Assembly: GCF_029027585.1 (NCBI RefSeq)
Contig: NZ_CP093397.1
Coordinates: forward strand, 434,001 to 498,000
From: Sulfurimonas sp.
GTDB lineage: Bacteria > Campylobacterota > Campylobacteria > Campylobacterales > Sulfurimonadaceae
DNA: 64,000 bases
Reading direction: 5' to 3'
Below the pieces are notes generated by a model. That model saw only the letters and a program-made list of their open reading frames with translations, ran no database searches and was not told the origin of the DNA. A program made the position numbers and the translations under genes. Positions 1-64,000 of the stretch are shown piece after piece. Numbering within the stretch: position 1 is the stretch's first letter; each line of letters starts with the position of its first letter.

Positions 1-2169
1 TGGCGGTGGTTGTTTAGTATTGTTATACCAAATATTTTTTTTAATATTTTGCGGATTTACATTTAATGCTTTTCCAAAATCCTTTATCATTTGGCTTTTG
101 TCGCTAAGGCTATCTAATTTGTAGGCTTCAACCAGTGTATCAATATCTTTAGCATCTTTTGCATTTGAGATTACAGCAAATAGTTTATAAAAGTCATTTT
201 TATTCTTTTCCATAGATAAATTTTCAAATTTCATATTTTCTATTTCAGTAAAAACTTCTTTATAGTTTTGATTTTCAATAATCTTATATGCTTCTTTGGA
301 AAATGAATCTAAATTAATATTTTCATTTATGCTACTAAACTCTTCAATATTATTATTTAGATATTTATGAAAGCTTTCAATATTTAAAATTTGAACTTCA
401 ATATTTTTTTTATCTAGTTCTAGTGATAATTTCATGTCAATTGGGAGTGATGTTATTTTTGCTTTTTGCAGAGTATATTCAAAACTTTTATTTGTTAATC
501 TATTCTCTATTATCTTTTGAGTTAAGTTTTGATAAGTTATATCATCAATTAAATCTTTAAATTTTTCAAACTCTTTTAAATTAGCTGGAGTATTTTTTAT
601 ATGATCAACTTTATAGACTTTGCTAAAAGTCTCAAAATCATTTATATTAAATCCTATATTTTTTATTTCGTTAACAAATACATCTTTGTCATTGTTAATT
701 TTTTTTATTAGTGTATTTATTTTTTTATCTATAAGTACGATATCTTTGTTTTTAATATTAATTTCATGTAAGACCTTAATAAAATCTGCTTTGACTGTCT
801 CTTTATATTTATCTCCTTGCAAATCTTTTTTTAGTTGTTTTATTTCTTTTACTAGTTTTGATTTTGGCATCTTTGTTTCTAATGTGTTAAGTCTATATAA
901 TAAACTATTTATATCTTTTTTTGAATCATCCTTTAAATAGTCATTTAAATAATACAAAGTATCTTTTTTTATCTTACTGCTAAATGTAAGTTTACCTTTT
1001 GTAGTTTCAATATAAAGTTGAGCTTTATTTAGCTCAAGCTTCTTTTGAATAACTAGCTCTTGAGCTTCATTAGTTCTTTTATCTATTTCTTTATAAGCAC
1101 CTGTTTGTTTTAAATACCACTCTATGCTATCTCTTTTTTTTATCAAGCTCGTATAATTCTTTGTTGCCTGTTGCAAATCATACTCTAAGCCATTTAGCTT
1201 GTGGATAATAGCTCTTTTATCTGCATATAAATGACTTATATTATCACTTATAACTTTTTTATCTTTTCTTGAAAGTTTTATATTTTCTTTTTGTTTTATT
1301 AAAATTTCCAAATTTTTGTCTATACTTTTGATAGTTTTAAGTAGTCCATCGATGTTTTCATTTTCAAACTTTTTCATGTTTGATTGAAACCAACTTAAAT
1401 CATTATGTTGTAGATATTTGAGTTGGCTATTAATGCCTAAAATTTTATTAAAATTTATAAAATTCTCGTAATTTAATCCTCTTGAACGAAGTTCACTGGC
1501 AAATGTATCTTTTACCTTATTTATGTCATCTTTTTTTATATCTAATCTCTTATCTTCCATAGCATTGTGTACTCTGACGATAGCATGTACATGGGTATGT
1601 TCTGTATCTCTATGTAAAACAAATATATAGTTATAACCATCTTTTGCAAATTGTTTAGATAAAGTTTGTCGTGCTGCATCTAGAATTTCTTTATCATGAG
1701 TACCTGGTGTTTCTTTAGTTGATAGTAAAATATGTTCAAAATCCTTACCATTTTTTCTATTTGTAAAAGTTTCTTTCCATTCGTTATATAAGATTAACCT
1801 GTCTTGTTTTGATTCAAGTTTTCTACCATCATCACATTCTAAAACCAAATTTTTATCTAAAAAGTCTGGTCTATCTTGTTCCATCTGTTCTATTTTATCA
1901 AGTGCTTCATCTTCATTAAGTTCGTCTACATCACGAGCTAAATAATCAAGAGCTTTCATCGTTGAGTAGCCTACATTTCTATTTGTTTTACCAGTTGCTT
2001 TATCTACACTTTTTATTATTTTAAAAACCACCGGTGTAGGTACACCATCATAGTAAGATATTTGAGATTGTGCTAATGATTTAAAATACATGATTTTACT
2101 TCTAGAAGCTTTGGCTTTTTTACCTGCTCTATCATACTCTTCATATTCCTGTGCTAAACTCATAGACAT
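1..2169 (-). CDS. Conjugative relaxase (TraI/MobA-like), C-terminus beyond window
   Basis: The frame is open from the ATG at 2169 to the left edge (723 codons) with no stop, so the gene is partial. Residues near 185 read HRDTEHTHVHAIV, the metal-binding histidine triad (motif III) of MOB-family relaxases that nick oriT and carry the strand into the recipient. The preceding 170 residues would hold the catalytic Tyr; several Tyr occur (SYYDG, VGYST, DYLARD) and I cannot assign it. The rest is long, Lys/Glu-rich and helical, probably coiled coil, with no recognisable helicase motif in the visible part. It starts 2 bp after the virD4 stop, as expected for the last gene of a transfer operon. The family is secure; the MOB class (probably MOBP) is inference. 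Confidence 0.85.
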   Translation of the reverse strand, partial: MSMSLAQEYEEYDRAGKKAKASRSKIMYFKSLAQSQISYYDGVPTPVVFKIIKSVDKATGKTNRNVGYSTMKALDYLARDVDELNEDEALDKIEQMEQDRPDFLDKNLVLECDDGRKLESKQDRLILYNEWKETFTNRKNGKDFEHILLSTKETPGTHDKEILDAARQTLSKQFAKDGYNYIFVLHRDTEHTHVHAIVRVHNAMEDKRLDIKKDDINKVKDTFASELRSRGLNYENFINFNKILGINSQLKYLQHNDLSWFQSNMKKFENENIDGLLKTIKSIDKNLEILIKQKENIKLSRKDKKVISDNISHLYADKRAIIHKLNGLEYDLQQATKNYTSLIKKRDSIEWYLKQTGAYKEIDKRTNEAQELVIQKKLELNKAQLYIETTKGKLTFSSKIKKDTLYYLNDYLKDDSKKDINSLLYRLNTLETKMPKSKLVKEIKQLKKDLQGDKYKETVKADFIKVLHEINIKNKDIVLIDKKINTLIKKINNDKDVFVNEIKNIGFNINDFETFSKVYKVDHIKNTPANLKEFEKFKDLIDDITYQNLTQKIIENRLTNKSFEYTLQKAKITSLPIDMKLSLELDKKNIEVQILNIESFHKYLNNNIEEFSSINENINLDSFSKEAYKIIENQNYKEVFTEIENMKFENLSMEKNKNDFYKLFAVISNAKDAKDIDTLVEAYKLDSLSDKSQMIKDFGKALNVNPQNIKKNIWYNNTKQPPP

Positions 2170-2171
2170 AT

Positions 2172-3815
2172 TTATTTATCTTCATCATGGGGAACAAGTT
2201 TTTTTAATTTTCTATCTTCAAAATATAAATATGGTTTTGCTTTAATTGGATGTTTGTAATAGTTCTTAACAAGTATATAAATTTGACCATCATTCATATT
2301 TAAGATATCTTGCTTTGATATCAGGGCTTGTCCTGAGAGTTGAGTAGATAAACTTTTGTTTGTATGACCATTAGCTCCAGCTGATCTACTTTCACTTCTC
2401 GTTTCTCTTGTAAAATCACCAATATACTTACTTGTCATTTCAGCTGTTTCTGCATTTGTTTGTGGGAAGATAACTTTATATGCAGTAGAAGTGTTTATTT
2501 TACTAATATATGCTTTACCATATAGTAACTCTATCTGACCATAATCTTGTGCTATTAGAAATGATATTATTTTATAACTACGACCTAGTTCCGGCAAATC
2601 CACTAAATAAGGAATTTTACCAAAACGAGGGAACTCGTCAAACATGCCTAAAATATCTAAATCACTCTTTTTAGGTTCTTTTGATAATAATTTTCTTAAA
2701 TTAAAGTCAATGAAAATCCTATTAACAGTCGCTAATCTTTCCAAATCTTTTTCAGCTATTGTAATATAAAGAGTTGATGATTCTTGTCTAAAATCTTCAA
2801 TAATTAAATCATTTGCTCTAAAACATTCTCTAACCGTTGTAGTAGCAAATATATTAAGTGGTGATTTACATGATGATATTACACCGGAGAGCTCTTTATC
2901 AACTTTCCTTAAAAGTGATACAGCTTCTTCTCTTATTCTTAAAGGTAGGGCTTCGTCTTTTAGCATGTCTTCTCTAATAAAATACAACATAGCTTCTGTT
3001 TCATCTTCAAATTGATACTCTTCACCATATAACTTACTAAAATCAGATATTATCAACTCTCTAACATCTGGTATTGAAGTAAATCCATTTTTGAAAGTTA
3101 AATATAAGACAAACATTACAAACATACTTCTACCTTCTTCCATCCAATGATCATGGTGTTCTTTTTGTTGATAAATTAAATATCCAATTTGGTCTATAAT
3201 CTCTTCTTTTTCATGCCATTGTAAATATTGAAAAATTGATTTATCAAATGGATTAAATTTCATCGTTTCTAAAGATGCGGGATTGAATTTATAAATTTTA
3301 GATCCAAACTCTTTTTTTCTATATTCATTTGTTTTATTATAAAGCTCTCCTTTTACATCAAGCACAAAAGCAGAACCCTCATGAGTCAGTAAATTTGGTA
3401 TAGCAATACCGGCTGTTTTTCCTTCTCCTGGAGGAGCCAATACCAAAACAGCTAATTTTTCATTATATCTCAATAGTTTATTTCCAAATTTACCTAAAAC
3501 AACACCTGATTTTTCAAACAATTTCATTTTTTTTATTTGTGAAGCAGTTGCAAAACTTGCACTACCATGTTCGCCTTTTACCCCTTTTTTTGGTAAAAAG
3601 GCTAAAAAAGGAAATACAAAAGCAACAATAGTAGATAGTCTAAATATTGGTTGTGCTGTTTTATTTACTATACTCTCAAGAGCTTCAACATGTTGCCAAA
3701 GGTGTAACTTAAGTGGATCTATTTGAAATATAAGATGTATGCTATATAAGTATAATATAGGTGTGAAAGTAGATAGTAAAAATAAAAATAAATAAAATCT
3801 ATGTAGAATTTTCAT
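2172..3815 (-). CDS. virD4: Type IV coupling protein VirD4/TraG
   Basis: A 547-residue protein with two N-terminal membrane segments (about 5-30 and 57-75), then a cytoplasmic ATPase. Walker A reads APPGEGKT near residue 130 and Walker B is MFDEFPRFG near 385, both typical of VirD4/TraG. It couples the relaxase-DNA complex to the T4SS channel at the inner membrane. Length is near the short end of the family. The start overlaps the virB11 stop by 4 bp and the stop lies 2 bp before the relaxase ATG, so the three genes are translationally coupled. No frameshift or missing motif is visible. Confidence 0.95.
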   Translation of the reverse strand: MKILHRFYLFLFLLSTFTPILYLYSIHLIFQIDPLKLHLWQHVEALESIVNKTAQPIFRLSTIVAFVFPFLAFLPKKGVKGEHGSASFATASQIKKMKLFEKSGVVLGKFGNKLLRYNEKLAVLVLAPPGEGKTAGIAIPNLLTHEGSAFVLDVKGELYNKTNEYRKKEFGSKIYKFNPASLETMKFNPFDKSIFQYLQWHEKEEIIDQIGYLIYQQKEHHDHWMEEGRSMFVMFVLYLTFKNGFTSIPDVRELIISDFSKLYGEEYQFEDETEAMLYFIREDMLKDEALPLRIREEAVSLLRKVDKELSGVISSCKSPLNIFATTTVRECFRANDLIIEDFRQESSTLYITIAEKDLERLATVNRIFIDFNLRKLLSKEPKKSDLDILGMFDEFPRFGKIPYLVDLPELGRSYKIISFLIAQDYGQIELLYGKAYISKINTSTAYKVIFPQTNAETAEMTSKYIGDFTRETRSESRSAGANGHTNKSLSTQLSGQALISKQDILNMNDGQIYILVKNYYKHPIKAKPYLYFEDRKLKKLVPHDEDK

Positions 3816-4790
3816 AGTTGGTTCTCCTTTAATAATTCTTTCATAGGCATAATTTCTACTATTTGGTGGTGATACATTTGAATAATATGATCAACACCAC
3901 TTCGCATAAGATTGTGCATCGCTTTTAGTGAAATAGGATTCTTTGTATGTCCTAAATTTGACTCTAGTGCAGTTATTGCATCTAATGGTGTATTCGCATG
4001 TAATGTAGCTATCATTCCTTTGTGACCTGTGTTACCTAGTCTTAAGAATGTTGATGTGTTGTTGGTGTCAAGTTCACCAACAAGTAAAACTGTTGGCCTT
4101 ATTCTCGTGGAAATATCTGTAGCCTCTTTATATGTAGTTTGAGAAATATTTGAACCACTTTTTGAGATTAGAAGTTGTGTTTTATTTCTATGAGGTATAT
4201 TCAGCTCTGGAGAATCTTCAATAGTTACAACTCTATAATTTATATTTATAAACTCTATTAAAGCATTAAACAGTGATGTTTTAACCGCTATTAGTTCCTC
4301 CAGATATTAAAACATTTTCTTCTCTGTCCATAATAGCTTTTATTTTTATCTCAAAACTATCATTTTTATTATAAGTTGGATTACTTGCTTCTTTATATGA
4401 GTCTGGTATTTCAGATTTTAAAAAACTCTCAAGATGAAACTTTGTAGGTTTTTGAATACGAATGTTTATAGTGTTACAGTCATAGATTGAGCGAAGTATA
4501 GATTTATGAATCACATTTACACGATTGTATGTACCAGGAATAGCAGTACTTAAGTTTATAGTCTTTTCATCAAACTTTTGTTTTGACCAGGTAGCGAGCT
4601 GTTTTGGAAAATTTTCTAAAAAAGCCTGAGTAATTACTTTGCTACTTAAGTACTCCCATGTCTCATTACCTAAGTCAAGTTTAGCTATACCTGGCTCATC
4701 TAAAATAATCTCATTTATATCAGTCCTCTTTAGTATAGGACTGATATCGCTTAACATGTTCTTTAATATTTGTGAAGAGCTATGAGGCAT
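3812..4790 (-). pseudogene. virB11: VirB11 traffic ATPase, frameshifted in the Walker A loop
   Basis: Two frames together give one VirB11 of about 325 residues, the usual length. The first (4790 to 4281) holds the N-terminal domain and ends at GGTNSG followed by TAA. The DNA there reads GGTTAAAAC; with one T removed it reads GGT AAA ACA and continues as GKTSLFNALIEF. The second frame carries LVGELD (Walker B region), the His box with LHANTPLDA, and the C-terminus to 3812. VirB11 is the hexameric ATPase that powers pilus assembly and substrate transfer. The break falls on the catalytic Lys codon. It is either a null mutation or a one-base sequence error; many similar run-length breaks occur here, so error is likely. 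Confidence 0.9.
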
Positions 4791-4795
4791 ATTAG

Positions 4796-6991
4796 CTACC
4801 TATTAACTCTTAAAATTTCTTTAGTGCTTTGATGAAAAATAGAGCTATCAGGTCTTAAAAAATCTGTTATAAGATTATATTTATCTATTTTTTCATAGTA
4901 ATTCCATTTTCTACAATCTTTGTGAGTATATGATTTTGTAAAATAACAATCTACTTCAGTCTCTTCACCAACCGGAACACATTGTCCAATATATTTATTG
5001 AATGTTTTAGTTGAACTAATTATATCGCCTCCCACACAACTGGAATATGTGACAAGTAGGCGGTCAATATATTCATCAACAAATAAAGTTGTAGTAATAT
5101 TAATAACATCGTCATTATAAGTTGGGTACAAGCCACCACCAAAATCTATAACTTTTTCACCATCGCCATAAAATATATAGTCATTACCAACTTTATCAAG
5201 TCTTTGATATCCTAATTGTTCTACAAATTCTAAATTTTGTACACTCTTGATATAAGGTTGAGGAGGCAATGTTACATCATCACTACCATCATCACTTATA
5301 TAAACTTCTTTATTTTCAAACTGATTATCAGTAAAAAATAGTTTTACATGCTTAGTTCCGATTAATCTTTTATCATCATTCTCCCATCTAATAAGCTCTT
5401 GCTTATGAGGGAAATTAAAAGGTTGCTTTAAACACTTAGTGAGATATCTTTTGTTATCTGTGTCTGGGTCATTAAACCATTTTCTAGTTTTTGGGTAAGA
5501 TTGATGGTTATCAAAGTCATGCTCGTATCCACAAAACTCTTCATATAATTTTAATGCTCCATCTGTTGAAGGTTGACATTTAGTAAGATACTTAACTATA
5601 TTATTTACATCTCTATAAGCTACTCTTTTTTCAAATACTACCTTATCATCTCCAATTTGTTTAGGAGTGCATGTGTCATCAGTGATATAATGTCTAAAAT
5701 CTACACTTGAATCTTGACACTCTCCAGCAAAAACTTTTTTATTTTCAAACATATAATAGAATTTTTCTTGCTGAACACTTATTTTATTTGTAAAATCATC
5801 TCTAATCTGACAATCTTCATAAGTAGAGATAAGTTCATTAGTATTTTTTTCATACGCACAAGGCTTTATCTCTTTTATAGACCCTTCTACATTGGCAACA
5901 GTTCGATAACCAAATTGTACCTTTTTAGTTTTGTAGTTAATTAGGGGAGAACATTCTTTATTTGTCTCAATAAAAGTAGACACATCAAATGTTATATCAC
6001 TATCTACACAACTACCAATAAGTATGTCTTTTGTATTAAATATATAAAATAGCTGTTCCTGTTGTACTTGCTTAAGCAAGTCTTTTCTAAAAACTATGTC
6101 ACAACCAACAGTTTTTGATTGAAGTTTTACAGGAGTTTTATAAGCAACTGTACAATCTTTAACTAAAAATTCTCCACCATCTTTAAAAGCAACTTTTCTT
6201 GAAGATACAAATACTTCTTTAGTTTTATAATCTATAATAGGATTACACTTTTTAGTTGTAATTTCTATGGGAACTGCATCACCCTTATTTATACAAGTAT
6301 CTCCTACAAGCATTTTGAATTGAATAGTATTACCATCAATGATGTTGTCACAACCAGTGGCAGTTTTTTCTTTTTTAGATGCTGGAGAGTTTATTGTTCT
6401 AGGTTTATCATCTTTGCGGTATGGGGATGAGGATGAAGATGGTTGTCTAGTACCTGAACTTGTAGCTAATGTACCTGCTACACCATTTGCCGGAGAATAA
6501 TCACTTTGGTACTCATCTCTTTTATTTTTACTATCTTCATCTTTATTCTTAGAATTTGATTTATCTACTTTATCCTTTTTATTAGAATTTGATTTATTAC
6601 TATTTGGCATCTTTGAAACAGTGTTTAAATCATTATTTAAACTTTTAATATCTCCCTGAGCCTTAAAAATAGAGTTAGCTTCTATATTTGTAGAAGTTAT
6701 TAAAATTGAATTAAGTGGTTTTTTAATTCTAATTGTAGCTTCACCTTTTTGTATTTCTGTCCATAAAACATCAATTTTATTTTTTCCACTTAATAATTTT
6801 GTGGGTTTGTAAACTCCTTTTATTTCGTAAGTACCTTTAAAATTTTTATCAAATAAAATTTTTGCTGTTACTTTACCATTCTTATTTTTAATAGACATAC
6901 TATCTATTGACTCAACTTTTATTACATCTTTAGCATTTAAAGATATAAACAAACTTAGTAATATTATTACTGTTTTTATAATTACTTTCAT
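4796..6991 (-). CDS. Secreted Cys-rich repeat protein of the T4SS operon, function unknown
   Basis: A 731-residue protein with a clear signal peptide (MKVIIKTVIILLSLFISLNA) and no later membrane span. Residues 120-210 form a low-complexity linker rich in Asn, Lys and Ser. Residues 249-346, 347-440 and 441-540 are three diverged tandem units. The first two share a CxPxIxYKTK start, a degenerate RxVA strand, a Cys pair and a YxF (FYIFNT/YYMFEN) element; the third keeps the Cys and the VAYRD strand. The last 190 residues hold more Cys. It sits between virB10 and virB11, 1 bp from virB10, where classical VirB operons have no gene. I do not recognise the family. A surface-exposed pilus-tip, adhesin or mating-contact role would fit but is inference. 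Confidence 0.85.
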   Translation of the reverse strand: MKVIIKTVIILLSLFISLNAKDVIKVESIDSMSIKNKNGKVTAKILFDKNFKGTYEIKGVYKPTKLLSGKNKIDVLWTEIQKGEATIRIKKPLNSILITSTNIEANSIFKAQGDIKSLNNDLNTVSKMPNSNKSNSNKKDKVDKSNSKNKDEDSKNKRDEYQSDYSPANGVAGTLATSSGTRQPSSSSSPYRKDDKPRTINSPASKKEKTATGCDNIIDGNTIQFKMLVGDTCINKGDAVPIEITTKKCNPIIDYKTKEVFVSSRKVAFKDGGEFLVKDCTVAYKTPVKLQSKTVGCDIVFRKDLLKQVQQEQLFYIFNTKDILIGSCVDSDITFDVSTFIETNKECSPLINYKTKKVQFGYRTVANVEGSIKEIKPCAYEKNTNELISTYEDCQIRDDFTNKISVQQEKFYYMFENKKVFAGECQDSSVDFRHYITDDTCTPKQIGDDKVVFEKRVAYRDVNNIVKYLTKCQPSTDGALKLYEEFCGYEHDFDNHQSYPKTRKWFNDPDTDNKRYLTKCLKQPFNFPHKQELIRWENDDKRLIGTKHVKLFFTDNQFENKEVYISDDGSDDVTLPPQPYIKSVQNLEFVEQLGYQRLDKVGNDYIFYGDGEKVIDFGGGLYPTYNDDVINITTTLFVDEYIDRLLVTYSSCVGGDIISSTKTFNKYIGQCVPVGEETEVDCYFTKSYTHKDCRKWNYYEKIDKYNLITDFLRPDSSIFHQSTKEILRVNR

Positions 6992-8128
6992 CTAATTTTC
7001 TCCTTTTTTATTAGATTCAATCTTATTTACCAATCGAACATCTACTTTGTTATTTTCAGCTTGAGAAAACCAAATGTCATCTATAGGTACTATATAAATA
7101 CGAGTACCGGCAGGTATCTCAAGCGTTGGCTCAACTTTTTGCTCCTTTATAATTTGATTTGTGATAGAAGAAATGTCATTTTTATAATCTCTAATAATGT
7201 CATCTCTAGCATCAGTTGTTGTTACCGAGCCAATAGTAGTTGTTTTTGTTCCATCTGTTGCAAGATAACCTACAGCATTTGATACCGTTGATAAAGTAAT
7301 AGCTAAACCAAACCTCATGAACCAATGATTATCTAGTTCACCTATTGCACCGCTTCTACCCATTACATCAGCACTTGATGCAAAAAGATTTATATTTACA
7401 CCTTGTGGAGTTCTTATTTTTGTCCAGGTAATAGCTAATCTTTCATCACCGATTTTTTTAAGTGGGATATATCTACCATATGCTTTGCTCCCTTTTGGTA
7501 TTAAAATATTTCTCCCATGGGAAGCATATATATTATCTTCAATCATTGCCATGACTGGACCATCTAAAGTAGAGTTTACGGTAGGAAGAAGTATCGCACT
7601 TATCATTGTATTTAGCTCTATAGTTCTTTCTAAATTAATATATAAAGAGGCAAGATTTTTATTTTTACCATAATCAGATGCTCTTAGGTAAGGGTCTTTT
7701 TTATCTTTTTCATCTACCTTGAGATTACTATGTAAAACATCATCTTTTTTAGTAACGATTTGTATCTTATTTTTAAAACTTGCTATCATCAATTTTGCAA
7801 GAATTTCTTTTCTTTTTTTCTGAGCTTCAGTCTCTATATCCCTTTTAAGAAAAGTAGAATAATCTATATTTGGCTCTGGTGCTATTTGTTTAGGTTTTGT
7901 AGCTTGTTTAGGTTTATAATATTTTTTTGGTGTAGGTTCAAACTTGACAATAGGTTTTTGATGAGGGAAATAATCAGCTGGTAGACTCAGATTAAAGTCC
8001 ATAAATTTAATTGCTGCATCTTCATCACTTGAATTAAAATATTTAGGAACAAGTATTATTCCTAAGGTAACTACCGTTAAAATTGCACCAAAGATTGTAA
8101 AATATTTATTTTCTTTAGTCATCTTCAA
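6992..8128 (-). CDS. virB10: VirB10-like T4SS core protein
   Basis: A 378-residue bitopic protein: a short cytoplasmic tail, one membrane segment (about 9-26), a Pro/Lys-rich periplasmic linker (60-90) and a C-terminal beta-barrel domain from about residue 165. The C-terminal domain has the family pattern LPTVNSTLDGPVMAMI, then ILIPKGSKAYGRY and GRSGAIGELDNHWF. VirB10 spans both membranes, senses ATP use by VirD4/VirB11 and gates the outer-membrane core with VirB7 and VirB9. The start overlaps the end of virB9 by 14 bp. The alternative start at Met3 changes little. Confidence 0.93.
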   Translation of the reverse strand: MKMTKENKYFTIFGAILTVVTLGIILVPKYFNSSDEDAAIKFMDFNLSLPADYFPHQKPIVKFEPTPKKYYKPKQATKPKQIAPEPNIDYSTFLKRDIETEAQKKRKEILAKLMIASFKNKIQIVTKKDDVLHSNLKVDEKDKKDPYLRASDYGKNKNLASLYINLERTIELNTMISAILLPTVNSTLDGPVMAMIEDNIYASHGRNILIPKGSKAYGRYIPLKKIGDERLAITWTKIRTPQGVNINLFASSADVMGRSGAIGELDNHWFMRFGLAITLSTVSNAVGYLATDGTKTTTIGSVTTTDARDDIIRDYKNDISSITNQIIKEQKVEPTLEIPAGTRIYIVPIDDIWFSQAENNKVDVRLVNKIESNKKGEN

Positions 8129-9332
8129 GCCTTATGCAGTTATGCTTTTCGCCTAATCGAAGAGTAAATTTTTTGTTTAGAGATTTCACAACAATAAAAT
8201 CATCAATGATTTCAAAAATTGCAGGATTATCATAGCCATCAATTACTTTGTAGATTGCAGGGAATTTCTTAAATCCATCACTTATATCAAATTTGAAATA
8301 TGTAAATTCTTTATCTCTAAATATTGTTTCCGGCTTAAGCTCTTTAGCTCCAGAAATACTTTTTAAATCAAATTCAGTTTCTGTCATATCCACATATATT
8401 TTTTTAAGAGAAAAATTTGCTTTAAACGCTCCAGTCTTTTCAATTGTAATGTATGAACCATCTAGTTCTAGTTGCCATTTTTTTGACAACTTATGAATTT
8501 TAATAATATTTTCAAACATTGTAAAATTCATATTTACTTTGTCATGCAAAGTATCAACTGTAAAAAACTTAGGAATATTAAACTCTTTATCAAATTTGAA
8601 ATATGTGTATTCTTTGTCATTAAATATGGATTGAAGATGAAAATCTTTTTTAAATTTATAATCAAATTGGATTTTAGTTATATTAAAATTTTTTAAATTT
8701 TTTGTTTTTTTCTCTTTAATAAGATTTAATTTTTGTTTATACTTTTTTATCTCCTTACGGAGTTTTGATATCTTTTGATCTTTTACATCAAAATCATCTA
8801 AATAATTTGCAGTTGGTATCTTTCCATCTTTAGTTATATATACTGTGCTGTTTGGAATTTTGGCACTATCAGTGCCAATAGAATAAAGATAAAAATTATA
8901 TACTCTTCCACTTTGACCGAAAATTGTTAATGTTGTATCTGTACCAATATATCCAGCTGTAATAGTAAAAGTATTATTTATGTTGTATTTGAAGTCTATA
9001 CCTTTTGAAAACTCAATCTTAAATGCTGCCGGATTACCATTTTTTTTACTTACAGGTATTTCACCCTTTGGTAATATTACGGTTGTTTGTCCTAAAATTC
9101 TTGTTCTAATTTTCATTAGATTTTTTGGACTATATTTATATGAAATTATTGCCTCAATGGTTGGCTTAGTTAAATATACTTTTTGTAAGCTATCTAAATC
9201 TATGATATTTCCGATGGAGCTTTGCATTATTTCAGAACTTATATCTTCAACTTGTATAGTTTGTTTAGATATAAAATCTTCAAAGGCTAAAATATTTATT
9301 GATATTACTATGATTAAAAAGATTTTTTTCAT
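8115..9332 (-). CDS. virB9: VirB9-like T4SS core protein with duplicated C-terminal domain
   Basis: 405 residues against about 270-300 for normal VirB9. It has a signal peptide (1-16), then the N-terminal VirB9/CagX domain (about 30-175, including SGRVYNFYLYSIGTD). A charged coiled-coil linker (about 185-215) follows, then two copies of the C-terminal domain. Unit 1 (219-299) and unit 2 (316-402) align as DKEYTYFKFD/DKEFTYFKFD, ENIIKIHKLSKKWQLELDG/DDFIVVKSLNKKFTLRLGE. In classical VirB9 a single C-terminal domain binds the VirB7 lipoprotein in the outer-membrane ring. The duplication is visible in the sequence; its effect on ring structure is unknown. The gene overlaps virB8 by 4 bp. Confidence 0.92.
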   Translation of the reverse strand: MKKIFLIIVISINILAFEDFISKQTIQVEDISSEIMQSSIGNIIDLDSLQKVYLTKPTIEAIISYKYSPKNLMKIRTRILGQTTVILPKGEIPVSKKNGNPAAFKIEFSKGIDFKYNINNTFTITAGYIGTDTTLTIFGQSGRVYNFYLYSIGTDSAKIPNSTVYITKDGKIPTANYLDDFDVKDQKISKLRKEIKKYKQKLNLIKEKKTKNLKNFNITKIQFDYKFKKDFHLQSIFNDKEYTYFKFDKEFNIPKFFTVDTLHDKVNMNFTMFENIIKIHKLSKKWQLELDGSYITIEKTGAFKANFSLKKIYVDMTETEFDLKSISGAKELKPETIFRDKEFTYFKFDISDGFKKFPAIYKVIDGYDNPAIFEIIDDFIVVKSLNKKFTLRLGEKHNCIRLEDD

Positions 9333-9988
9333 TTTTTAATTCCTTGATCTAATGTAGTGATTGCGTAGCCAATAATATTAGTACCCAATGGATTTAAAGT
9401 TAAGTTTTCAGTGCTAATTTTTTGATTTATAAAGTTGTATCTAACAGTCACTTTAAACCATCTCTTTAGTGAAGCTGCTCCATCTGCATACTCATCAGTA
9501 AGACTATATTCTGCTATAGCTATGTACTCATTTGCTTGTGGCTCAAAAAGAACATCAGAAATAGATTTGATTTTGCATTTTCTTTTAAAACCTTCTAGTT
9601 TCCACAATCCTTTATTAGCTTGATAACTATTTAAAAAAGTCTTATAAATGCTATCGTTGCTTTTTAACCTAACTATCTGCGTATATCTTCTAACTTCATC
9701 TATCTGATTGATATTTTCTCGTGCAATTATGTAGCCTTCAATTTCATTATGAAGTAAAGCTTTGTTGCTTAAAATTGTTGCATTGGCTTTTTTTACTACA
9801 ACAAAATTTTCTTGAGATGATTTAAATTCTACAAAAAAAACTTCTTTTTCTTTTAGCGGAAACAGTGTTGCTATTGAGATAGCCTCAATTATTATGACAA
9901 TTATAAGAGCAAAGACTACTTTCATTAAAATCACTGGTAAATCTTGCAGTGCCTTTTGCGATTCTAAGCCTTCTGATTTTTCTTGCAT
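9329..9988 (-). CDS. virB8: VirB8-like T4SS inner-membrane protein
   Basis: About 219 residues from the ATG at 9988. A longer frame begins at 10030, but AAGGG lies 8 bp upstream of the 9988 ATG and the longer version would overlap the lipoprotein gene. One membrane segment (about 20-42 after MQEKSEG), then the periplasmic VirB8 fold with the family-like LFPLKEKEVFFVEF strand and the NTF2-like core ending in LNPLGTNIIGYAI. VirB8 bridges the inner-membrane complex and the core. The stop overlaps virB9. Confidence 0.9.
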   Translation of the reverse strand: MQEKSEGLESQKALQDLPVILMKVVFALIIVIIIEAISIATLFPLKEKEVFFVEFKSSQENFVVVKKANATILSNKALLHNEIEGYIIARENINQIDEVRRYTQIVRLKSNDSIYKTFLNSYQANKGLWKLEGFKRKCKIKSISDVLFEPQANEYIAIAEYSLTDEYADGAASLKRWFKVTVRYNFINQKISTENLTLNPLGTNIIGYAITTLDQGIKK

Positions 9989-9990
9989 AT

Positions 9991-10119
9991 TTATACCCTT
10001 ATTAAATATGTGACATTGTTTATTGCACAAGGCGACTCTTCAAGTTGTATAGCTTTGGAAGCACATCCACTAAAAATAACTATTGTTAAAACTAAAATTA
10101 TTAAAATTACTTTTCTCAT
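9991..10119 (-). CDS. virB7: VirB7-like small lipoprotein
   Basis: A 42-residue ORF starting at ATG 10119 and ending 2 bp before virB8. It has a short basic N-terminus, a hydrophobic stretch and the lipobox FSGC, so it is a predicted lipoprotein with a mature peptide of about 24 residues. VirB7 proteins are tiny outer-membrane lipoproteins that bind the VirB9 C-terminal domain. Position between virB6 and virB8 matches virB7. A second Cys lies in the mature part (ESPCAI) and could form the disulfide seen in some VirB7-VirB9 pairs. Identity rests on size, lipobox and position, not on sequence similarity. Confidence 0.8.
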   Translation of the reverse strand: MRKVILIILVLTIVIFSGCASKAIQLEESPCAINNVTYLIRV

Positions 10120-10130
10120 TTTCTATTTCC

Positions 10131-11048
10131 TTATTTTCTAAATTTTGAATACAATTCATTTGATTTTTTGGCTGCATTTACTGAATTCATCGCACCACTT
10201 TTAAGTCCTCTTCCCATATTCATCCCTGGAGTTATTTGACTTCCCATACCACCACCATCACTTGTTAGTGATGACATAATTCCATTCGCAAACTCTGGTA
10301 TCATACGAGTTAAAAATAGTAGTACCGCCAAAGCTAGAATCACAAAAAACATCCCATCAAAATCGGTGCTAATAGATGCTGCTGATACTTTAGTTACATA
10401 GTAAATAAATATCATCATTATCGCCGATATTGGTCCGTAGAGAGCATAAGTGATAGTAGAGCGTAGCCAACTACTAAATATATGTTTTGTTTTGTCAAAT
10501 GCAAAAAGTGCGAGAGGGATAGGACCGGCTGTTAAAAATAAACCAGGGACTACAAATGAAATAATATGAAATGTTCCTATTGCTAAATATAATAATCCTA
10601 GCTCTAATAAAGTTGCGACTGACAATATTAAATCTACAATATTCCAATCTGTCCAACTAAATTCAAATCCATTATAAACTGTATCTTTCATACTTAAAAA
10701 GATTGTGTCTAGGGCAATAATATTATTAGTGCTTCCTTCATTGGCAATTGCTGTAATATAAGTTACAGTAAAATCTCTTATGATCATGATTGGATTCATT
10801 ATATAATCTCTATACATACCGTAATCCATTACAATCATCATTATAATTGGGAAAATCAGAAATAATCTGATAAGATTTTTTTTACTTGTTTCTTCTTCAC
10901 CAAGAATTATTTTTATGCCTATAACAACAAGATATAGATTTATTACTGGGATAACAAAAGGTGTTAATGTGTCTTGAAACACACCATATATAGCATTACT
11001 AATTAATCTCAACGCCTCTTGGAACAAATATGATAACTTCTCAATCAT
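10131..11048 (-). CDS. virB6: VirB6/TrbL-like polytopic T4SS protein
   Basis: 305 residues with at least five or six hydrophobic segments (about 30-48, 60-77, 135-165, 170-190, 200-225, 235-255), as in VirB6. A Gly/Met-rich tail (GGGMGSQITPGMNMGRGL) follows the last span. VirB6 lies at the base of the channel in the inner membrane and contacts the substrate. The start has AGGAT upstream, directly after the corrected virB5 stop at 11057. The gene lies in the usual virB5-virB6-virB7-virB8 order. Confidence 0.88.
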   Translation of the reverse strand: MIEKLSYLFQEALRLISNAIYGVFQDTLTPFVIPVINLYLVVIGIKIILGEEETSKKNLIRLFLIFPIIMMIVMDYGMYRDYIMNPIMIIRDFTVTYITAIANEGSTNNIIALDTIFLSMKDTVYNGFEFSWTDWNIVDLILSVATLLELGLLYLAIGTFHIISFVVPGLFLTAGPIPLALFAFDKTKHIFSSWLRSTITYALYGPISAIMMIFIYYVTKVSAASISTDFDGMFFVILALAVLLFLTRMIPEFANGIMSSLTSDGGGMGSQITPGMNMGRGLKSGAMNSVNAAKKSNELYSKFRK

Positions 11049-11056
11049 ATTAAATC

Positions 11057-12069
11057 CTAGAACCTAAAGCCAACACCCAATGCATTAGCTCTTTTCAAAC
11101 TATTGTATTTTGATGTGTCTTTTTTGTAAGGAATGTTTTTCAAATCCTCTTGTATCTTTTTTTGATTGTCAACTAATCGTGCTAAATATGCAGGATTATT
11201 TATATTTTAATATGAAGAGTTGCAATTGCATTTCTGTATCTAAGAGCAGATTTATATTCTTTATTGAGGATATTTAATATCTCAAGCAATATTAAATTAG
11301 ATGTTTGCGTCTGCTGCATTAAATCATCACTGCTTTCTATATACTTAGTAAAAGATTCTAATCTTTTTATATTCTTTTCTCTTTTATATTTTTGTTGAGC
11401 AGTAGGATGAAAAAAATTATTATAATTTTCTTGCACATTAGCAAAAGAATCTTGTTTAATATCATCTTTTGTTTGTCTTTCTAACTTTTCTAAATATTTA
11501 GATATTAATAGACTTTGATTTATTTTTTTATCATCTACTTTTGTAGCCATCATCGCTTTAAAATCATTAAGATTTGTTTTGTCTAAAGCTTTTCTAAAAG
11601 TATATAATTTAATCTCTAACTCTTTAAGTTTTTGTTTTCCACCCATTCTCTCAATTATTTGATCATCAGCAACAGCAAAATAAGCTTTTATTTTTTCAGA
11701 AATATCATCATACATTAAGCCACCAGTCCCACCTCCTATTGAACTTCTTTTAATAGACCATAACGATTTGATTTCGGTGTTACGCATTGTATCAGTTAAA
11801 GTTTCCATACTCTGCAACATATTACCCATTACATTTTCTAAATTATCTTTAGCATTGTATATATTTCTTTTTGTTTCATCTATCACCGTTCTTATTCCAC
11901 CTAATGTTCTAATTTGCGTAGTAATCAAATCAATGGTTTTTGTAACTTGTGCTATTTGTTGCATATAATAAGCGTAAGAACCAGGATCAGAAACTATATC
12001 CCCAACTCCGCCCACTCCAAACAAATTTATATTTAATAAAATTGTAAGTGCTATACTTTTCTTAATCAT
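11057..12069 (-). pseudogene. virB5: VirB5/TrbJ-like T4SS protein, frameshift near the C-terminus
   Basis: The first frame (12069 to 11200) encodes 289 residues: signal peptide, a DPGSYAYYMQQIAQV motif of the VirB5/TrbJ type, and long helices. It stops at HIKI. The next 140 bp have no start codon but are open in another frame (INNPAYLARLVDNQKK to GVGFRF, stop at 11057). One extra A in the AAAA run near 11204-11207 would join them, giving about 337 residues. VirB5 is the minor pilin at the pilus tip. The first frame overlaps virB4 by 8 bp. The frameshift may be a sequence error; the join itself is inferred. Confidence 0.78.
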
Positions 12070-14398
12070 TTAAATACCTCTCTTTCCAGTCTGTTGGGAA
12101 TTTCTTCTTTAATCTATCTAGTTTTAAAACAGCAACTGTTGAACTGTTGAATATATTTAAGTATTTTCCTAACGATGACAAATCTACATTTAGTTGCACA
12201 GAACCACCGGTATTTACTCTTTTTAAGAGTGGTTTCCTCTTATTTGTTTGAGTTTTTATATAGTTAAATTCTTCACTTGTAAGATTGAGTATTTTTTTAG
12301 TCTCTTCTTTTATTGAGGTGTCAGGAAACAATATTAAGTTAGCTATCGATGAACCTATTATTTTTCTTCCGGCTTCAGTATCCAAAAATAGACTCAAGCT
12401 TTGTCCCATTAAAATAGCAATGCCATCTTTTTTTCTTATTTCTAAAATTATCTCTACAACTTTTTTACCAAAATCTACATTTGAAAGATAGTCAGGTATT
12501 TCATCTATTACCACAATCGATGGTGAAGCAGTTTCAGATACAATCATTTTTAATCTATGAAATATGTAATAACTAATGAGTGTGGGAGCTTTTTTATTAT
12601 GAAATACACTATCCATATTAAAGGCTGAGATTTGTGTTGAAAAGTCTAAACTATCTTTTGTAGCACTGAAAAATCTTTTATTTGCTCCAGTTGACCATAT
12701 CTCTAAGTTTGCTTTTAAACTATCATCTTCATTAGTTCCTGGTATTGCATTTACAAACTCTTTTAAATTTCTTTGTGCTTTTGGTAGATGCTCATAAACT
12801 TGACTTAATGCATCATCAATATCTTTTATATCTTTTGCACTATTCTTTCCACTCATAATTTGAAAAAATGAGTTTAAAAATTCTCTATTGATATCATTGT
12901 CTTCTAGTTGCAGAGGATTAAGAGAGATATCTCCTTCAAACTTTGCATAACTTCCGTCCATGAACTCTGTAAAAACTTTCATACCTTGTAACTTGTCAAA
13001 ATATAATTGTTTCATATTTGGATATTTTAATGCCATCATGCACAAAAAAGTTATAAGTGTAGTCTTACCAGATGATGAACCACCAATGACAACAGTATTG
13101 CCAAGAGCTTGAGCGTTTGTACTCTCATGAAAAATAAAATCATAGTTTGTACTTTGAGAAGTTAAAAATTTTGTTAAGCTCTCATTTCCCCAACTGCATC
13201 TATCATCACCTTGAGCAACAGTTGTAAAAGTTATCATTGAACTGATGTTTGTAGATATAAGATGTCTTTTTGTTGCGTTGTATCCTGCATAATCAGGAAG
13301 AGAAGACCAATATAGTGGTTCAATATTTTCAGTTTCTATAAAAGAGCGATATCCATACCCATCTATAATATTCTTAATATTTTCAACATCATATTCTAAT
13401 CTATTTAAATCACTATTTTTTATTTGTATTGAAAATGAATAATTAAACAAAGCGATAACACTTCGCTCTATCGCTTGTCTGATATCATCTATTTCATCAT
13501 AAGCTAGAGAATTTGATGAGTCAGTATTGTTTTGTAAAATATTTAATTTTTTTTGAATAACAGCAAGTGCTTTATCTTTTGGAAATTTTTGAAAAGATTG
13601 ATATATTGTAAATACAGCTTTATAGCTCATAAGTTCTTCTATTAAAAGTTCATCAAATTTTTCATTATCAAAAAGTTGTATAGAGACCCATTTGCTATAA
13701 ATATTTATATTATTTTCGTAGATCATATAATCTTTATCTTTTGGGAATTTCAATGTCATGCCAGGTAGTATATTTGTTAAACTTTTATTTTGTGGAATTT
13801 TTTGATTTGTGCTTTTTCCGTTTATGTAACTAGAAAAAAATGAAACCAATTCTTCATTCTTTAATATGTATGGTTCAAAATCACTAAGTTGTGCCTCTAT
13901 TTTTTTACTATTGTCCAATACTTTTGATTTTTTGATTTTTTGGTTCGTTGATAAATTTTGAGATAGTTGTGTCATTATTGATAAATCAAGAAGTGAAGAA
14001 TTTGAAATAACTATATAATGATATGTTTTATAACTTTTTTTAAAATTTTCATTCCATTTTTTTGTAATAATGTCTTGATATTTTTTAGAATTATTTATGT
14101 AATTGTTGTTAACATCTACTTCTCTGACAGAATGAGTCGTTACATTAATGTCATCATCAATCATTTGCAATAGTTCAGTTCTTATATTGAAATACTCTTC
14201 TATTTTTGTTATGTCTAATCCGCTATATTCTTTGCCTCTTAATTTTAAAACTCTTACAAAGTTACTATTTTTTGTTAATATTAAACTGTCTTCTTCTCTA
14301 TCAAGTTCTAAAAATGGATTCATTTTTTCCCAAGTAGTTTGAGCTTGAATTTTAGTAGTCAATAATTTAATTACTGTAGATATTATATTACGAGACAT
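12062..14398 (-). CDS. virB4: VirB4 ATPase of the T4SS
   Basis: About 778 residues from the ATG at 14398, chosen over 14425 because AAAGGA lies 8 bp upstream. The N-terminal half is the VirB4 docking domain. Walker A is IGGSSSGKTTLITF near residue 440 and Walker B is SIVVIDEIPDYL near 630. VirB4 is the conserved ATPase that extracts pilin and drives channel assembly at the inner membrane. It overlaps virB3 by 11 bp and virB5 by 8 bp. The gene is intact at normal length, unlike the neighbouring virB11. Confidence 0.95.
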   Translation of the reverse strand: MSRNIISTVIKLLTTKIQAQTTWEKMNPFLELDREEDSLILTKNSNFVRVLKLRGKEYSGLDITKIEEYFNIRTELLQMIDDDINVTTHSVREVDVNNNYINNSKKYQDIITKKWNENFKKSYKTYHYIVISNSSLLDLSIMTQLSQNLSTNQKIKKSKVLDNSKKIEAQLSDFEPYILKNEELVSFFSSYINGKSTNQKIPQNKSLTNILPGMTLKFPKDKDYMIYENNINIYSKWVSIQLFDNEKFDELLIEELMSYKAVFTIYQSFQKFPKDKALAVIQKKLNILQNNTDSSNSLAYDEIDDIRQAIERSVIALFNYSFSIQIKNSDLNRLEYDVENIKNIIDGYGYRSFIETENIEPLYWSSLPDYAGYNATKRHLISTNISSMITFTTVAQGDDRCSWGNESLTKFLTSQSTNYDFIFHESTNAQALGNTVVIGGSSSGKTTLITFLCMMALKYPNMKQLYFDKLQGMKVFTEFMDGSYAKFEGDISLNPLQLEDNDINREFLNSFFQIMSGKNSAKDIKDIDDALSQVYEHLPKAQRNLKEFVNAIPGTNEDDSLKANLEIWSTGANKRFFSATKDSLDFSTQISAFNMDSVFHNKKAPTLISYYIFHRLKMIVSETASPSIVVIDEIPDYLSNVDFGKKVVEIILEIRKKDGIAILMGQSLSLFLDTEAGRKIIGSSIANLILFPDTSIKEETKKILNLTSEEFNYIKTQTNKRKPLLKRVNTGGSVQLNVDLSSLGKYLNIFNSSTVAVLKLDRLKKKFPTDWKERYLND

Positions 14399-14678
14399 AG
14401 CAATTTCCTTTAAAATTTCCTGCATTTATCGTTGATTTTATTTTAATAAATAGTATGAGTTTAATCATTATGAAATCTGGGTTTTTTTTTGACTTTGAAA
14501 GTATGATTCCATATAAAACTAAAACAGTAGGGAGAGTCACTGCTATAGCTATAATAACATTTGAAAATATAAGCGTGATATCAAATAATACTAATGAAAC
14601 AGCTGCAATAACAATCCAACCTAATATACTAATGCCGTTAAGTATATTAGGTGCAGTAATTATTCTATAGTTTTTCAT
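14388..14678 (-). CDS. virB3: VirB3-like T4SS membrane protein
   Basis: 96 residues with two adjacent hydrophobic segments (about 16-34 and 38-60), then a basic tail. Size, topology and position between the pilin gene and virB4 fit VirB3, which works with VirB4 in pilus assembly. Sequence alone is weakly diagnostic. It follows virB2 by 3 bp and overlaps virB4. Confidence 0.75.
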   Translation of the reverse strand: MKNYRIITAPNILNGISILGWIVIAAVSLVLFDITLIFSNVIIAIAVTLPTVLVLYGIILSKSKKNPDFIMIKLILFIKIKSTINAGNFKGNCYVS

Positions 14679-14681
14679 TGT

Positions 14682-14957
14682 TTATCCAAATATGGCAGCG
14701 ATAGAACTAGCAACGAGGATTAACACACCACCTTTCATTATTTGAATCAATCTTTCTTTCTGCTTTTCATCGTTTTGACCAAACATGTAGCTATAACCAA
14801 CAAAGACAAGAGCTAATGTCATCACAATTGCGACAAATTTACCCGTTAAAGCTACTGTTATAGATTCTGTAGGCTCAATGGCTTTTGTAATATCAATAAT
14901 CCCTTTAGCATATATTTTGCCTACAAGCGTCATGAATAAAAAATAAATTTTTAACAT
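14682..14957 (-). CDS. virB2: VirB2/TrbC-like major pilin
   Basis: 91 residues: a signal peptide cleaved probably after IYAKG, a polar loop, and two hydrophobic segments (about 42-60 and 72-88) separated by GQNDEKQKERL. This is the VirB2/TrbC prepilin layout, with a C-terminus ending in Ala/Ile/Gly. It is followed by virB3 and preceded directly by a zinc-ribbon gene whose stop touches its start. Confidence 0.85.
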   Translation of the reverse strand: MLKIYFLFMTLVGKIYAKGIIDITKAIEPTESITVALTGKFVAIVMTLALVFVGYSYMFGQNDEKQKERLIQIMKGGVLILVASSIAAIFG

Positions 14958-15350
14958 TTAAATCACCTCTTCTTCAATATCTTCATCTCTTTCAATTTTT
15001 AAGTAATATCTAACTTCTTCCTTCTTTTTATTTTTACCTACAGTTGGATTCTTTGCATCTACAAATACCGTTAAATTATTTATGCGTAGAGTGTCTCCAG
15101 CAACAAGTGCTTTTAATTCATCTTTAAGCAGTAATTTTGGTTCTAAGAGTTTTTGATTTGAGTAAACAATAAAATCACAACCGACATTTTGTTTTTGTTG
15201 TTGATCATATATATTCGTTGCACATTTGATTGCTTTTAACTTTTTTGTTGCTGGGTCTGTAATAAATTTTACACCAGCACCACAAACTGGACAATTATAT
15301 GCTTTCTTTTGCTCATTACCTTGCTCATTACTAATCTCTTCTCTCATCAT
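14958..15350 (-). CDS. Small zinc-ribbon protein, function unknown
   Basis: 130 residues. An N-terminal zinc ribbon reads CPVCGAGV near residue 20, with a second Cys region (IKCATNIYD ... VGCDF). The pattern resembles topoisomerase-type or single-strand-DNA-binding zinc ribbons. The C-terminal half is polar and ends in an acidic tail (ERDEDIEEEVI). It is the gene before virB2, with no gap. A role in DNA processing is possible; no catalytic motif is seen. Confidence 0.7.
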   Translation of the reverse strand: MMREEISNEQGNEQKKAYNCPVCGAGVKFITDPATKKLKAIKCATNIYDQQQKQNVGCDFIVYSNQKLLEPKLLLKDELKALVAGDTLRINNLTVFVDAKNPTVGKNKKKEEVRYYLKIERDEDIEEEVI

Positions 15351-15374
15351 TTTTACCTTTTATTTAATTACTTT

Positions 15375-15692
15375 TTAATTAAAGCAACTTATATCTTTTA
15401 AACTCGCTAGTACATTATTCATAATAACTGAGTCACTAATTGTTGTTTTTTTCTCTCCTTTATTCATAGATTGAATCATATTTTTTACTGTATCAATCAT
15501 ATTTTTATAGTAATCTGGTGAATATACACACTTAAGTCTGCAAGACACTTTTCTACTTTCTGAAACATAATTTTCATAATTTTCATCTACCATAACCTTG
15601 TCATAATAAATTTTAATAGCATTTCCAAAATCATCTTTATACTTTAACAATTCAGGATATATTTTTACATTCACACTATATATTTCATTCAT
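15375..15692 (-). CDS. Hypothetical protein
   Basis: 105 residues, no membrane span or signal peptide and no recognised motif. It overlaps the preceding 425-residue gene by 8 bp, so it is probably translated from the same mRNA. Three Cys are scattered (CRLKC, SCFN). Base and codon use match the neighbours. Confidence 0.6.
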   Translation of the reverse strand: MNEIYSVNVKIYPELLKYKDDFGNAIKIYYDKVMVDENYENYVSESRKVSCRLKCVYSPDYYKNMIDTVKNMIQSMNKGEKKTTISDSVIMNNVLASLKDISCFN

Positions 15693-16962
15693 TTTTCTTC
15701 CTTATTGAATCCCAAATAATTGTAGTTTCAAACTCTTCTTTAAATTTATCAAGAATTTCTTGTTCTTTATAACTCAATCCCTTACTAGCATCTAAAAATG
15801 CGTAATCAATTCTATTTGTTGCTTTATAACTTTTTATAAAAATATCAATAGCATTCGAAGGAGTTTTTACATCTATTAAATCAGTAGAAATATTTTGTTG
15901 TTTAGGTACTTGTTCTGTTTCTATTTTTTTATAGTTCTGTATATAGTTTTGTATATAGTTTTGTGTTCTCGTTGTGTAGTTTTTTGGATTGAATATATTA
16001 TTTATAAGAGATGGGGAAATTGAAATATATATTTGTTCAGTTTGTGCTTTATTTTTATAAAGAGCATATATAACTCTTTTATCATTGTCAAATATCACGC
16101 TTTCAGGAAAATATTTTTCATCTTTTCTTTCGATTGGCTCAAGTGTTGCATATAAATTTGCCTCTATTTTTTCTCTTTCACTTTCTACTAGACCAACATA
16201 CAGTAGGTCTATACCATTAAATGTATTATTTTGTATCTGTTTTTTTATCGAGTTTTTATATCCACCAACATTTTTAATTTTACCTTCTGCAATTTTAGTT
16301 TTTATCTTTTTAGTGTTCATAATCCATTCGACAGTTTTATCAATATCTTCTACTGGTATTGTTGCATTTGGATTTTCATCTTTTATCTCAACTTTCAATT
16401 TACTTGTTAAGCTCTCTAGTTGTGTTGCTAAATTATCTTTTGATATGTTTCCTTCATTCGCAAGTTTTGTGATTAGTGATAGCTCTTTATTGATTTCATT
16501 TTCTGTTAGTTCTGCATCTTGAGTGTCATCATTAAAGTATTCATCAAACTCTTTTAGATATCGCTCTTTTCCCCACTCCAAATCTACTACTGCATACGAT
16601 TTAGTATTTATAATTTCTCTTTTAATTACTCCCAATTCTTCTAATTGTCTTTTGATATTTTTAACTGTCTGAATTGCATTTTTAATTTTCTTTTTTTTGT
16701 AAGCTATTTTTTCATCTGTTGTTAATGTCTGAAAAAACTCATAATCTTTAGTATCACTATTTATAAGACCGAAACCACCATAAAAAGCAATAGTTTTATT
16801 TGAAGCAAAACTATCTTTAGAGCGTGTTGCATAATCGGCATGTGCAACAATCGCACTTAAAACTTTTAGCTGTCCTGCATTTAAGTATCTAAAAAACCAA
16901 GGTTCAAGCTGAACAGGTCTAGTTTTAGGCTTTAATATTTTTAAATATTCTTTGTTTAGCAA
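15685..16962 (-). CDS. Winged-helix protein, candidate replication initiator
   Basis: 425 residues. The first 130 look like a winged helix: GQLKVLSAIVAHADYATRS, then SNKTIAFYGG and a helix with KNIKRQLEELGVIKRE. That is the arrangement of plasmid and phage initiators and of Rep_3-like or phage O-type helix-turn-helix proteins. The remainder is Lys/Glu-rich without a clear domain. Many conjugative elements carry such a gene for brief replication during transfer. The function is inferred from the fold pattern and its position upstream of the transfer genes. Confidence 0.65.
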   Translation of the reverse strand: MLNKEYLKILKPKTRPVQLEPWFFRYLNAGQLKVLSAIVAHADYATRSKDSFASNKTIAFYGGFGLINSDTKDYEFFQTLTTDEKIAYKKKKIKNAIQTVKNIKRQLEELGVIKREIINTKSYAVVDLEWGKERYLKEFDEYFNDDTQDAELTENEINKELSLITKLANEGNISKDNLATQLESLTSKLKVEIKDENPNATIPVEDIDKTVEWIMNTKKIKTKIAEGKIKNVGGYKNSIKKQIQNNTFNGIDLLYVGLVESEREKIEANLYATLEPIERKDEKYFPESVIFDNDKRVIYALYKNKAQTEQIYISISPSLINNIFNPKNYTTRTQNYIQNYIQNYKKIETEQVPKQQNISTDLIDVKTPSNAIDIFIKSYKATNRIDYAFLDASKGLSYKEQEILDKFKEEFETTIIWDSIRKKNE

Positions 16963-16971
16963 CTTTGGACT

Positions 16972-17409
16972 CTAACTTACCAATCTGCTAATAGCACTTT
17001 GTAAGGCAACAGGGTCAACTTTATAAACAATCGAATCAACTTTATAATTTTGAAGATGATCATATATTTCATCTATGTTAAAAACTCTATTCTTTTTAGT
17101 AACTTCAATAAATGGAACTAATCTAGCTCTTATTAGCTCTTCAAATCTTCTCATTGATATTGGAAATTTTTTAACAATGTCTTTTTTTGATATATATGCT
17201 GGAGTCGTTGAAAAAATCTTTAATAAAAAAAGTTCTAAAGTGTTTGATAAAGCTTCTTGTGGATTAGTAGCACTTTCAAGATTTAAGATAAGTTGTTCTA
17301 TCCAATTATCATCTGCATGTAAAACAATTTTATCTATAAGAGTTTCAGGAAGTTTAAATATTTGAAGGTGTGTTTTTAATTCTACTTGATTTTCATTTGC
17401 AAATTTCAT
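16972..17409 (-). CDS. Hypothetical DNA-binding protein
   Basis: 145 residues, soluble. The segment ISKKDIVKKFPISMRRFEEL resembles an excisionase/MerR-type helix-turn-helix, and NIDEIYDHLQNYKVD follows as the wing-like end. It sits in a run of small leftward genes, 2 bp from the next one downstream of the regulator block. It could be an excisionase or transfer regulator; neither is shown. Confidence 0.55.
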   Translation of the reverse strand: MKFANENQVELKTHLQIFKLPETLIDKIVLHADDNWIEQLILNLESATNPQEALSNTLELFLLKIFSTTPAYISKKDIVKKFPISMRRFEELIRARLVPFIEVTKKNRVFNIDEIYDHLQNYKVDSIVYKVDPVALQSAISRLVS

Positions 17410-17411
17410 AC

Positions 17412-17630
17412 TTAACCTTTTTGTTTAGAAGTTTCTAAAGCTTTTTTAACATCTTCAAAGTTATATTTCCATCTTGCTATTTTAGTTCCTGGTGTTCGTA
17501 CATCAACTGCCGGTATTGTTCTAGAATTTCTTAACTTAACAATTGTTCCAGTTGAAAAACTAGAACTGAAATGTTCATTTAGCAAAACTACAAGTTCTTC
17601 TATTTTAATTAATTTGTTTTGATTACTCAT
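17412..17630 (-). CDS. Small AlpA/MerR-like DNA-binding protein
   Basis: 72 residues with IKIEELVVLLNEHFSSSFST followed by a turn and ARWKYNFEDVKKALE. This is the layout of AlpA/excisionase-type winged helices, in which the last strand and helix bind DNA. Next to it lies another small protein of similar type. A candidate recombination directionality factor for the integrase at 24172-25260, by inference only. Confidence 0.55.
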   Translation of the reverse strand: MSNQNKLIKIEELVVLLNEHFSSSFSTGTIVKLRNSRTIPAVDVRTPGTKIARWKYNFEDVKKALETSKQKG

Positions 17631-17633
17631 TTT

Positions 17634-17822
17634 TTATATCTCCTTCTTTCTATAATAAAGCACATACCCACTCTTAGATATCTGCTTATGTGTATTTTCT
17701 AACTCTTCTTCTTGTTCACTAGAAAGTTGAAAATATTCATTATCTGAAAACACTTGATAGACATAATCTAACGAGTTTAGTAATTCTTTCAATGCAATAT
17801 CTTCTTTATTTTCTGTAGTCAT
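17634..17822 (-). CDS. Small hypothetical protein
   Basis: 62 residues, acidic, no motif recognised. It starts 1 bp after the stop of the interrupted gene at 17823 and ends 3 bp before the next gene. This coupling is the main reason to accept it. Confidence 0.5.
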   Translation of the reverse strand: MTTENKEDIALKELLNSLDYVYQVFSDNEYFQLSSEQEEELENTHKQISKSGYVLYYRKKEI

Positions 17823-18394
17823 TTATGCTGCCTTTTGAATACTATTAGATAAAGTGTTTCTAAGTTCACTAAGAAACTTAATATAATTTGTATCATCTGA
17901 AATAGCTAATTCTTTTAAATTTTCATCAATCAAATTTTTCATCCCATCACTTAAACAAAATCTATTTTTATTTGATTTGGCTTTACCTTGTGTGACATCT
18001 TTTATATTTGTTTTTTCTTCAAGCTCATCGTTTATAATTAATTGAGATAATCGTTCTAAATGTCTATTAAATCCTTTGTGTTCTTCCGTCCATAGAATCA
18101 AATATTTAAGAAAGAAGGGTGTTAATTGAGATATTGGAAGATTCAATGCTTTAGTAGTTTTTTTTAACTCCTGATAGAAGTTAGTATTATCATTCCATAC
18201 TTCATATTCGGCAAGAACTAATATAACATCACAAAAATTTCTATCATCAGATATGTAACTACGCCAAAAGACATCCATATCTTCTTTATCAAAGTTTGAT
18301 TTTTTAACATCTTCTATTTTTTTGACTGTTATCTGAGCCTTTTCATTTATAAGCTCTTTAGGTTGCTTAGAAAGTAAAAACTTTTTTGCATTAG

Positions 18395-19744
18395 TATAAT
18401 GAACCCCTAAAACTGAACCAGTAAAATTTGTTTTCTTATTTCAAAAATGATAAAATTGAAATAGAGAATATAGGAATTAAATATGAGTGCAAAAAGAAAA
18501 AGTTATAGTGCAAATTTTAAAGCAAAAGTAGTACTGGAAGTTTTAGAGGGTGAAAAAACTGTTAATGAAATAGCTAGTGGATATGAAGTCCTACCTCTAA
18601 GTTTAAGAAATTGGAAAAAAACAGTTTCTTGAGAATATGTCATTAGCATTTGATAAAAGTACTGTTGTAAAAGAATACAAAGATGAAATTGATACTCTTA
18701 AATATGAAAAAGATGCAATTGCAAAAAAAACTTGGAGAGACAATTGTTGAGAAGGATTTTCTTGTGGAAAAGCTAAAAAGCTTGGCCTCATCTAAAGAGA
18801 GAAAAACTCTACTTGATGCTAAGCATAAATTATCACAGAATAAGCAGTGTCAATTGCTACAGGTAAGTAAGTCGAGTTTGTACTATACTCCAACTAAACC
18901 GTTTAGTAGAGGTAAAGACTTGAAAATATTAGATGCTATAAATAATATATATTCAGACTTTCCATCATATGGAAGTAGAAGAATTCATGCTCAACTTTTA
19001 AGAGATGGGTATAGCATAGGGAAAAAGTTCGTTAAGAAAGCTATGAAGTATATGGGTATAGAAGCCTTGTATCCTAAGCCTAAGACCACTACAGCAAACA
19101 AAGAACATTATAAGTATCCATATCTCCTAAAAGATTTTAGAGATTATGCTGGACGTGTTGTAATTGAAAAAACTAATCAAGTCTGGAGTACAGATATTAC
19201 TTATATCAAACTGGAAAAAGGCTTTGTATATTTAGCCGCAATAATAGATTGGCATAGTAAAAAAATACTCTCATGGAAACTTTCTAACACAATGGATATT
19301 TCCTTAGTTAAAAGTGTGTTAAATGAAGCACTCGCATTTTATCCTAAACCAGAGATATTTAACACAGACCAGGGAAGTCAATATACTTCAAAAGTTCATG
19401 TTGATATTCTCAAAAAACACAACATTAAAATTTCAATGGATGGAAAAGGTAGAGCTACTGATAATATTTGCATCGAAAGATTCTGGCGAAGTATTAAGTA
19501 TGAAGAAATTTATCTGAATGAATATAAGAATATAAAATCTCTCAATCGAGCAATAAAAATATATATGAACTCTTACAACAAAAAAAGATTACATTCGGCG
19601 ATTGGATATAAAACTCCAAATGAAGTTTATTATAAAGCTGTCAATAATTTAGATCCTAAAGGAGCAAAACTGTTACCACTGGTATCGTAAAGAGGTAAAA
19701 TAAGAAAACTTGTTTTACTGGTCTTGAAAAAGGGAACCATTATA
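18395..19744 (+). mobile_element. IS3-family insertion sequence, copy 1
   Basis: 1350 bp with imperfect terminal inverted repeats of about 45 bp. The outermost TATAATG is shared by both ends, and both repeats carry ACCAGTAAAA and GTTTTCTTATTT. It is flanked by TTAG on both sides (18391-18394 and 19745-19748), a 4-bp target duplication. The sequence matches the inverted copy at 21777-23123 except for three homopolymer lengths. The transposase reads rightward, opposite to the gene it interrupts. Confidence 0.93.
18483..19690 (+). pseudogene. IS3-family DDE transposase, two run-length frameshifts
   Basis: The same protein as the intact 401-residue transposase of copy 2, but broken twice. The A run near 18615 has 7 A instead of 6, which stops the helix-turn-helix part after about 49 residues. 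The A run at 18723-18730 has 8 instead of 7. The catalytic core is intact in the long frame: WSTDITY (first Asp), FNTDQGSQYTS (second Asp), and IERFWRSIKYEE (Glu). Both changes are +1 A in poly-A, so this copy may be inactive or only misread. Confidence 0.85.
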
Positions 19745-20390
19745 TTAGATCTTAAATCAAGTTTATAGATTTTATTTTCTTTGTTTTGATTGATTATTTG
19801 TTTAATAATCTTGGTAAGATTAAAAAGTTTATTTAAAGAGAGGATTGTGCCAACTTCCGTATGACTTAAATAATAATCTTTATTATTTATACCAAACCAA
19901 AGTCCTCTGTCACTACTATAGTTCATTAGTTCTATATTGTAATTTTTAGTAGATGTTATTATTTCTATATTGATAATTATTTGTCCAAAATTATCATCTG
20001 TTGGTTCTTGAACGACAGTGAATCTATAATTACTTTTAAAATCTTTTTTTAGTTGTAAACAATAGTCTTTAAAATATTCATAATCTTTAAATTTTGTATC
20101 ATCTGCAACATCAAGATTATTAAGATCAACCAACATTGATTTATAATTTTGTTTTAAATCACAAGAAAGTGAAGTTAAATATGTTTTTATATTTTGTTCA
20201 ACAAACGCATCTACAGTTTCAAACTTTACAAGATTATTTTTTAAAGTTCTGATTCTTGATTCTTCCATTGCTTCAGCAAACCAGCTATTATCTTTTTGAA
20301 TACTCATTTTAGTCCCTTTATAATACATTTCATTACAATTCACTCTTTTAAAGGGATTTTTGGTATCCTAAAAGATTAAATTGTAAGAAT

Positions 20391-20425
20391 ATGTATAAAT
20401 ATCAACGATATGTATAATTATACAT
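20391..20425. promoter_or_regulatory. Candidate operator/promoter between divergent genes
   Basis: A perfect 16-bp palindrome ATGTATAATTATACAT lies at 20410-20425, and its left half ATGTATAA recurs at 20391, 19 bp away (about two helical turns). The palindrome contains TATAAT, a good -10 hexamer for the rightward repressor gene at 20462. This layout suggests autorepression by the CI-like protein and control of the leftward operon. Binding is inferred. Confidence 0.6.
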
Positions 20426-20461
20426 GAATCATTGAGTTATGTCAAGGATAATAAATAAATC

Positions 20462-20893
20462 ATGGAATTAAATCAACAAATCATTAGCTATAGTGTGAGA
20501 TTAAAAAGTGCTTTAGAAGCGAAAAACTTAAAACAAAAAGATTTAGTCAAAAAATATGATTATTTATCAACTAGCTTAATGTCAAAATTTTTAAATAATC
20601 AAAAGACTATTACAGATATTTTTTCAAAATTATGTTCAGATGAAAATATAAATATTCATTGGATAGCAACAGGTCATGGCGATATGTTTGTTCAGGACTG
20701 TAATGGCGTAAATGTAACTAATCATAGTGGTAATGTTGCCGTAAACGGGACAATTACCATAAACACAAAAGACTACGCAGATAATGATGAAATCAAAGAA
20801 ATATTAGATTTACTCAAATATGCCAGTAAGCCACTACTTGATAAATTTGTAGAAAAATTGCAAAAAGTCAAACAAGATACAGAAGAATTTTAA
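20462..20893 (+). CDS. CI-like phage-type repressor
   Basis: 143 residues. Residues 10-65 have a Cro/CI-like helix-turn-helix pattern: LKSALEAKNLKQKDLVKKY, LMSKFLNNQKTI, then IHWIATGHGDMF, a phrase common after the HTH of phage repressors. A middle segment (NVTNHSGNVAVNGTITI) is beta-like, and a C-terminal helical part (EILDLLKYASKPLLDKF) may oligomerise. There is no LexA-type Ser-Lys protease domain. It diverges from the leftward element operon across a palindromic operator, as expected for the element's master regulator. Confidence 0.75.
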   Translation: MELNQQIISYSVRLKSALEAKNLKQKDLVKKYDYLSTSLMSKFLNNQKTITDIFSKLCSDENINIHWIATGHGDMFVQDCNGVNVTNHSGNVAVNGTITINTKDYADNDEIKEILDLLKYASKPLLDKFVEKLQKVKQDTEEF

Positions 20894-20896
20894 GTA

Positions 20897-21211
20897 ATGT
20901 CAGTAGTATCTATCTTTTTTATTGCAATTATTATACTGGTATATGTTTTAACTAAACGACACAAAAAGAGCCAGAGCTCAAACATACAAGAATCAGAAGA
21001 TTTTTTTCAAAACATCCTTAACTCAGAACCTGATCATATAATTGCACCGGAACATATATATACAAATAGAGAAGAATGGGAGGCTGATGAAAAAATCATG
21101 GCAGACTATCAAGAAGAATTATTTAGACAAGAATATGGGTTAGATAACGAATATGAAGATCTTGATGATTTTTTAAAATCACAAGATGAAGAGTTAAAAA
21201 AGAGTGAGTAA
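20897..21211 (+). CDS. Small single-pass membrane protein, function unknown
   Basis: 104 residues: one N-terminal membrane segment (3-19) followed by KRHKKSQ and a strongly acidic cytoplasmic tail rich in Glu and Asp. It starts 3 bp after the repressor stop, so the two form an operon. No family recognised. Confidence 0.6.
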   Translation: MSVVSIFFIAIIILVYVLTKRHKKSQSSNIQESEDFFQNILNSEPDHIIAPEHIYTNREEWEADEKIMADYQEELFRQEYGLDNEYEDLDDFLKSQDEELKKSE

Positions 21212-21233
21212 CATACCCTCTTCCTTTTTTAAC
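21193..21233. terminator. Possible bidirectional terminator
   Basis: GTTAAAAAAG and CTTTTTTAAC form a 10-bp inverted repeat around a 21-base loop, between the ends of two convergent genes. The stem is AT-rich and the loop long, so the call is weak. Confidence 0.35.
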
Positions 21234-21776
21234 TAATAAGAGATCATATAAATTAAAACAATTTACTGTGAATCCATCCTTTACCACTTAAAATCAATAC
21301 ATCTTTTTTAACTTTCTGCTCTGGAGCTTTCTTTAACCAAACTGGCAAATCAGAAATTGTATATTTGTATTTTACAGTACTAACTTCTTGACCCATTAGC
21401 TCAGATGGAACTGTAAAGTTTATTATTTCAGCTACTTTCACTTTACCTACACAAACTCTACCATTTTTATAAAATGCTTTAGCAGCATCTGTTATATCAT
21501 AAACTAGTGCATCTTTATATTCTTTCCTGCTTTTTTCTTTTATAAAGAATTTACTAGCTTGTGTTTCTATCTTAGTAGTTTTTGATTTTAAAAGCCCTGT
21601 ATTTTCATACTCTTTCATATTTCGTGCATTTAAAAAAGCTTCTTTTGGAAAACCTTTTCCAATATTAAAACAGTTTAACTTCTGTTTACTACTAGAAAGA
21701 TACTGATTTATAGCTTTTGTAAAATTTTCATTGTTCGCTTCTTTGAGATTAGAAGAACAACCATAAAAAATTGTTA

Positions 21777-23123
21777 TATAATGGTTCCCTTTTCAAGACC
21801 AGTAAAACAAGTTTTCTTATTTTACCTCTTTACGATACCAGTGGTAACAGTTTTGCTCCTTTAGGATCTAAATTATTGACAGCTTTATAATAAACTTCAT
21901 TTGGAGTTTTATATCCAATCGCCGAATGTAATCTTTTTTTGTTGTAAGAGTTCATATATATTTTTATTGCTCGATTGAGAGATTTTATATTCTTATATTC
22001 ATTCAGATAAATTTCTTCATACTTAATACTTCGCCAGAATCTTTCGATGCAAATATTATCAGTAGCTCTACCTTTTCCATCCATTGAAATTTTAATGTTG
22101 TGTTTTTTGAGAATATCAACATGAACTTTTGAAGTATATTGACTTCCCTGGTCTGTGTTAAATATCTCTGGTTTAGGATAAAATGCGAGTGCTTCATTTA
22201 ACACACTTTTAACTAAGGAAATATCCATTGTGTTAGAAAGTTTCCATGAGAGTATTTTTTTACTATGCCAATCTATTATTGCGGCTAAATATACAAAGCC
22301 TTTTTCCAGTTTGATATAAGTAATATCTGTACTCCAGACTTGATTAGTTTTTTCAATTACAACACGTCCAGCATAATCTCTAAAATCTTTTAGGAGATAT
22401 GGATACTTATAATGTTCTTTGTTTGCTGTAGTGGTCTTAGGCTTAGGATACAAGGCTTCTATACCCATATACTTCATAGCTTTCTTAACGAACTTTTTCC
22501 CTATGCTATACCCATCTCTTAAAAGTTGAGCATGAATTCTTCTACTTCCATATGATGGAAAGTCTGAATATATATTATTTATAGCATCTAATATTTTCAA
22601 GTCTTTACCTCTACTAAACGGTTTAGTTGGAGTATAGTACAAACTCGACTTACTTACCTGTAGCAATTGACACTGCTTATTCTGTGATAATTTATGCTTA
22701 GCATCAAGTAGAGTTTTTCTCTCTTTAGATGAGGCCAAGCTTTTTAGCTTTTCCACAAGAAAATCCTTCTCAACAATTGTCTCTCCAAGTTTTTTTGCAA
22801 TTGCATCTTTTTCATATTTAAGAGTATCAATTTCATCTTTGTATTCTTTTACAACAGTACTTTTATCAAATGCTAATGACATATTCTCAAGAAACTGTTT
22901 TTTCCAATTTCTTAAACTTAGAGGTAGGACTTCATATCCACTAGCTATTTCATTAACAGTTTTTTCACCCTCTAAAACTTCCAGTACTACTTTTGCTTTA
23001 AAATTTGCACTATAACTTTTTCTTTTTGCACTCATATTTAATTCCTATATTCTCTATTTCAATTTTATCATTTTTGAAATAAGAAAACAAATTTTACTGG
23101 TTCAGTTTTAGGGGTTCATTATA
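21777..23123 (-). mobile_element. IS3-family insertion sequence, copy 2
   Basis: 1347 bp, inverted relative to copy 1 and the same sequence except for three homopolymer runs, each one base shorter here. Both ends begin with TATAATG. Flanking + strand bases are TTA on both sides (21774-21776 and 23124-23126), a 3-bp target duplication. It lies in the same orientation as the lipoprotein gene it interrupts. Confidence 0.93.
21830..23035 (-). CDS. IS3-family DDE transposase, intact single ORF
   Basis: 401 residues in one frame. An N-terminal helix-turn-helix (about 1-55, FKAKVVLEVLEGEKTVNEIA), a leucine-zipper-like helix (60-105), an HTH_21 segment (FPSYGSRRIHAQLLRDG) and an rve integrase core. 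The DDE residues lie in WSTDITYI, FNTDQGSQYTS and IERFWRSIKYEE. Most IS3 elements use two overlapping ORFs joined by -1 frameshifting at a poly-A run; here orfA and orfB are fused. Start chosen at MSAKRKSYS, with AGGAA upstream. Confidence 0.93.
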   Translation of the reverse strand: MSAKRKSYSANFKAKVVLEVLEGEKTVNEIASGYEVLPLSLRNWKKQFLENMSLAFDKSTVVKEYKDEIDTLKYEKDAIAKKLGETIVEKDFLVEKLKSLASSKERKTLLDAKHKLSQNKQCQLLQVSKSSLYYTPTKPFSRGKDLKILDAINNIYSDFPSYGSRRIHAQLLRDGYSIGKKFVKKAMKYMGIEALYPKPKTTTANKEHYKYPYLLKDFRDYAGRVVIEKTNQVWSTDITYIKLEKGFVYLAAIIDWHSKKILSWKLSNTMDISLVKSVLNEALAFYPKPEIFNTDQGSQYTSKVHVDILKKHNIKISMDGKGRATDNICIERFWRSIKYEEIYLNEYKNIKSLNRAIKIYMNSYNKKRLHSAIGYKTPNEVYYKAVNNLDPKGAKLLPLVS

Positions 23124-23167
23124 TTAATGCCAATACGGATAATATTAAACTTATTTTTTTCATTTTA

Positions 23168-23458
23168 TTACTTCTTTATTTTATAATAATATTGTCTTTG
23201 ACTATTGGTTATTTCACAAAAAGTTCTATTGTCAAGCATTAAAATCTGATCATATTTATTATGTTTAAAAATTGTATATTTAAAGCTGTCTGCTACTGGT
23301 TCAATCTTTATATTACCAATCCTACTTATATTTACAAAACCTCCACATACTAATGTACAACCCATATTAGAACAATCTATTGCTATTCCTTTTTTGTCGT
23401 CATTCGCTAATACTGAAGTTGCCATAACAAGCAACCCAACTAATATTATTTTTTTCAT
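23168..23458 (-). CDS. Small secreted protein, function unknown
   Basis: 96 residues with a clean signal peptide (MKKIILVGLLVMATSVLA, then NDDKK). The mature part has four Cys (CSNMGC, CGG, FCEI) that could form two disulfides. It ends 4 bp before the start of the interrupted lipoprotein gene, so both are probably one operon and both act in the envelope. No family recognised. Confidence 0.65.
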   Translation of the reverse strand: MKKIILVGLLVMATSVLANDDKKGIAIDCSNMGCTLVCGGFVNISRIGNIKIEPVADSFKYTIFKHNKYDQILMLDNRTFCEITNSQRQYYYKIKK

Positions 23459-23590
23459 GTTATTCCTTTTATAATTATTTCAACACTATACTTTAATTTT
23501 ATATAATAAGCTAATTGACAATTATTATAAATTTATGTGGAATTTCAATTGTACAAACAAATGTTAATAAGTTTTAGTTGATAAGTAGTT

Positions 23591-23681
23591 GCAGAAAGTT
23601 TAGGTAACTAACCTCCTACTTCCTGCATTGTTTTTATTAGCTAATAAAAACGAGTAAGCTTTGATAAGCTGCGTAAGCAGC
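23591..23681. other. Cluster of three hairpins in an intergenic region
   Basis: Three structures follow one another: an interrupted hairpin at 23591-23626 (arms GCAGAAAGT and ACTTCCTGC), a perfect 22-bp palindrome GTTTTTATTAGCTAATAAAAAC at 23630-23651, and a short stem GCTGC-GTAA-GCAGC at 23668-23681. No ORF covers them. They could be a terminator set, a replication or transfer origin, or part of a non-coding RNA. The remaining bases of 23459-23779 show nothing else I can name. Confidence 0.5.
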
Positions 23682-23779
23682 CAACAAGTGCTTTAGGACT
23701 AAAAATATTTTAGCGCAAATAATTAAAAATATTATCACTTTAAAATCCACCTTAGTGTTGGATTTGTTCACATCATAGC

Positions 23780-23894
23780 CGTTGCATAGCCTACATTTCC
23801 ACACCTGAAAGATGCAGTATTATCGGTGAAGACACTCTTTAACTTCTGTGTTCGGAATGGAAACAGGTGTATTTAGCATCCCTAAAATACAGGC
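23780..23894 (-). rRNA. 5S rRNA-like sequence, probably a degenerate relic
   Basis: Read on the minus strand, the core contains CACCTGTTTCCATTCCGAAC, ACAGAAGTTAA, CGATAATACTGCAT and GGTGTGGAAATGTAGG. These match the order and spacing of the conserved 5S rRNA helices and loops. The terminal stem expected between the 5' GCCTG end and the 3' end is not formed, so it is probably not functional. No 16S or 23S lies nearby. It is followed upstream by a hairpin terminator and sits inside the integrated element. Confidence 0.65.
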
Positions 23895-23940
23895 AAAAAA
23901 AAAGCCCTCCTACTAATAAAAGTAAGAGAGCTTATTTTTT
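23895..23940 (-). terminator. Rho-independent terminator
   Basis: An 11-bp stem (AGCTCTCTTAC with GTAGGAGGGCT, two G-U pairs), an 8-base loop and a run of nine T on the minus strand. It would end leftward transcripts from the integrase gene. A T-rich run on the other side could make it work in both directions. The bases 23941-24171 up to the integrase stop hold no gene that I can see. Confidence 0.75.
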
Positions 23941-24171
23941 CTAATGTGAAGTTTTAGGTAGTTAAGCTAAAACAAGTGTTCATAATTAATAAGTTGCGCT
24001 AATTAATAATCCTATTTGAAATTGGATTAGAACGTATATATGGACACAAATAAGTATCCATGCGATGATTATAACATGTTTTTGTGACTATATCCCAAAT
24101 ATATTGTGTTTTTACCAATATTTAAACAAGTTATTTGTGAATAATCTCTTTTAATTAACTACTAACTGTTC

Positions 24172-25260
24172 TTATTTCAAATAATCAAATATTAAATTAA
24201 GACCTTTTGATATAGTGTCTACTCTCACATCACTATACCGCTCTTCTACCATTTTAGTAGTTGAATGTCCTAAGATTGCTGCTGCAACATTTGAACTAAG
24301 TCCCAACTCATTTATAGTTGTGTTCCCTATTAAATGTCTTATATCATGTATGCGAAATGATTTAGTAATTTTTGCTTCTTTTTTTATCCTTACCCATGCT
24401 TTTCTAATATCTTTAAACTTAGTTCCAGTTACTGGAGACTTAAAAATATATTCACTTTTATCATCTATGTTTAAAAGAATCTCAAATAAAATATCTGTAA
24501 TCGGATGTTTTTTATTTTTCTTTGCTTTATTTATCTTTGCCGGTATTTCATAAACTCTATTATTTAAATCTATATAATCCCACTTAAGATTTAAAATCTC
24601 TGATTTTCGATGTCCATGAAGTAAAAAAGCAAATATACCTCTATATACTAACTCATTAAAATTTAAAATTGTAGAAAAGAGCTTTTTTGCTTCATCATTT
24701 GTAAGCGTATATTCAACGGTGTTATCAAACTTTGGAAGTTCTACATGATTAGAAGCATTAAAATTTATATATTTCATTCTAATAGCATAGTTCAATATTG
24801 CTTTTATTATATTATTTAAATGTTTTGCAGTTTGAGGAGCATAACCATTTTTTAACATTTCATTTATAATTTTTTGGATTTCACCTGGAACAATATTATT
24901 TATTAGCTTATTACCTATTTTATTTTTTATATGCTTTTTAAAGTAGTACTCTTTCGTTTCTATTGTTGCCGGAGTTTGCACTTGTTTAACTGATTCTATA
25001 TATTCATCAAAAAGTTTTTCAAATGTATAGATTTTTTTAATCTCTTGAGAGTCTTGATTTTTATATTTAGCTCTAAGAGTTTCTTTATTTATAAATGCCA
25101 TTCTGGCATTTGTCTTATAATCGTCGTTACTATAACCTACTGTTCTTTTATATTGATCTTTACCTATTTTAAATGAGCCTACAAATACAGTTCCTTTAAT
25201 TGGATGCTTGTATGTATAGATTCCTTTATGTTGTGTTGCGGTTAACTTTGGAAAAGCCAT
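24172..25260 (-). CDS. int: Tyrosine recombinase/integrase
   Basis: 362 residues. An N-terminal arm-type domain, a SAM-like core-binding domain (about 75-165) and the C-terminal catalytic domain. Catalytic residues are visible: Arg in HGHRKSEILNLKW, the HDIRH box, LGHST and the Tyr in EERYSDV. It cuts and joins the element at its tRNA attachment site, which lies about 150 bp upstream of its start. Terminator at 23895-23940 downstream. The gene is intact. Confidence 0.95.
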   Translation of the reverse strand: MAFPKLTATQHKGIYTYKHPIKGTVFVGSFKIGKDQYKRTVGYSNDDYKTNARMAFINKETLRAKYKNQDSQEIKKIYTFEKLFDEYIESVKQVQTPATIETKEYYFKKHIKNKIGNKLINNIVPGEIQKIINEMLKNGYAPQTAKHLNNIIKAILNYAIRMKYINFNASNHVELPKFDNTVEYTLTNDEAKKLFSTILNFNELVYRGIFAFLLHGHRKSEILNLKWDYIDLNNRVYEIPAKINKAKKNKKHPITDILFEILLNIDDKSEYIFKSPVTGTKFKDIRKAWVRIKKEAKITKSFRIHDIRHLIGNTTINELGLSSNVAAAILGHSTTKMVEERYSDVRVDTISKGLNLIFDYLK

Positions 25261-25271
25261 TTAAATCCTTG

Positions 25272-25293
25272 GGTCATACTTTAGGTCATACTT
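25272..25293 (+). repeat. Tandem GGTCATACTT repeats upstream of int
   Basis: GGTCATACTT occurs at 25272-25281 and 25284-25293 (12-bp period), and a third time at 25480-25489 on the other side of the attachment core. Short direct repeats flanking a core are typical arm-type integrase binding sites. They lie just upstream of the int start and could also autoregulate it. Role inferred. Confidence 0.55.
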
Positions 25294-25408
25294 AATATTG
25301 TAAAGATATGTAATTATATTCGGAATATTACCGCATACAAACTTAACAATCAGGCTCAATGTCGTGAAATAGCCCCTCTGTATCAATTTGTATATTTAGA
25401 CCTTCTAT

Positions 25409-25453
25409 CTCATAAGCCGGGGGTCGGGGGTTCGAGTCCCCCCTCTGACACCA
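25409..25453 (+). other. Attachment site: 3' half of tRNA(CAU), attR
   Basis: The sequence starts at an anticodon loop CTCATAA (anticodon CAT) and continues as anticodon-stem half GCCGG, variable loop, T-stem GGGGG, T-loop TTCGAGT, CCCCC, acceptor strand CTCTGAC, A and CCA. The matching 5' half (acceptor GTCAGAG, D-arm) is absent upstream; the bases before 25409 do not pair. This is a truncated tRNA copy left by integration. The intact tRNA-Met-type gene should be at the other end of the element, left of the window. Confidence 0.88.
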
Positions 25454-25504
25454 TCTTATTAAGATACTTTAACTTTGTAGGTCATACTTTTTCATATTAA
25501 CCTC

Positions 25505-25590
25505 AAGTAGTAACTACACAATTACCCCATAACTTTTTAACCAACCAATCATTAATTTTTCAATTACTAAGTAGTAACTATACAGTTACC
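25505..25590 (+). repeat. Repeated AAGTAGTAACTA motif beyond the att site
   Basis: AAGTAGTAACTAcACAaTTACC (25505-25526) and AAGTAGTAACTAtACAgTTACC (25569-25590) are near-identical and 64 bp apart; AGTAACTACAC recurs at 25618-25628. The second copy contains the inverted repeat GTAACT/AGTTAC. The 25454-25678 stretch has no gene. Possibly further integrase sites or a regulatory cluster. Confidence 0.45.
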
Positions 25591-25678
25591 AGTCAAATAT
25601 TCATTAATAATCCACCAGTAACTACACTCATGACAAATTGGCGTAAGACTATCTCCAAATGCCAATATCATACTAGCC

Positions 25679-26011
25679 TCATTTAATAAATTTTCTTATT
25701 CTCTCAAAGTATAATTCAATCCCTTCAAACCCATGATTACCACCCTCCTCTGCTATAAGAGTTGCATCTCTAAATTTATCTATCGCTTCTTGTGTATTTA
25801 ATAGTTCGTCGCCTTTTTGAACAAGAAGCATAAACTTACTTTTATTGATACCCTCTTGTATATAATTTTCTAACATATTGATATGATTTATATTACAAGT
25901 AAAACTACTATTATCATAAAAACTTGGTGCATTACCCATATAATTTTTAAGAGTTTTATATGAAAATATCGAGGAATTTAACAATACTGTTTTTAAAATG
26001 TAAATAATCAT
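25679..26011 (-). pseudogene. YqiA/YcfP-type esterase, 5' part missing
   Basis: 110 residues matching the C-terminal two thirds of the YqiA alpha/beta-hydrolase family, with LLVQKGDELLNTQEAIDKF and EEGGNHGFEG carrying the catalytic Asp and His region. The N-terminal strand with the HG oxyanion motif and the GSSLGG nucleophile elbow are absent. Upstream DNA at once becomes the radical SAM gene, so the missing 80 or so codons are not in another frame. Expected full length is about 180-190 residues. It is probably dead. Confidence 0.75.
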
Positions 26012-26013
26012 AT

Positions 26014-26892
26014 CTAAAATCCTCTAAACTTATTAGGTACAAATGCATCTTGCCCTATTTCTAATGCTAAATCTAGTTCTTCTACTAATCTACTTTTATC
26101 TTTTGGTAAGTTTCCTGCTAGATGCAAGGCATTAGATGCATGATTGGAGCGGAAGATTATTTTATTAGTTGGGTTTAAAAGTTCTAAAAACTTTTTTTGT
26201 TCTTGAAGTAGCTGTGCATCAGTAGGCATCTCAAAGTCACTAAAGTGTTTGTAAAAATTTTCTTTTGAGTCTTCTTCAAGCCCTAGTTGTAGAGTTGCTA
26301 AGTAGTTTACCCTTGTAGAGTTTATAACCAAAGCACTCTGACTGATATGTTCATTTGAATACTTTGTTCCACCCATACCAAGTATAATCGTTGCAGATAT
26401 TTTGAGTCCTGCATCTGAGGCTTTATTTAGTGACTCAATAATCTCATTTTGCGTTACACCTTTTGTTATCTTCTTTAGAACTATATCACTACCCGTTTCT
26501 ACTCCGTAGTAGATAAGATTTAAGCCATTTTCTCTTAAGTGTTTTAATTCTTGACTTGATTTGTTTAGTATATTTTGTGCAGATGCGTAGAGGGAGATGC
26601 GTCCTAGTTTTATAAATGCTTGTTTTAAGTAAGAGAGTAGCTTTAAAAGATACTCAGTATCAAGGGTAAGAGCATCTCCATCAGCTAAAAAAACTCTTCT
26701 TGCATCTGGATATGAGTTGGCAAGAGTATCTATATCTTTAAAAACATCTTCAATTACTCTTACTTCAAAACTTTTTGTTTTATACATAGAACAAAATGAA
26801 CAGTTATTGTAACTACATCCGTAAGTCACTCGAATGATTATATTGTTTGCTTCTGCTGGTGGTCTAAAGAGTGGGTAGTTATATTCTATCAT
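26014..26892 (-). CDS. Radical SAM protein
   Basis: 292 residues. The [4Fe-4S] motif is GCSYNNCSFCSMYK near residue 29 (Cx4Cx2C spacing, as in a subgroup with CSYNxCxFC). FLADGDALTL and the following glycine-rich repeats fit the radical SAM barrel. A tail like that of B12-independent radical SAM enzymes follows. Substrate unknown. It ends 2 bp before the truncated esterase frame. Confidence 0.85.
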   Translation of the reverse strand: MIEYNYPLFRPPAEANNIIIRVTYGCSYNNCSFCSMYKTKSFEVRVIEDVFKDIDTLANSYPDARRVFLADGDALTLDTEYLLKLLSYLKQAFIKLGRISLYASAQNILNKSSQELKHLRENGLNLIYYGVETGSDIVLKKITKGVTQNEIIESLNKASDAGLKISATIILGMGGTKYSNEHISQSALVINSTRVNYLATLQLGLEEDSKENFYKHFSDFEMPTDAQLLQEQKKFLELLNPTNKIIFRSNHASNALHLAGNLPKDKSRLVEELDLALEIGQDAFVPNKFRGF

Positions 26893-26944
26893 TATCTTTT
26901 TATTTGAATTATATCAGAACTATCTATAAAGGGTATAATCTGAT

Positions 26945-27238
26945 ATGGATTATGAATTTGAAGAGGACATAGAACCAACTTGGCTAGTAAAACAAAGAGA
27001 AGACGCTCTTCTTGCAGAAAAAGCATATTCTAAAAATGAAAAGATTGTTTATAAAACAGGCGATCAAGTTGGTAACTTCTTATTTGTAAGATATAACAAG
27101 TTTAAAAATAGAGCTACATTTGAGTGTCAAGAATGTGGAAGAAAATTTCCTTATAATATCTACTCAATTAAAAATAAAAAACGATGTAAATGGTATAAAT
27201 TTCATAATAAAAAGTTTAAGCTAAATAATAAACATTAA
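26945..27238 (+). CDS. Small zinc-finger-like protein
   Basis: 97 residues, basic at the C-terminus. CQECGRKF and a later single Cys (RCKW) suggest a partial zinc site. No known family. It runs convergently with the CopD-like gene, overlapping its end by 18 bp. Confidence 0.6.
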   Translation: MDYEFEEDIEPTWLVKQREDALLAEKAYSKNEKIVYKTGDQVGNFLFVRYNKFKNRATFECQECGRKFPYNIYSIKNKKRCKWYKFHNKKFKLNNKH

Positions 27239-27664
27239 TTTAGCAGAAACAACTATAAAAAATCCCAAAACAATCACTAATTTATGAAAATCATTTTGCA
27301 TAAATTTACTTTTTGTTCCCTTTGTAAATCTTACATATAAGTTACTTAAAACCCCTGCTACTATAACTAAAACAAGAAGTATTTTAAAAAGCAATATTTT
27401 TTGTAAATCAGTTTGAATAAACCCAGCATCTGAGTTCATGTATTTTGAGAGCATCATTCCACCAGTTAGAACTAAAGCTAAAAGTGAAATTGGGAAAATT
27501 TTAAAACTTCTTGCTCCCATTGTTTGATTTATCTCTTTTTGTGTATCTTTAGAAAACTTATTTTTTAGTGTTGATATAACAGCTAAATCAGTAAAAACAT
27601 AACCTAAAAATATAATTGCTAAGATAAGGTGTATAATATGTGCATATGGATAAACAGCCTCCAT
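27221..27664 (-). CDS. CopD-like integral membrane protein
   Basis: 147 residues with four membrane segments (about 8-28, 57-75, 88-108, 125-145) and conserved-looking His residues near the first span (YAHIIHL). This resembles the CopD/DUF2269-type family linked to copper or haem handling. The function is not shown by the sequence. It diverges from the AsmA-like gene. Confidence 0.7.
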   Translation of the reverse strand: MEAVYPYAHIIHLILAIIFLGYVFTDLAVISTLKNKFSKDTQKEINQTMGARSFKIFPISLLALVLTGGMMLSKYMNSDAGFIQTDLQKILLFKILLVLVIVAGVLSNLYVRFTKGTKSKFMQNDFHKLVIVLGFFIVVSAKLMFII

Positions 27665-27765
27665 TTTTCACTCCTGTATTAATTTTTTGCGATTATACAT
27701 AAAGTGTATTAATTAAACATTGACAAAGTTCAATATTGTAAAATGTGTTAAAAAAAAGGATAGTA

Positions 27766-30270
27766 TTGTTTAAAGTCATATTTTCTGCTCTAATTATAAC
27801 AATCGCTATCTTTATAAAAGAAATTACTATTTTTTCCATCGAACAATATACTTCTTCTTTACTCAAAAAAGATGTTAAGGTCACATCATTTGAGCTTACT
27901 TCTTTAATAATTCAAGCTTATATAGAAAAAGAAAACAACAATGTAAAAGTTCAAATCATTAATCTTTTTCCATTAAAGGCTTTAGTTGATTACACAGGGG
28001 ACATTAATGCTTTTAAAGTTTACCAACCACTTCAAGCAAAAATAAAAACACAGGCAAATATAACTTATGATGATGAACTGTACCTAGATGCCAATGTTTC
28101 TTTGATAAAACAACAGTTAAGTTTCACCACTAAACTATATCTAGATGCCAATAATTCTATTGACTTGAAAATTTACACTTCACATTTTGGAGGACATCTA
28201 AACTTACATTTAATCAATGAACGCTTAGAGTATATGGCTAAAGATTTGCATCTATCTAAACTTTTAAGATTTGCAAAACAAAAACCTTTAGCAAAAGGAT
28301 ATATAAACTTAAACGGTACATTAGATACTAAAACACTAGATGCCAGCTTCATTTTAGACTCTCCAAAGATTTTTACTCCAACACAAAATATAAAAAATAT
28401 AAAACTTTTTGTATCAAAACTAACTTACAAAGATGAAAATTTAGATATAAACTATACTTTTAATTCAGAAATTTTAAATAAAAACATATCTTTTTACGGA
28501 GATGCGAATTATCATAAATACCTAATCTTTAATGCAACTAACAAAAACTTTTCTGGAACTAATACATTTAACTTAAAAAATGAAAAATTCACTTTTTCTC
28601 TTAAGCATCTAGACATCAAAGAATTACTTAAATTTTCTTCTAAAAAAACCTTAGCATCTGGAAAATTATCTATAGAAGGTAATGGAGATTTTAACAAGAT
28701 TGATTTAGATATAAAAAGTGATGTACATATAGATGAACAAATCATAAATATAAAATCAAGTGCTACTTACAAAATAAAAACAAATTCCCTTAATAGCAAA
28801 ATAAATATTACTATCCCTCTAAATAATGAGATATTAGAAGTAGATGCAAACCTAAAGTTTGATAAGCATCTAAGCATAGATGCCAATAGTTCAAGCTTTG
28901 ACTCTTTAAGTATTTTAAAAATTGACAAAGAAAATTTTGATTTTTCAATACAAGATATAGACCTCATGAAATTATCAAATGCCCTAGAGTATAAAAATAC
29001 AATCTTTGGGCATCTAGATTTTAAAGCCAAAGGAACTTTAAAAAACATAGACTTTAAAATAAAAAGCCATTACATAAAAAACAATATGTTACTTGGTAAA
29101 ATAAACGACTCAATTTCTCTCAATATATCAGGAAACTACACACCAAAACTTTTAACTCTAAAAGATAACTTTACCCTACATTATAAAAAAGAAAAAATAC
29201 CTATACAGATGATGGCATCTATACATCTAGATGCTCCATACAACTCAAAAGGCTCATTTTTATATGCAAATGATAAATTCGTAATAAACTCTTTTTCTTA
29301 TGAAAATAAACATATTAAAGGTGATTTTTTTATTGATATCCAAGACCTATATAAATACAGAAGTTTAACATCCATAAAACTTTATAATGCTATGAAAATT
29401 AAAGGTAGTTATACCGATATGCTGAGGATAAGTACGAACTCTTTAGGAGGAGTTGCAAAGTTTACACTTAATGATAAACTCGTAAATATAGAGCTTAAAA
29501 ATATTTCAGTTGATAAGGTTGCCCTTCTTTTAGATAAAAATAAACTCATTGAGCATGGTCATATAGATGCAACAACTTCTTACAATCTTTTAACAAAAAC
29601 AGCCAAAAGCGATATATCGGTCAATAATATTCTCATAAAGGGCATAGATATAGATAAAACTCTTTCAACTCTTAACGATGCTTTAGGACTAAATGTTATT
29701 AGCATCTCTAAATCTTTAATATCAAATATAAGAAATACACATAAAAGTAAAACAGATATAAAACAATTACAGTTTAATATATCGCTAAAAGATGAAATAG
29801 TAAATCTTGATGATGTAGCCCTTAAAACAAACAAGTTTCGCATCGTTGCTCTTGGTGAATTAAAAGATAATGGAGATATAAATAAGCTAAATATCAGTAT
29901 AGTTGATAAAAATGGCTGTGCTATCATAACCCAAGGCTTAAATGGAAATATTAAAAATCCTAAAACAGCAAAAACCACAACAACTATTGTTAACATAGCT
30001 CAATCAATCCCTAGTTCTATTTTAGGAACTGGTAGAAAAATTCTTGATTTTGGTACTAACACAATTGATGGAGTTGCTTCTTTTGGCGTACAAAAAGTTT
30101 TAAGAACTGAAAAAGAAATTTCTTTAACATCTGATGTTATCTCAAAAAGCTCATCTTTGATGAGTTTTACATCTAATGTTATTCTGCCTAAAGATTGCAA
30201 AGTTATTTATGATGGAGTGATTAAACATCCAAAAATAAAAGAAGGAGAAAGTTATGAAAAAAAGTTTTAA
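27766..30270 (+). CDS. AsmA/TamB-like envelope protein
   Basis: About 834 residues from TTG 27766 (AAAGGA upstream); a GTG at 27745 gives 841. One N-terminal membrane anchor and then a long chain of beta-strand repeats with alternating polar and hydrophobic residues, as in AsmA-like and TamB-like lipid-transfer proteins. The C-terminal part (GVASFGVQKVLR, ILGTGRKILDFG) is like the end of AsmA-type proteins. It probably spans the periplasm. TTGACA at 27720-27725 is a candidate -35 box. The next gene starts inside its last codons. Confidence 0.78.
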   Translation: MFKVIFSALIITIAIFIKEITIFSIEQYTSSLLKKDVKVTSFELTSLIIQAYIEKENNNVKVQIINLFPLKALVDYTGDINAFKVYQPLQAKIKTQANITYDDELYLDANVSLIKQQLSFTTKLYLDANNSIDLKIYTSHFGGHLNLHLINERLEYMAKDLHLSKLLRFAKQKPLAKGYINLNGTLDTKTLDASFILDSPKIFTPTQNIKNIKLFVSKLTYKDENLDINYTFNSEILNKNISFYGDANYHKYLIFNATNKNFSGTNTFNLKNEKFTFSLKHLDIKELLKFSSKKTLASGKLSIEGNGDFNKIDLDIKSDVHIDEQIINIKSSATYKIKTNSLNSKINITIPLNNEILEVDANLKFDKHLSIDANSSSFDSLSILKIDKENFDFSIQDIDLMKLSNALEYKNTIFGHLDFKAKGTLKNIDFKIKSHYIKNNMLLGKINDSISLNISGNYTPKLLTLKDNFTLHYKKEKIPIQMMASIHLDAPYNSKGSFLYANDKFVINSFSYENKHIKGDFFIDIQDLYKYRSLTSIKLYNAMKIKGSYTDMLRISTNSLGGVAKFTLNDKLVNIELKNISVDKVALLLDKNKLIEHGHIDATTSYNLLTKTAKSDISVNNILIKGIDIDKTLSTLNDALGLNVISISKSLISNIRNTHKSKTDIKQLQFNISLKDEIVNLDDVALKTNKFRIVALGELKDNGDINKLNISIVDKNGCAIITQGLNGNIKNPKTAKTTTTIVNIAQSIPSSILGTGRKILDFGTNTIDGVASFGVQKVLRTEKEISLTSDVISKSSSLMSFTSNVILPKDCKVIYDGVIKHPKIKEGESYEKKF

Positions 30271-30532
30271 AGCACTAAATATAAAATGTGGTGGTTGTGC
30301 AAAAACAGTTAGTGACGCCTTAAAAAAAGACTTTGGTGAAGTTGAAGTTGATTTAGAACAAGAGCCAAGAGTTGTAAGCGTTGATATAAAAGATGAAGAA
30401 CATGAGAAACTTTTTCGTAAAAAGATGCGTGGTTTAGGTTATCCTATGGATGATGAAGAACTTGGAACATTTACTGCGACAGGTCTTAAAGCAAAAAGTT
30501 TTGTTTCATGTGCCATTGGAAAAATGAGTTAA
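30254..30532 (+). CDS. Heavy-metal-associated (HMA) domain protein
   Basis: 92 residues with the metal-binding motif LNIKCGGCAKT (Cys12 and Cys15) followed by the HMA beta-alpha-beta layout. Likely a copper chaperone or sensor-like protein. It overlaps the AsmA-like gene by 17 bp and the convergent pseudouridine synthase by 47 bp. The C-terminal 25 residues (TGLKAKSFVSCAIGKMS) lie outside the domain. Confidence 0.8.
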   Translation: MKKSFKALNIKCGGCAKTVSDALKKDFGEVEVDLEQEPRVVSVDIKDEEHEKLFRKKMRGLGYPMDDEELGTFTATGLKAKSFVSCAIGKMS

Positions 30533-31238
30533 GCATAAAAGAAAAAATCTCATCTAACCCTGCTTCCAATTTTAAATGCTTTTTTGTATATGGATGCATA
30601 ATCTCTAGCGAAGAAGCATGAAGCAAAAGTCTATGACAATTAAACTCTTTTCTTATTAACTTGTTATGCTCTCCTCTTCCATATTTTGTATCACCTAAAA
30701 TATGATGAGATATATGCTTCATATGTCTTCTAATCTGATGTTTTCTACCTGTTTTTGGAAGTACCTTTACCAGTGAATATCTAACTTTATCATATCTTCC
30801 AACTGCAAAGTCAAGTTGTACAGATGCTAAGGTTTCATACTCCGTTATAGCTTCTTGAGCCTCTTTTTCTTTTTTTACATCTCTATCTGCAATCTTGTCA
30901 AGTTTTTCTTTTAGTGCATGCTCTACTAGACCTTTAGCATCTGTAAACCCACGAACAATACAAAGATATGTTTTTTTAATAGTATGGCTCATAAACTGCT
31001 CTGACATTAGTTTAGCAGTATGTTTATCAAGAGCAAAAAGAAGCACTCCTGAAGTTGGTTTATCTAAACGATGAATCGGATAAACCCATTGACCTAGTTG
31101 ATCACGAAGTATCTTCATAGCAAAATAAATCTCATGTCTATCTATCATGGACTTATGAACTAAAAGTCCGCTTGGTTTATTAATGGCTACTAAATACTCA
31201 TCTTTATAAAGTATCTCAAGATGATAATTTTCAAACAA
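30486..31238 (-). CDS. RluA-family pseudouridine synthase (TruC-like)
   Basis: 250 residues with the RluA catalytic box HRLDKPTSGVLLFALDK (Asp in RLDK) and the C-terminal GRKHQIRRHM motif. No S4 domain, so it is closer to TruC (tRNA U65) than to RluC or RluD. It overlaps the helicase gene by 8 bp and could be cotranscribed with it. Confidence 0.88.
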   Translation of the reverse strand: MFENYHLEILYKDEYLVAINKPSGLLVHKSMIDRHEIYFAMKILRDQLGQWVYPIHRLDKPTSGVLLFALDKHTAKLMSEQFMSHTIKKTYLCIVRGFTDAKGLVEHALKEKLDKIADRDVKKEKEAQEAITEYETLASVQLDFAVGRYDKVRYSLVKVLPKTGRKHQIRRHMKHISHHILGDTKYGRGEHNKLIRKEFNCHRLLLHASSLEIMHPYTKKHLKLEAGLDEIFSFMLNSFFQWHMKQNFLL

Positions 31239-32523
31239 ATTCTAAAATCAATCTCTTTTTGTAGTTTTTCTTTTTTTCTTTGAAACAGGTTTTACAAAAG
31301 CTTTTTTTTGCAGGTTTTCTAACTCTCTTTGCTTCTGGCTTTTTATGTTCACTCTTTAGCTTTAGTTCATCTTGATCTTTTCTTCTTATGCTTGGATCAG
31401 GTTCAAAGCCTTCTACTACTTCTTGTGGAATCTTTTGACCTATAAGTCTTTCTATATCTCTAACATCATACTTTTCATATATATCTAAAAGTGTGATAGC
31501 CTCTCCATTTCGCCCTGCTCTTCCAGTTCTTCCAACACGATGTACATAGTCTTCAGGGATAGAAGGAAGCTCATAGTTTATAACATATGGAAGTTCTTCT
31601 ATATCTAAACCTCTAGATGCTATGTCAGTAGCGACAAGGACTCTAACTTTACCTTCTTTAAATTGATTTAATGTTTTAAGTCTATGTGCTTGTGTTTTAT
31701 CTCCATGAATAATTCCACACTTAAGTCCATCTTTTTGAAGTTCTAAAAATAACTCATCAGCACTTACTTTTGTTCTTGTAAAAACTAAAACTTGAGGAAA
31801 ATTTCTTGAGCCTATTAAGTAAGCTAAAAGTTCAGCTTTTCTAGCAGTATCAACCATATATGCAACTTGATTTATTGTATCTACTGTTGTGTTTTTCTTT
31901 GCTGTTTCTATAAAGGCTGGTTTAGTAAGTATCTGTTTTGAGAGTTTTCTTACTTTATCGCTATAAGTTGCTGAAAAAAGTAAAGTTTGATGTCTTTTAG
32001 GAAGCATCAAGTGGATTTTTCTTATCTCTTTTGAAAATCCCATATCTAACATTCTATCTGCTTCATCTACTACAAATATTGAAATATCAGAGATTTTTAA
32101 ACCATTTTCTATGTGTTCCATAAATCTACCAGGTGTTGCGATAACTATATCTACACCTTTTTTAAGTATGCGTTGTTGAGCTGTTATATCTTTTCCACCT
32201 ACTAAAATCGTACTTTTAACGCTCATATGTTTAGAGAATTTTTGTATATCATCTTCTATCTGAATAGAAAGTTCACGAGTTGGAGATAAAATCACAACTT
32301 TAATAAGTCGGTTTTCATCATTACTTGTTTTACGAAGTTTTTGAAGTATGGGCAAGGCAAAAGCCGCCGTTTTTCCTGTTCCTGTTTGAGCCGTTGCAAA
32401 AATATCACTCTTTGCCATAACCAAAGGTATAGCTCTTTTTTGTATTAATGTTGGATGCTCATAACCCAACTCTTTTATAGCACTAAGTAAAGGCTTTATT
32501 AAACCCAATTTTTCAAATGACAT
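31231..32523 (-). CDS. rhlE: DEAD-box RNA helicase (RhlE-like)
   Basis: 430 residues. Motif Q, motif I AQTGTGKTAA, Ia PTRELSIQ, II VVDEADRMLD, III SAT, V DIASRGLDI and VI HRVGRTGRAGR are all present in order. A basic Lys/Arg-rich tail (KPAKKSFCKTC, KKKKNYKKR) follows, as in RhlE-type proteins involved in ribosome assembly or RNA decay. No irregularities. Confidence 0.93.
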   Translation of the reverse strand: MSFEKLGLIKPLLSAIKELGYEHPTLIQKRAIPLVMAKSDIFATAQTGTGKTAAFALPILQKLRKTSNDENRLIKVVILSPTRELSIQIEDDIQKFSKHMSVKSTILVGGKDITAQQRILKKGVDIVIATPGRFMEHIENGLKISDISIFVVDEADRMLDMGFSKEIRKIHLMLPKRHQTLLFSATYSDKVRKLSKQILTKPAFIETAKKNTTVDTINQVAYMVDTARKAELLAYLIGSRNFPQVLVFTRTKVSADELFLELQKDGLKCGIIHGDKTQAHRLKTLNQFKEGKVRVLVATDIASRGLDIEELPYVINYELPSIPEDYVHRVGRTGRAGRNGEAITLLDIYEKYDVRDIERLIGQKIPQEVVEGFEPDPSIRRKDQDELKLKSEHKKPEAKRVRKPAKKSFCKTCFKEKKKNYKKRLILEFV

Positions 32524-32601
32524 GTATACTCTTTATTTTTAATTGTCGAATTTTAGCATATTATCGATATAATCACGACAATTAAAATATAATGGTAAAT
32601 T

Positions 32602-33096
32602 ATGGTCAGAAGAAATCTTAAAAAAATAAGTAAAAGTGAAAAACTAAAAAAGTTTATAAAAAAATATAAAGTTCCGCCTGAGTACCTCTCAACAAATCGT
32701 AAAATGGTTTCAAAAGCAGTTTTCATAGGTCTTTTTATAGCTTTCATACCGATGCCTATGCAGATGGTTTTAGTATTAGCCATGATGCCTTTTTTTAAGT
32801 TTAATGTTCCCATCGCTCTTGCTATGTGTTGGTTAAGTAACCCTTTTACAATGCCTCCAATGTACTATATCGAGTACCTTACAGGCTCCTATATTTTAGG
32901 GAGTGAACCACTTTGTGTTGAGATGACTTTAGAGTGGTTTAGCGAACATCTTGATGATATTTTTATAGACTTGTATTTTGGAACTTTGATTTATGCAATA
33001 GTTGGTTCATTCAGTGGTTATTGGCTAGTAAATCATTTTTGGAAAGGCTCGGTGCATAGAGATAAAAAACTTCATCGTCATCATAGAAAAACTTAA
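32602..33096 (+). CDS. DUF2062 membrane protein
   Basis: 164 residues, with the DUF2062 signature in the middle: FIAFIPMPMQMVLVLAM and LSNPFTMPPMYYIEYLTG. Three or four membrane segments. The DUF2062 role is unclear. It is divergent from the helicase and convergent with lgt (4-bp overlap). Confidence 0.85.
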   Translation: MVRRNLKKISKSEKLKKFIKKYKVPPEYLSTNRKMVSKAVFIGLFIAFIPMPMQMVLVLAMMPFFKFNVPIALAMCWLSNPFTMPPMYYIEYLTGSYILGSEPLCVEMTLEWFSEHLDDIFIDLYFGTLIYAIVGSFSGYWLVNHFWKGSVHRDKKLHRHHRKT

Positions 33097-33923
33097 TAAC
33101 GATTAACTATATCTCTACTATTATGTTTATAATAAAACCAAGCTAAAATACCTACAAAACTCATACCTAGGCTCATAACTTGACCTTGAGTTATCATGTT
33201 GCAACAAACATATCCAATTTGCACATCAGGAGCACGATATATCTCTGCAATAGCTCTCAGAATTCCATAACTAATAGCATAGATTAAAATTAGTTCTCCA
33301 CTAAATTTTTGATATTTTTTATAGATAAATACTACAAGAAAAACCCCAAAGCCTTCAAGAACAGCTTCATAAAGTTGAGATGGATGACGAAGAACACCAT
33401 CAACTAATATACCCCAACTAACATCAGTTTCACGACCTATAAGTTCTTGATTTAAAAAGTTTCCAATTCTTCCAAAAACAAAAGCTAAAGGAATAGAAAG
33501 AGCAACTAAATCCATAATCTTTCCAAAAGCAATTTTATGTTTTATGGAATAAATATAAGTGCTAAGTAAAAAACCTATAACTGCACCATGGTAACTCATG
33601 CCACGGATACCTACAAATTCACCATTTTGAAATGGGTTAAAAATTTCCCAAGGATGAGTAATATAATACATTGTTTGAGTATCATAAAAAAGAATATAAC
33701 CCAATCTCGCGCCTAAAATAACCCCAATCTCTACATATATAAAATAGTTATCTAAATCTTTACTTTTAAAATCAAGTTTATCTTTTTTAATAAATGCTTT
33801 ACCTATAAAGAAAGCACTCACAAGGGCTAAGACATACATGATTCCATACCAATGTACAGGAAAAGAAAATATGTAAAAAGCTATTGGGTCAAAGGTATCG
33901 TATATATAATTCCAGTTATTCAT
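33093..33923 (-). CDS. lgt: Prolipoprotein diacylglyceryl transferase
   Basis: 276 residues, seven membrane segments. The Lgt signature GRIGNFLNQELIGRETD is present, along with HPSQLYEAV and MSYHGAVIG. It adds diacylglycerol to the Cys of lipoproteins in the inner membrane, and would act on the lipoproteins encoded elsewhere in the window. The RhuM-PLD gene of the defence operon ends 34 bp upstream of its start. Confidence 0.95.
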   Translation of the reverse strand: MNNWNYIYDTFDPIAFYIFSFPVHWYGIMYVLALVSAFFIGKAFIKKDKLDFKSKDLDNYFIYVEIGVILGARLGYILFYDTQTMYYITHPWEIFNPFQNGEFVGIRGMSYHGAVIGFLLSTYIYSIKHKIAFGKIMDLVALSIPLAFVFGRIGNFLNQELIGRETDVSWGILVDGVLRHPSQLYEAVLEGFGVFLVVFIYKKYQKFSGELILIYAISYGILRAIAEIYRAPDVQIGYVCCNMITQGQVMSLGMSFVGILAWFYYKHNSRDIVNRY

Positions 33924-33956
33924 TATTTGTTTTCCTATTTCTTATTTTCTTTTATA

Positions 33957-34793
33957 CTACAGTGTTTTTATAATATTAATACTGTCAATATCAATCTTAC
34001 TAAATGCAAAAACTTTATTGCCTAAGTCCTTCAAACTAGCCCCAATATGATAAACTTCATTGTCATCTATTATCATAAATCTATCATGGAAGTTTTTAGT
34101 AATCTTTACATGTAGATTATTGTATTGTTTATTGTATTTTTGTACATCTAGCTTTAACTGTTTTGATATTGATTGAGTATAGATGATTATATGTATATTC
34201 TGATTTTTAGACAATAATGTCAATACTGATTCATCAATGTAATTATCTATTAATACAACTGATTTTTTAGCATTTTTAATTATCTCAGATACAAATAGAT
34301 AAGCATCAAATATTTCTCCTTGGAAAAATATCCCTTGCTTTATTTCTATTGTATTATTTTTAATATGTGATTTTAAAAGAGTCATATCATTCTCTAATGA
34401 TTGTAACCTTTGTTGGGTTATCTTTTCTCTATTTATAGCATAACCATTTTGAATATAGTTTTTCAATACAGATGTAGCCCACTGTCTAAATTTTGTAGCA
34501 GTAATCGAGTTTACTCTATAGCCAATAGAGATAATCATATCAAGATTATAATGCTCTACTTCTCTTTGAACCTCTCTGTTTCCCTCTTTTTGAACTACTC
34601 TAATTCTTTGAGTAGTTGGATTTTTATCTAGTTCTTTTTGCTTATAGATATTTTTTATATGATAAGTTATATTATGAGATTCTACACTAAAAAGTTCCCC
34701 TAATTGCTTTTGTGTTAGCCACACTGTTTCTTTTTCTATGGATACATTTAATTCTAGTTCACCATCGTTGTATGTTATTAAGTCATTAGTCAT
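33957..34793 (-). CDS. RhuM-family DNA-binding protein fused to PLD-like domain
   Basis: 278 residues. The N-terminal part (1-120) matches RhuM-type proteins: VWLTQKQLGELFSV, HITYHIKN-like, ATKFRQWATSVLKNYI. The C-terminal part (150-278) has a phospholipase-D-like pattern: VVLIDNYIDESVLTLL, then NFHDRFMIIDDNEVYHIGAS. The usual HxK is HDR. It overlaps the nuclease gene by 8 bp and is the last gene of the operon. It could be a nuclease, sensor or regulator; activity is not shown. Confidence 0.8.
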   Translation of the reverse strand: MTNDLITYNDGELELNVSIEKETVWLTQKQLGELFSVESHNITYHIKNIYKQKELDKNPTTQRIRVVQKEGNREVQREVEHYNLDMIISIGYRVNSITATKFRQWATSVLKNYIQNGYAINREKITQQRLQSLENDMTLLKSHIKNNTIEIKQGIFFQGEIFDAYLFVSEIIKNAKKSVVLIDNYIDESVLTLLSKNQNIHIIIYTQSISKQLKLDVQKYNKQYNNLHVKITKNFHDRFMIIDDNEVYHIGASLKDLGNKVFAFSKIDIDSINIIKTL

Positions 34794-35535
34794 TAGTATT
34801 GTTCTTTATTGTATCACCACTTAATATTTTCATAAATGTTTTATTTCTATTGTCAGCATCAAATGCAATAGATGTATAATCCAAAAAATTTATTATTATA
34901 TTTGTAGCATGACTATATTTATAATAGATGGGATACTTACTATTAGTAGGAATTGTATTATATTCATCCAGTCTTAAATCTCGTTCAGTATCTGGATTAA
35001 AACTTAAAAAAGCATAAGCCCATATTCTAATTTTATTATTAAATTCTCTACTATGATTTATGTAATCTGCATAACTTCTCAATTGTCTTTGTGCTTCTGC
35101 TGGAGTTATTTTTTCATCTGGTCTTTTAAGTTCTATAATTACAATATCTGTAATTTCTTCTTTTTCATAAGTATTTGATACTATACTTAATATATCTGGT
35201 TTAAGTAAGTTTTCACTTAACTTTGGAAAAATCACTTTTAGCCTAGCTTCACTAAATACTTTATCATAACTCATAAATCTATCATCAAAAAGCCATAGGT
35301 TATTACTTTTATAATTGCCTTCTTCATCTTTAGTATATTGTTTCATAAAAAGGTTATGAATCTCTTTTTCAATTACTTTTTTATCTGTAAGTGCTTTTAA
35401 CCTATCAATAGTCACTTGTCTATCAAAAATATACTCTGCTAATTCTGCTTGTGTTATTATTGACAACTTTTCTTGATAATCAGCATCCACATTATTTTTG
35501 CTATCTCTGATAAAAATTTTATCATCTTCTAACAT
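34786..35535 (-). CDS. PD-(D/E)XK-type nuclease
   Basis: 249 residues. The core motif reads KPDIL with Asp114, then IVIIELKRPD with Glu135 and Lys137, the classical D...ExK nuclease site. TPAEAQRQLRSYADYI after it matches the quartet helix of these folds. The start overlaps the GHKL gene by 7 bp; one added A in the A7 run just before it would fuse both into one protein of about 605 residues. So it may be the C-terminal domain of the GHKL protein. Confidence 0.82.
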   Translation of the reverse strand: MLEDDKIFIRDSKNNVDADYQEKLSIITQAELAEYIFDRQVTIDRLKALTDKKVIEKEIHNLFMKQYTKDEEGNYKSNNLWLFDDRFMSYDKVFSEARLKVIFPKLSENLLKPDILSIVSNTYEKEEITDIVIIELKRPDEKITPAEAQRQLRSYADYINHSREFNNKIRIWAYAFLSFNPDTERDLRLDEYNTIPTNSKYPIYYKYSHATNIIINFLDYTSIAFDADNRNKTFMKILSGDTIKNNTND

Positions 35536-36596
35536 TTTTTTAGCATTTCTTTTAATGTTTCATAGTCCTCATAATTATCATTATTTTGTAAATAATATGC
35601 TAAAAACGGAACATCATCTAAAGCTTTTTTACGGCTTTCTTTTGATAATTTATCTATATCTATATCATTATCTTTTGCAATTTGTTTAATTTGAGTTTTT
35701 AGTTCAGTCTGTATTTCTGTCCAAGATAAATTATGAAATATATCATCATTTCTTTGTTTGCGATATATTGAAAAATCATCTCTTGTTTCATTTACATTAT
35801 TATCAAAATAATTAGAGGATAAAAGAAATAATATATTAACTTTTTTAAAAAACTTAAATTTTTTACTACTATCTAAATAACTATTTTTTATAACAACCCT
35901 ACCACCAGCACAATAAAAACCATCATAATTCTTTATATTATCATCATTTATAATATAATCTAAAGTAAAATCATATGTGCCTATTTTAAATTTATTAGTT
36001 TCAAATTTTGGAATATCATCACTTTTAATATCAAACTGTTTTATTGAGTTTTCATATACATCTATTGTTATAGATAATTTTTTATCTTTTAATAATTTAA
36101 AATAAGCTAAAAAATGGTCATTCAATTCATCTTTATACTTATCATAATCAACTACAAATTTAACTTTTGGTTCTTTAAAATTTACGGTTGTAATATCTAC
36201 TTTTTTTAAATTATCTTGAATATTAATATCTTGACTAATAATAAAATTAATTTTTTTATCTAGACTTTCAATATCAACTTTATCAAAAACTTTTAAATAG
36301 AAGAACCTACCTATCCCTTTACATCCAAATTCTTTTTTATGTTGCGTTTTGTATTCTTTAAATGATTTGGTATTTATATCATTAAATCCATCTCCATTAT
36401 CTTCTACAACTATAGAATCAATATATTTTTTTGTATCATTTAAATCTAACGCACCTTGCATGAATTTTATTTTTATCTTTGTTGCATTTGCTTGTAAAGA
36501 GTTCGTTATAGCTTCATTTAAAACTTGTTGCCAAGAAATAGTTTTTAAATCATTCACAATACTTTCAATATTTGTATCTACTTTTCCACTACTCAT
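35529..36596 (-). CDS. GHKL-type ATPase (HATPase_c_3-like)
   Basis: 355 residues. The Bergerat fold is clear: N-box NEAITNSLQANAT (26-38), G1 VVEDNGDGF (64-71) and G2 GCKGIGRFFYL (91-97). This is the MutL/MORC/Hsp90 type. It ends in YETLKEMLKKC, overlapping the nuclease start. The stop may result from a one-base deletion in a poly-A run. In type I-like operons such ATPases may act as sensors or switches; the role here is inference. Confidence 0.85.
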   Translation of the reverse strand: MSSGKVDTNIESIVNDLKTISWQQVLNEAITNSLQANATKIKIKFMQGALDLNDTKKYIDSIVVEDNGDGFNDINTKSFKEYKTQHKKEFGCKGIGRFFYLKVFDKVDIESLDKKINFIISQDINIQDNLKKVDITTVNFKEPKVKFVVDYDKYKDELNDHFLAYFKLLKDKKLSITIDVYENSIKQFDIKSDDIPKFETNKFKIGTYDFTLDYIINDDNIKNYDGFYCAGGRVVIKNSYLDSSKKFKFFKKVNILFLLSSNYFDNNVNETRDDFSIYRKQRNDDIFHNLSWTEIQTELKTQIKQIAKDNDIDIDKLSKESRKKALDDVPFLAYYLQNNDNYEDYETLKEMLKKC

Positions 36597-38026
36597 AACT
36601 TTCTCCTATAAATTCCATAGCCAAATCTTCCCCATCTTCTATAGCAATCTCAACAGCTCTTTTTGCTACTTCTAAAAGTTGTTTTGATGCCTCTTTTAAT
36701 TTAAAAGATTCTTTTATTTTTTCTTCTATTTTTGTTTGGATTGTATCATTAAGAATAGGTATTAAAACTTCTCCTATTTCAGATGGTTTCCAATGTTTGA
36801 TTATAGAACCACCTGCATCTCTTTGGCTTTGCATTTGTACTACTAAACTATTTAATACAAGTGTTAAGTATTCAGGTAATACTTTATCATTTTTTTATAG
36901 TTAGATGAAGCATAGCACCAGAAGTTATGATATTTGTATCTTTTTTAATATTATAAGCTATTCCTACCGTTCCATCTTTTGATAATAAAATAGTATCTAT
37001 TTTTGGTTGTAATTTTTTTAATATTTCTTTATCAAATAAATTCTCTGATAAGTGAATATCAGGTTCAGACAAGCCAAGTTTTGTAAGATTTGAAACTCTT
37101 ATAAATGGTATACCAGTTGTTTGATAAGCTTCACTTCCTGGCTCTATAGATTTATTTATATTTACAATATTATCTAAACTATCATAATTGATTTTTTTGA
37201 TACTTTCTACTATTTGGTTGTACTTAGGCTGATAATATTCACTATCAAGTCGCCCACTATCTCCGAAACTTTCACTAAATGTTTTTATAGCTATTTTTTC
37301 TTTTGATGGTTCAAAATCTAATAAATCAAGTTCTTTTAAAAGTAGTTCTTCTGATTGTTTATAAAGTTTTTTGCTTTCTTCTAGTTTTTGATGTGATGAT
37401 ATTACTAATTCTTCAATTTTTGTTTGAAATATATTAGAAAAAATAGGAACTTGTACCCTTCCTACTTCTTCACAATTTAAATTAACTTGTTCAGTCTGTC
37501 TCGATAAATAATAAAGATATTGTTTTCCATAGTATGAGTTTAAATAAATATTTATAAAATCAGGATTAATTTTATTTCTATCAACTCTAATAAGTGCAAT
37601 ATTTTGATTTATATTAGCAGGTAAAATATTTTCAGATATTTTTGTAGCACGACCTACTATTTTTTGAGTTGCACCTATAATGGTAACAATAATATCATCT
37701 TTTTTTAATTGTGTTCTTTTTATATCATCATGACCTAGTTGTGATAAATAATGATCAAAATGTGGTTTAATATAGTTGTCTCTTAAATTATTAGTTTTTA
37801 TAAATTTAATTGTACCTCCATAAAAAGCTTCTTTACTCATTGATGGAGTATGTCCAGTTGATATATTCTGAGTTACTAAACTTGATAAATCCATTAATTT
37901 ATGCTTTTCTAAAGTTTGTTTTATACTCAAATATATTAATCTATAATGCTCTGCATCTATTCTAAAAATATTTTTATTTATAGTTTCACTAAGTTTAAGT
38001 TCAATAGCTTCAAGCCCATCTAACAA
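36589..38026 (-). pseudogene. hsdS: HsdS specificity subunit with a poly-A frameshift
   Basis: Two target-recognition domains linked by a helix, as in type I S subunits: TRD1 with ISTGHTPSMSKEAFYGG and helix LVISSHQKLEESKKLYK; TRD2 with IKKINYDSLDNIV and the final helix KEASKQLLEVAKRAVEIA. Frame 1 stops after LTIKK; removing one A from the A7 run at 36890-36896 continues as NDKVLPEYLTLVLNS into the second frame (about 478 residues). It sets the DNA sequence that is methylated or attacked. It overlaps the GHKL gene by 8 bp. Confidence 0.88.
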
Positions 38027-38058
38027 AGCATTATATTTTACTTTATCAAATGGGCTAT

Positions 38059-40081
38059 CTACTTTCCCGAAAAACTCAAATTCTCCTTTTTAGCAAACTC
38101 GTTAAAAGCTTCTGCTATTCCGTCTTGTGTAACACCATCATGATTAAATAAGTCATGCTTTACTATTAAGTGGTCATGGTCATCAAGTCTATTTGTACCA
38201 TCTTCATTTTTAACATATATTTTTTCGCCACTATTATCTTTTGATGATTCTTGCATGGTTGCAAAGAAGATATTATAATCATCTTTTTTAGGGCAAAGTC
38301 TATCATCCCATTTTTGCACTATCAAAACACTTGTTTTAGTTCCTGTATGAGGTTTAAATACATTTCCATGAAGTCCAACAACGGCTAAAATTCTACATTT
38401 ATCAGCAATAAAATTTCTTACAAATTTATCACTAGAGTTATTAAATCTTCCTTGTGGCAAAACAACAGCCATACGACCACCACTTTTAAGCATATCAAGA
38501 TTTCTTTCTATAAAAAGTATATCTCTGGAAATTTTACTATGCCATCCTTTATGTATTGATTCTTCATTAATGGATGCTCCTGCTCGTTTTACCATTTTTT
38601 TACCTAAATCATATCGATGTATAATACGGCTTTCTTTTATATCCCCTGCAAAAGGTGGATTTGCCATTACTATGTCAAACTCAAACTCTTTGTTTTCATT
38701 TTTTATACTTCTTAACTTTTTAAGTCTTTTCCAACCCTCAAAATAAGTATCTTGCCAAGCTTCATCTTTTGTATTTTCGTCCCATCGCTCAAAGTCCAAT
38801 GAGTTCATATTTAAAACATTTGTATGACCATCTCCAGCTATGATATTTAACATTCTAGCAACTCGTACAGTCTTTTTATCAAAATCAATACCAAATACTT
38901 TTTCTTTTACATACTCTAAAGCTATAGGATGTTTTGCTTCTGCGGTTAATAAATCAGATGATGGTATACCTAATCTTTTATATATCTTTTTCCATACTTC
39001 AAAAACGGTATGAATAGGAAAACCACAACTTCCAGATGCTGTATCCATCATATATTCATTTTCTTGTGGATTCATTATTTTTACACACATATCTATTACA
39101 TATCTTGGAGTGAAGTATTGACCTTTTTCACCTTTTGCATTTTTATTTACCAAATACTCAAAGGCATCATCTATAACATCAAGATTTGAGTTAAATAATT
39201 TTATATCTTGAAGTGAACTAACACATACAGATAAATGTGATGGTGTAAGTTCTATAGTCTCATCATCTTTAAATATACCATTCCAATATTTTCTTGCTTG
39301 TAAAAATATATCCTCAATTTTCTCTTTTAATTCTCCATCACTTTCACCATAGTTCCTAAACTCAAGATTTTCAGTTAATCCTCTTGTATTTTGAAGCTCA
39401 TCAAATAATTTTATAAATATAAGTTTAAATACCTCTTCAAAAACATCTACTCCTGCATTTGCTAAAACTTCATCTTCCATATCTAAAACGATACTTTTAA
39501 GACTTCTTTTTTGAGTTTTTAAAATATCTTTTTTGATTAAATCTTGTATAGTAAATTTTTCTTGTAAAACATCTCTTAATGATTTGTTTTGCTTTTGGAA
39601 TATCAGGAATAGGTTCAAAATAATTAGGGTCTTTTCTATGATAATAAATAGTTTGTTCACCATTACTCCATATAGCAATAGTTGCACCCGTAGAGTTACA
39701 ATAACTCTTTAACTGCTCTTTTCCATCTTTTAATTTTGGCTTTTTAACTTCTATGACGATATAAGGAACAGTAGGCTGTATCTTGTCCATGATAACTATA
39801 TCAGCCCGTTTTACTTCTCTTCCAAAATGTACTGCATATTCTATTTTCATACGACTATAAGGATAATCATAATCTTTATGAAGTGATAATAAAAATAATT
39901 GTCGTACTAACTCTTCAGGCTTCACTTGAATATCTTTTTTTCTTACTAAACATTTTATAAAATTAACTTCTTTCCCTCTTAATTCTTTTTGGAAAATCAA
40001 TGATTCTATCTCTTGGATTTGCTCTGTTGTAAACTGTGTTAGTTTATAGTTAGTATCTTTTAGTATTTCACTTATTTTCAT
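38059..40081 (-). pseudogene. hsdM: N6-adenine methyltransferase with N-terminal HSDR_N domain, frameshifted
   Basis: Corrected length about 673 residues. Residues 1-165 are an HSDR_N-like nuclease domain, with KRADIVIMDK (Asp94) and YIVIEVKKPK (Glu111, Lys113). The rest is an HsdM N6 methyltransferase: KGQYFTPRYVIDMCV, DTASGSCGFPIHTVF (motif I) and MANPPFAGDI (motif IV). One A too many in the A4 run at 39587-39590 separates the frames (PKA then NKSLRDVLQEKF). Such fusions take the place of part of HsdR; no separate HsdR translocase is present in the window. Confidence 0.88.
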
Positions 40082-40107
40082 AGTTTAACCTCTAATTTGT
40101 AAATGTG

Positions 40108-41388
40108 TTATTTCCTCAAAGCTTCAGCAATAAGCTCAATAGGGTTTTTAAATATGGTTGTTGATTCATTACCCATAGAGTCATTTATCTGCATACGACA
40201 AGCACTACACTCAGCACTTACGATATCTGCTTTTGTATTTTTTATCATAGCTGCTTTTGGAAGTCCAGCAGCTTTTGCAAAGTGATATTTCTCACTCTGC
40301 ATAGTCACCCCACCAAATCCACAACAAGAATTTGGGTCACTCATCTCTACAATATTGTAATTTTTACTTATCAAGTTTCTTGGTTCTTCATGAATACCTT
40401 GCATCTTTTTTGCATGACAAGGATCATGGTATGTAACTATTTTAGTATCTTTTTTTCTTGTTGCTAAAAGTTCTTCTAGATGCGTATGATGTTGGAGCCA
40501 TTCTGTAGCCATAAAAATTTTATCTTTAATCGCTGTTGCCCTAGCCTTCCACTCAGGTTGGTCATGAAAGTAGTGTTCGTAATCAATTTTAAGCATTGCA
40601 GAACAGGTTGCTTCTGGGACTATAATAGCCTCAACATCACTACTAAAACTCTCAAAATACTCTATATTAAACTTAGCGTTATAATCAACTGTATCAAAAT
40701 CGCCCGTAAAATAAGCAGGAGCAGAACAACATTTTTGACTCTTTGCTAAAAAAGCATCTATTTCTAAATGTTTTAGTATCTCTAAAAGTCCTTCTCCAAC
40801 ATCTTTGTAATTGTAATTTCCTAAACAGCCTATAAAAATTGCTACTTTTCTTTTTCCACCATTATTTATATTTTCAGGGTGAGAATTTAAAAATGATGTT
40901 TTTGTAAGACTTGGAAGAAGTCTATCTGCTTTTAACATTGGAAATGAAAAACGAGAGTTCATAGAGTCTATGTCAGCTTTTATCTTAAATCCACAAGTTT
41001 GAAAAACCCAACCTAACTTAAAAGCTAAATCATTCATCCATCTATGACGAAGCAAGAGAAAAAAAGCTCTTTTATACCAAGCAATACCAAACTTTTTTGC
41101 TATGTCTGAACGGACTTGCTCTATTACCATATCTGTTGGAAGTGATTTTGGACAAACCTCAACACAAGCAGTACATAAAAAACAACTCTCAAAAATCTCT
41201 TTTACATTTTCATCTAAGTCTAGGTTTCCTCTTTGATACGCCCCTAAAAGGTCTAAAAAACCACGAGGAGAAGTTACCTCATCTGGATTTACTCTGTAAA
41301 TAGTACAAACAGGAACACACTTTGCACATTTAATACAGTCATCAGTTATATCTATATAATTGAAAATTTCCTCTGTTGTTTTACTCAA
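40108..41388 (-). CDS. Glycolate oxidase-type iron-sulfur subunit (GlcF/GlpC-like)
   Basis: 426 residues. Two [4Fe-4S] motifs: CIKCAKCVPVC and CFLCTACVEVCP, each followed by CCG-type domains (GCLGNYNYKDVG, DPNSCCGFGGV). Belongs to the (Fe-S)-binding oxidoreductase family of GlcF, GlpC and LldE, which pass electrons from a flavin subunit to quinone. The flavin partner is not in the window, so the substrate is open. It lies 3 bp after hemN. Confidence 0.87.
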   Translation of the reverse strand: MSKTTEEIFNYIDITDDCIKCAKCVPVCTIYRVNPDEVTSPRGFLDLLGAYQRGNLDLDENVKEIFESCFLCTACVEVCPKSLPTDMVIEQVRSDIAKKFGIAWYKRAFFLLLRHRWMNDLAFKLGWVFQTCGFKIKADIDSMNSRFSFPMLKADRLLPSLTKTSFLNSHPENINNGGKRKVAIFIGCLGNYNYKDVGEGLLEILKHLEIDAFLAKSQKCCSAPAYFTGDFDTVDYNAKFNIEYFESFSSDVEAIIVPEATCSAMLKIDYEHYFHDQPEWKARATAIKDKIFMATEWLQHHTHLEELLATRKKDTKIVTYHDPCHAKKMQGIHEEPRNLISKNYNIVEMSDPNSCCGFGGVTMQSEKYHFAKAAGLPKAAMIKNTKADIVSAECSACRMQINDSMGNESTTIFKNPIELIAEALRK

Positions 41389-41391
41389 TAT

Positions 41392-42759
41392 CTACACCGT
41401 TTTTGAAAATGTCTTAGAGTTTGCTGCATGTTTTTTCATATAAGCATCAAAAGGCATCGCAATATTTCTAATAAGCAAAGTTCCAGTTTCACTACACTCT
41501 ATATGCTCTTCATCCATAGTTAAAAGTTCATCTTCGACAAATGGTTTAAGTGCTTCTATCGCATCTGCAAAATATGTTTTAAACTCTACATTAAATAACT
41601 TATCAAACCTTTTAATATCAAGTTTAAAGTTACTCATCAACTCCATAATTACAAATTGTCTTATTTGGTCATCTTCATTTAAAACAACTCCCCTTTCAAA
41701 TGGTAACTTTCCAGCATCTATGGCTTTTTCATACTCTTTCATATCTTTGAAGTTTTGATTATATGAGTCAACACCTTCACCGATAGAAGTTAATCCAACC
41801 CCTATTAAGTCAGCTCCACCTTTTGTTGTATAACCTTGAAAATTTCTATGAAGTTCGCCTTTTTTTATAGCCTTAAAAAGTTCATCTTCTGGTTTAGCAA
41901 AGTGATCCATTCCAATCATTTTATAACCATGAGAAGTTAAAAAGTCTATTGTATATTGCATGATTTGTAATTTTTCATCTGGTAGAGGAAGAGTTGTTTC
42001 ATCAATCTTTCTCATTGTTTTTTTCATCCAAGGAACATGAGCATAGTTAAAAACTGCAAATCTATCTGGGTCAAGTGTTAAAGCAAGAGATAAAGTTTCT
42101 TTAAAAGTTTCTAGTGTTTGATATGGAAGTCCATAAATAAGGTCAGTATTTACCGAGTGCATATTGTATTTTCTAGCTAAATCCATTGCATCTTTAGTTA
42201 TCGCATAAGGCTGAACCCTATGAACTGCAACTTGAACTTTTTCATTAAAATCTTGAATACCAAAACTTACACGATTGAAACCTGCTTCACTCATCACACG
42301 CATCTGGTCTTCATCGATATGTCTAGGGTCTATTTCACAACTTATTTCTGCACCATCTACAAAATTTGGAAAGTATGATTTTATATTCTCTATAATTTCT
42401 TTTAATTGAGAAGCTGTAAAAAAAGTTGGAGTTCCACCACCAAAGTGCATCTGTATAACATTTCGTTTACAGTCTAGATGCTGTGAGAGTATTTCTAATT
42501 CTCTTTTTAAGTAGTCCATATAACGAAGCATTTTGTCTTCTTTTGAGGTAAAAACAACATTACAGCCACAAAAATAACAAGCATTTCTGCAAAAAGGCAA
42601 GTGGAAGTAAAGACTTAAAGGTCTAGAAGAATCTTGAGTTTGAAGTTTTGTTATATATTCATTATAACCATAAGCATCACTAAATTCTAGTGCAGTTGGG
42701 TAACTTGTATATCTTGGTCCAGGTTTTGAATATTTTGTAAATTTTGCAAAATCGAGCAT
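41392..42759 (-). CDS. hemN: Oxygen-independent coproporphyrinogen III oxidase
   Basis: 455 residues with the radical SAM motif CRNACYFCGC (Cx3Cx2C) near residue 57, and HemN-specific phrases GPRYTSYPTALEF and GGGTPTFF. It decarboxylates coproporphyrinogen III to protoporphyrinogen IX without oxygen, as expected for an anaerobe or microaerobe. It precedes the glcF-like gene by 3 bp and is intact. Confidence 0.95.
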   Translation of the reverse strand: MLDFAKFTKYSKPGPRYTSYPTALEFSDAYGYNEYITKLQTQDSSRPLSLYFHLPFCRNACYFCGCNVVFTSKEDKMLRYMDYLKRELEILSQHLDCKRNVIQMHFGGGTPTFFTASQLKEIIENIKSYFPNFVDGAEISCEIDPRHIDEDQMRVMSEAGFNRVSFGIQDFNEKVQVAVHRVQPYAITKDAMDLARKYNMHSVNTDLIYGLPYQTLETFKETLSLALTLDPDRFAVFNYAHVPWMKKTMRKIDETTLPLPDEKLQIMQYTIDFLTSHGYKMIGMDHFAKPEDELFKAIKKGELHRNFQGYTTKGGADLIGVGLTSIGEGVDSYNQNFKDMKEYEKAIDAGKLPFERGVVLNEDDQIRQFVIMELMSNFKLDIKRFDKLFNVEFKTYFADAIEALKPFVEDELLTMDEEHIECSETGTLLIRNIAMPFDAYMKKHAANSKTFSKTV

Positions 42760-42825
42760 ATTGATAATCCATATTTTATTAATTACCGCGATTATCTCTA
42801 AATTTTGCTAATAAGTCTATTAATC

Positions 42826-44535
42826 CTACTCGTCAAACTTTCCAGCTAATCTTTGATAAATCTCTGAGTTTGCCAAAAGTTCATCATGAGTTCCAGATGC
42901 AACTATGCAACCTTGTTGAATAACTAAAATTTTATCAGCGTGTTTTATAGTGCTAAGTCTATGGGCAATAGTAATAGTGATTTTATCTTTTGTATATTCA
43001 TCAAGAGCTTCTTGAATTCTTTTTTCACTCTCATTATCAAGCGCTGAAGTTGCTTCATCAAAAAGTAAAAGTGATGAATGTTTATATATGGCTCTTGCTA
43101 TGGCAACTCTTTGACGCTGACCACCAGAAAGGTTAGCTCCAAACTCTTCCATTTGAGTATGGATGCCATTTTCTAAAGACTCAACAAAACCTGAGGCATC
43201 TGCTAATTTTAGAGCTTCACTTACTCTTAATTCATCTATATCTTGACCATAAGCAACATTTGCTGCAAGTGAATCTTGAAATATATATATTCTTTGAGTA
43301 ACAAGTGAAATATGGTGTTTTAAAGAGTCTTGTGTATAGACTTTTATATCTTTAGAATTAACTAAAATATTTCCTGAATTTGGGTCATAAAATCGAAGTA
43401 GCATATTTATAAAAGTACTTTTCCCTCCACCACTATCTCCAACCAGAGCGATATTTTCACCCTGTTTTATATCTAAACTCACATCATTTAATGCATAAGT
43501 ATCATCATATTTTAAAACAACATTATTAAATTTTATTTCTCTAATATCTTCTATTAAAAGTTCTTTTCCATCGACAATTTTATTTTTAGTATCAAGTACT
43601 TCAAAAACTCTCTCACTTGCTGCTACAGCATCTTGAATCTTCCTATAGATTGAACTTATTCTACGGATAGGTTGAAAAACAAGCCCTACAGCAGTTAAAA
43701 ATGCTGTAAACTCTCCAACTGTCATACTTTCATTGTAAACTTCTTTACCACCAACAAAGATAACCATAGCAAGTCCTGAAGCACCTATTATTTCCATCAT
43801 TGGAGAAACTATCTCACCAACATAAACGGACTTCATATTTATCTTAAAAAATTTCCAGTTTTCTATGCTAAAACGGTCCATTTCATAATTTTGAGTTGCA
43901 TTTGCTTTGATAATTTCACTGTTATTAAAAACTTCTGTTAAACGAGTAACCACATCCGCGCTTTTCTCTTGAGAACGATGTGAATACTTTTTTAATTTTC
44001 TCGCTATTAAAATCAGTGGATAAATAACAACTGGGACAAGTATTAATGAATAAAAAGCAAGTAAAGGATTTAAATATATAACATATGCTAGAAGTGCAAC
44101 TATCGTTATACTTTCACGAAAAAGTTCCGGAAGCATATTTGAGACAAAATATTCTATACGGCCAATATCATTTATTACCCTAGAAATAAGTTCACCACTT
44201 CTATTTTTATATAAAAAGCTCATATCTAAACTTATTATTTTAGAAAGTAAAATCTCTCTAAACCTTGACATTATATGCTGTCCAATATAATTCATATAAA
44301 CTGATTGTATATAACGACCAATTGCTTTTACAAAATAAATACCAGTAAGTCCAATCGGGATAAGATAAAGCATCTCTTCTTTTCTATCTATAAACATATC
44401 ATCCATCAGTGGCTTCATAATATGAGCAGTAGCAGTTGTTGCAGCAACCGTTAAGATAATTCCAAATAAAACTAAAAGATACTGTAATCTATACTCTTTT
44501 ATATATGGCCAAAAACGCTTTAAAACTTTTTTCAA
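42826..44535 (-). CDS. msbA: MsbA-like lipid/LPS ABC transporter
   Basis: 569 residues: six membrane segments, then an ABC ATPase. Walker A is GDSGGGKSTF, signature LSGGQRQRVAIARA, Walker B SLLLFDEATSALD. MsbA flips lipid A across the inner membrane, which fits the nearby LPS genes. A lipid or peptide exporter of the same family is possible. It starts 8 bp after the sulfatase stop. Confidence 0.85.
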   Translation of the reverse strand: MKKVLKRFWPYIKEYRLQYLLVLFGIILTVAATTATAHIMKPLMDDMFIDRKEEMLYLIPIGLTGIYFVKAIGRYIQSVYMNYIGQHIMSRFREILLSKIISLDMSFLYKNRSGELISRVINDIGRIEYFVSNMLPELFRESITIVALLAYVIYLNPLLAFYSLILVPVVIYPLILIARKLKKYSHRSQEKSADVVTRLTEVFNNSEIIKANATQNYEMDRFSIENWKFFKINMKSVYVGEIVSPMMEIIGASGLAMVIFVGGKEVYNESMTVGEFTAFLTAVGLVFQPIRRISSIYRKIQDAVAASERVFEVLDTKNKIVDGKELLIEDIREIKFNNVVLKYDDTYALNDVSLDIKQGENIALVGDSGGGKSTFINMLLRFYDPNSGNILVNSKDIKVYTQDSLKHHISLVTQRIYIFQDSLAANVAYGQDIDELRVSEALKLADASGFVESLENGIHTQMEEFGANLSGGQRQRVAIARAIYKHSSLLLFDEATSALDNESEKRIQEALDEYTKDKITITIAHRLSTIKHADKILVIQQGCIVASGTHDELLANSEIYQRLAGKFDE

Positions 44536-44543
44536 ATACTTTC

Positions 44544-46535
44544 CTATTTCTTATGTGACTTGATTAGGTATTCAGTTACTGCCAATGAGGCTTTGTAATA
44601 CTCAGAACACTCTTTTTGCTCATCCGATATAGCTTTAGTAGCTTTAAACCCACCATTTTTCAACATTATAACACCTGCATCATTAAAACCACAATGTAAA
44701 ATATTTTTATCGAGTAGGTTAGTTCCTATAGCTGTATATTTTTTATTATAAAGAGTTAAGTTATAAAGTGTTGGGAATATATCTTTATGAGAGGATGCTA
44801 CAGTTGTATCAATAGCTTCTTTTTGCTTCATATCATCTGGTAAATATATATAAAAGGGGACTCTTTTTGTTTGAGTATAGTAATCATCATATTTCATTAC
44901 ACCTTCAACTGTATTATTATCAGCAGTAATTGCTACCACACTATTTTTTGCTAATGATGAACTTTTTATCTTGTCTAAAAACTCACCTGCACTATCAACA
45001 GCATAAGCATAATCTTTGAATCTTCTCTTTAATAAATCTAAATCTCCACTTATGTGTTCTTTTAAATCTTTTGATATTTCTAAAGAATTTGATTTATAAT
45101 GAGTTGGAATAGTGTATGGAGGGTGGTTATTAGTTGTCAATACAAATATAAACTGTGGTTTGATAGCATTCTCTAACATTTTATAAACATAGCTGTATAA
45201 GTACTCATCAAAGACACCCCAGTCGTGAGAGATAGAATCAATATTTTTATCTAAGGATATTGCTATCGCACCTTTTCCTCTTGTATGCTCAAAGCCCTGT
45301 CTTGACATAAAACTACCAACATTTCTCCAAAACAAATCTCCACCATATACGAAGCTTGTTTCATATCCTGCATCTGCATAGACCTTTGCACTTGCTTGTG
45401 TAAAATGAGTGTTTAAATATGAACTTTGGGCAAATGATGTAGATTTTGGGCGAGCTGTAATATTTAAAAGCAAGGGTTCAAGAGAAACTATTGTTCCATT
45501 AGAACTTGAGATAAAAGATGTAAATAATATATCTTCTTCAAAATGTTTTTTTAGTTTTCCCATGATATTGAAACTGTCACTTTGGTAATCAAAAAGAGGC
45601 ATTCCAAAACTTTCAACCATTATAACTACAACATGAGGCAGCCTACCTTTTAGTTGTTTATTTTTTGATGTTTGTTGAACTAAATTATTTAAAAGGTTCT
45701 TTCTATCAATATCTTTAGTCTGTTTAAAGACTTCAAAGGCTTTTGGCATCTTGCCTCTATATCCAACAGTTTTTATTAGGTTATAATTTCCGGTCTTACT
45801 CTTAGTGTATTGGTTATATGAATCAAAAATAGCAAAGCTTGGAGTTTGTGGTAGTCTGTTAACAAGTGGATCTTGACTGACATCTGAGATGCTGTATGCC
45901 AAGGGAAAAATACCTACTGAACCTCTACCCAATAATGCTACTCCTACAATAATAAAAAGAAAAATAGCTAGTTGGTTGAACCATCTAATACTAAACTCGA
46001 ATTTATTATGAACTTTTATAATTTTTAAAATTATAAAATATAAAAAAGTAAAAAATCCGATTATTAACAAGCCTACTAATGGAACATTATAGTTTTGCAA
46101 AGCCGTATTAACTAGTGCACTTGTATCATCATCAAAAACGCCAAATATCATGAGTGTAGAGTGCTCTCCAAAAAAAGAAAAATATGTTAAATCAGCAAAA
46201 GTAAGAGATGCTAAAAAAGTTAAAAATAAGATGAAATATAGTCTATAAAAAGTATAGAGGTATTTTTGAATAAACTTAATCCTTAATATCCATATAACAA
46301 ATATTAATAATACTCCAACTGCATTTATGTAAGCCATCATACTTGCATCTAATCTAAAGCCTAAAAAGAAAGCATCAAGTAATTCTATATAAGAATAATC
46401 ATTTGTTGCACCATAGTTTAAAAATAAATAAATCCTTGAGAGTGTCATTAATAAAAGGATTACTAAAGATAATTTCATAATTGAATATAGTAAATTGATT
46501 AAAAAATTGAAATGTTGATATTTTTGCATTTGCAA
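44544..46535 (-). CDS. LtaS-like sulfatase/phosphoethanolamine-transferase-type membrane protein
   Basis: 663 residues. Five N-terminal membrane segments and a periplasmic alkaline phosphatase-like domain from about residue 290. Metal and catalytic landmarks: VVVIMVESFGMPLF, then SSNGTIVSLE with the nucleophile Thr, and ITADNNTVEG. Similar to the LTA-synthase-type sulfatases of Gram-negatives that transfer phosphoglycerol or phosphoethanolamine. It is followed by the MsbA-like gene. Substrate inferred. A start further inside (near residue 20) is possible, as the N-terminus is long. Confidence 0.83.
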   Translation of the reverse strand: MQMQKYQHFNFLINLLYSIMKLSLVILLLMTLSRIYLFLNYGATNDYSYIELLDAFFLGFRLDASMMAYINAVGVLLIFVIWILRIKFIQKYLYTFYRLYFILFLTFLASLTFADLTYFSFFGEHSTLMIFGVFDDDTSALVNTALQNYNVPLVGLLIIGFFTFLYFIILKIIKVHNKFEFSIRWFNQLAIFLFIIVGVALLGRGSVGIFPLAYSISDVSQDPLVNRLPQTPSFAIFDSYNQYTKSKTGNYNLIKTVGYRGKMPKAFEVFKQTKDIDRKNLLNNLVQQTSKNKQLKGRLPHVVVIMVESFGMPLFDYQSDSFNIMGKLKKHFEEDILFTSFISSSNGTIVSLEPLLLNITARPKSTSFAQSSYLNTHFTQASAKVYADAGYETSFVYGGDLFWRNVGSFMSRQGFEHTRGKGAIAISLDKNIDSISHDWGVFDEYLYSYVYKMLENAIKPQFIFVLTTNNHPPYTIPTHYKSNSLEISKDLKEHISGDLDLLKRRFKDYAYAVDSAGEFLDKIKSSSLAKNSVVAITADNNTVEGVMKYDDYYTQTKRVPFYIYLPDDMKQKEAIDTTVASSHKDIFPTLYNLTLYNKKYTAIGTNLLDKNILHCGFNDAGVIMLKNGGFKATKAISDEQKECSEYYKASLAVTEYLIKSHKK

Positions 46536-46592
46536 TTATACAGTTTTAATCATCTTTTTAGTAAAATAACAAACTTTTAATCAAGGCAAAAA

Positions 46593-47459
46593 ATGAAAAA
46601 ATGTATTTTAGTGACTGGTGGTGCAGGATTTATTGGTAGTAATCTATGTGAGTGCCTAGCACAAAACAAAAATAATGAAGTATATAGTCTAGATAATTAT
46701 TTTACAGGCTCTAAAGAAAACCATGTAGCCCATGTAACTTATATTGAAGGTTCTACTTCAGATATTGAAGATTTAGTGAATTTTTCACCAGATATGGTCT
46801 ATCATCTTGGAGAATACTCAAGAGTTGAGCAAAGTTTTGATGACATAGAGAAAGTTTGGCAATTTAACAAAGATGGTATTTTTGCAGTACTACAATTTGT
46901 TAGAAAACATGGATGTAAAATACTATATGCTGGAAGTAGTACAAAGTTTGGAGATGGAGGACTTGGAAGAAGTGCTAGTCCCTATGCTTGGACAAAGGCA
47001 ACAAATACTGAGCTTGTAATGAACTATGGAGCATGGTTTAATATTCCTTATGCAATTACTTATTTTTACAATGTTTATGGAAATAGAGAGATTCAAACAG
47101 GAAAATATGCAACACTTATAGCCCTCTTTAAAGAAAAAATGAAAAATAATGAACCTCTTACTATCGTTAGCCCAGGTACACAAAAAAGAAACTTCACTCA
47201 CATAGATGACATCATAAATGGTTTAATTCTTGTAGGTGAGAACGGTTATGGAGATGAGTTTGGCATCGGAAGTCCAGAAGCTTTTAGTATAAAAGAAATT
47301 GCACAAATGTATGAAGGTGAAATTCAGATGCTACCAGAGAGAAAAGGTAACAGAATGACTGCTGATGTAATGACAGCTAAGACTGAAGCTTTGGGCTGGA
47401 AACCGACTAGAACAATTAAAAAATATATTGAAGAACTAAGAAATAACAATTGGCAATAA
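46593..47459 (+). CDS. NAD-dependent sugar epimerase/dehydratase
   Basis: 288 residues. SDR-extended fold: LVTGGAGFIGSNLCE at the N-terminus (NAD motif), Ser in AGSSTKFG, and catalytic Tyr and Lys in SPYAWTKATN. Close to UDP-glucose 4-epimerase-type enzymes, but exact substrate open. First gene of the rightward rfb block, 16 bp before rfbA. Confidence 0.85.
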   Translation: MKKCILVTGGAGFIGSNLCECLAQNKNNEVYSLDNYFTGSKENHVAHVTYIEGSTSDIEDLVNFSPDMVYHLGEYSRVEQSFDDIEKVWQFNKDGIFAVLQFVRKHGCKILYAGSSTKFGDGGLGRSASPYAWTKATNTELVMNYGAWFNIPYAITYFYNVYGNREIQTGKYATLIALFKEKMKNNEPLTIVSPGTQKRNFTHIDDIINGLILVGENGYGDEFGIGSPEAFSIKEIAQMYEGEIQMLPERKGNRMTADVMTAKTEALGWKPTRTIKKYIEELRNNNWQ

Positions 47460-47475
47460 GAATTAAAGGAACTAA

Positions 47476-48366
47476 ATGAAAGGAATTATTTTAGCAGGAG
47501 GGTCTGGTACAAGACTTTATCCTATAACAAAAGGTGTTAGCAAGCAGCTTGTTCCCATCTACGATAAGCCTATGATTTACTATCCACTTTCAGTTTTAAT
47601 GCTTTGTGGAATTACTGAAGTTTTAATTATTTCTACTCCTAAGGATTTGCCAAGATTTGAAGAACTACTTGGTGATGGCTCTGCCATCGGGATGAACTTT
47701 AGCTATAAAGAGCAACCTTCCCCTGATGGACTTGCACAAGCTTTTATACTGGGTGAAGAGTTTATAGGTGCTGATAATGTTTGTTTAGTCCTTGGTGATA
47801 ATATATTCTACGGACATGGCTTAACTGACCTTCTCACTCAAAGTGTTAAACACGCAGAACAAGAAAATAAAGCAACAGTCTTTGGTTACTATGTAAAAGA
47901 TCCTGAGAGATATGGTGTTGCTGAGTTTAATGAAAACGGTGATGTGACAAGTATTGAAGAAAAACCTACTAAACCTAAGTCTAACTATGCAGTTATTGGT
48001 CTATATTTTTATCCAAATGATGTAATTAAAAAAGCTAAAGATGTAAAACCAAGTGAGAGAGGTGAGTTAGAAATAACTACTCTTAACCAAGATTATCTCA
48101 ATGATGAGAGACTTAAGGTTGAACTTATGGGTAGAGGTTATGCTTGGCTTGATACTGGTACACATGAAAGTCTTCTAGAAGCATCTCAATTTATACAAAC
48201 TATTGAAAATCGTCAATCTTTAAAAGTTGCTTGTATTGAAGAAATAGCTTATGAAATGGGATATATTTCTAAAGAAAAACTTCTTGAATTAGCAGAGCCT
48301 CTAAAGAAAAATCAATATGGACAATATCTTATTAGAAGAGCTGAGGAAGGTGTTATAAAACGATGA
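47476..48366 (+). CDS. rfbA: Glucose-1-phosphate thymidylyltransferase
   Basis: 296 residues. [18 protein letters not shown] is the nucleotide-binding start and [11 protein letters not shown] the metal-binding part. It makes dTDP-glucose, the first step of dTDP-rhamnose synthesis. Stop overlaps rfbC by 4 bp. Full length and intact. Confidence 0.95.
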
Positions 48367-48938
48367 ACTTTATAAGAACAGAAATTCCTGATGTTGTTAT
48401 CTGTGAACCTAAAGTTCATGGGGATACTCGTGGCTATTTCGTTGAGACATTCCGCCAAGATAAACTTGAAGATTTTTTGGGATTTAAAATAAACTTTTGC
48501 CAAGACAATGAATCTAAAAGTTCTAGAGGCGTTCTTCGTGGTCTTCACTATCAGTTAGTTCCCTCTGCTCAGACAAAACTTGTTCGCGTAATCCAAGGAA
48601 AAGTTTTAGATGTTGCGGTTGATATTAGAGTAGGAAGTCCTACATTTGGTAAGTATGTAGCAGTAGAACTTACAAGTGAAAATAAAAAACAACTTTTAGT
48701 GCCTCGTGGATTCGCTCATGCTTTTGTTGTTTTAGAAGATGACACAATCTTTGCTTACAAAGTTGATAACTATTATAGTCCTGAAAATGATAGAGGTATT
48801 GCTTTTAATGATTCAGATTTAGGAATCAACTGGCAAGTAGATGCATCTTCTCTTAATCTCTCTGCAAAAGATAAAACACAACCAAAACTAAAAGAAACAA
48901 ATGATTTATTTGAGTACGGAATAAATTATTATGAATAG
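48363..48938 (+). CDS. rfbC: dTDP-4-dehydrorhamnose 3,5-epimerase
   Basis: 191 residues. Cupin with [10 protein letters not shown] and [12 protein letters not shown], the RmlC active-site His regions. Third enzyme of the dTDP-rhamnose pathway. Overlaps rfbA and rfbD by a few bases. Confidence 0.95.
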
Positions 48939-49796
48939 TGTTTTAGTAACTGGTTCAAAAGGGCAAGTTGGTAATGAACTTAACGAATTAGCATCTGAGT
49001 ACCAATATAATTTTCTCTTTACAGATAGAAACTCTCTTGACATAACTAATAAACAGAGTATTAGAAACTTTATAGATATGAATAACATAGACATTATAAT
49101 AAACTGCGCAGCCTATACAGCAGTTGATAAAGCTGAATCTGACAAAAAACAAGCAGATGCTATAAATCATCAATCAGTTAAATATTTAGCACAAATATCA
49201 AAAGAAAAAAATATAAAACTTATTCATATCTCAACTGATTATGTATTTAATGGCAAAAATTATAAGCCATATATTGAAAGTGATTTTACAGCTCCTAGCA
49301 ATATCTACGGCAAGAGTAAACTCGATGGTGAAAAAGCACTACAAGACATAAATCCAAAAAATTCTATTATCATTAGAACATCTTGGATTTACTCATCATT
49401 TGGAAGTAATTTTGTTAAAACCATGCTTAGACTTGGAAGTGAGAGGGAAGAACTTGGAGTTATATTTGACCAAGTCGGCACTCCTACTTATGCAAAAGAT
49501 TTAGCAAGAACTATTTAGATATATTACCAAAGATAACAAACAATGAAATAGAAATTTACAACTACTCAAATGAAGGTGTTCTCTCTTGGTATGACTTTGC
49601 AAAAGAGATTATGAGGATGGCAAAAAAAGATTGTAAAATAAATCCAATAGAAACAAAAGAGTATCCAACACCAGCATCTAGACCACACTATTCTTTACTA
49701 AATAAGTCTAAAATAAAACAAAAATTCAATATAGAAATTCCTTTTTGGAAAGATAGTCTAGATGCATGTCTAAAAGTTTTAGGAGAAAAAAAATGA
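48931..49796 (+). pseudogene. rfbD: dTDP-4-dehydrorhamnose reductase with a poly-T frameshift
   Basis: The first frame (48931-49518) has VTGSKGQVGNEL and the catalytic YGKSK-like segment NIYGKSKLDGE; it stops at DLARTI. Adding one T to the TTT run near 49514-49516 continues as LDILPKITNNEIEIYN to 49796, giving about 288 residues, normal for RmlD. Last enzyme of dTDP-rhamnose synthesis. Likely a sequence error. Confidence 0.9.
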
Positions 49797-50799
49797 AACA
49801 CAATATATTAGTTACAGGATGCGCAGGTTTTATAGGAAGTAATTTTGTTCCTTATTTTTAGAAAAATATCCTGAGTACAATATTATAAATCTTGACCTAC
49901 TTACTTATGCTGGAAATTTACAAAACCTAAAAGAGTGTGAAGATAATCCTAAATATAAGTTTATTAAAGGTGATATTTGCAACCGTGAACTTGTAGAGTT
50001 TATATTTAACGAATATGATATAAATGGTGTAATTCATTTCGCTGCAGAGTCTCATGTTGACAATTCTATTAAAAATCCAGGTGTATTTATCCAAACAAAT
50101 GTAAACGGAACTTATACTCTAGTTGATGTTGCCAAAAACTACTGGATGGATTCTCCTTTTAACTATAAAGATAAATATGAAAATTGTAGATTCCATCATA
50201 TCTCAACAGATGAAGTATATGGAACACTAAACGAAACAGACCTTTTTACAGAAGAGACTCCTTATGCGCCAAATTCACCATACAGTGCATCCAAAGCAAG
50301 TTCAGATATGATAGTTAGAAGTTACCAAGAAACCTTTGGTCTTAACACAGTTATAACTAACTGTTCAAATAATTACGGTCCAAAACAACATGATGAGAAG
50401 CTTATTCCTACTATTATACGAAAAGCACTTAACGATGAAAATATACCAATCTACGGAGATGGTAAAAATATAAGAGATTGGCTTTATGTACTTGACCACT
50501 GCAAAGGAATAGACTTAGTCTATCATACTGGTAAAGAAGCTAATGTTTATAATATTGGTGGAAGGAATGAAAGAACAAACCTTCAAATAGTGGATGCTAT
50601 CTGTTCAATATTAGATGAAAAAGTTCCAAAAAAATCAAGCTATAAAGAACTTATAGCATTTGTAAAAGACAGAGCTGGTCACGACAGAAGATATGCCATA
50701 GATGCTACTAAACTAGAGAACGAACTTGGCTGGAAAGCTGATGAAGATTTTGATAGTGGAATTGTTAAGACTGTTCAATGGTATTTGGAGAATATATGA
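49793..50799 (+). pseudogene. rfbB: dTDP-glucose 4,6-dehydratase with a poly-T frameshift
   Basis: The ATG at 49793 overlaps the rfbD stop (ATGA) and reads MKHNILVTGCAGFIGSN, then stops at 49858. One more T in the T5 run at 49855-49859 continues as FLEKYPEYNIINLDLLTY and through DEVYGTL and YSASKAS to 50799 (about 335 residues). RmlB makes dTDP-4-keto-6-deoxyglucose, shared by the rhamnose and Fdt branches. Confidence 0.9.
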
Positions 50800-51879
50800 A
50801 AACAACAAAAGAACCAACTGCACTAATTTGTCTATCTCACCATATAGGTGGGATGGAATTAGCAGCAACAAAATTAGCTAAGGTTTTGAGCAACTATGTT
50901 GACCTTACCTACATAGTAAAACAAAATACATTTATTCATAAAGAGTGTGATGAAAACCCAGACTACGAATTTGTAAAGTTTGAAACTATTAATTTTAGAA
51001 CTACCATTATGAGCCCATCTATTATTTTTTCAGTTAGAGATATTGTAAAAAAGAATCATATTAAAAATGTTATTTTTGTTGGTGCTTCTGAGATGAAATC
51101 ATTATATTTTGCATTTTTAGGACTAAATATTAACTTAATACTAAGACATGGAACCATTAAATCTCACCCTAAAAAAAGTTTTTTTCACACTCTTATTTAT
51201 TCAAATGTATCAACTCATGTTGCCATATCAAAATATATGTCAGGAAATGTAAAATATATTATTCCTTTTGGCAAAAAAACAAACTTAAAAGTTATTGTCC
51301 CATCTTTAGCAAATAAACTTTCAACACTAGAACCAACTAACTCTGAAACATTCAGACTGCTTCATGCAGGTAGAGTTACTTCAGGTAAAGGAATTGACAA
51401 GGCAATAGAAGCCTGTGATATTTTAGATAAAAATAATATAGATTTCAAGTTTGATAACTTTGGACCAGCAGATTCAAAATACAGCCAACAACTTGAAGCA
51501 TTACTTGAGAGTATAGATTATAAAAAAAATATCAATATAAATGGGTTTACGGATAAAATTTATGATGAGTATATGAAACATGATGTTTTCATCTTTCCAA
51601 CTCCAGATGAGGGATATGGAAATGTTATGATGGAGTCTATCTCTCACGGAATAATTGTTTTAGCATTTGACAATACAGCAATTAGTAATTTTGGAGAGAT
51701 GGGTTTTCATATACATCTAGTAGAAGACAAATCCTTAAATGCTTTAAAAGAAAAACTACTATATATTGCACAAAATTTAAAAGAAGAAAAACAATTAGCT
51801 TATAAAAATATTGAAAAAGCAAAAATTGTTTTTTTCTCCAGAGCGTGAAGCCATGGAATATATAGAACTTCTTAAATAA
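50796..51879 (+). pseudogene. GT4-type glycosyltransferase, frameshift at the end
   Basis: About 360 residues from ATG 50796 (ATGA overlap with rfbB). A GT-B fold: LLHAGRVTSGKGIDKAIEAC and a C-terminal FPTPDEGYGNVMMESISHG, the GT4 donor site. The annotated frame stops as VFFSRA; with 6 rather than 7 T at about 51829-51835 it ends as VFSPEREAMEYIELLK. Makes part of the O-antigen; sugar unknown. Confidence 0.85.
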
Positions 51880-51891
51880 TAGGATAATCAT

Positions 51892-52773
51892 TTGAATACA
51901 TACAATATAGCTATCGCATTTAACAAACTTTATCTACAGCATGCATGCGTAACAGTAATGTCTTTACTGGAAAATAACAAAAATTTAAAATTTAAAATCT
52001 ATATTATTTATGATGGCCTTAATTCAAATGATATTTTATTAATGAATAACTTAGTATCATCTTATGATTGTACTCTTGTTTTTAAAGAAGTTGAAGATCA
52101 TATGTTTGATAATGTTCAAACTAAAGGAAGACAAACAAAAGTTGTTTACTACAACCTACTAATTCCAAAGTTAATTAATGAATCCAGAGTCTATTATCTT
52201 GATGTTGATTTAGTAGTAAATGGTTCCATACAAGAGTTTTATGAACAGGATTTTGAAGACAATTATGCTGTTGGAGTTGAGGATTGGAAACTTTTTAATA
52301 GACATGAAACATTAAAAATGAAACTCACATCAAAATATCTCAATAATGGCTCAATGTTACTAAACTTAAGAAAGATTATAGATGATAATTTATATGACAA
52401 ATATATTAAATGTATAAACACAATTGATGAACTTATTTTCTTAGATCAAGATGTTATCAACGCAGTAATTGATGGTAAATGGAAAGTAGCTCCCCTAAAG
52501 TATAATGCAATTAGCTCGTATGTTAGAGAGAGTTTTTTAGAAAATACATATTTTAAAAAAGAAGAGATTCTAGAAGCATACAATAATCCTGTAGTAGTTC
52601 ACTATACAGGTGGACGTAAGCCATGGCACTATAAAAGCAGAAATAAATTCAGATATCTTTACTGGAAATATCTTGCTCTTACTCCTTTTAAAGATTACAT
52701 AGAGCCAGATAGAACAGCTTTAAATATTATAAAGAAAAATATTACCACTTTCTCAAAAAAATATTTTAAATAA
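51892..52773 (+). CDS. GT8-family glycosyltransferase
   Basis: 293 residues from a TTG start, AGGAT upstream. DxD metal site YLDVDLVVNGS near residue 100, and VVHYTGGRKPWH near 245, typical of GT8 (LPS glucosyl/galactosyltransferases). No membrane span. Ends the rightward rfb block, convergent with fdtA. Confidence 0.88.
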   Translation: MNTYNIAIAFNKLYLQHACVTVMSLLENNKNLKFKIYIIYDGLNSNDILLMNNLVSSYDCTLVFKEVEDHMFDNVQTKGRQTKVVYYNLLIPKLINESRVYYLDVDLVVNGSIQEFYEQDFEDNYAVGVEDWKLFNRHETLKMKLTSKYLNNGSMLLNLRKIIDDNLYDKYIKCINTIDELIFLDQDVINAVIDGKWKVAPLKYNAISSYVRESFLENTYFKKEEILEAYNNPVVVHYTGGRKPWHYKSRNKFRYLYWKYLALTPFKDYIEPDRTALNIIKKNITTFSKKYFK

Positions 52774-52793
52774 AATAGAGTTAAACTGCTTGA

Positions 52794-53159
52794 CTAGTAT
52801 CTATCATCGATATAATCATTTTTATCATAATATTCTGAAGCTATAACAAGTAATACGCAATCTTTAGAAAAATTTTGCATTGTATGCCAGTCTTTAGCCT
52901 CTACCAATAAACATTTTGAAGGGCTATCTAAAAGAAATGTTTCTGTTTCTTTTTTTTCATTTTCACAAAAAACATTACAGCTACCACTTGTAGACATTAG
53001 CAACTGTTTTGTTTTTTTATGCCTGTGTCCACCCCTCTGTTTTCCATCAGTATTATATATATAATAAACTCTTTTTATATCAAAATCAGTGATATTTTCC
53101 ACTACACTAAGACAGCCTCTATCATCATTCATTGTTGGAAGATTAATTATTTTAGCCAT
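52794..53159 (-). CDS. fdtA: dTDP-4-keto-6-deoxyhexose 3,4-ketoisomerase (FdtA-like)
   Basis: 121 residues from ATG 53159 (GGAG upstream). Cupin with GGHRHKKTKQLLMS and DWHTMQNF, the active-site His of FdtA/TylM3-type ketoisomerases. With the aminotransferase at 53555-54642 it makes a dTDP-3-amino-3,6-dideoxyhexose (Fuc3N or Qui3N). Start at 53183 is possible but has no RBS. Confidence 0.88.
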   Translation of the reverse strand: MAKIINLPTMNDDRGCLSVVENITDFDIKRVYYIYNTDGKQRGGHRHKKTKQLLMSTSGSCNVFCENEKKETETFLLDSPSKCLLVEAKDWHTMQNFSKDCVLLVIASEYYDKNDYIDDRY

Positions 53160-53453
53160 TATATTTCTCCAAGTGCCATTCAATAGTTTTTATAATTCCA
53201 CTCTTAAAGTTTTCATTAGCTCTCCAGCCAAGTTCACTTTCAAGTTTAGTTGCATCTATAGCATATCTTCTATCGTGTCCTGCTCTATCTTCTACAAATG
53301 TTATAAGTTCTTTATAGCTTGAATCTTTTGGAACTTTTTCATCATGCTGTTTAGGTCCATTGTTGTTTGAGCAATTAGTTATTACAGTGTTAAGACCAAA
53401 AGTCTCTTGATAAGATCTAACTATCATATCAGAACTAGCTTTAGAAGCAGAAT
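53152..53453 (-). pseudogene. Relic of rfbB with internal deletion
   Basis: Reads YSASKASSDMIVRSYQ, NTVITNCSNN, GPKQHDEK and then jumps to VPKDSSYKELITF and GHDRRYAIDATKLE, ending at 53152. The parts match the C-terminal half of rfbB at 49793-50799 but about 75 residues are missing. The join falls at a short repeat GATGA(A/G)AA present at both ends of the missing piece. The N-terminal half is also gone. It follows a relic of rfbA. Confidence 0.85.
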
Positions 53454-53558
53454 ACCAAAGTCACTACCATCACCTAACAACTCTTCAAAATTACCAATAT
53501 ATTGTAGAGTAGAAATTATCAGTATCTCATTTATGTCTGCTAACATAATTCCTTTCAT
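53454..53558 (-). pseudogene. Relic of rfbA
   Basis: Begins MKGIMLAD at 53558, overlapping the aminotransferase stop, then reads NEILIISTLQYIGNFEELLG, matching the functional rfbA at [20 protein letters not shown]. The G-rich loop and about 45 residues between are deleted. At 53453 it runs into the rfbB relic. So an rfbA-rfbB pair once stood between fdtB and fdtA. Confidence 0.8.
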
Positions 53559-54642
53559 TCTACCCACCCATTTAATACATCTATAACTTTCATTATTTCT
53601 TCTTTTGTATGACTATATGATAAGGGTAAGCTTAAAGTAGTATCATGAATTTCTTGACTAATTGAATAGTTTTCATTTTCCAATATACCTTGCATTGATT
53701 TTTGTTGATGTGGAGATTTAGGATAGTGAATTTCAGTTTTTATATTGTTTTCAAATAAATATTTTTTTAACTCATCTCTTTGTGCATGTCTAATATTAAA
53801 TATATGATATACATCATAATAACTTTCTTCAACTACTGGTTTAATAAATTTATCATCCAAATTTTCAAGATATAACTTTGCTAGTGCTCTTTTTTGTTTT
53901 GTTATATCATCTAATATATTAAGTTTTATAGATAAAAATCCAGCTTGAATTTCATCAAGTCTTGAGTTGTATCCTAAATAATTATTATAGTATTTTTCAC
54001 TACTACCATAATTCCTTAATGATTTTAACTTATTGTTATAGTTTTCATTATTGCAAGTAATCGCACCACCATCACCTAACGCACCTAAATTTTTAGTTGG
54101 ATAAAAACTGAAACATCCTACACCAAAACTACCAACTTTTTGTCCTTTAAATTCAGCTCCATGTGCTTGAGCACAATCTTCTATAATTTCTAATTCATAT
54201 TGACTTGCTATTTTTGTTATTTTATCCATCTCACAAGCTTTTCCGTACAGATGCACGACAAGAATAGCTTTTGTATTAGATGTGATTTTTTCTTCTATCT
54301 TGGCAGCGTCTATATTATATGTCTTAATATCAGGTTCAACTAATATTGGCTTAAAACCATTTCTTACAATTGCCATAATAGTAGCAATATAGGTATTTGA
54401 TGGAACTATTATCTCACTGTTTTTAGGAAAATCAAAGGCATCTATCGCCAAAATTAAGGCATCTAAACCAGAGGCTACGCCTGAGCAATATTTTACATCA
54501 CAAAACTCGGCAAACTCTTTTTCAAACTTTGTAACACTATCTCCAAGTATATACCATCCACTTTTTAAAAATTTACTAAAATAATTTTCATATTTGTCAA
54601 AAAGTTTTTCATTTACTTTTTTAAATTCTCAAATTCTATCAC
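53555..54642 (-). pseudogene. fdtB: DegT/DnrJ/EryC1 aminotransferase (FdtB-like), N-terminal frameshift
   Basis: The GTG at 54642 (AAGGAG 7 bp upstream) reads MIEFENLKK then shifts; with 7 instead of 6 T in the run at 54617-54622 it continues as VNEKLFDKYENYFSKFLKSG into the long frame. PLP-enzyme landmarks: VPSNTYIAT, ECD-like EDCAQAHGAEF, SFYPTKNLGALGDGG with the PLP Lys. About 362 residues. It probably aminates the product of FdtA. Confidence 0.88.
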
Positions 54643-54653
54643 TATTCTTCTCC

Positions 54654-54785
54654 TTATAATAATTGGTTAAATAAGCTAAAAACATTAAAAAAAATACCAA
54701 TACCAACTATTAAAGGTATAGATAAAATTGTTTTTCTATCTCTGTTTATAAGTGTTATTACAAACATTACTACCCAAAGAAGCAT
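54654..54785 (-). CDS. Small two-span membrane ORF, doubtful
   Basis: 43 residues from ATG 54785, with two hydrophobic segments (3-13 and 21-40) separated by NRDRKT. It lies between fdtB and a glycosyltransferase and ends next to the fdtB ribosome-binding site. The frame is open further upstream without a good start. It may be real or a chance ORF. Confidence 0.35.
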   Translation of the reverse strand: MLLWVVMFVITLINRDRKTILSIPLIVGIGIFFNVFSLFNQLL

Positions 54786-54810
54786 AAAAAATCTTAGTAA
54801 AGTTAAATTA

Positions 54811-55800
54811 TCAACTGAGTAATTTAGCTTTTTCTAAAATATATTCAGCACGTTTTATATCAGTATGGAATTCTTCTAAATGTTTTTTTTCCTGCAAGTG
54901 CTATTTTTTCTCGTTCCTCTTCATTATCCAAATAATATTGACACAACTCTTCTAAATCACTCAAATCATCTTTACAATATACCACATGCTTCTTGTCTTC
55001 AAAGTTATTAGGAATATTTAACTGTGGTTTTTGAGTTATCATTAGACTTCCAACAGCTGGGACTTCCCAATAACGCATTGTATCCCAACCACCACCTCTA
55101 AAATTTATAACTATTTTACATCGTTTTAATTCTTCCAAATAAAAAGAACCTTTACGAGAATATTTACTGAATTTTTGATTTCGTTTTGTGCCATTAGCAC
55201 TACAGTCAAATTTGTTTTCTAAGAGTTTTAAAACTTTAGTACGAATTTCACCTCCTGTTTCTACTGCCCAGAAAGAGACATCATAAATTTTTTCACTTGG
55301 TAATTTAGGAAGGCTATCAAGTCTAAACGAAATTTGCAAAGGAAATATATTATTATCATGTGTAGCATCTATAAGATATTCTCTTTTGAATATGTAATCA
55401 AACGGACGAATTTTTTGTGACTGTTCATAGAGTTCTGGACGACCAAAACCACCTAGATCGGACCCAACTTCATAACCATCTCCACCATCAATAAAAATAA
55501 CAGGAATATTTTTATCAATATGTGGAATTATTTTTATATACTCTTCAAAACAATCTACCTTAGAAGCACCTACAATTACTGCGTCATAATTACTATTTAA
55601 GCGATTAAAAAATGACGAAAATAGTGAATTTTTTATATGTCCTAAATTTTTTGGATATTTTTTATAATTAATATGAAATTTTTTATTCCACTTAACATCT
55701 ACAACATTTTGCACACCCAGTTTTTTAACTAGTCCACTGTATGTCAAATCTTGAACATAATCTGCTGAATGACTATTTATAAATAAAATTTTAATTGCAA
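54811..55800 (-). pseudogene. Glycosyltransferase (family 1/CgeB-like), frameshifts at both ends
   Basis: The long frame (55747-54860) lacks a normal N-terminus. With one extra A in the A4 run near 55786-55789, TTG 55800 gives MQLKILFINSHSADYVQDLT before it. At the other end one A less in the A8 run near 54886-54893 changes the tail to AGKKHLEEFHTDIKRAEYI, ending at 54811. The core has VIFIDGGDGYE and the GT motif FRGGGWDTMRYWEVPAVG. Full length about 330 residues. TTG start uncertain. Confidence 0.75.
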
Positions 55801-55832
55801 ATCCTTTAAAAAAATTATATCTAAATATAACT

Positions 55833-57074
55833 TTAGCTATGAATATTTTTTCTTGAAAGTCCTATCGCTATTCCTATAAAAACTAAAAACATTGCCGTTG
55901 TAAGTGTTGATTTTAAAACATTATTAAATAACATACTAAAAGTAAGTACCAGCATTATTGATGTAAACAATTTATTGTATTCTGTCTCTAAAATATTTAA
56001 ATTATACATCTTATATAGTAACAACAAAAATAAAACAAATCCTACTAAACCAAGCCTATAAGACACAAAAGCATACTGAGAATGAGGTCTGTATTTAATT
56101 AATTTCTCATCCGTCATTAAAAATTCATTATATTTTTTGTACTTTGTCTGAATTAATGTAATATATTCTTGATAGTCATCTCCAATACCATGTCCAAAAA
56201 GTGGCTTCTGTGAACTACTATCTAAAGCAATTTTTGCTGTAACATACCTAATTCCAAGGCTACTATTATAGTTATCTTTATTTATTAGAATCTTAATATC
56301 ATTAATTGCAGATAAAAATCTTTTTTGAGCAGAATCATTAAATGCATAAGCACCAAATACTAGTAAAACAAACATAACACTTGAAATTATTTTAATTTTT
56401 TTATTGACATCGAAATATTGAAATAAAAAGTATAACATTCCAATAAAAAATGAATATTGCCCCGTTCGTCCATTTGATTCTAAAAGCATATTAACAGTAA
56501 TAAGAAATATCGCTATTAATATAATTTTACTAGTTGTACTAGACTTTAAAGTCAATATTAAATAGAACAATGAAAGCGAAGATAAACATAGATATATACT
56601 GTAATCTATAGAATCTAAAAACCAGTAAATTGGAAATTTATTTATAGGATGTATAATATTAAACTGCAACCCATATGAAATAAAAAGAGAAATAAAAGAT
56701 GCAAAGATGAAAGAATATAAAAAATATTTATAATTATATTTTGTCACAATAGTTGCAAAAGGCACTAGAACTATCCAATATATATAATCTTCAATTTCTT
56801 TAATTCCAGCATTGACACTATCACTCCAAAACAGAGAAATCAATATATAAGTTATAAAAACAATAATATATTTAAAAATTGGGAATTCTTCTATAATTGT
56901 TTTAAAATTAATATAATAAGAGCTAAACAGCCAAAATAAAAATACTAAAATGGACGATGTTCTAGATAAAGCAGTAGAAAATGGAATTACAAGAATGAAT
57001 ATATGCAAAAGAAATATAAGTACCTTATCTATATAAACTTTTTTTTCTGAAATAATATTAACAAAACTATTCAT
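55833..57074 (-). CDS. O-antigen ligase/polymerase (WaaL/Wzy-like)
   Basis: 413 residues with about ten membrane segments and a large periplasmic loop after the eighth. The loop has FGHGIGDDYQEYI and RPHSQYAFVSYRLG, resembling the Wzy_C/WaaL catalytic region. It joins O-antigen to lipid A-core or polymerises the repeat unit. Overlaps the GT2 gene by 8 bp. Confidence 0.82.
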   Translation of the reverse strand: MNSFVNIISEKKVYIDKVLIFLLHIFILVIPFSTALSRTSSILVFLFWLFSSYYINFKTIIEEFPIFKYIIVFITYILISLFWSDSVNAGIKEIEDYIYWIVLVPFATIVTKYNYKYFLYSFIFASFISLFISYGLQFNIIHPINKFPIYWFLDSIDYSIYLCLSSLSLFYLILTLKSSTTSKIILIAIFLITVNMLLESNGRTGQYSFFIGMLYFLFQYFDVNKKIKIISSVMFVLLVFGAYAFNDSAQKRFLSAINDIKILINKDNYNSSLGIRYVTAKIALDSSSQKPLFGHGIGDDYQEYITLIQTKYKKYNEFLMTDEKLIKYRPHSQYAFVSYRLGLVGFVLFLLLLYKMYNLNILETEYNKLFTSIMLVLTFSMLFNNVLKSTLTTAMFLVFIGIAIGLSRKNIHS

Positions 57075-57888
57075 GTTTATCTAATCCTTGATTACAAACA
57101 TACTTTTTATTTTTTTTGTTTTTATTAAATCTTTCCCTTTGCTCTAAAGATGTAGGATTATTTTGTTTTTTATGATACAAATGAAATGTATTTGCGATAT
57201 TTTTACATGAAACCAACTTCAATCCATAAGCTTGAAATCTCCAATCTAAATCAACATCATCAGGCAGTGATGATTCTCCATAACTTTCATCAAATCCATT
57301 TATAGCTATCATCGCTTCTTTGTAACAAGAAAAATTACAACCTATCAAGCTAGTGTTTCGTTTTCGTTTTGACATGATACCTTTATAAATAAAAGAGTCT
57401 GCATCTACATGAACACCCTGCTCAAACCTAGCATTTCGGTCAAACATTAAAGTAAATCCAAGTAAAAAATAGAATTTTTCCAGAGTATATGAAGAAAGTG
57501 ATTTATCTCGAAACTTTTTAGTCAATTCTGCATTTAAATTCACCCTTCTTCCCGCAAGTACTCTATCCTTTTGAGCTAAAGAAACATGTCCTTGTACAAA
57601 AGTAGAGTAAGGAATAATATCTCCATCTAAAAATATAAGATACTCTCCGCTCGCTTTTAAAATACCATTATTTTGAGATCTTGATTTTCTTACACCATTA
57701 TCTTCTTGAAAAGTATGTTTAACATCTAGTCCTGCTATAGATGCTACATAGTTTTTCATCTCTATTGAGTTGTTATCCTCTGCTACAATAACTTCAAAGT
57801 TTTTATAAGTCTGTTTTTTTAACGCCCTAATTATTAAATCCAAAGACTCTATATCTTTATATACTGCTATTACAATACTAACTTTCAC
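57067..57888 (-). CDS. GT2-family glycosyltransferase
   Basis: 273 residues. SIVIAVYKDIESLDLIIRAL and FLDGDIIPY (DxD) at the front, then LPDDVDLDWRFQAYG near residue 220, the ED/Q site of GT2 enzymes. Acts on an LPS intermediate in the cytoplasm. Overlaps neighbours on both sides by 4-8 bp. Confidence 0.88.
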   Translation of the reverse strand: MKVSIVIAVYKDIESLDLIIRALKKQTYKNFEVIVAEDNNSIEMKNYVASIAGLDVKHTFQEDNGVRKSRSQNNGILKASGEYLIFLDGDIIPYSTFVQGHVSLAQKDRVLAGRRVNLNAELTKKFRDKSLSSYTLEKFYFLLGFTLMFDRNARFEQGVHVDADSFIYKGIMSKRKRNTSLIGCNFSCYKEAMIAINGFDESYGESSLPDDVDLDWRFQAYGLKLVSCKNIANTFHLYHKKQNNPTSLEQRERFNKNKKNKKYVCNQGLDKHE

Positions 57889-58993
57889 ATTAACTCTTTT
57901 AAAATATTTTTTAATTTCTCAAACTGTAACTCATTTGAAAATTTCTCATTACACTTATCTTGTCCAGATTTTGCAATATTTAATGCTAATTCTTGATTAT
58001 TTATTAGTTTCTCAATCGAAGATGCTAAGCTCTCATAATTTTGATTCTCAAATAGTAAACCTGTTTTTTCATCATCTATTATCTCAACAACCCCACCGCT
58101 GTTTGCACCAATAACAGCAGTACCAACCTGCATAGCCTCTATAAGTACAAGTCCAAAAGTTTCTTTCTTAGATGCAAGTACAACAGCGTCACATATTTGA
58201 TAAAAATGATGTGGATTCTTCATAAAACCTAAAAAATGTATATTATTTTCTAGTTTTCTTTCTCTAGTATCTTTCTTTAGCATCTCCAAGTAAGATTCCT
58301 CCATAGCATGACCAACAAAATAAGCATGGACATTCATACCTTGTTTAACTAAAACATCAACAGATTCTATTAGTAGATGCTGTCCTTTAGCCTCATTTAT
58401 ACGGCCAACCATTCCAAGGTTAAAACTATTATCATTGAAATTTAGTTCTAACTTTAACTTATCTACTTCATCAGCATCTAGCATCTCAGGTTTATCTGAA
58501 CCCATATACAAAACTTCAACTTTTGGTCTTATATCTTGAGGTATAAATTTCTCTAATTGACCTTTAACCTGATAAGTTACCGTAGTAACAAATCCATATT
58601 TTTATACATTAGTCTATGATAAAAGTCATTTTTAAATCTAGTCATGGTCATATTTCTTGTTTGTATTATTTTAGGCTTTCTTTTAGATAATAGTTTCGAT
58701 AATACTACAAAAGGGATATCTTTTGTCCAATGCATATGAATAGCATCTACCTTTTCTTCATCAATTATTTTAGCTAATTTTTTTGCAGCACCAAACATAA
58801 AAAGGTTAGATGTTTTTTTAATTTTTATATATTTATAATTTTCATCATAATATTGTTCTAATTTCGAGTCTTCGTTAATAATACTAATGGCATGAAAGTC
58901 ATCACTCAAAGCTTTTGCAGCTCTTACCATATAAAGTTCAAGTCCACCTAAATCAGGTGACATGCAAAGTTCAATAACTGTTTTACGATTCAT
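57885..58993 (-). pseudogene. GT4-family glycosyltransferase with a T-run frameshift
   Basis: N-terminal frame 58993-58577 (MSPDLGGLELYMVRAAKAL, HMHWTKDIPFV) and C-terminal frame 58511-57885 (MVGRINEAKGQHLLIES, ASKKETFGLVLIEAMQVG) belong to one gene. One more A at 58590-58592 on the + strand would join them through VTTVTYQVKGQLEKFIPQD. About 369 residues. LPS sugar unknown. Confidence 0.87.
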
Positions 58994-59726
58994 TTTCTTG
59001 CATCTCCAGCATCAAAGCATACTTCATATATGAACTAAAAGCAGAAATAACTGCAACATTCCAGCCATGCACACCATGAAAAGCTCCACCTTTTAATACA
59101 AGTGCTTTAAATAAGGCTCCAACTCCATGTACAAACGGGTCAAGTGCAGAAGCTTTTTTTCCATCTTCGTAAGATATTCTAGCACCACGAGTTATAAACT
59201 TATGCGTAGTCTTAATCATGTGTGAGTAATCATCATATGAATAGTGCAGCATATCAGCATCTAATGCTTTTATATTTTTACTCTCAACTTTTGCATGTCC
59301 ACCAACAGTTGAGTAAGAACATATATCACGATTATAGAGTCTTGTTACTCTATCTGGATACCAAAGTTTTATAAAGTTTTTACCCACAAATGTTTTTCTA
59401 GCGAAGGAAAAAGCTTCATAAGGAGTTTCATCAAGATTAATGTTTTTTATTGCTTCTATAGCATTAGCATCTAGTCTCTCATCAGCATCTATACTAAGTA
59501 CCCATTTGTTTTTAGCCAAAGGTGCTCCAAAAGCTTTCTGTCCACCATCACCTAAGTACGCTTGTTTTACAACTTTAGCACCTAAAGACTCCGCTATTTC
59601 ACAAGTTTTATCACTGCTCAAAGAATCAATAATTAAGACTTCATCACAAACTTCTTGAACTGATTTTATAACATCTTTTATATTTTTTTCTTCATTTAGA
59701 GTAATGATATTCGCGGTTATTTTCAT
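58983..59726 (-). CDS. GT2-family glycosyltransferase (WaaE/KdtX-like)
   Basis: 247 residues: ITANIITLNEEKNIKDVIKS, VLSIDADERLDANA (DxD), and a C-terminal part with FARKTFVGKNFIKLWYPDR, as in WaaE-type enzymes that add glucose to the LPS core. Overlaps the GT4 gene by 11 bp. The divergent PIG-L gene starts 51 bp upstream. Confidence 0.87.
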   Translation of the reverse strand: MKITANIITLNEEKNIKDVIKSVQEVCDEVLIIDSLSSDKTCEIAESLGAKVVKQAYLGDGGQKAFGAPLAKNKWVLSIDADERLDANAIEAIKNINLDETPYEAFSFARKTFVGKNFIKLWYPDRVTRLYNRDICSYSTVGGHAKVESKNIKALDADMLHYSYDDYSHMIKTTHKFITRGARISYEDGKKASALDPFVHGVGALFKALVLKGGAFHGVHGWNVAVISAFSSYMKYALMLEMQENES

Positions 59727-59777
59727 AATCTTATTTTACCACAGTAAACTTTCGATACAATTTTATCAGGAGTTTTA

Positions 59778-61079
59778 ATGATATTTATTTTACTATTTAC
59801 AGCTTTACTAATTTATCTATTTATAGTTTATAAAAGAGCTAAGAAATACAAATATGACACATCAAAAGACTATGTTTATAATTTAGATAAACACTTAATA
59901 TACGAATTGAAAACAACTAATAAAACTTTTATTTTAGAAGATAACTATAAAGATTTCGACTCACTATTTTTAAAAATAAATCTATCATTTAACATAAATT
60001 CATATTTTTTTAAACCTTTTATAAAAATAAAGGATACAAAACATTTTTTTGAATATGGAGCAAGAGGAGTAAGGTATTTAAATATATCATATCTTAAAGA
60101 AAAATCTAATGAACTAATTTTAAAAAATCTATCTTTAAACAACAATTCACTTTCTATATATGGTTATAAAAATAATATAAACTTATCGCAAAAAATACTT
60201 ATTTTAGCACCACATGCTGATGATGCTGAAATAGCTGCATTTGGACTTTATAAAACTGCCAAAGATATAACAATAGTAACAACTACAGCCGGGGAACAAG
60301 GTTCTTGTAACTATTCTGATTTATATAATAATGATAGAACTGCTAATTCACTAAAAAAGGCCGAATTAAGAGTTTTAGATGCTACAACAATTCCACTATT
60401 AGGTAATGTTAATTATGAAAATTCTATCACACTAGGATACTTTGGAGGAAGTCTTAAATGGATGAATAAAAATAGAGACAAAGAAGCCACTTCAAATATA
60501 TCTGGGATAGATAATATGAATCTATTTCGTAAAGTATCGCACTCAAATATTAAACTAGATTTAGAAACAAAACCAATATATTCCTCCTTCTTAAATGATT
60601 TAGAAGAAATTTTAAAACAGGTAAAACCAGATATAATTATAACTCCTCACCCTGCAATAGATAGCCATGAAGATCATAAATATACAACACAAATTACCAT
60701 AGAAGCTATGAAGAATACAAAAGCTATTTCTAAGTTACTTCTTTATACAAACCACCTTGAACTTAGTGAAAGCTACCCTCTAGGGGGGATGCACTCTGCT
60801 GTATCTATTCCACCTAATACAAAAGAGTTTTATTATGATTCAATTTACTCTTTTACACTTAACTCAAACCTACAAATTGATAAATTTTTTGCCCTAGAAG
60901 CTATGCATGACTTACGGGATTCCCTTATATATATCTCTACTAAAAAAGCATTTAAACACTTAAACAAAATGTTTAAAAGACAAGTCACAGGTAAAGACAA
61001 AAGCTACTATAAAAGAGCTATTAGAGCGAATGAACTGTTTTTTGTAGTTAAGAATGAGAATATTGATAAGTTAAAGTGA
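59778..61079 (+). CDS. PIG-L-family deacetylase with N-terminal membrane anchor
   Basis: 433 residues, one N-terminal membrane span. The PIG-L/LmbE motif is LAPHADDAEIAAFGLY near residue 148, with a second metal site HPAIDSHEDHKYTT near 292. It removes an acetyl group from a GlcNAc-type sugar. The location in the LPS locus suggests a lipid-A or O-antigen substrate; inference. Its end overlaps the convergent glycosyltransferase. Confidence 0.85.
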   Translation: MIFILLFTALLIYLFIVYKRAKKYKYDTSKDYVYNLDKHLIYELKTTNKTFILEDNYKDFDSLFLKINLSFNINSYFFKPFIKIKDTKHFFEYGARGVRYLNISYLKEKSNELILKNLSLNNNSLSIYGYKNNINLSQKILILAPHADDAEIAAFGLYKTAKDITIVTTTAGEQGSCNYSDLYNNDRTANSLKKAELRVLDATTIPLLGNVNYENSITLGYFGGSLKWMNKNRDKEATSNISGIDNMNLFRKVSHSNIKLDLETKPIYSSFLNDLEEILKQVKPDIIITPHPAIDSHEDHKYTTQITIEAMKNTKAISKLLLYTNHLELSESYPLGGMHSAVSIPPNTKEFYYDSIYSFTLNSNLQIDKFFALEAMHDLRDSLIYISTKKAFKHLNKMFKRQVTGKDKSYYKRAIRANELFFVVKNENIDKLK

Positions 61080-62218
61080 GTAGGTATTTATATACTTATC
61101 AACTATATAAGAGGGAGTAAATTCTTCTAGATGTTTGTCAAAATTTATGTATATTTTTTCAGTTAAAGTTTGCATTATTTTTTTGCTAAAACTTCTTCAT
61201 TAAAATCAACACGAAACTCAGCTAATTCATTTTTCATAATATCTTTTGCTCCGCCTTCAGTTTTGGCTGAAACTATTGGAGTATTGCAAGCTAAAGACTC
61301 TAAAAGTACATTGCCTAGTCCTTCTGCTTTGGAAGTAAATATAAAAAGTTCCGCATTTTTGACCCAAGGATATGGATTATCTAATGAACCTAACATTTTA
61401 ACAGAATCTTTAAGGTTTAAACTATTTATTTGTTCTTGTATATTGTTATACTCTGCCCCATTTCCAATAATAATAAATTTTTTATCTAGTCCAAGATTTT
61501 GTTTTGCATAATTAAAAGCAGATACACACAATGATACATTTTTATTTGGTGTTATTCTTCCAAAATATACAATATATTCTTCATTTATATCTATTTTATA
61601 TTCTAAAGCTCTTTTTTGAACCAATCCTACATCCATAGGATTGTAGATTATATTTATACTTTTTGGCTTAAACTTTGCAATATTTGCAGCCTCTAATATT
61701 TTTTGTTTTAACACCTTTAGAGATGCAAACAATATGCTTTTTATCATATAAACATCTTAAAAAAAAGTTTCGTATTTTAGAGCCAGTTGAAATAAATATA
61801 CTTACCGAAACTTGTTTTATTCTATCGTCTTTAATTGTCCATATATATTCAAATGTTCCCTGCCCTCTAACTATAATTAGGTCAAATCTTCCATGTTTTT
61901 TTCTAAATTTATCAATTTATATTTAAATATTTCAGAAAAAAGAACTCCACTCCAAAAGAAATAACTTTGCCTAATAATTAAATTCATTATTCTTGAGAAT
62001 ATCTCCCAAAAAAAAACCAAAAATACTCAGACGCGCTATTTTTCAAGGTTAAAATGATGAAGATGAACATTCTTTTCTGGTTTAAGTCCTGCGTTTTTTG
62101 ATTTAAAATATATTAAATGACTTTCATGCCCTTCATTTGCAAACGATTGAGAGATATTTATAGCTGAGCGTTCCATGCCGCCTATTTTTAAACTTCTTAC
62201 TACAACTGCTACTCTCAT
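61071..62218 (-). pseudogene. GT4-family glycosyltransferase with about five frameshifts
   Basis: ATG 62218 reads MRVAVVVRSLKIGGMERSAI (donor/acceptor loop of a GT4 enzyme). Pieces then continue as EKIARLSIFGFF, SRIMNLIIRQSYFFW, KHGRFDLIIVRGQGTFEYIW and KGVKTKILEAANIAKFKP, each in a different frame, all joined at poly-A or poly-T runs. The C-terminal frame (61747-61175) has YFGRITPNKNVSLCVSAFNY and FTSKAEGLGNVLLES. The tail ends at 61071. About 380 residues if corrected. So many breaks in 1.1 kb may be true decay or poor sequence. Confidence 0.75.
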
Positions 62219-62273
62219 CAATACCTCTTTTATATAATGGTATAATAACATATCCAATATAAAGAGAACACTT

Positions 62274-63019
62274 TTGTCACATAAACTTATTTTAAATCCA
62301 AAATTCAATACTTTTGAAGAAACTCTATTAAATATTAAAGATATATTTAACTCTTCAGATGAGAGCATACACAAAGCAAGAAATGAGCTTAAAATCATTG
62401 AATTAAACGGATAAAGTGTGTAGTTAAATCATTTAAAATCCCTCATATTGTAAATAGAATTGCTTATACCTTCTTTCGAGACGGCAAGGCAAAGAAGTCA
62501 TACCTAAATGCAGTGAAACTTATAAAATTAGAAGTTAATACTCCTGAACCGATTGGCATCATAGAGTTCTTTAATAATGGTTTATTAAGTGAGAGTTATT
62601 TTATATCTATATATGAGCCTTATGACATTACTATTCGAGAGGTTTTTCATCATAAAGTAGAAAATTATACAAAAATTTTAAAAGAGTTTGTAAAATTTAC
62701 ATATGAGATACATCAAAAAGGGGTATGGCATGTTGATTATTCTCTTGGAAATATTCTTATTACTAAAAATAAAGACAATTCATACAGATTTTCTTTAGTT
62801 GACATTAACAGAATGGAATTTAAGAATATTTTAGCTCTTGATGGTTTAAAAAATTTCAACAAGTTCTGGGCAAAAGATGATAATGATTTAAATACCATTG
62901 CAATCGAGTATGCTTCTCTGGCAAAGGTAAGTGAAGATAAAGCGATAGAAATAGTAGTGAATGAAGCAAAATCTCTAGAAGCAAAAGTTAATTTAAAAAG
63001 AAAATTAAAGGGAAAATAA
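62274..63019 (+). pseudogene. LPS kinase (WaaP/KdkA/InaA-like), frameshift
   Basis: From TTG 62274 the frame reads MSHKLILNPKFNTFEETLLN and KIIELNG, then stops; one more A after GGA at 62409-62411 continues as IKCVVKSFKIPHIVNRIAY. The kinase site is HQKGVWHVDYSLGNILIT (HxD and N) and VDINRMEF (metal Asp). About 248 residues. Phosphorylates Kdo or heptose of the LPS core, by family. Start codon not certain. Confidence 0.8.
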
Positions 63020-63968
63020 TCTCTCTTTTATTTCTATAAAAAGTTTTTCTTTTTTCTCTCTTTTCATGAGGAATCATAAAGTTACTTTGTAATTCTTCAT
63101 TCCCTATACCTTTCCACCTCTTTGAACTTGCAAAAAGTGAGTTAGCAAAAAATGTCATAGTTGGGGTTCCCACCATAGATGCTAAGTGATAAGTTCCAGT
63201 TGATGTTGATACAAAAAGCTTAAACTTACTGATGAGTTTAGCAAAATAGAGTATGCTTTCTTGAGAGTAGTAATATATTATATTATATTGCATTAATCTA
63301 TCTTGCATCTCTTTATAAAGATCTAATTCATCTGGTCCAAAAGTTAAAACTACTTGATACTTATTAGCATCTAGCACTTCTTTTATTAATACTTCATATT
63401 CATCTAAATTCCAGTTAGCATCTGAAGATCCACCAAATCCTAGATGAAAAGCTATGATTTCTCTATCAACTCCATGATTTAAACAAAATATATCATAGAC
63501 TTGAGTAGAATCATCAAAACTTAAAAGTGGTTTTGGATAGTTAAATTTCATATCTTTAAATAACTCTTTTGTTAGCTCAAGATTGTACTCAAACTCAGCC
63601 ATTTTAACTTCACTTCTTCTCTGTTTTATTCTATTTGTATAAAAAATTTGTGCAATTTTTGTAGCTGGAGCGATTCGTTTTGAAATTCGTGCTAAAAATT
63701 GAGCTAATGCTATTCGGGTATTTGAAAAGAGAGTTATTGAAGCATCTATCTTTAACTTACGAATCTCTGAAGCAAAAGCCAAGATACTTTGTCCGCTATC
63801 AACGATAACCTCATCTATAAAATCACAAGACTCAGCTAGAGTTTTGTTAAGTGGTGCCACACAAGCTATAATCCTATTATTAGGATTATGATGCTTCAAA
63901 ACATACATTGTTGGAAGTGCAGTTATAAAATCACCAAGCTTATCTGTGCGACATACAAGAATATTCAA
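62988..63968 (-). CDS. ADP-heptose:LPS heptosyltransferase (WaaF/WaaC, GT9)
   Basis: 326 residues from TTG 63968. MNILVCRTDKLGDFITALPT is the GT9 start; later GVDREIIAFHLGFGGSSDANW and STGTYHLASMVGTPTMTFF (donor site). Adds heptose to the LPS inner core. The C-terminus overlaps the kinase gene by 32 bp. Confidence 0.9.
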   Translation of the reverse strand: MNILVCRTDKLGDFITALPTMYVLKHHNPNNRIIACVAPLNKTLAESCDFIDEVIVDSGQSILAFASEIRKLKIDASITLFSNTRIALAQFLARISKRIAPATKIAQIFYTNRIKQRRSEVKMAEFEYNLELTKELFKDMKFNYPKPLLSFDDSTQVYDIFCLNHGVDREIIAFHLGFGGSSDANWNLDEYEVLIKEVLDANKYQVVLTFGPDELDLYKEMQDRLMQYNIIYYYSQESILYFAKLISKFKLFVSTSTGTYHLASMVGTPTMTFFANSLFASSKRWKGIGNEELQSNFMIPHEKREKRKTFYRNKREIIFPLIFFLN

Positions 63969-64000
63969 CTTTTAGTTTGCACCAATTTGAAAATATTCAA
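63965..64000 (-). CDS. C-terminal end of an upstream gene, beyond window
   Basis: A frame from the right edge reads LNIFKLVQTKS and stops with TGA at 63965-63967, overlapping the heptosyltransferase TTG. This is the usual coupling in this locus, but only 11 codons are visible. Confidence 0.3.
   Translation of the reverse strand: MNIFKLVQTKS

Follow-up and report, generated by a model that had tools for sequence, protein, structure and literature searches.

The operon found at positions 33957 to 40081 of a stretch of 64,000 nucleotides from Sulfurimonas sp. (hereafter the window) is probably a composite defence operon, in which a restriction-modification (R-M) shell resembling type IIB systems is combined with an independent cargo of a GHKL-Shedu nuclease and a RhuM protein. 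As such, it represents a new combination of known parts. In agreement with the earlier note on this DNA, all ORFs of the region read leftward, carry the domains named there and are placed between lgt (33093-33923) and glcF (40108-41388). The following features were assigned:

39497-40081, minus strand: 5′ part of the RM (nuclease-methyltransferase) gene, HSDR_N_2 (PD-(D/E)XK) nuclease (Pfam PF13588, E=2.9e-28)
38059-39687, minus strand: 3′ part of RM, encoding a gamma-class N6-adenine DNA methyltransferase with NPPF motif (N6_Mtase, E=6.4e-32)
36589-38071, minus strand: gene of the S (specificity) subunit, comprising ORF 36887-38026 and its continuation 36592-36873 (PADLOC Specificity_I)
35529-36596, minus strand: N-terminal part of the GHKL-nuclease gene, GHKL ATPase and S5-like domain (HATPase_c_3, E=1.2e-9)
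34786-35535, minus strand: C-terminal part of the GHKL-nuclease gene, PD-(D/E)XK nuclease of Shedu-like fold, second frame of a 608 aa homologue
33957-34793, minus strand: RhuM-family protein with PLD-like (HDRF..D) C-terminal region (Virulence_RhuM, E=3.9e-25)
33924-40107, no strand: inserted segment between glcF and lgt, which are adjacent in relatives

The operon consists of four genes, three of which are each split by a frameshift. The previous count of five separate genes had to be abandoned, as the HSDR_N and methyltransferase domains on the one hand and the GHKL and nuclease domains on the other are each encoded by one unsplit ORF in relatives. The overlaps of 7-8 bp reported before are all present, but only in part do they hold as gene overlaps. 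While RhuM and the nuclease share 8 bp (34786-34793), the 7 bp between the GHKL and nuclease ORFs (35529-35535) are a product of the frameshift, and the 8 bp overlap between S and GHKL appears when the reading of S is extended beyond its stop; the same 8 bp are found in G107, another Sulfurimonas genome. The suggested island-like insertion between housekeeping genes proved right: glcF and lgt are immediate neighbours without an insert in five relatives (G012, G021, G024, G011 and G019).

The HSDR_N and methyltransferase ORFs are, as read from the sequence, the halves of one frameshifted protein. They lie in different frames (39497-40081 and 38059-39687), whereas relatives contain a single ORF of about 690 aa. 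The frameshift is located near 39590, where the reading quits the frame of the 5′ ORF and from where on the 3′ ORF aligns with the relatives. The nuclease motif of the 5′ part (E..D..E-V-K) is common to 14 full-length relatives, and intact relatives combine a RAD...E-(V/L)-K nuclease motif with the NPPF methylase motif, both invariant or nearly so. In these relatives the PD-(D/E)XK nuclease is N-terminal to the gamma-class methyltransferase within one chain and S is separate, which is the BcgI-like arrangement. The best PDB match of RM is RM.BsaXI with 129 bits, compared to 65 bits for the next methyltransferase chain (7vru, type not named) and 58 bits for the M subunit of the type I enzyme EcoKI; a single-sequence query gave 91, 54 and 50 bits, respectively. 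This match spans the methyltransferase alone, and the nuclease domain is linked via Pfam HSDR_N_2 and its motif rather than by structure. In one relative, RM and S are even fused to a single chain of 1073 aa, as is also known from type IIG enzymes (PMC3874165). RM and S are thus assigned the BcgI/BsaXI (type IIB/IIG) architecture, with HSDR_N, joined to the methyltransferase in one chain, as the predicted cutter.

The S gene is likewise interrupted. Its ORF stops at 36887, and the final approximately 94 codons run on in another frame (36873-36592) after an A7 run. A tblastn search with the intact S protein of G107 matched 38071-36899 and 36873-36592. As the G107 protein contains two Methylase_S stretches, the S subunit, split in the window, has the two recognition domains expected for this architecture.

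Like the operon, BcgI and BsaXI, both type IIB (PMC3874165, PMC11997821), have a gamma-class adenine methyltransferase that carries a PD-(D/E)XK domain at its N-terminus, a separate S and no translocase; among solved structures, RM.BsaXI is closest to the methyltransferase of the operon. RM.BsaXI is, however, larger (916 aa versus about 690 aa) and the nuclease domain does not match BsaXI by sequence. Moreover, the RM gene of this genome is split by a frameshift and accompanied by cargo genes, and two-sided cutting and (RM)2S assembly would be predicted features here.

The previous view of the operon as a type I system missing its cutter turned out to be wrong, given that the nuclease domain is fused to the methyltransferase as in BcgI/BsaXI-like enzymes. 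With a built-in nuclease in RM, no translocase would be needed. Pfam domain reading found no helicase or translocase gene among the operon members, and the reported absence of an hsdR gene adjoining the methylation and recognition half was confirmed both here and in other loci: RM is present in 31 of 397 Campylobacterota genomes, and no HsdR-like neighbour of RM occurs in the 20 loci that were read. The canonical type I features, HsdR encoded together with M and S and an M subunit free of a nuclease domain, are thereby both lacking. It would still be conceivable that RM and S form an ordinary type I M/S pair, with HsdR supplied in trans from another locus. PADLOC labels RM as a type I methyltransferase (MTase_I), and this genome does contain two hsdR genes, at 96 kb and 1107 kb. 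Each of them, however, lies within its own complete type I M-S-R locus. Moreover, neither TIGR00348 nor PF08463 yielded an hsdR match in the complete single-contig genomes G228 and G433, which both carry the RM+S pair, and hsdR was also undetected in three further genomes holding the pair (G257, G360 and G284). Together with the nuclease motif kept in RM of the relatives, this makes service in trans very improbable here and rules it out as a general explanation. The same data answer the question whether an hsdR gene elsewhere always travels with the operon, which was tested and is not the case.

The GHKL and nuclease ORFs are likewise one frameshifted protein rather than two genes: the G107 homologue is a single ORF of 608 aa with 89% identity, and others have 595-603 aa. 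The GHKL residues E28, N32, D66, G68 and G70 and the nuclease residues E410, D468, E489 and K491 (E-D-ExK) are identical in all 13 members. In structural comparisons the N-terminal part exhibited a MutL/MORC/Hsp90 fold (Z 14-15), with MutL and MORC structures matching at Z of about 15 over residues 1-312. The top four structural matches of the nuclease domain are all SduA/Shedu proteins, namely 8ps4 (Z 10.8, rmsd 4.8, 172 aligned residues), 8ps5 (10.7), 8ti9 (10.4) and 8ti8 (9.9), followed by the next non-Shedu structure at 8.7; this ranking comes from the VIA re-alignment alone, as Foldseek with the same model gave no match below E 0.001. BspD6I and FokI are also among the structural matches. 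By sequence, the nuclease domain alone had no match in the PDB, and SduA_C (DUF4263, PF14082) was found in just one of 14 members, weakly (E=0.011). The combination of GHKL motifs, an S5-like domain and a C-terminal restriction-endonuclease fold with E-D-ExK is that of paraMORC3. According to the structural model, the protein is therefore paraMORC3-like with a Shedu-like nuclease fold, a kind already described. The idea of a GHKL ATPase plus a second nuclease stands insofar as both look like an add-on effector, but they form one protein of a described kind instead of two new genes.

VcSduA, a GHKL-type Shedu (type I-D), protects against phage and needs both of its active sites (PMC12137116), and R-M neighbourhoods of paraMORCs were described in 2008 (PMC2292703). 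The likeness to VcSduA and paraMORC3, drawn from architecture and the Shedu fold as best match rather than from sequence comparison, comprises the GHKL ATPase, the S5-like middle and the C-terminal PD-(D/E)XK domain with E-D-ExK. In contrast to these, the clade found here turns up repeatedly within several types of R-M operon and has no family model of its own in the Pfam, PADLOC and NCBIfam libraries searched, which is why such operons are under-annotated. A phage origin of the GHKL-nuclease was rejected, as there was no match among 50,697 phage records; plasmid matches reach 22-26% identity at best.

The RhuM protein, a known candidate in PADLOC, is matched over residues 2-276 by the full-length PADLOC model PDLC04879 (PDC-S05, 344 bits), and its C-terminus, read from the motif alone, suggests a PLD-like region. 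PrrC/RhuM neighbourhoods of R-M loci have been described (PMC3710099), and R-M operons with RhuM (PADLOC PDC-S05) likewise carry it inside or beside the R-M locus; the difference is that RhuM here adjoins the GHKL-nuclease. This adjacency occurs in 11 of 20 loci with the GHKL-nuclease, compared to one of the 18 RM+S loci that lack this gene (Fisher P 0.0014), an enrichment which is descriptive only, as most cases belong to one Helicobacter/Campylobacter clade. Where two collections both contained a genome, its loci were merged manually for these counts, and L010, one of the 11, was scored by eye from its N-terminus. Type III operons contain the pairing as well, and one locus (L105) has it without any R-M system.

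Defence genes inside R-M operons are not without precedent, as shown by DarTG2 embedded in a type I system (PMC12255303). There, too, an R-M shell holds cargo between its M and S genes or after them, but the operon described here differs by its type IIB-like shell and GHKL-Shedu cargo. RM and S also distantly resemble MAD2 and MAD5 of the methylation-associated defence system (MADS). Membership in MADS was nevertheless rejected: the ORFs as read score 283.5 bits for MAD2 (cut-off 720) and 89.7 bits for MAD5 (cut-off 400), and further MADS components are unmatched in this operon of four genes.

The partners of the GHKL-nuclease bear on whether it is wired to the R-M complex. As an effector arm replacing HsdR, an idea that goes back to the methylation-controlled effector suggested in the earlier note, it would act after RM and S have sensed unmethylated sites and licensed the GHKL clamp and the Shedu nuclease. 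The 8 bp S/GHKL overlap in both Sulfurimonas genomes fits with this idea, as does the order M-S-GHKL in three HsdR-less operons (this one, G107 and G199), and nucleases are indeed controlled by MutL-type GHKL proteins (PMC2292703). Yet RM already has its own nuclease, VcSduA works alone (PMC12137116), and most RM+S loci lack the GHKL gene; the cargo beside RM varies over the 20 loci and includes Fic, GmrSD_N+HEPN, DUF3800, AlbA_2, RhuM and a DUF4062-like start. The GHKL-nuclease in turn is also found with type III mod/res and type I M-S-R systems, which bear helicases, with type IIG and IIB-like systems or without any R-M, and its tree shows switching of R-M partners. An effector arm in place of HsdR thus appears unlikely. 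A related idea, likewise rather unlikely, is that RM and S would load or license a MutL-like ATP clamp at unmethylated sites, so that the enzyme, itself free of a translocase, would gain a second nuclease that spreads.

The three frameshifts, in the RM, S and GHKL-nuclease genes near 39590, 36890 and 35560, respectively, may come from decay or from assembly error. Three in 6 kb exceed the 0.30 expected from the rate of this assembly as measured on 458 kb (Poisson P ~0.004), and two of the three sites are not at long homopolymers. This would be consistent with a decayed relic, inactive in this strain and expressing at most RhuM. However, the assembly also breaks conserved genes (5 of 93 orthologues in 100 kb, versus none in the reverse comparison), dN/dS against G107 is low (0.11-0.26), and errors could be more frequent in the A+T-rich sequence of this region. 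Decay is hence a serious possibility, though held with somewhat less than even confidence, and it bears on activity in this strain, not on the identity of the system. Unless the frameshifts are sequencing errors, activity in this strain appears doubtful. Programmed frameshifting or phase variation is not supported, with relatives unsplit and two of three sites away from long homopolymers.

The favoured reading of a composite defence operon is directly supported by the domain architecture, the conserved active-site residues, the absence of hsdR, the recurrence of both modules in other settings and the insertion site. In an intact operon, two RM chains and one S subunit would assemble into a shell which methylates host DNA at a bipartite site and cuts unmethylated DNA at fixed positions near this site, presumably without ATP-driven translocation. 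As in MutL or MORC, ATP would cause the GHKL ATPase-nuclease (paraMORC3/Shedu I-D-like) to dimerise, and once triggered its Shedu-type nuclease would cut phage DNA. RhuM-PLD is a candidate defence protein. The cargo would form an independent second layer sharing expression with the R-M shell.

The apparent anomaly of a type I-like system without a motor is thereby removed, leaving a common Campylobacterota RM+S pair of BcgI/BsaXI architecture, which databases file as type I. In addition, GHKL-Shedu nucleases are documented as swap-in cargo in several R-M types. This raises the testable question whether such cargo acts independently as a second defence or is instead a nuclease under control of the R-M complex. 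If the clamp were wired to the R-M shell, the same add-on would be shared by types I, III, IIG and IIB and thus be a general restriction accessory.

The ORFs between 33957 and 40081 lie on the minus strand and carry the domains that the earlier note had assigned to them. The five genes counted there are, however, actually four, as GHKL plus nuclease and HSDR_N plus methyltransferase each form one ORF in relatives. A single 608 aa ORF of G107, a genome of the same genus, covers both the GHKL ORF (355 aa, 89% identical) and the nuclease ORF (249 aa, 69%) of the window, which lie in two frames; this GHKL-nuclease measures 595–603 aa in G163, G106, G360 and other genomes. The HSDR_N ORF (194 aa) and the methyltransferase ORF (542 aa) match one protein of about 690 aa (RM) in two parts, and the gene of the specificity subunit (S) has a stop at 36887 and continues in another frame to 36592. 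Every break is a one-base frame change.

Frame breaks in the operon
near 39590, minus strand: RM, at AAAACAAATC
near 36890, minus strand: S, at an A7 run
near 35570, minus strand: GHKL-nuclease, base missing relative to G107

Over about 100 kb of the window genome, compared with the relative G012, 5 of 93 orthologues are split across frames, whereas comparing in the opposite direction gave no split gene among 83; the window assembly therefore has a background of indels. The operon contains three frameshifts in 6.1 kb versus 0.30 expected (P about 0.004), which may represent assembly error, decay or both. The dN/dS values against G107 (GHKL 0.14, nuclease 0.26, methyltransferase 0.11, HSDR_N part 0.19) indicate that the operon genes were under purifying selection before the breaks arose; in this assembly the operon is probably not intact. 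Two more genes of the window (57891-58993 and 62274-63016) are split across frames compared with relatives, which supports an indel background or accessory-gene decay. Elsewhere in this genome, on C1 at about 1749000-1752000, the N-terminal part of a uvrB-like gene is partially repeated close by, which may be a tandem partial duplication or a misassembly.

The proposed insertion between lgt and glcF is borne out by five relatives in which both genes adjoin directly. GC content of the insert is mostly 0.24-0.28 versus about 0.31 in the flanks, and no mobile-element genes were seen within the segment.

Full-length relatives of RM, which is present in 31 of 397 Campylobacterota genomes, begin with HSDR_N_2 (PF13588), and its PD-(D/E)XK signature, KRADIV...IIE(V/L)K, shows little or no variation among them. 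An N6 methyltransferase carrying NPPF comes next in the chain. The best solved relative by profile is the type IIB enzyme RM.BsaXI (129 bits), ahead of 7vru, the next methyltransferase chain (65 bits; its PDB name gives no type), and the type I subunit EcoKI M (58). Type IIG/IIB enzymes are gamma-methyltransferases bearing a cleavage domain at the N-terminus, and BcgI and BsaXI, whose S subunit is a separate protein, form 2:1 complexes and need no translocase (PMC3874165; PMC11997821). Cutting by BsaXI requires the N-terminal residues E73, D90, E105 and K107 (PMC11997821), and a corresponding E, D, E-x-K pattern is present in the window ORF by inspection. A natural fusion of RM and S, resembling other type IIG enzymes, occurs as a single 1073 aa polypeptide at L192:2110-5328.

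Supply of HsdR in trans was tested and, as an explanation that would hold across genomes, rejected. The two hsdR genes of the window genome, at 96 kb and 1107 kb, belong to separate loci that have M and S genes of their own, and 5 of 18 searched RM+S genomes, including the single-contig G228 and G433, gave no hsdR match (TIGR00348 or PF08463). The RM+S pair is therefore not dependent on an HsdR. The same findings speak against an hsdR elsewhere that always travels with the operon, which the earlier note had named as a refuting case. The neighbours of RM were read at 20 loci, two of them truncated or degraded, and none was recognisable as HsdR- or Res-like; genes between or after RM and S include Fic, GmrSD_N with HEPN, DUF3800, AlbA_2 and RhuM. 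Four Campylobacter-type loci (L197, L198, L199, L203) carry RM/S at one conserved chromosomal site with differing cargo between, a swap-in hotspot. In the EcoAI-like type I locus of the window genome (L145:5188-8037) the M, S and R genes are interspersed with two BRO/antirepressor-like ORFs.

The GHKL-nuclease family was found in 22 of 397 sampled Campylobacterota genomes (about 5%) and in a few other phyla, with varied partners.

Partners of the GHKL-nuclease
type III mod/res with RhuM: L010, L131, L134-L137 (Helicobacter and Campylobacter relatives)
type I M-S-R: L132, L125
type IIG-like 1307 aa RMS: L133
IIB-like RM+S: window, G107, G199
IIB-like RM+S with OLD-like ATPase and Mrr: G433, G475
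RhuM alone: L105

Some loci lack any R-M genes. In the GHKL-nuclease tree the window and G107 members group together (100/100), beside one type I-linked and one RhuM-only member, and 4 partner-class changes are needed (minimum 2). This partner variety and switching mark the GHKL-nuclease as a portable add-on. In Rheinheimera (L109:9980-13479) it is followed by a DarT gene and a macro-domain (DarG-like) gene.

Across all 13 diverse homologues, neither the GHKL motifs nor the nuclease E-D-ExK varies. AlphaFold modelled the G107 protein at pLDDT 81 and pTM 0.62, and its residues 1-312 match MutL, MORC and Hsp90 (Z about 15). When only the nuclease domain was modelled (pLDDT 85), the four SduA/Shedu structures ranked top (Z 9.9-10.8; next 8.7), with Foldseek's own scores being weak. 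The same architecture is found in paraMORC3 (PMC2292703) and in VcSduA (PMC12137116). The latter is a Shedu of the GHKL type, and its protection against phage depends on the ATPase site as well as the nuclease site.

All parts of the operon are individually of described kinds; the literature searched, outside which most subscription papers fall, yielded no account of these four genes together or of their repeated association. By analogy with type IIB enzymes, RM+S probably methylates DNA, and unmethylated invading DNA would be cut near the site by the RM nuclease domain. The GHKL-nuclease, probably gated by ATP-dependent dimerisation as in VcSduA and MutL, would form a second line that cuts phage DNA, with RhuM-PLD as a further candidate defence protein.
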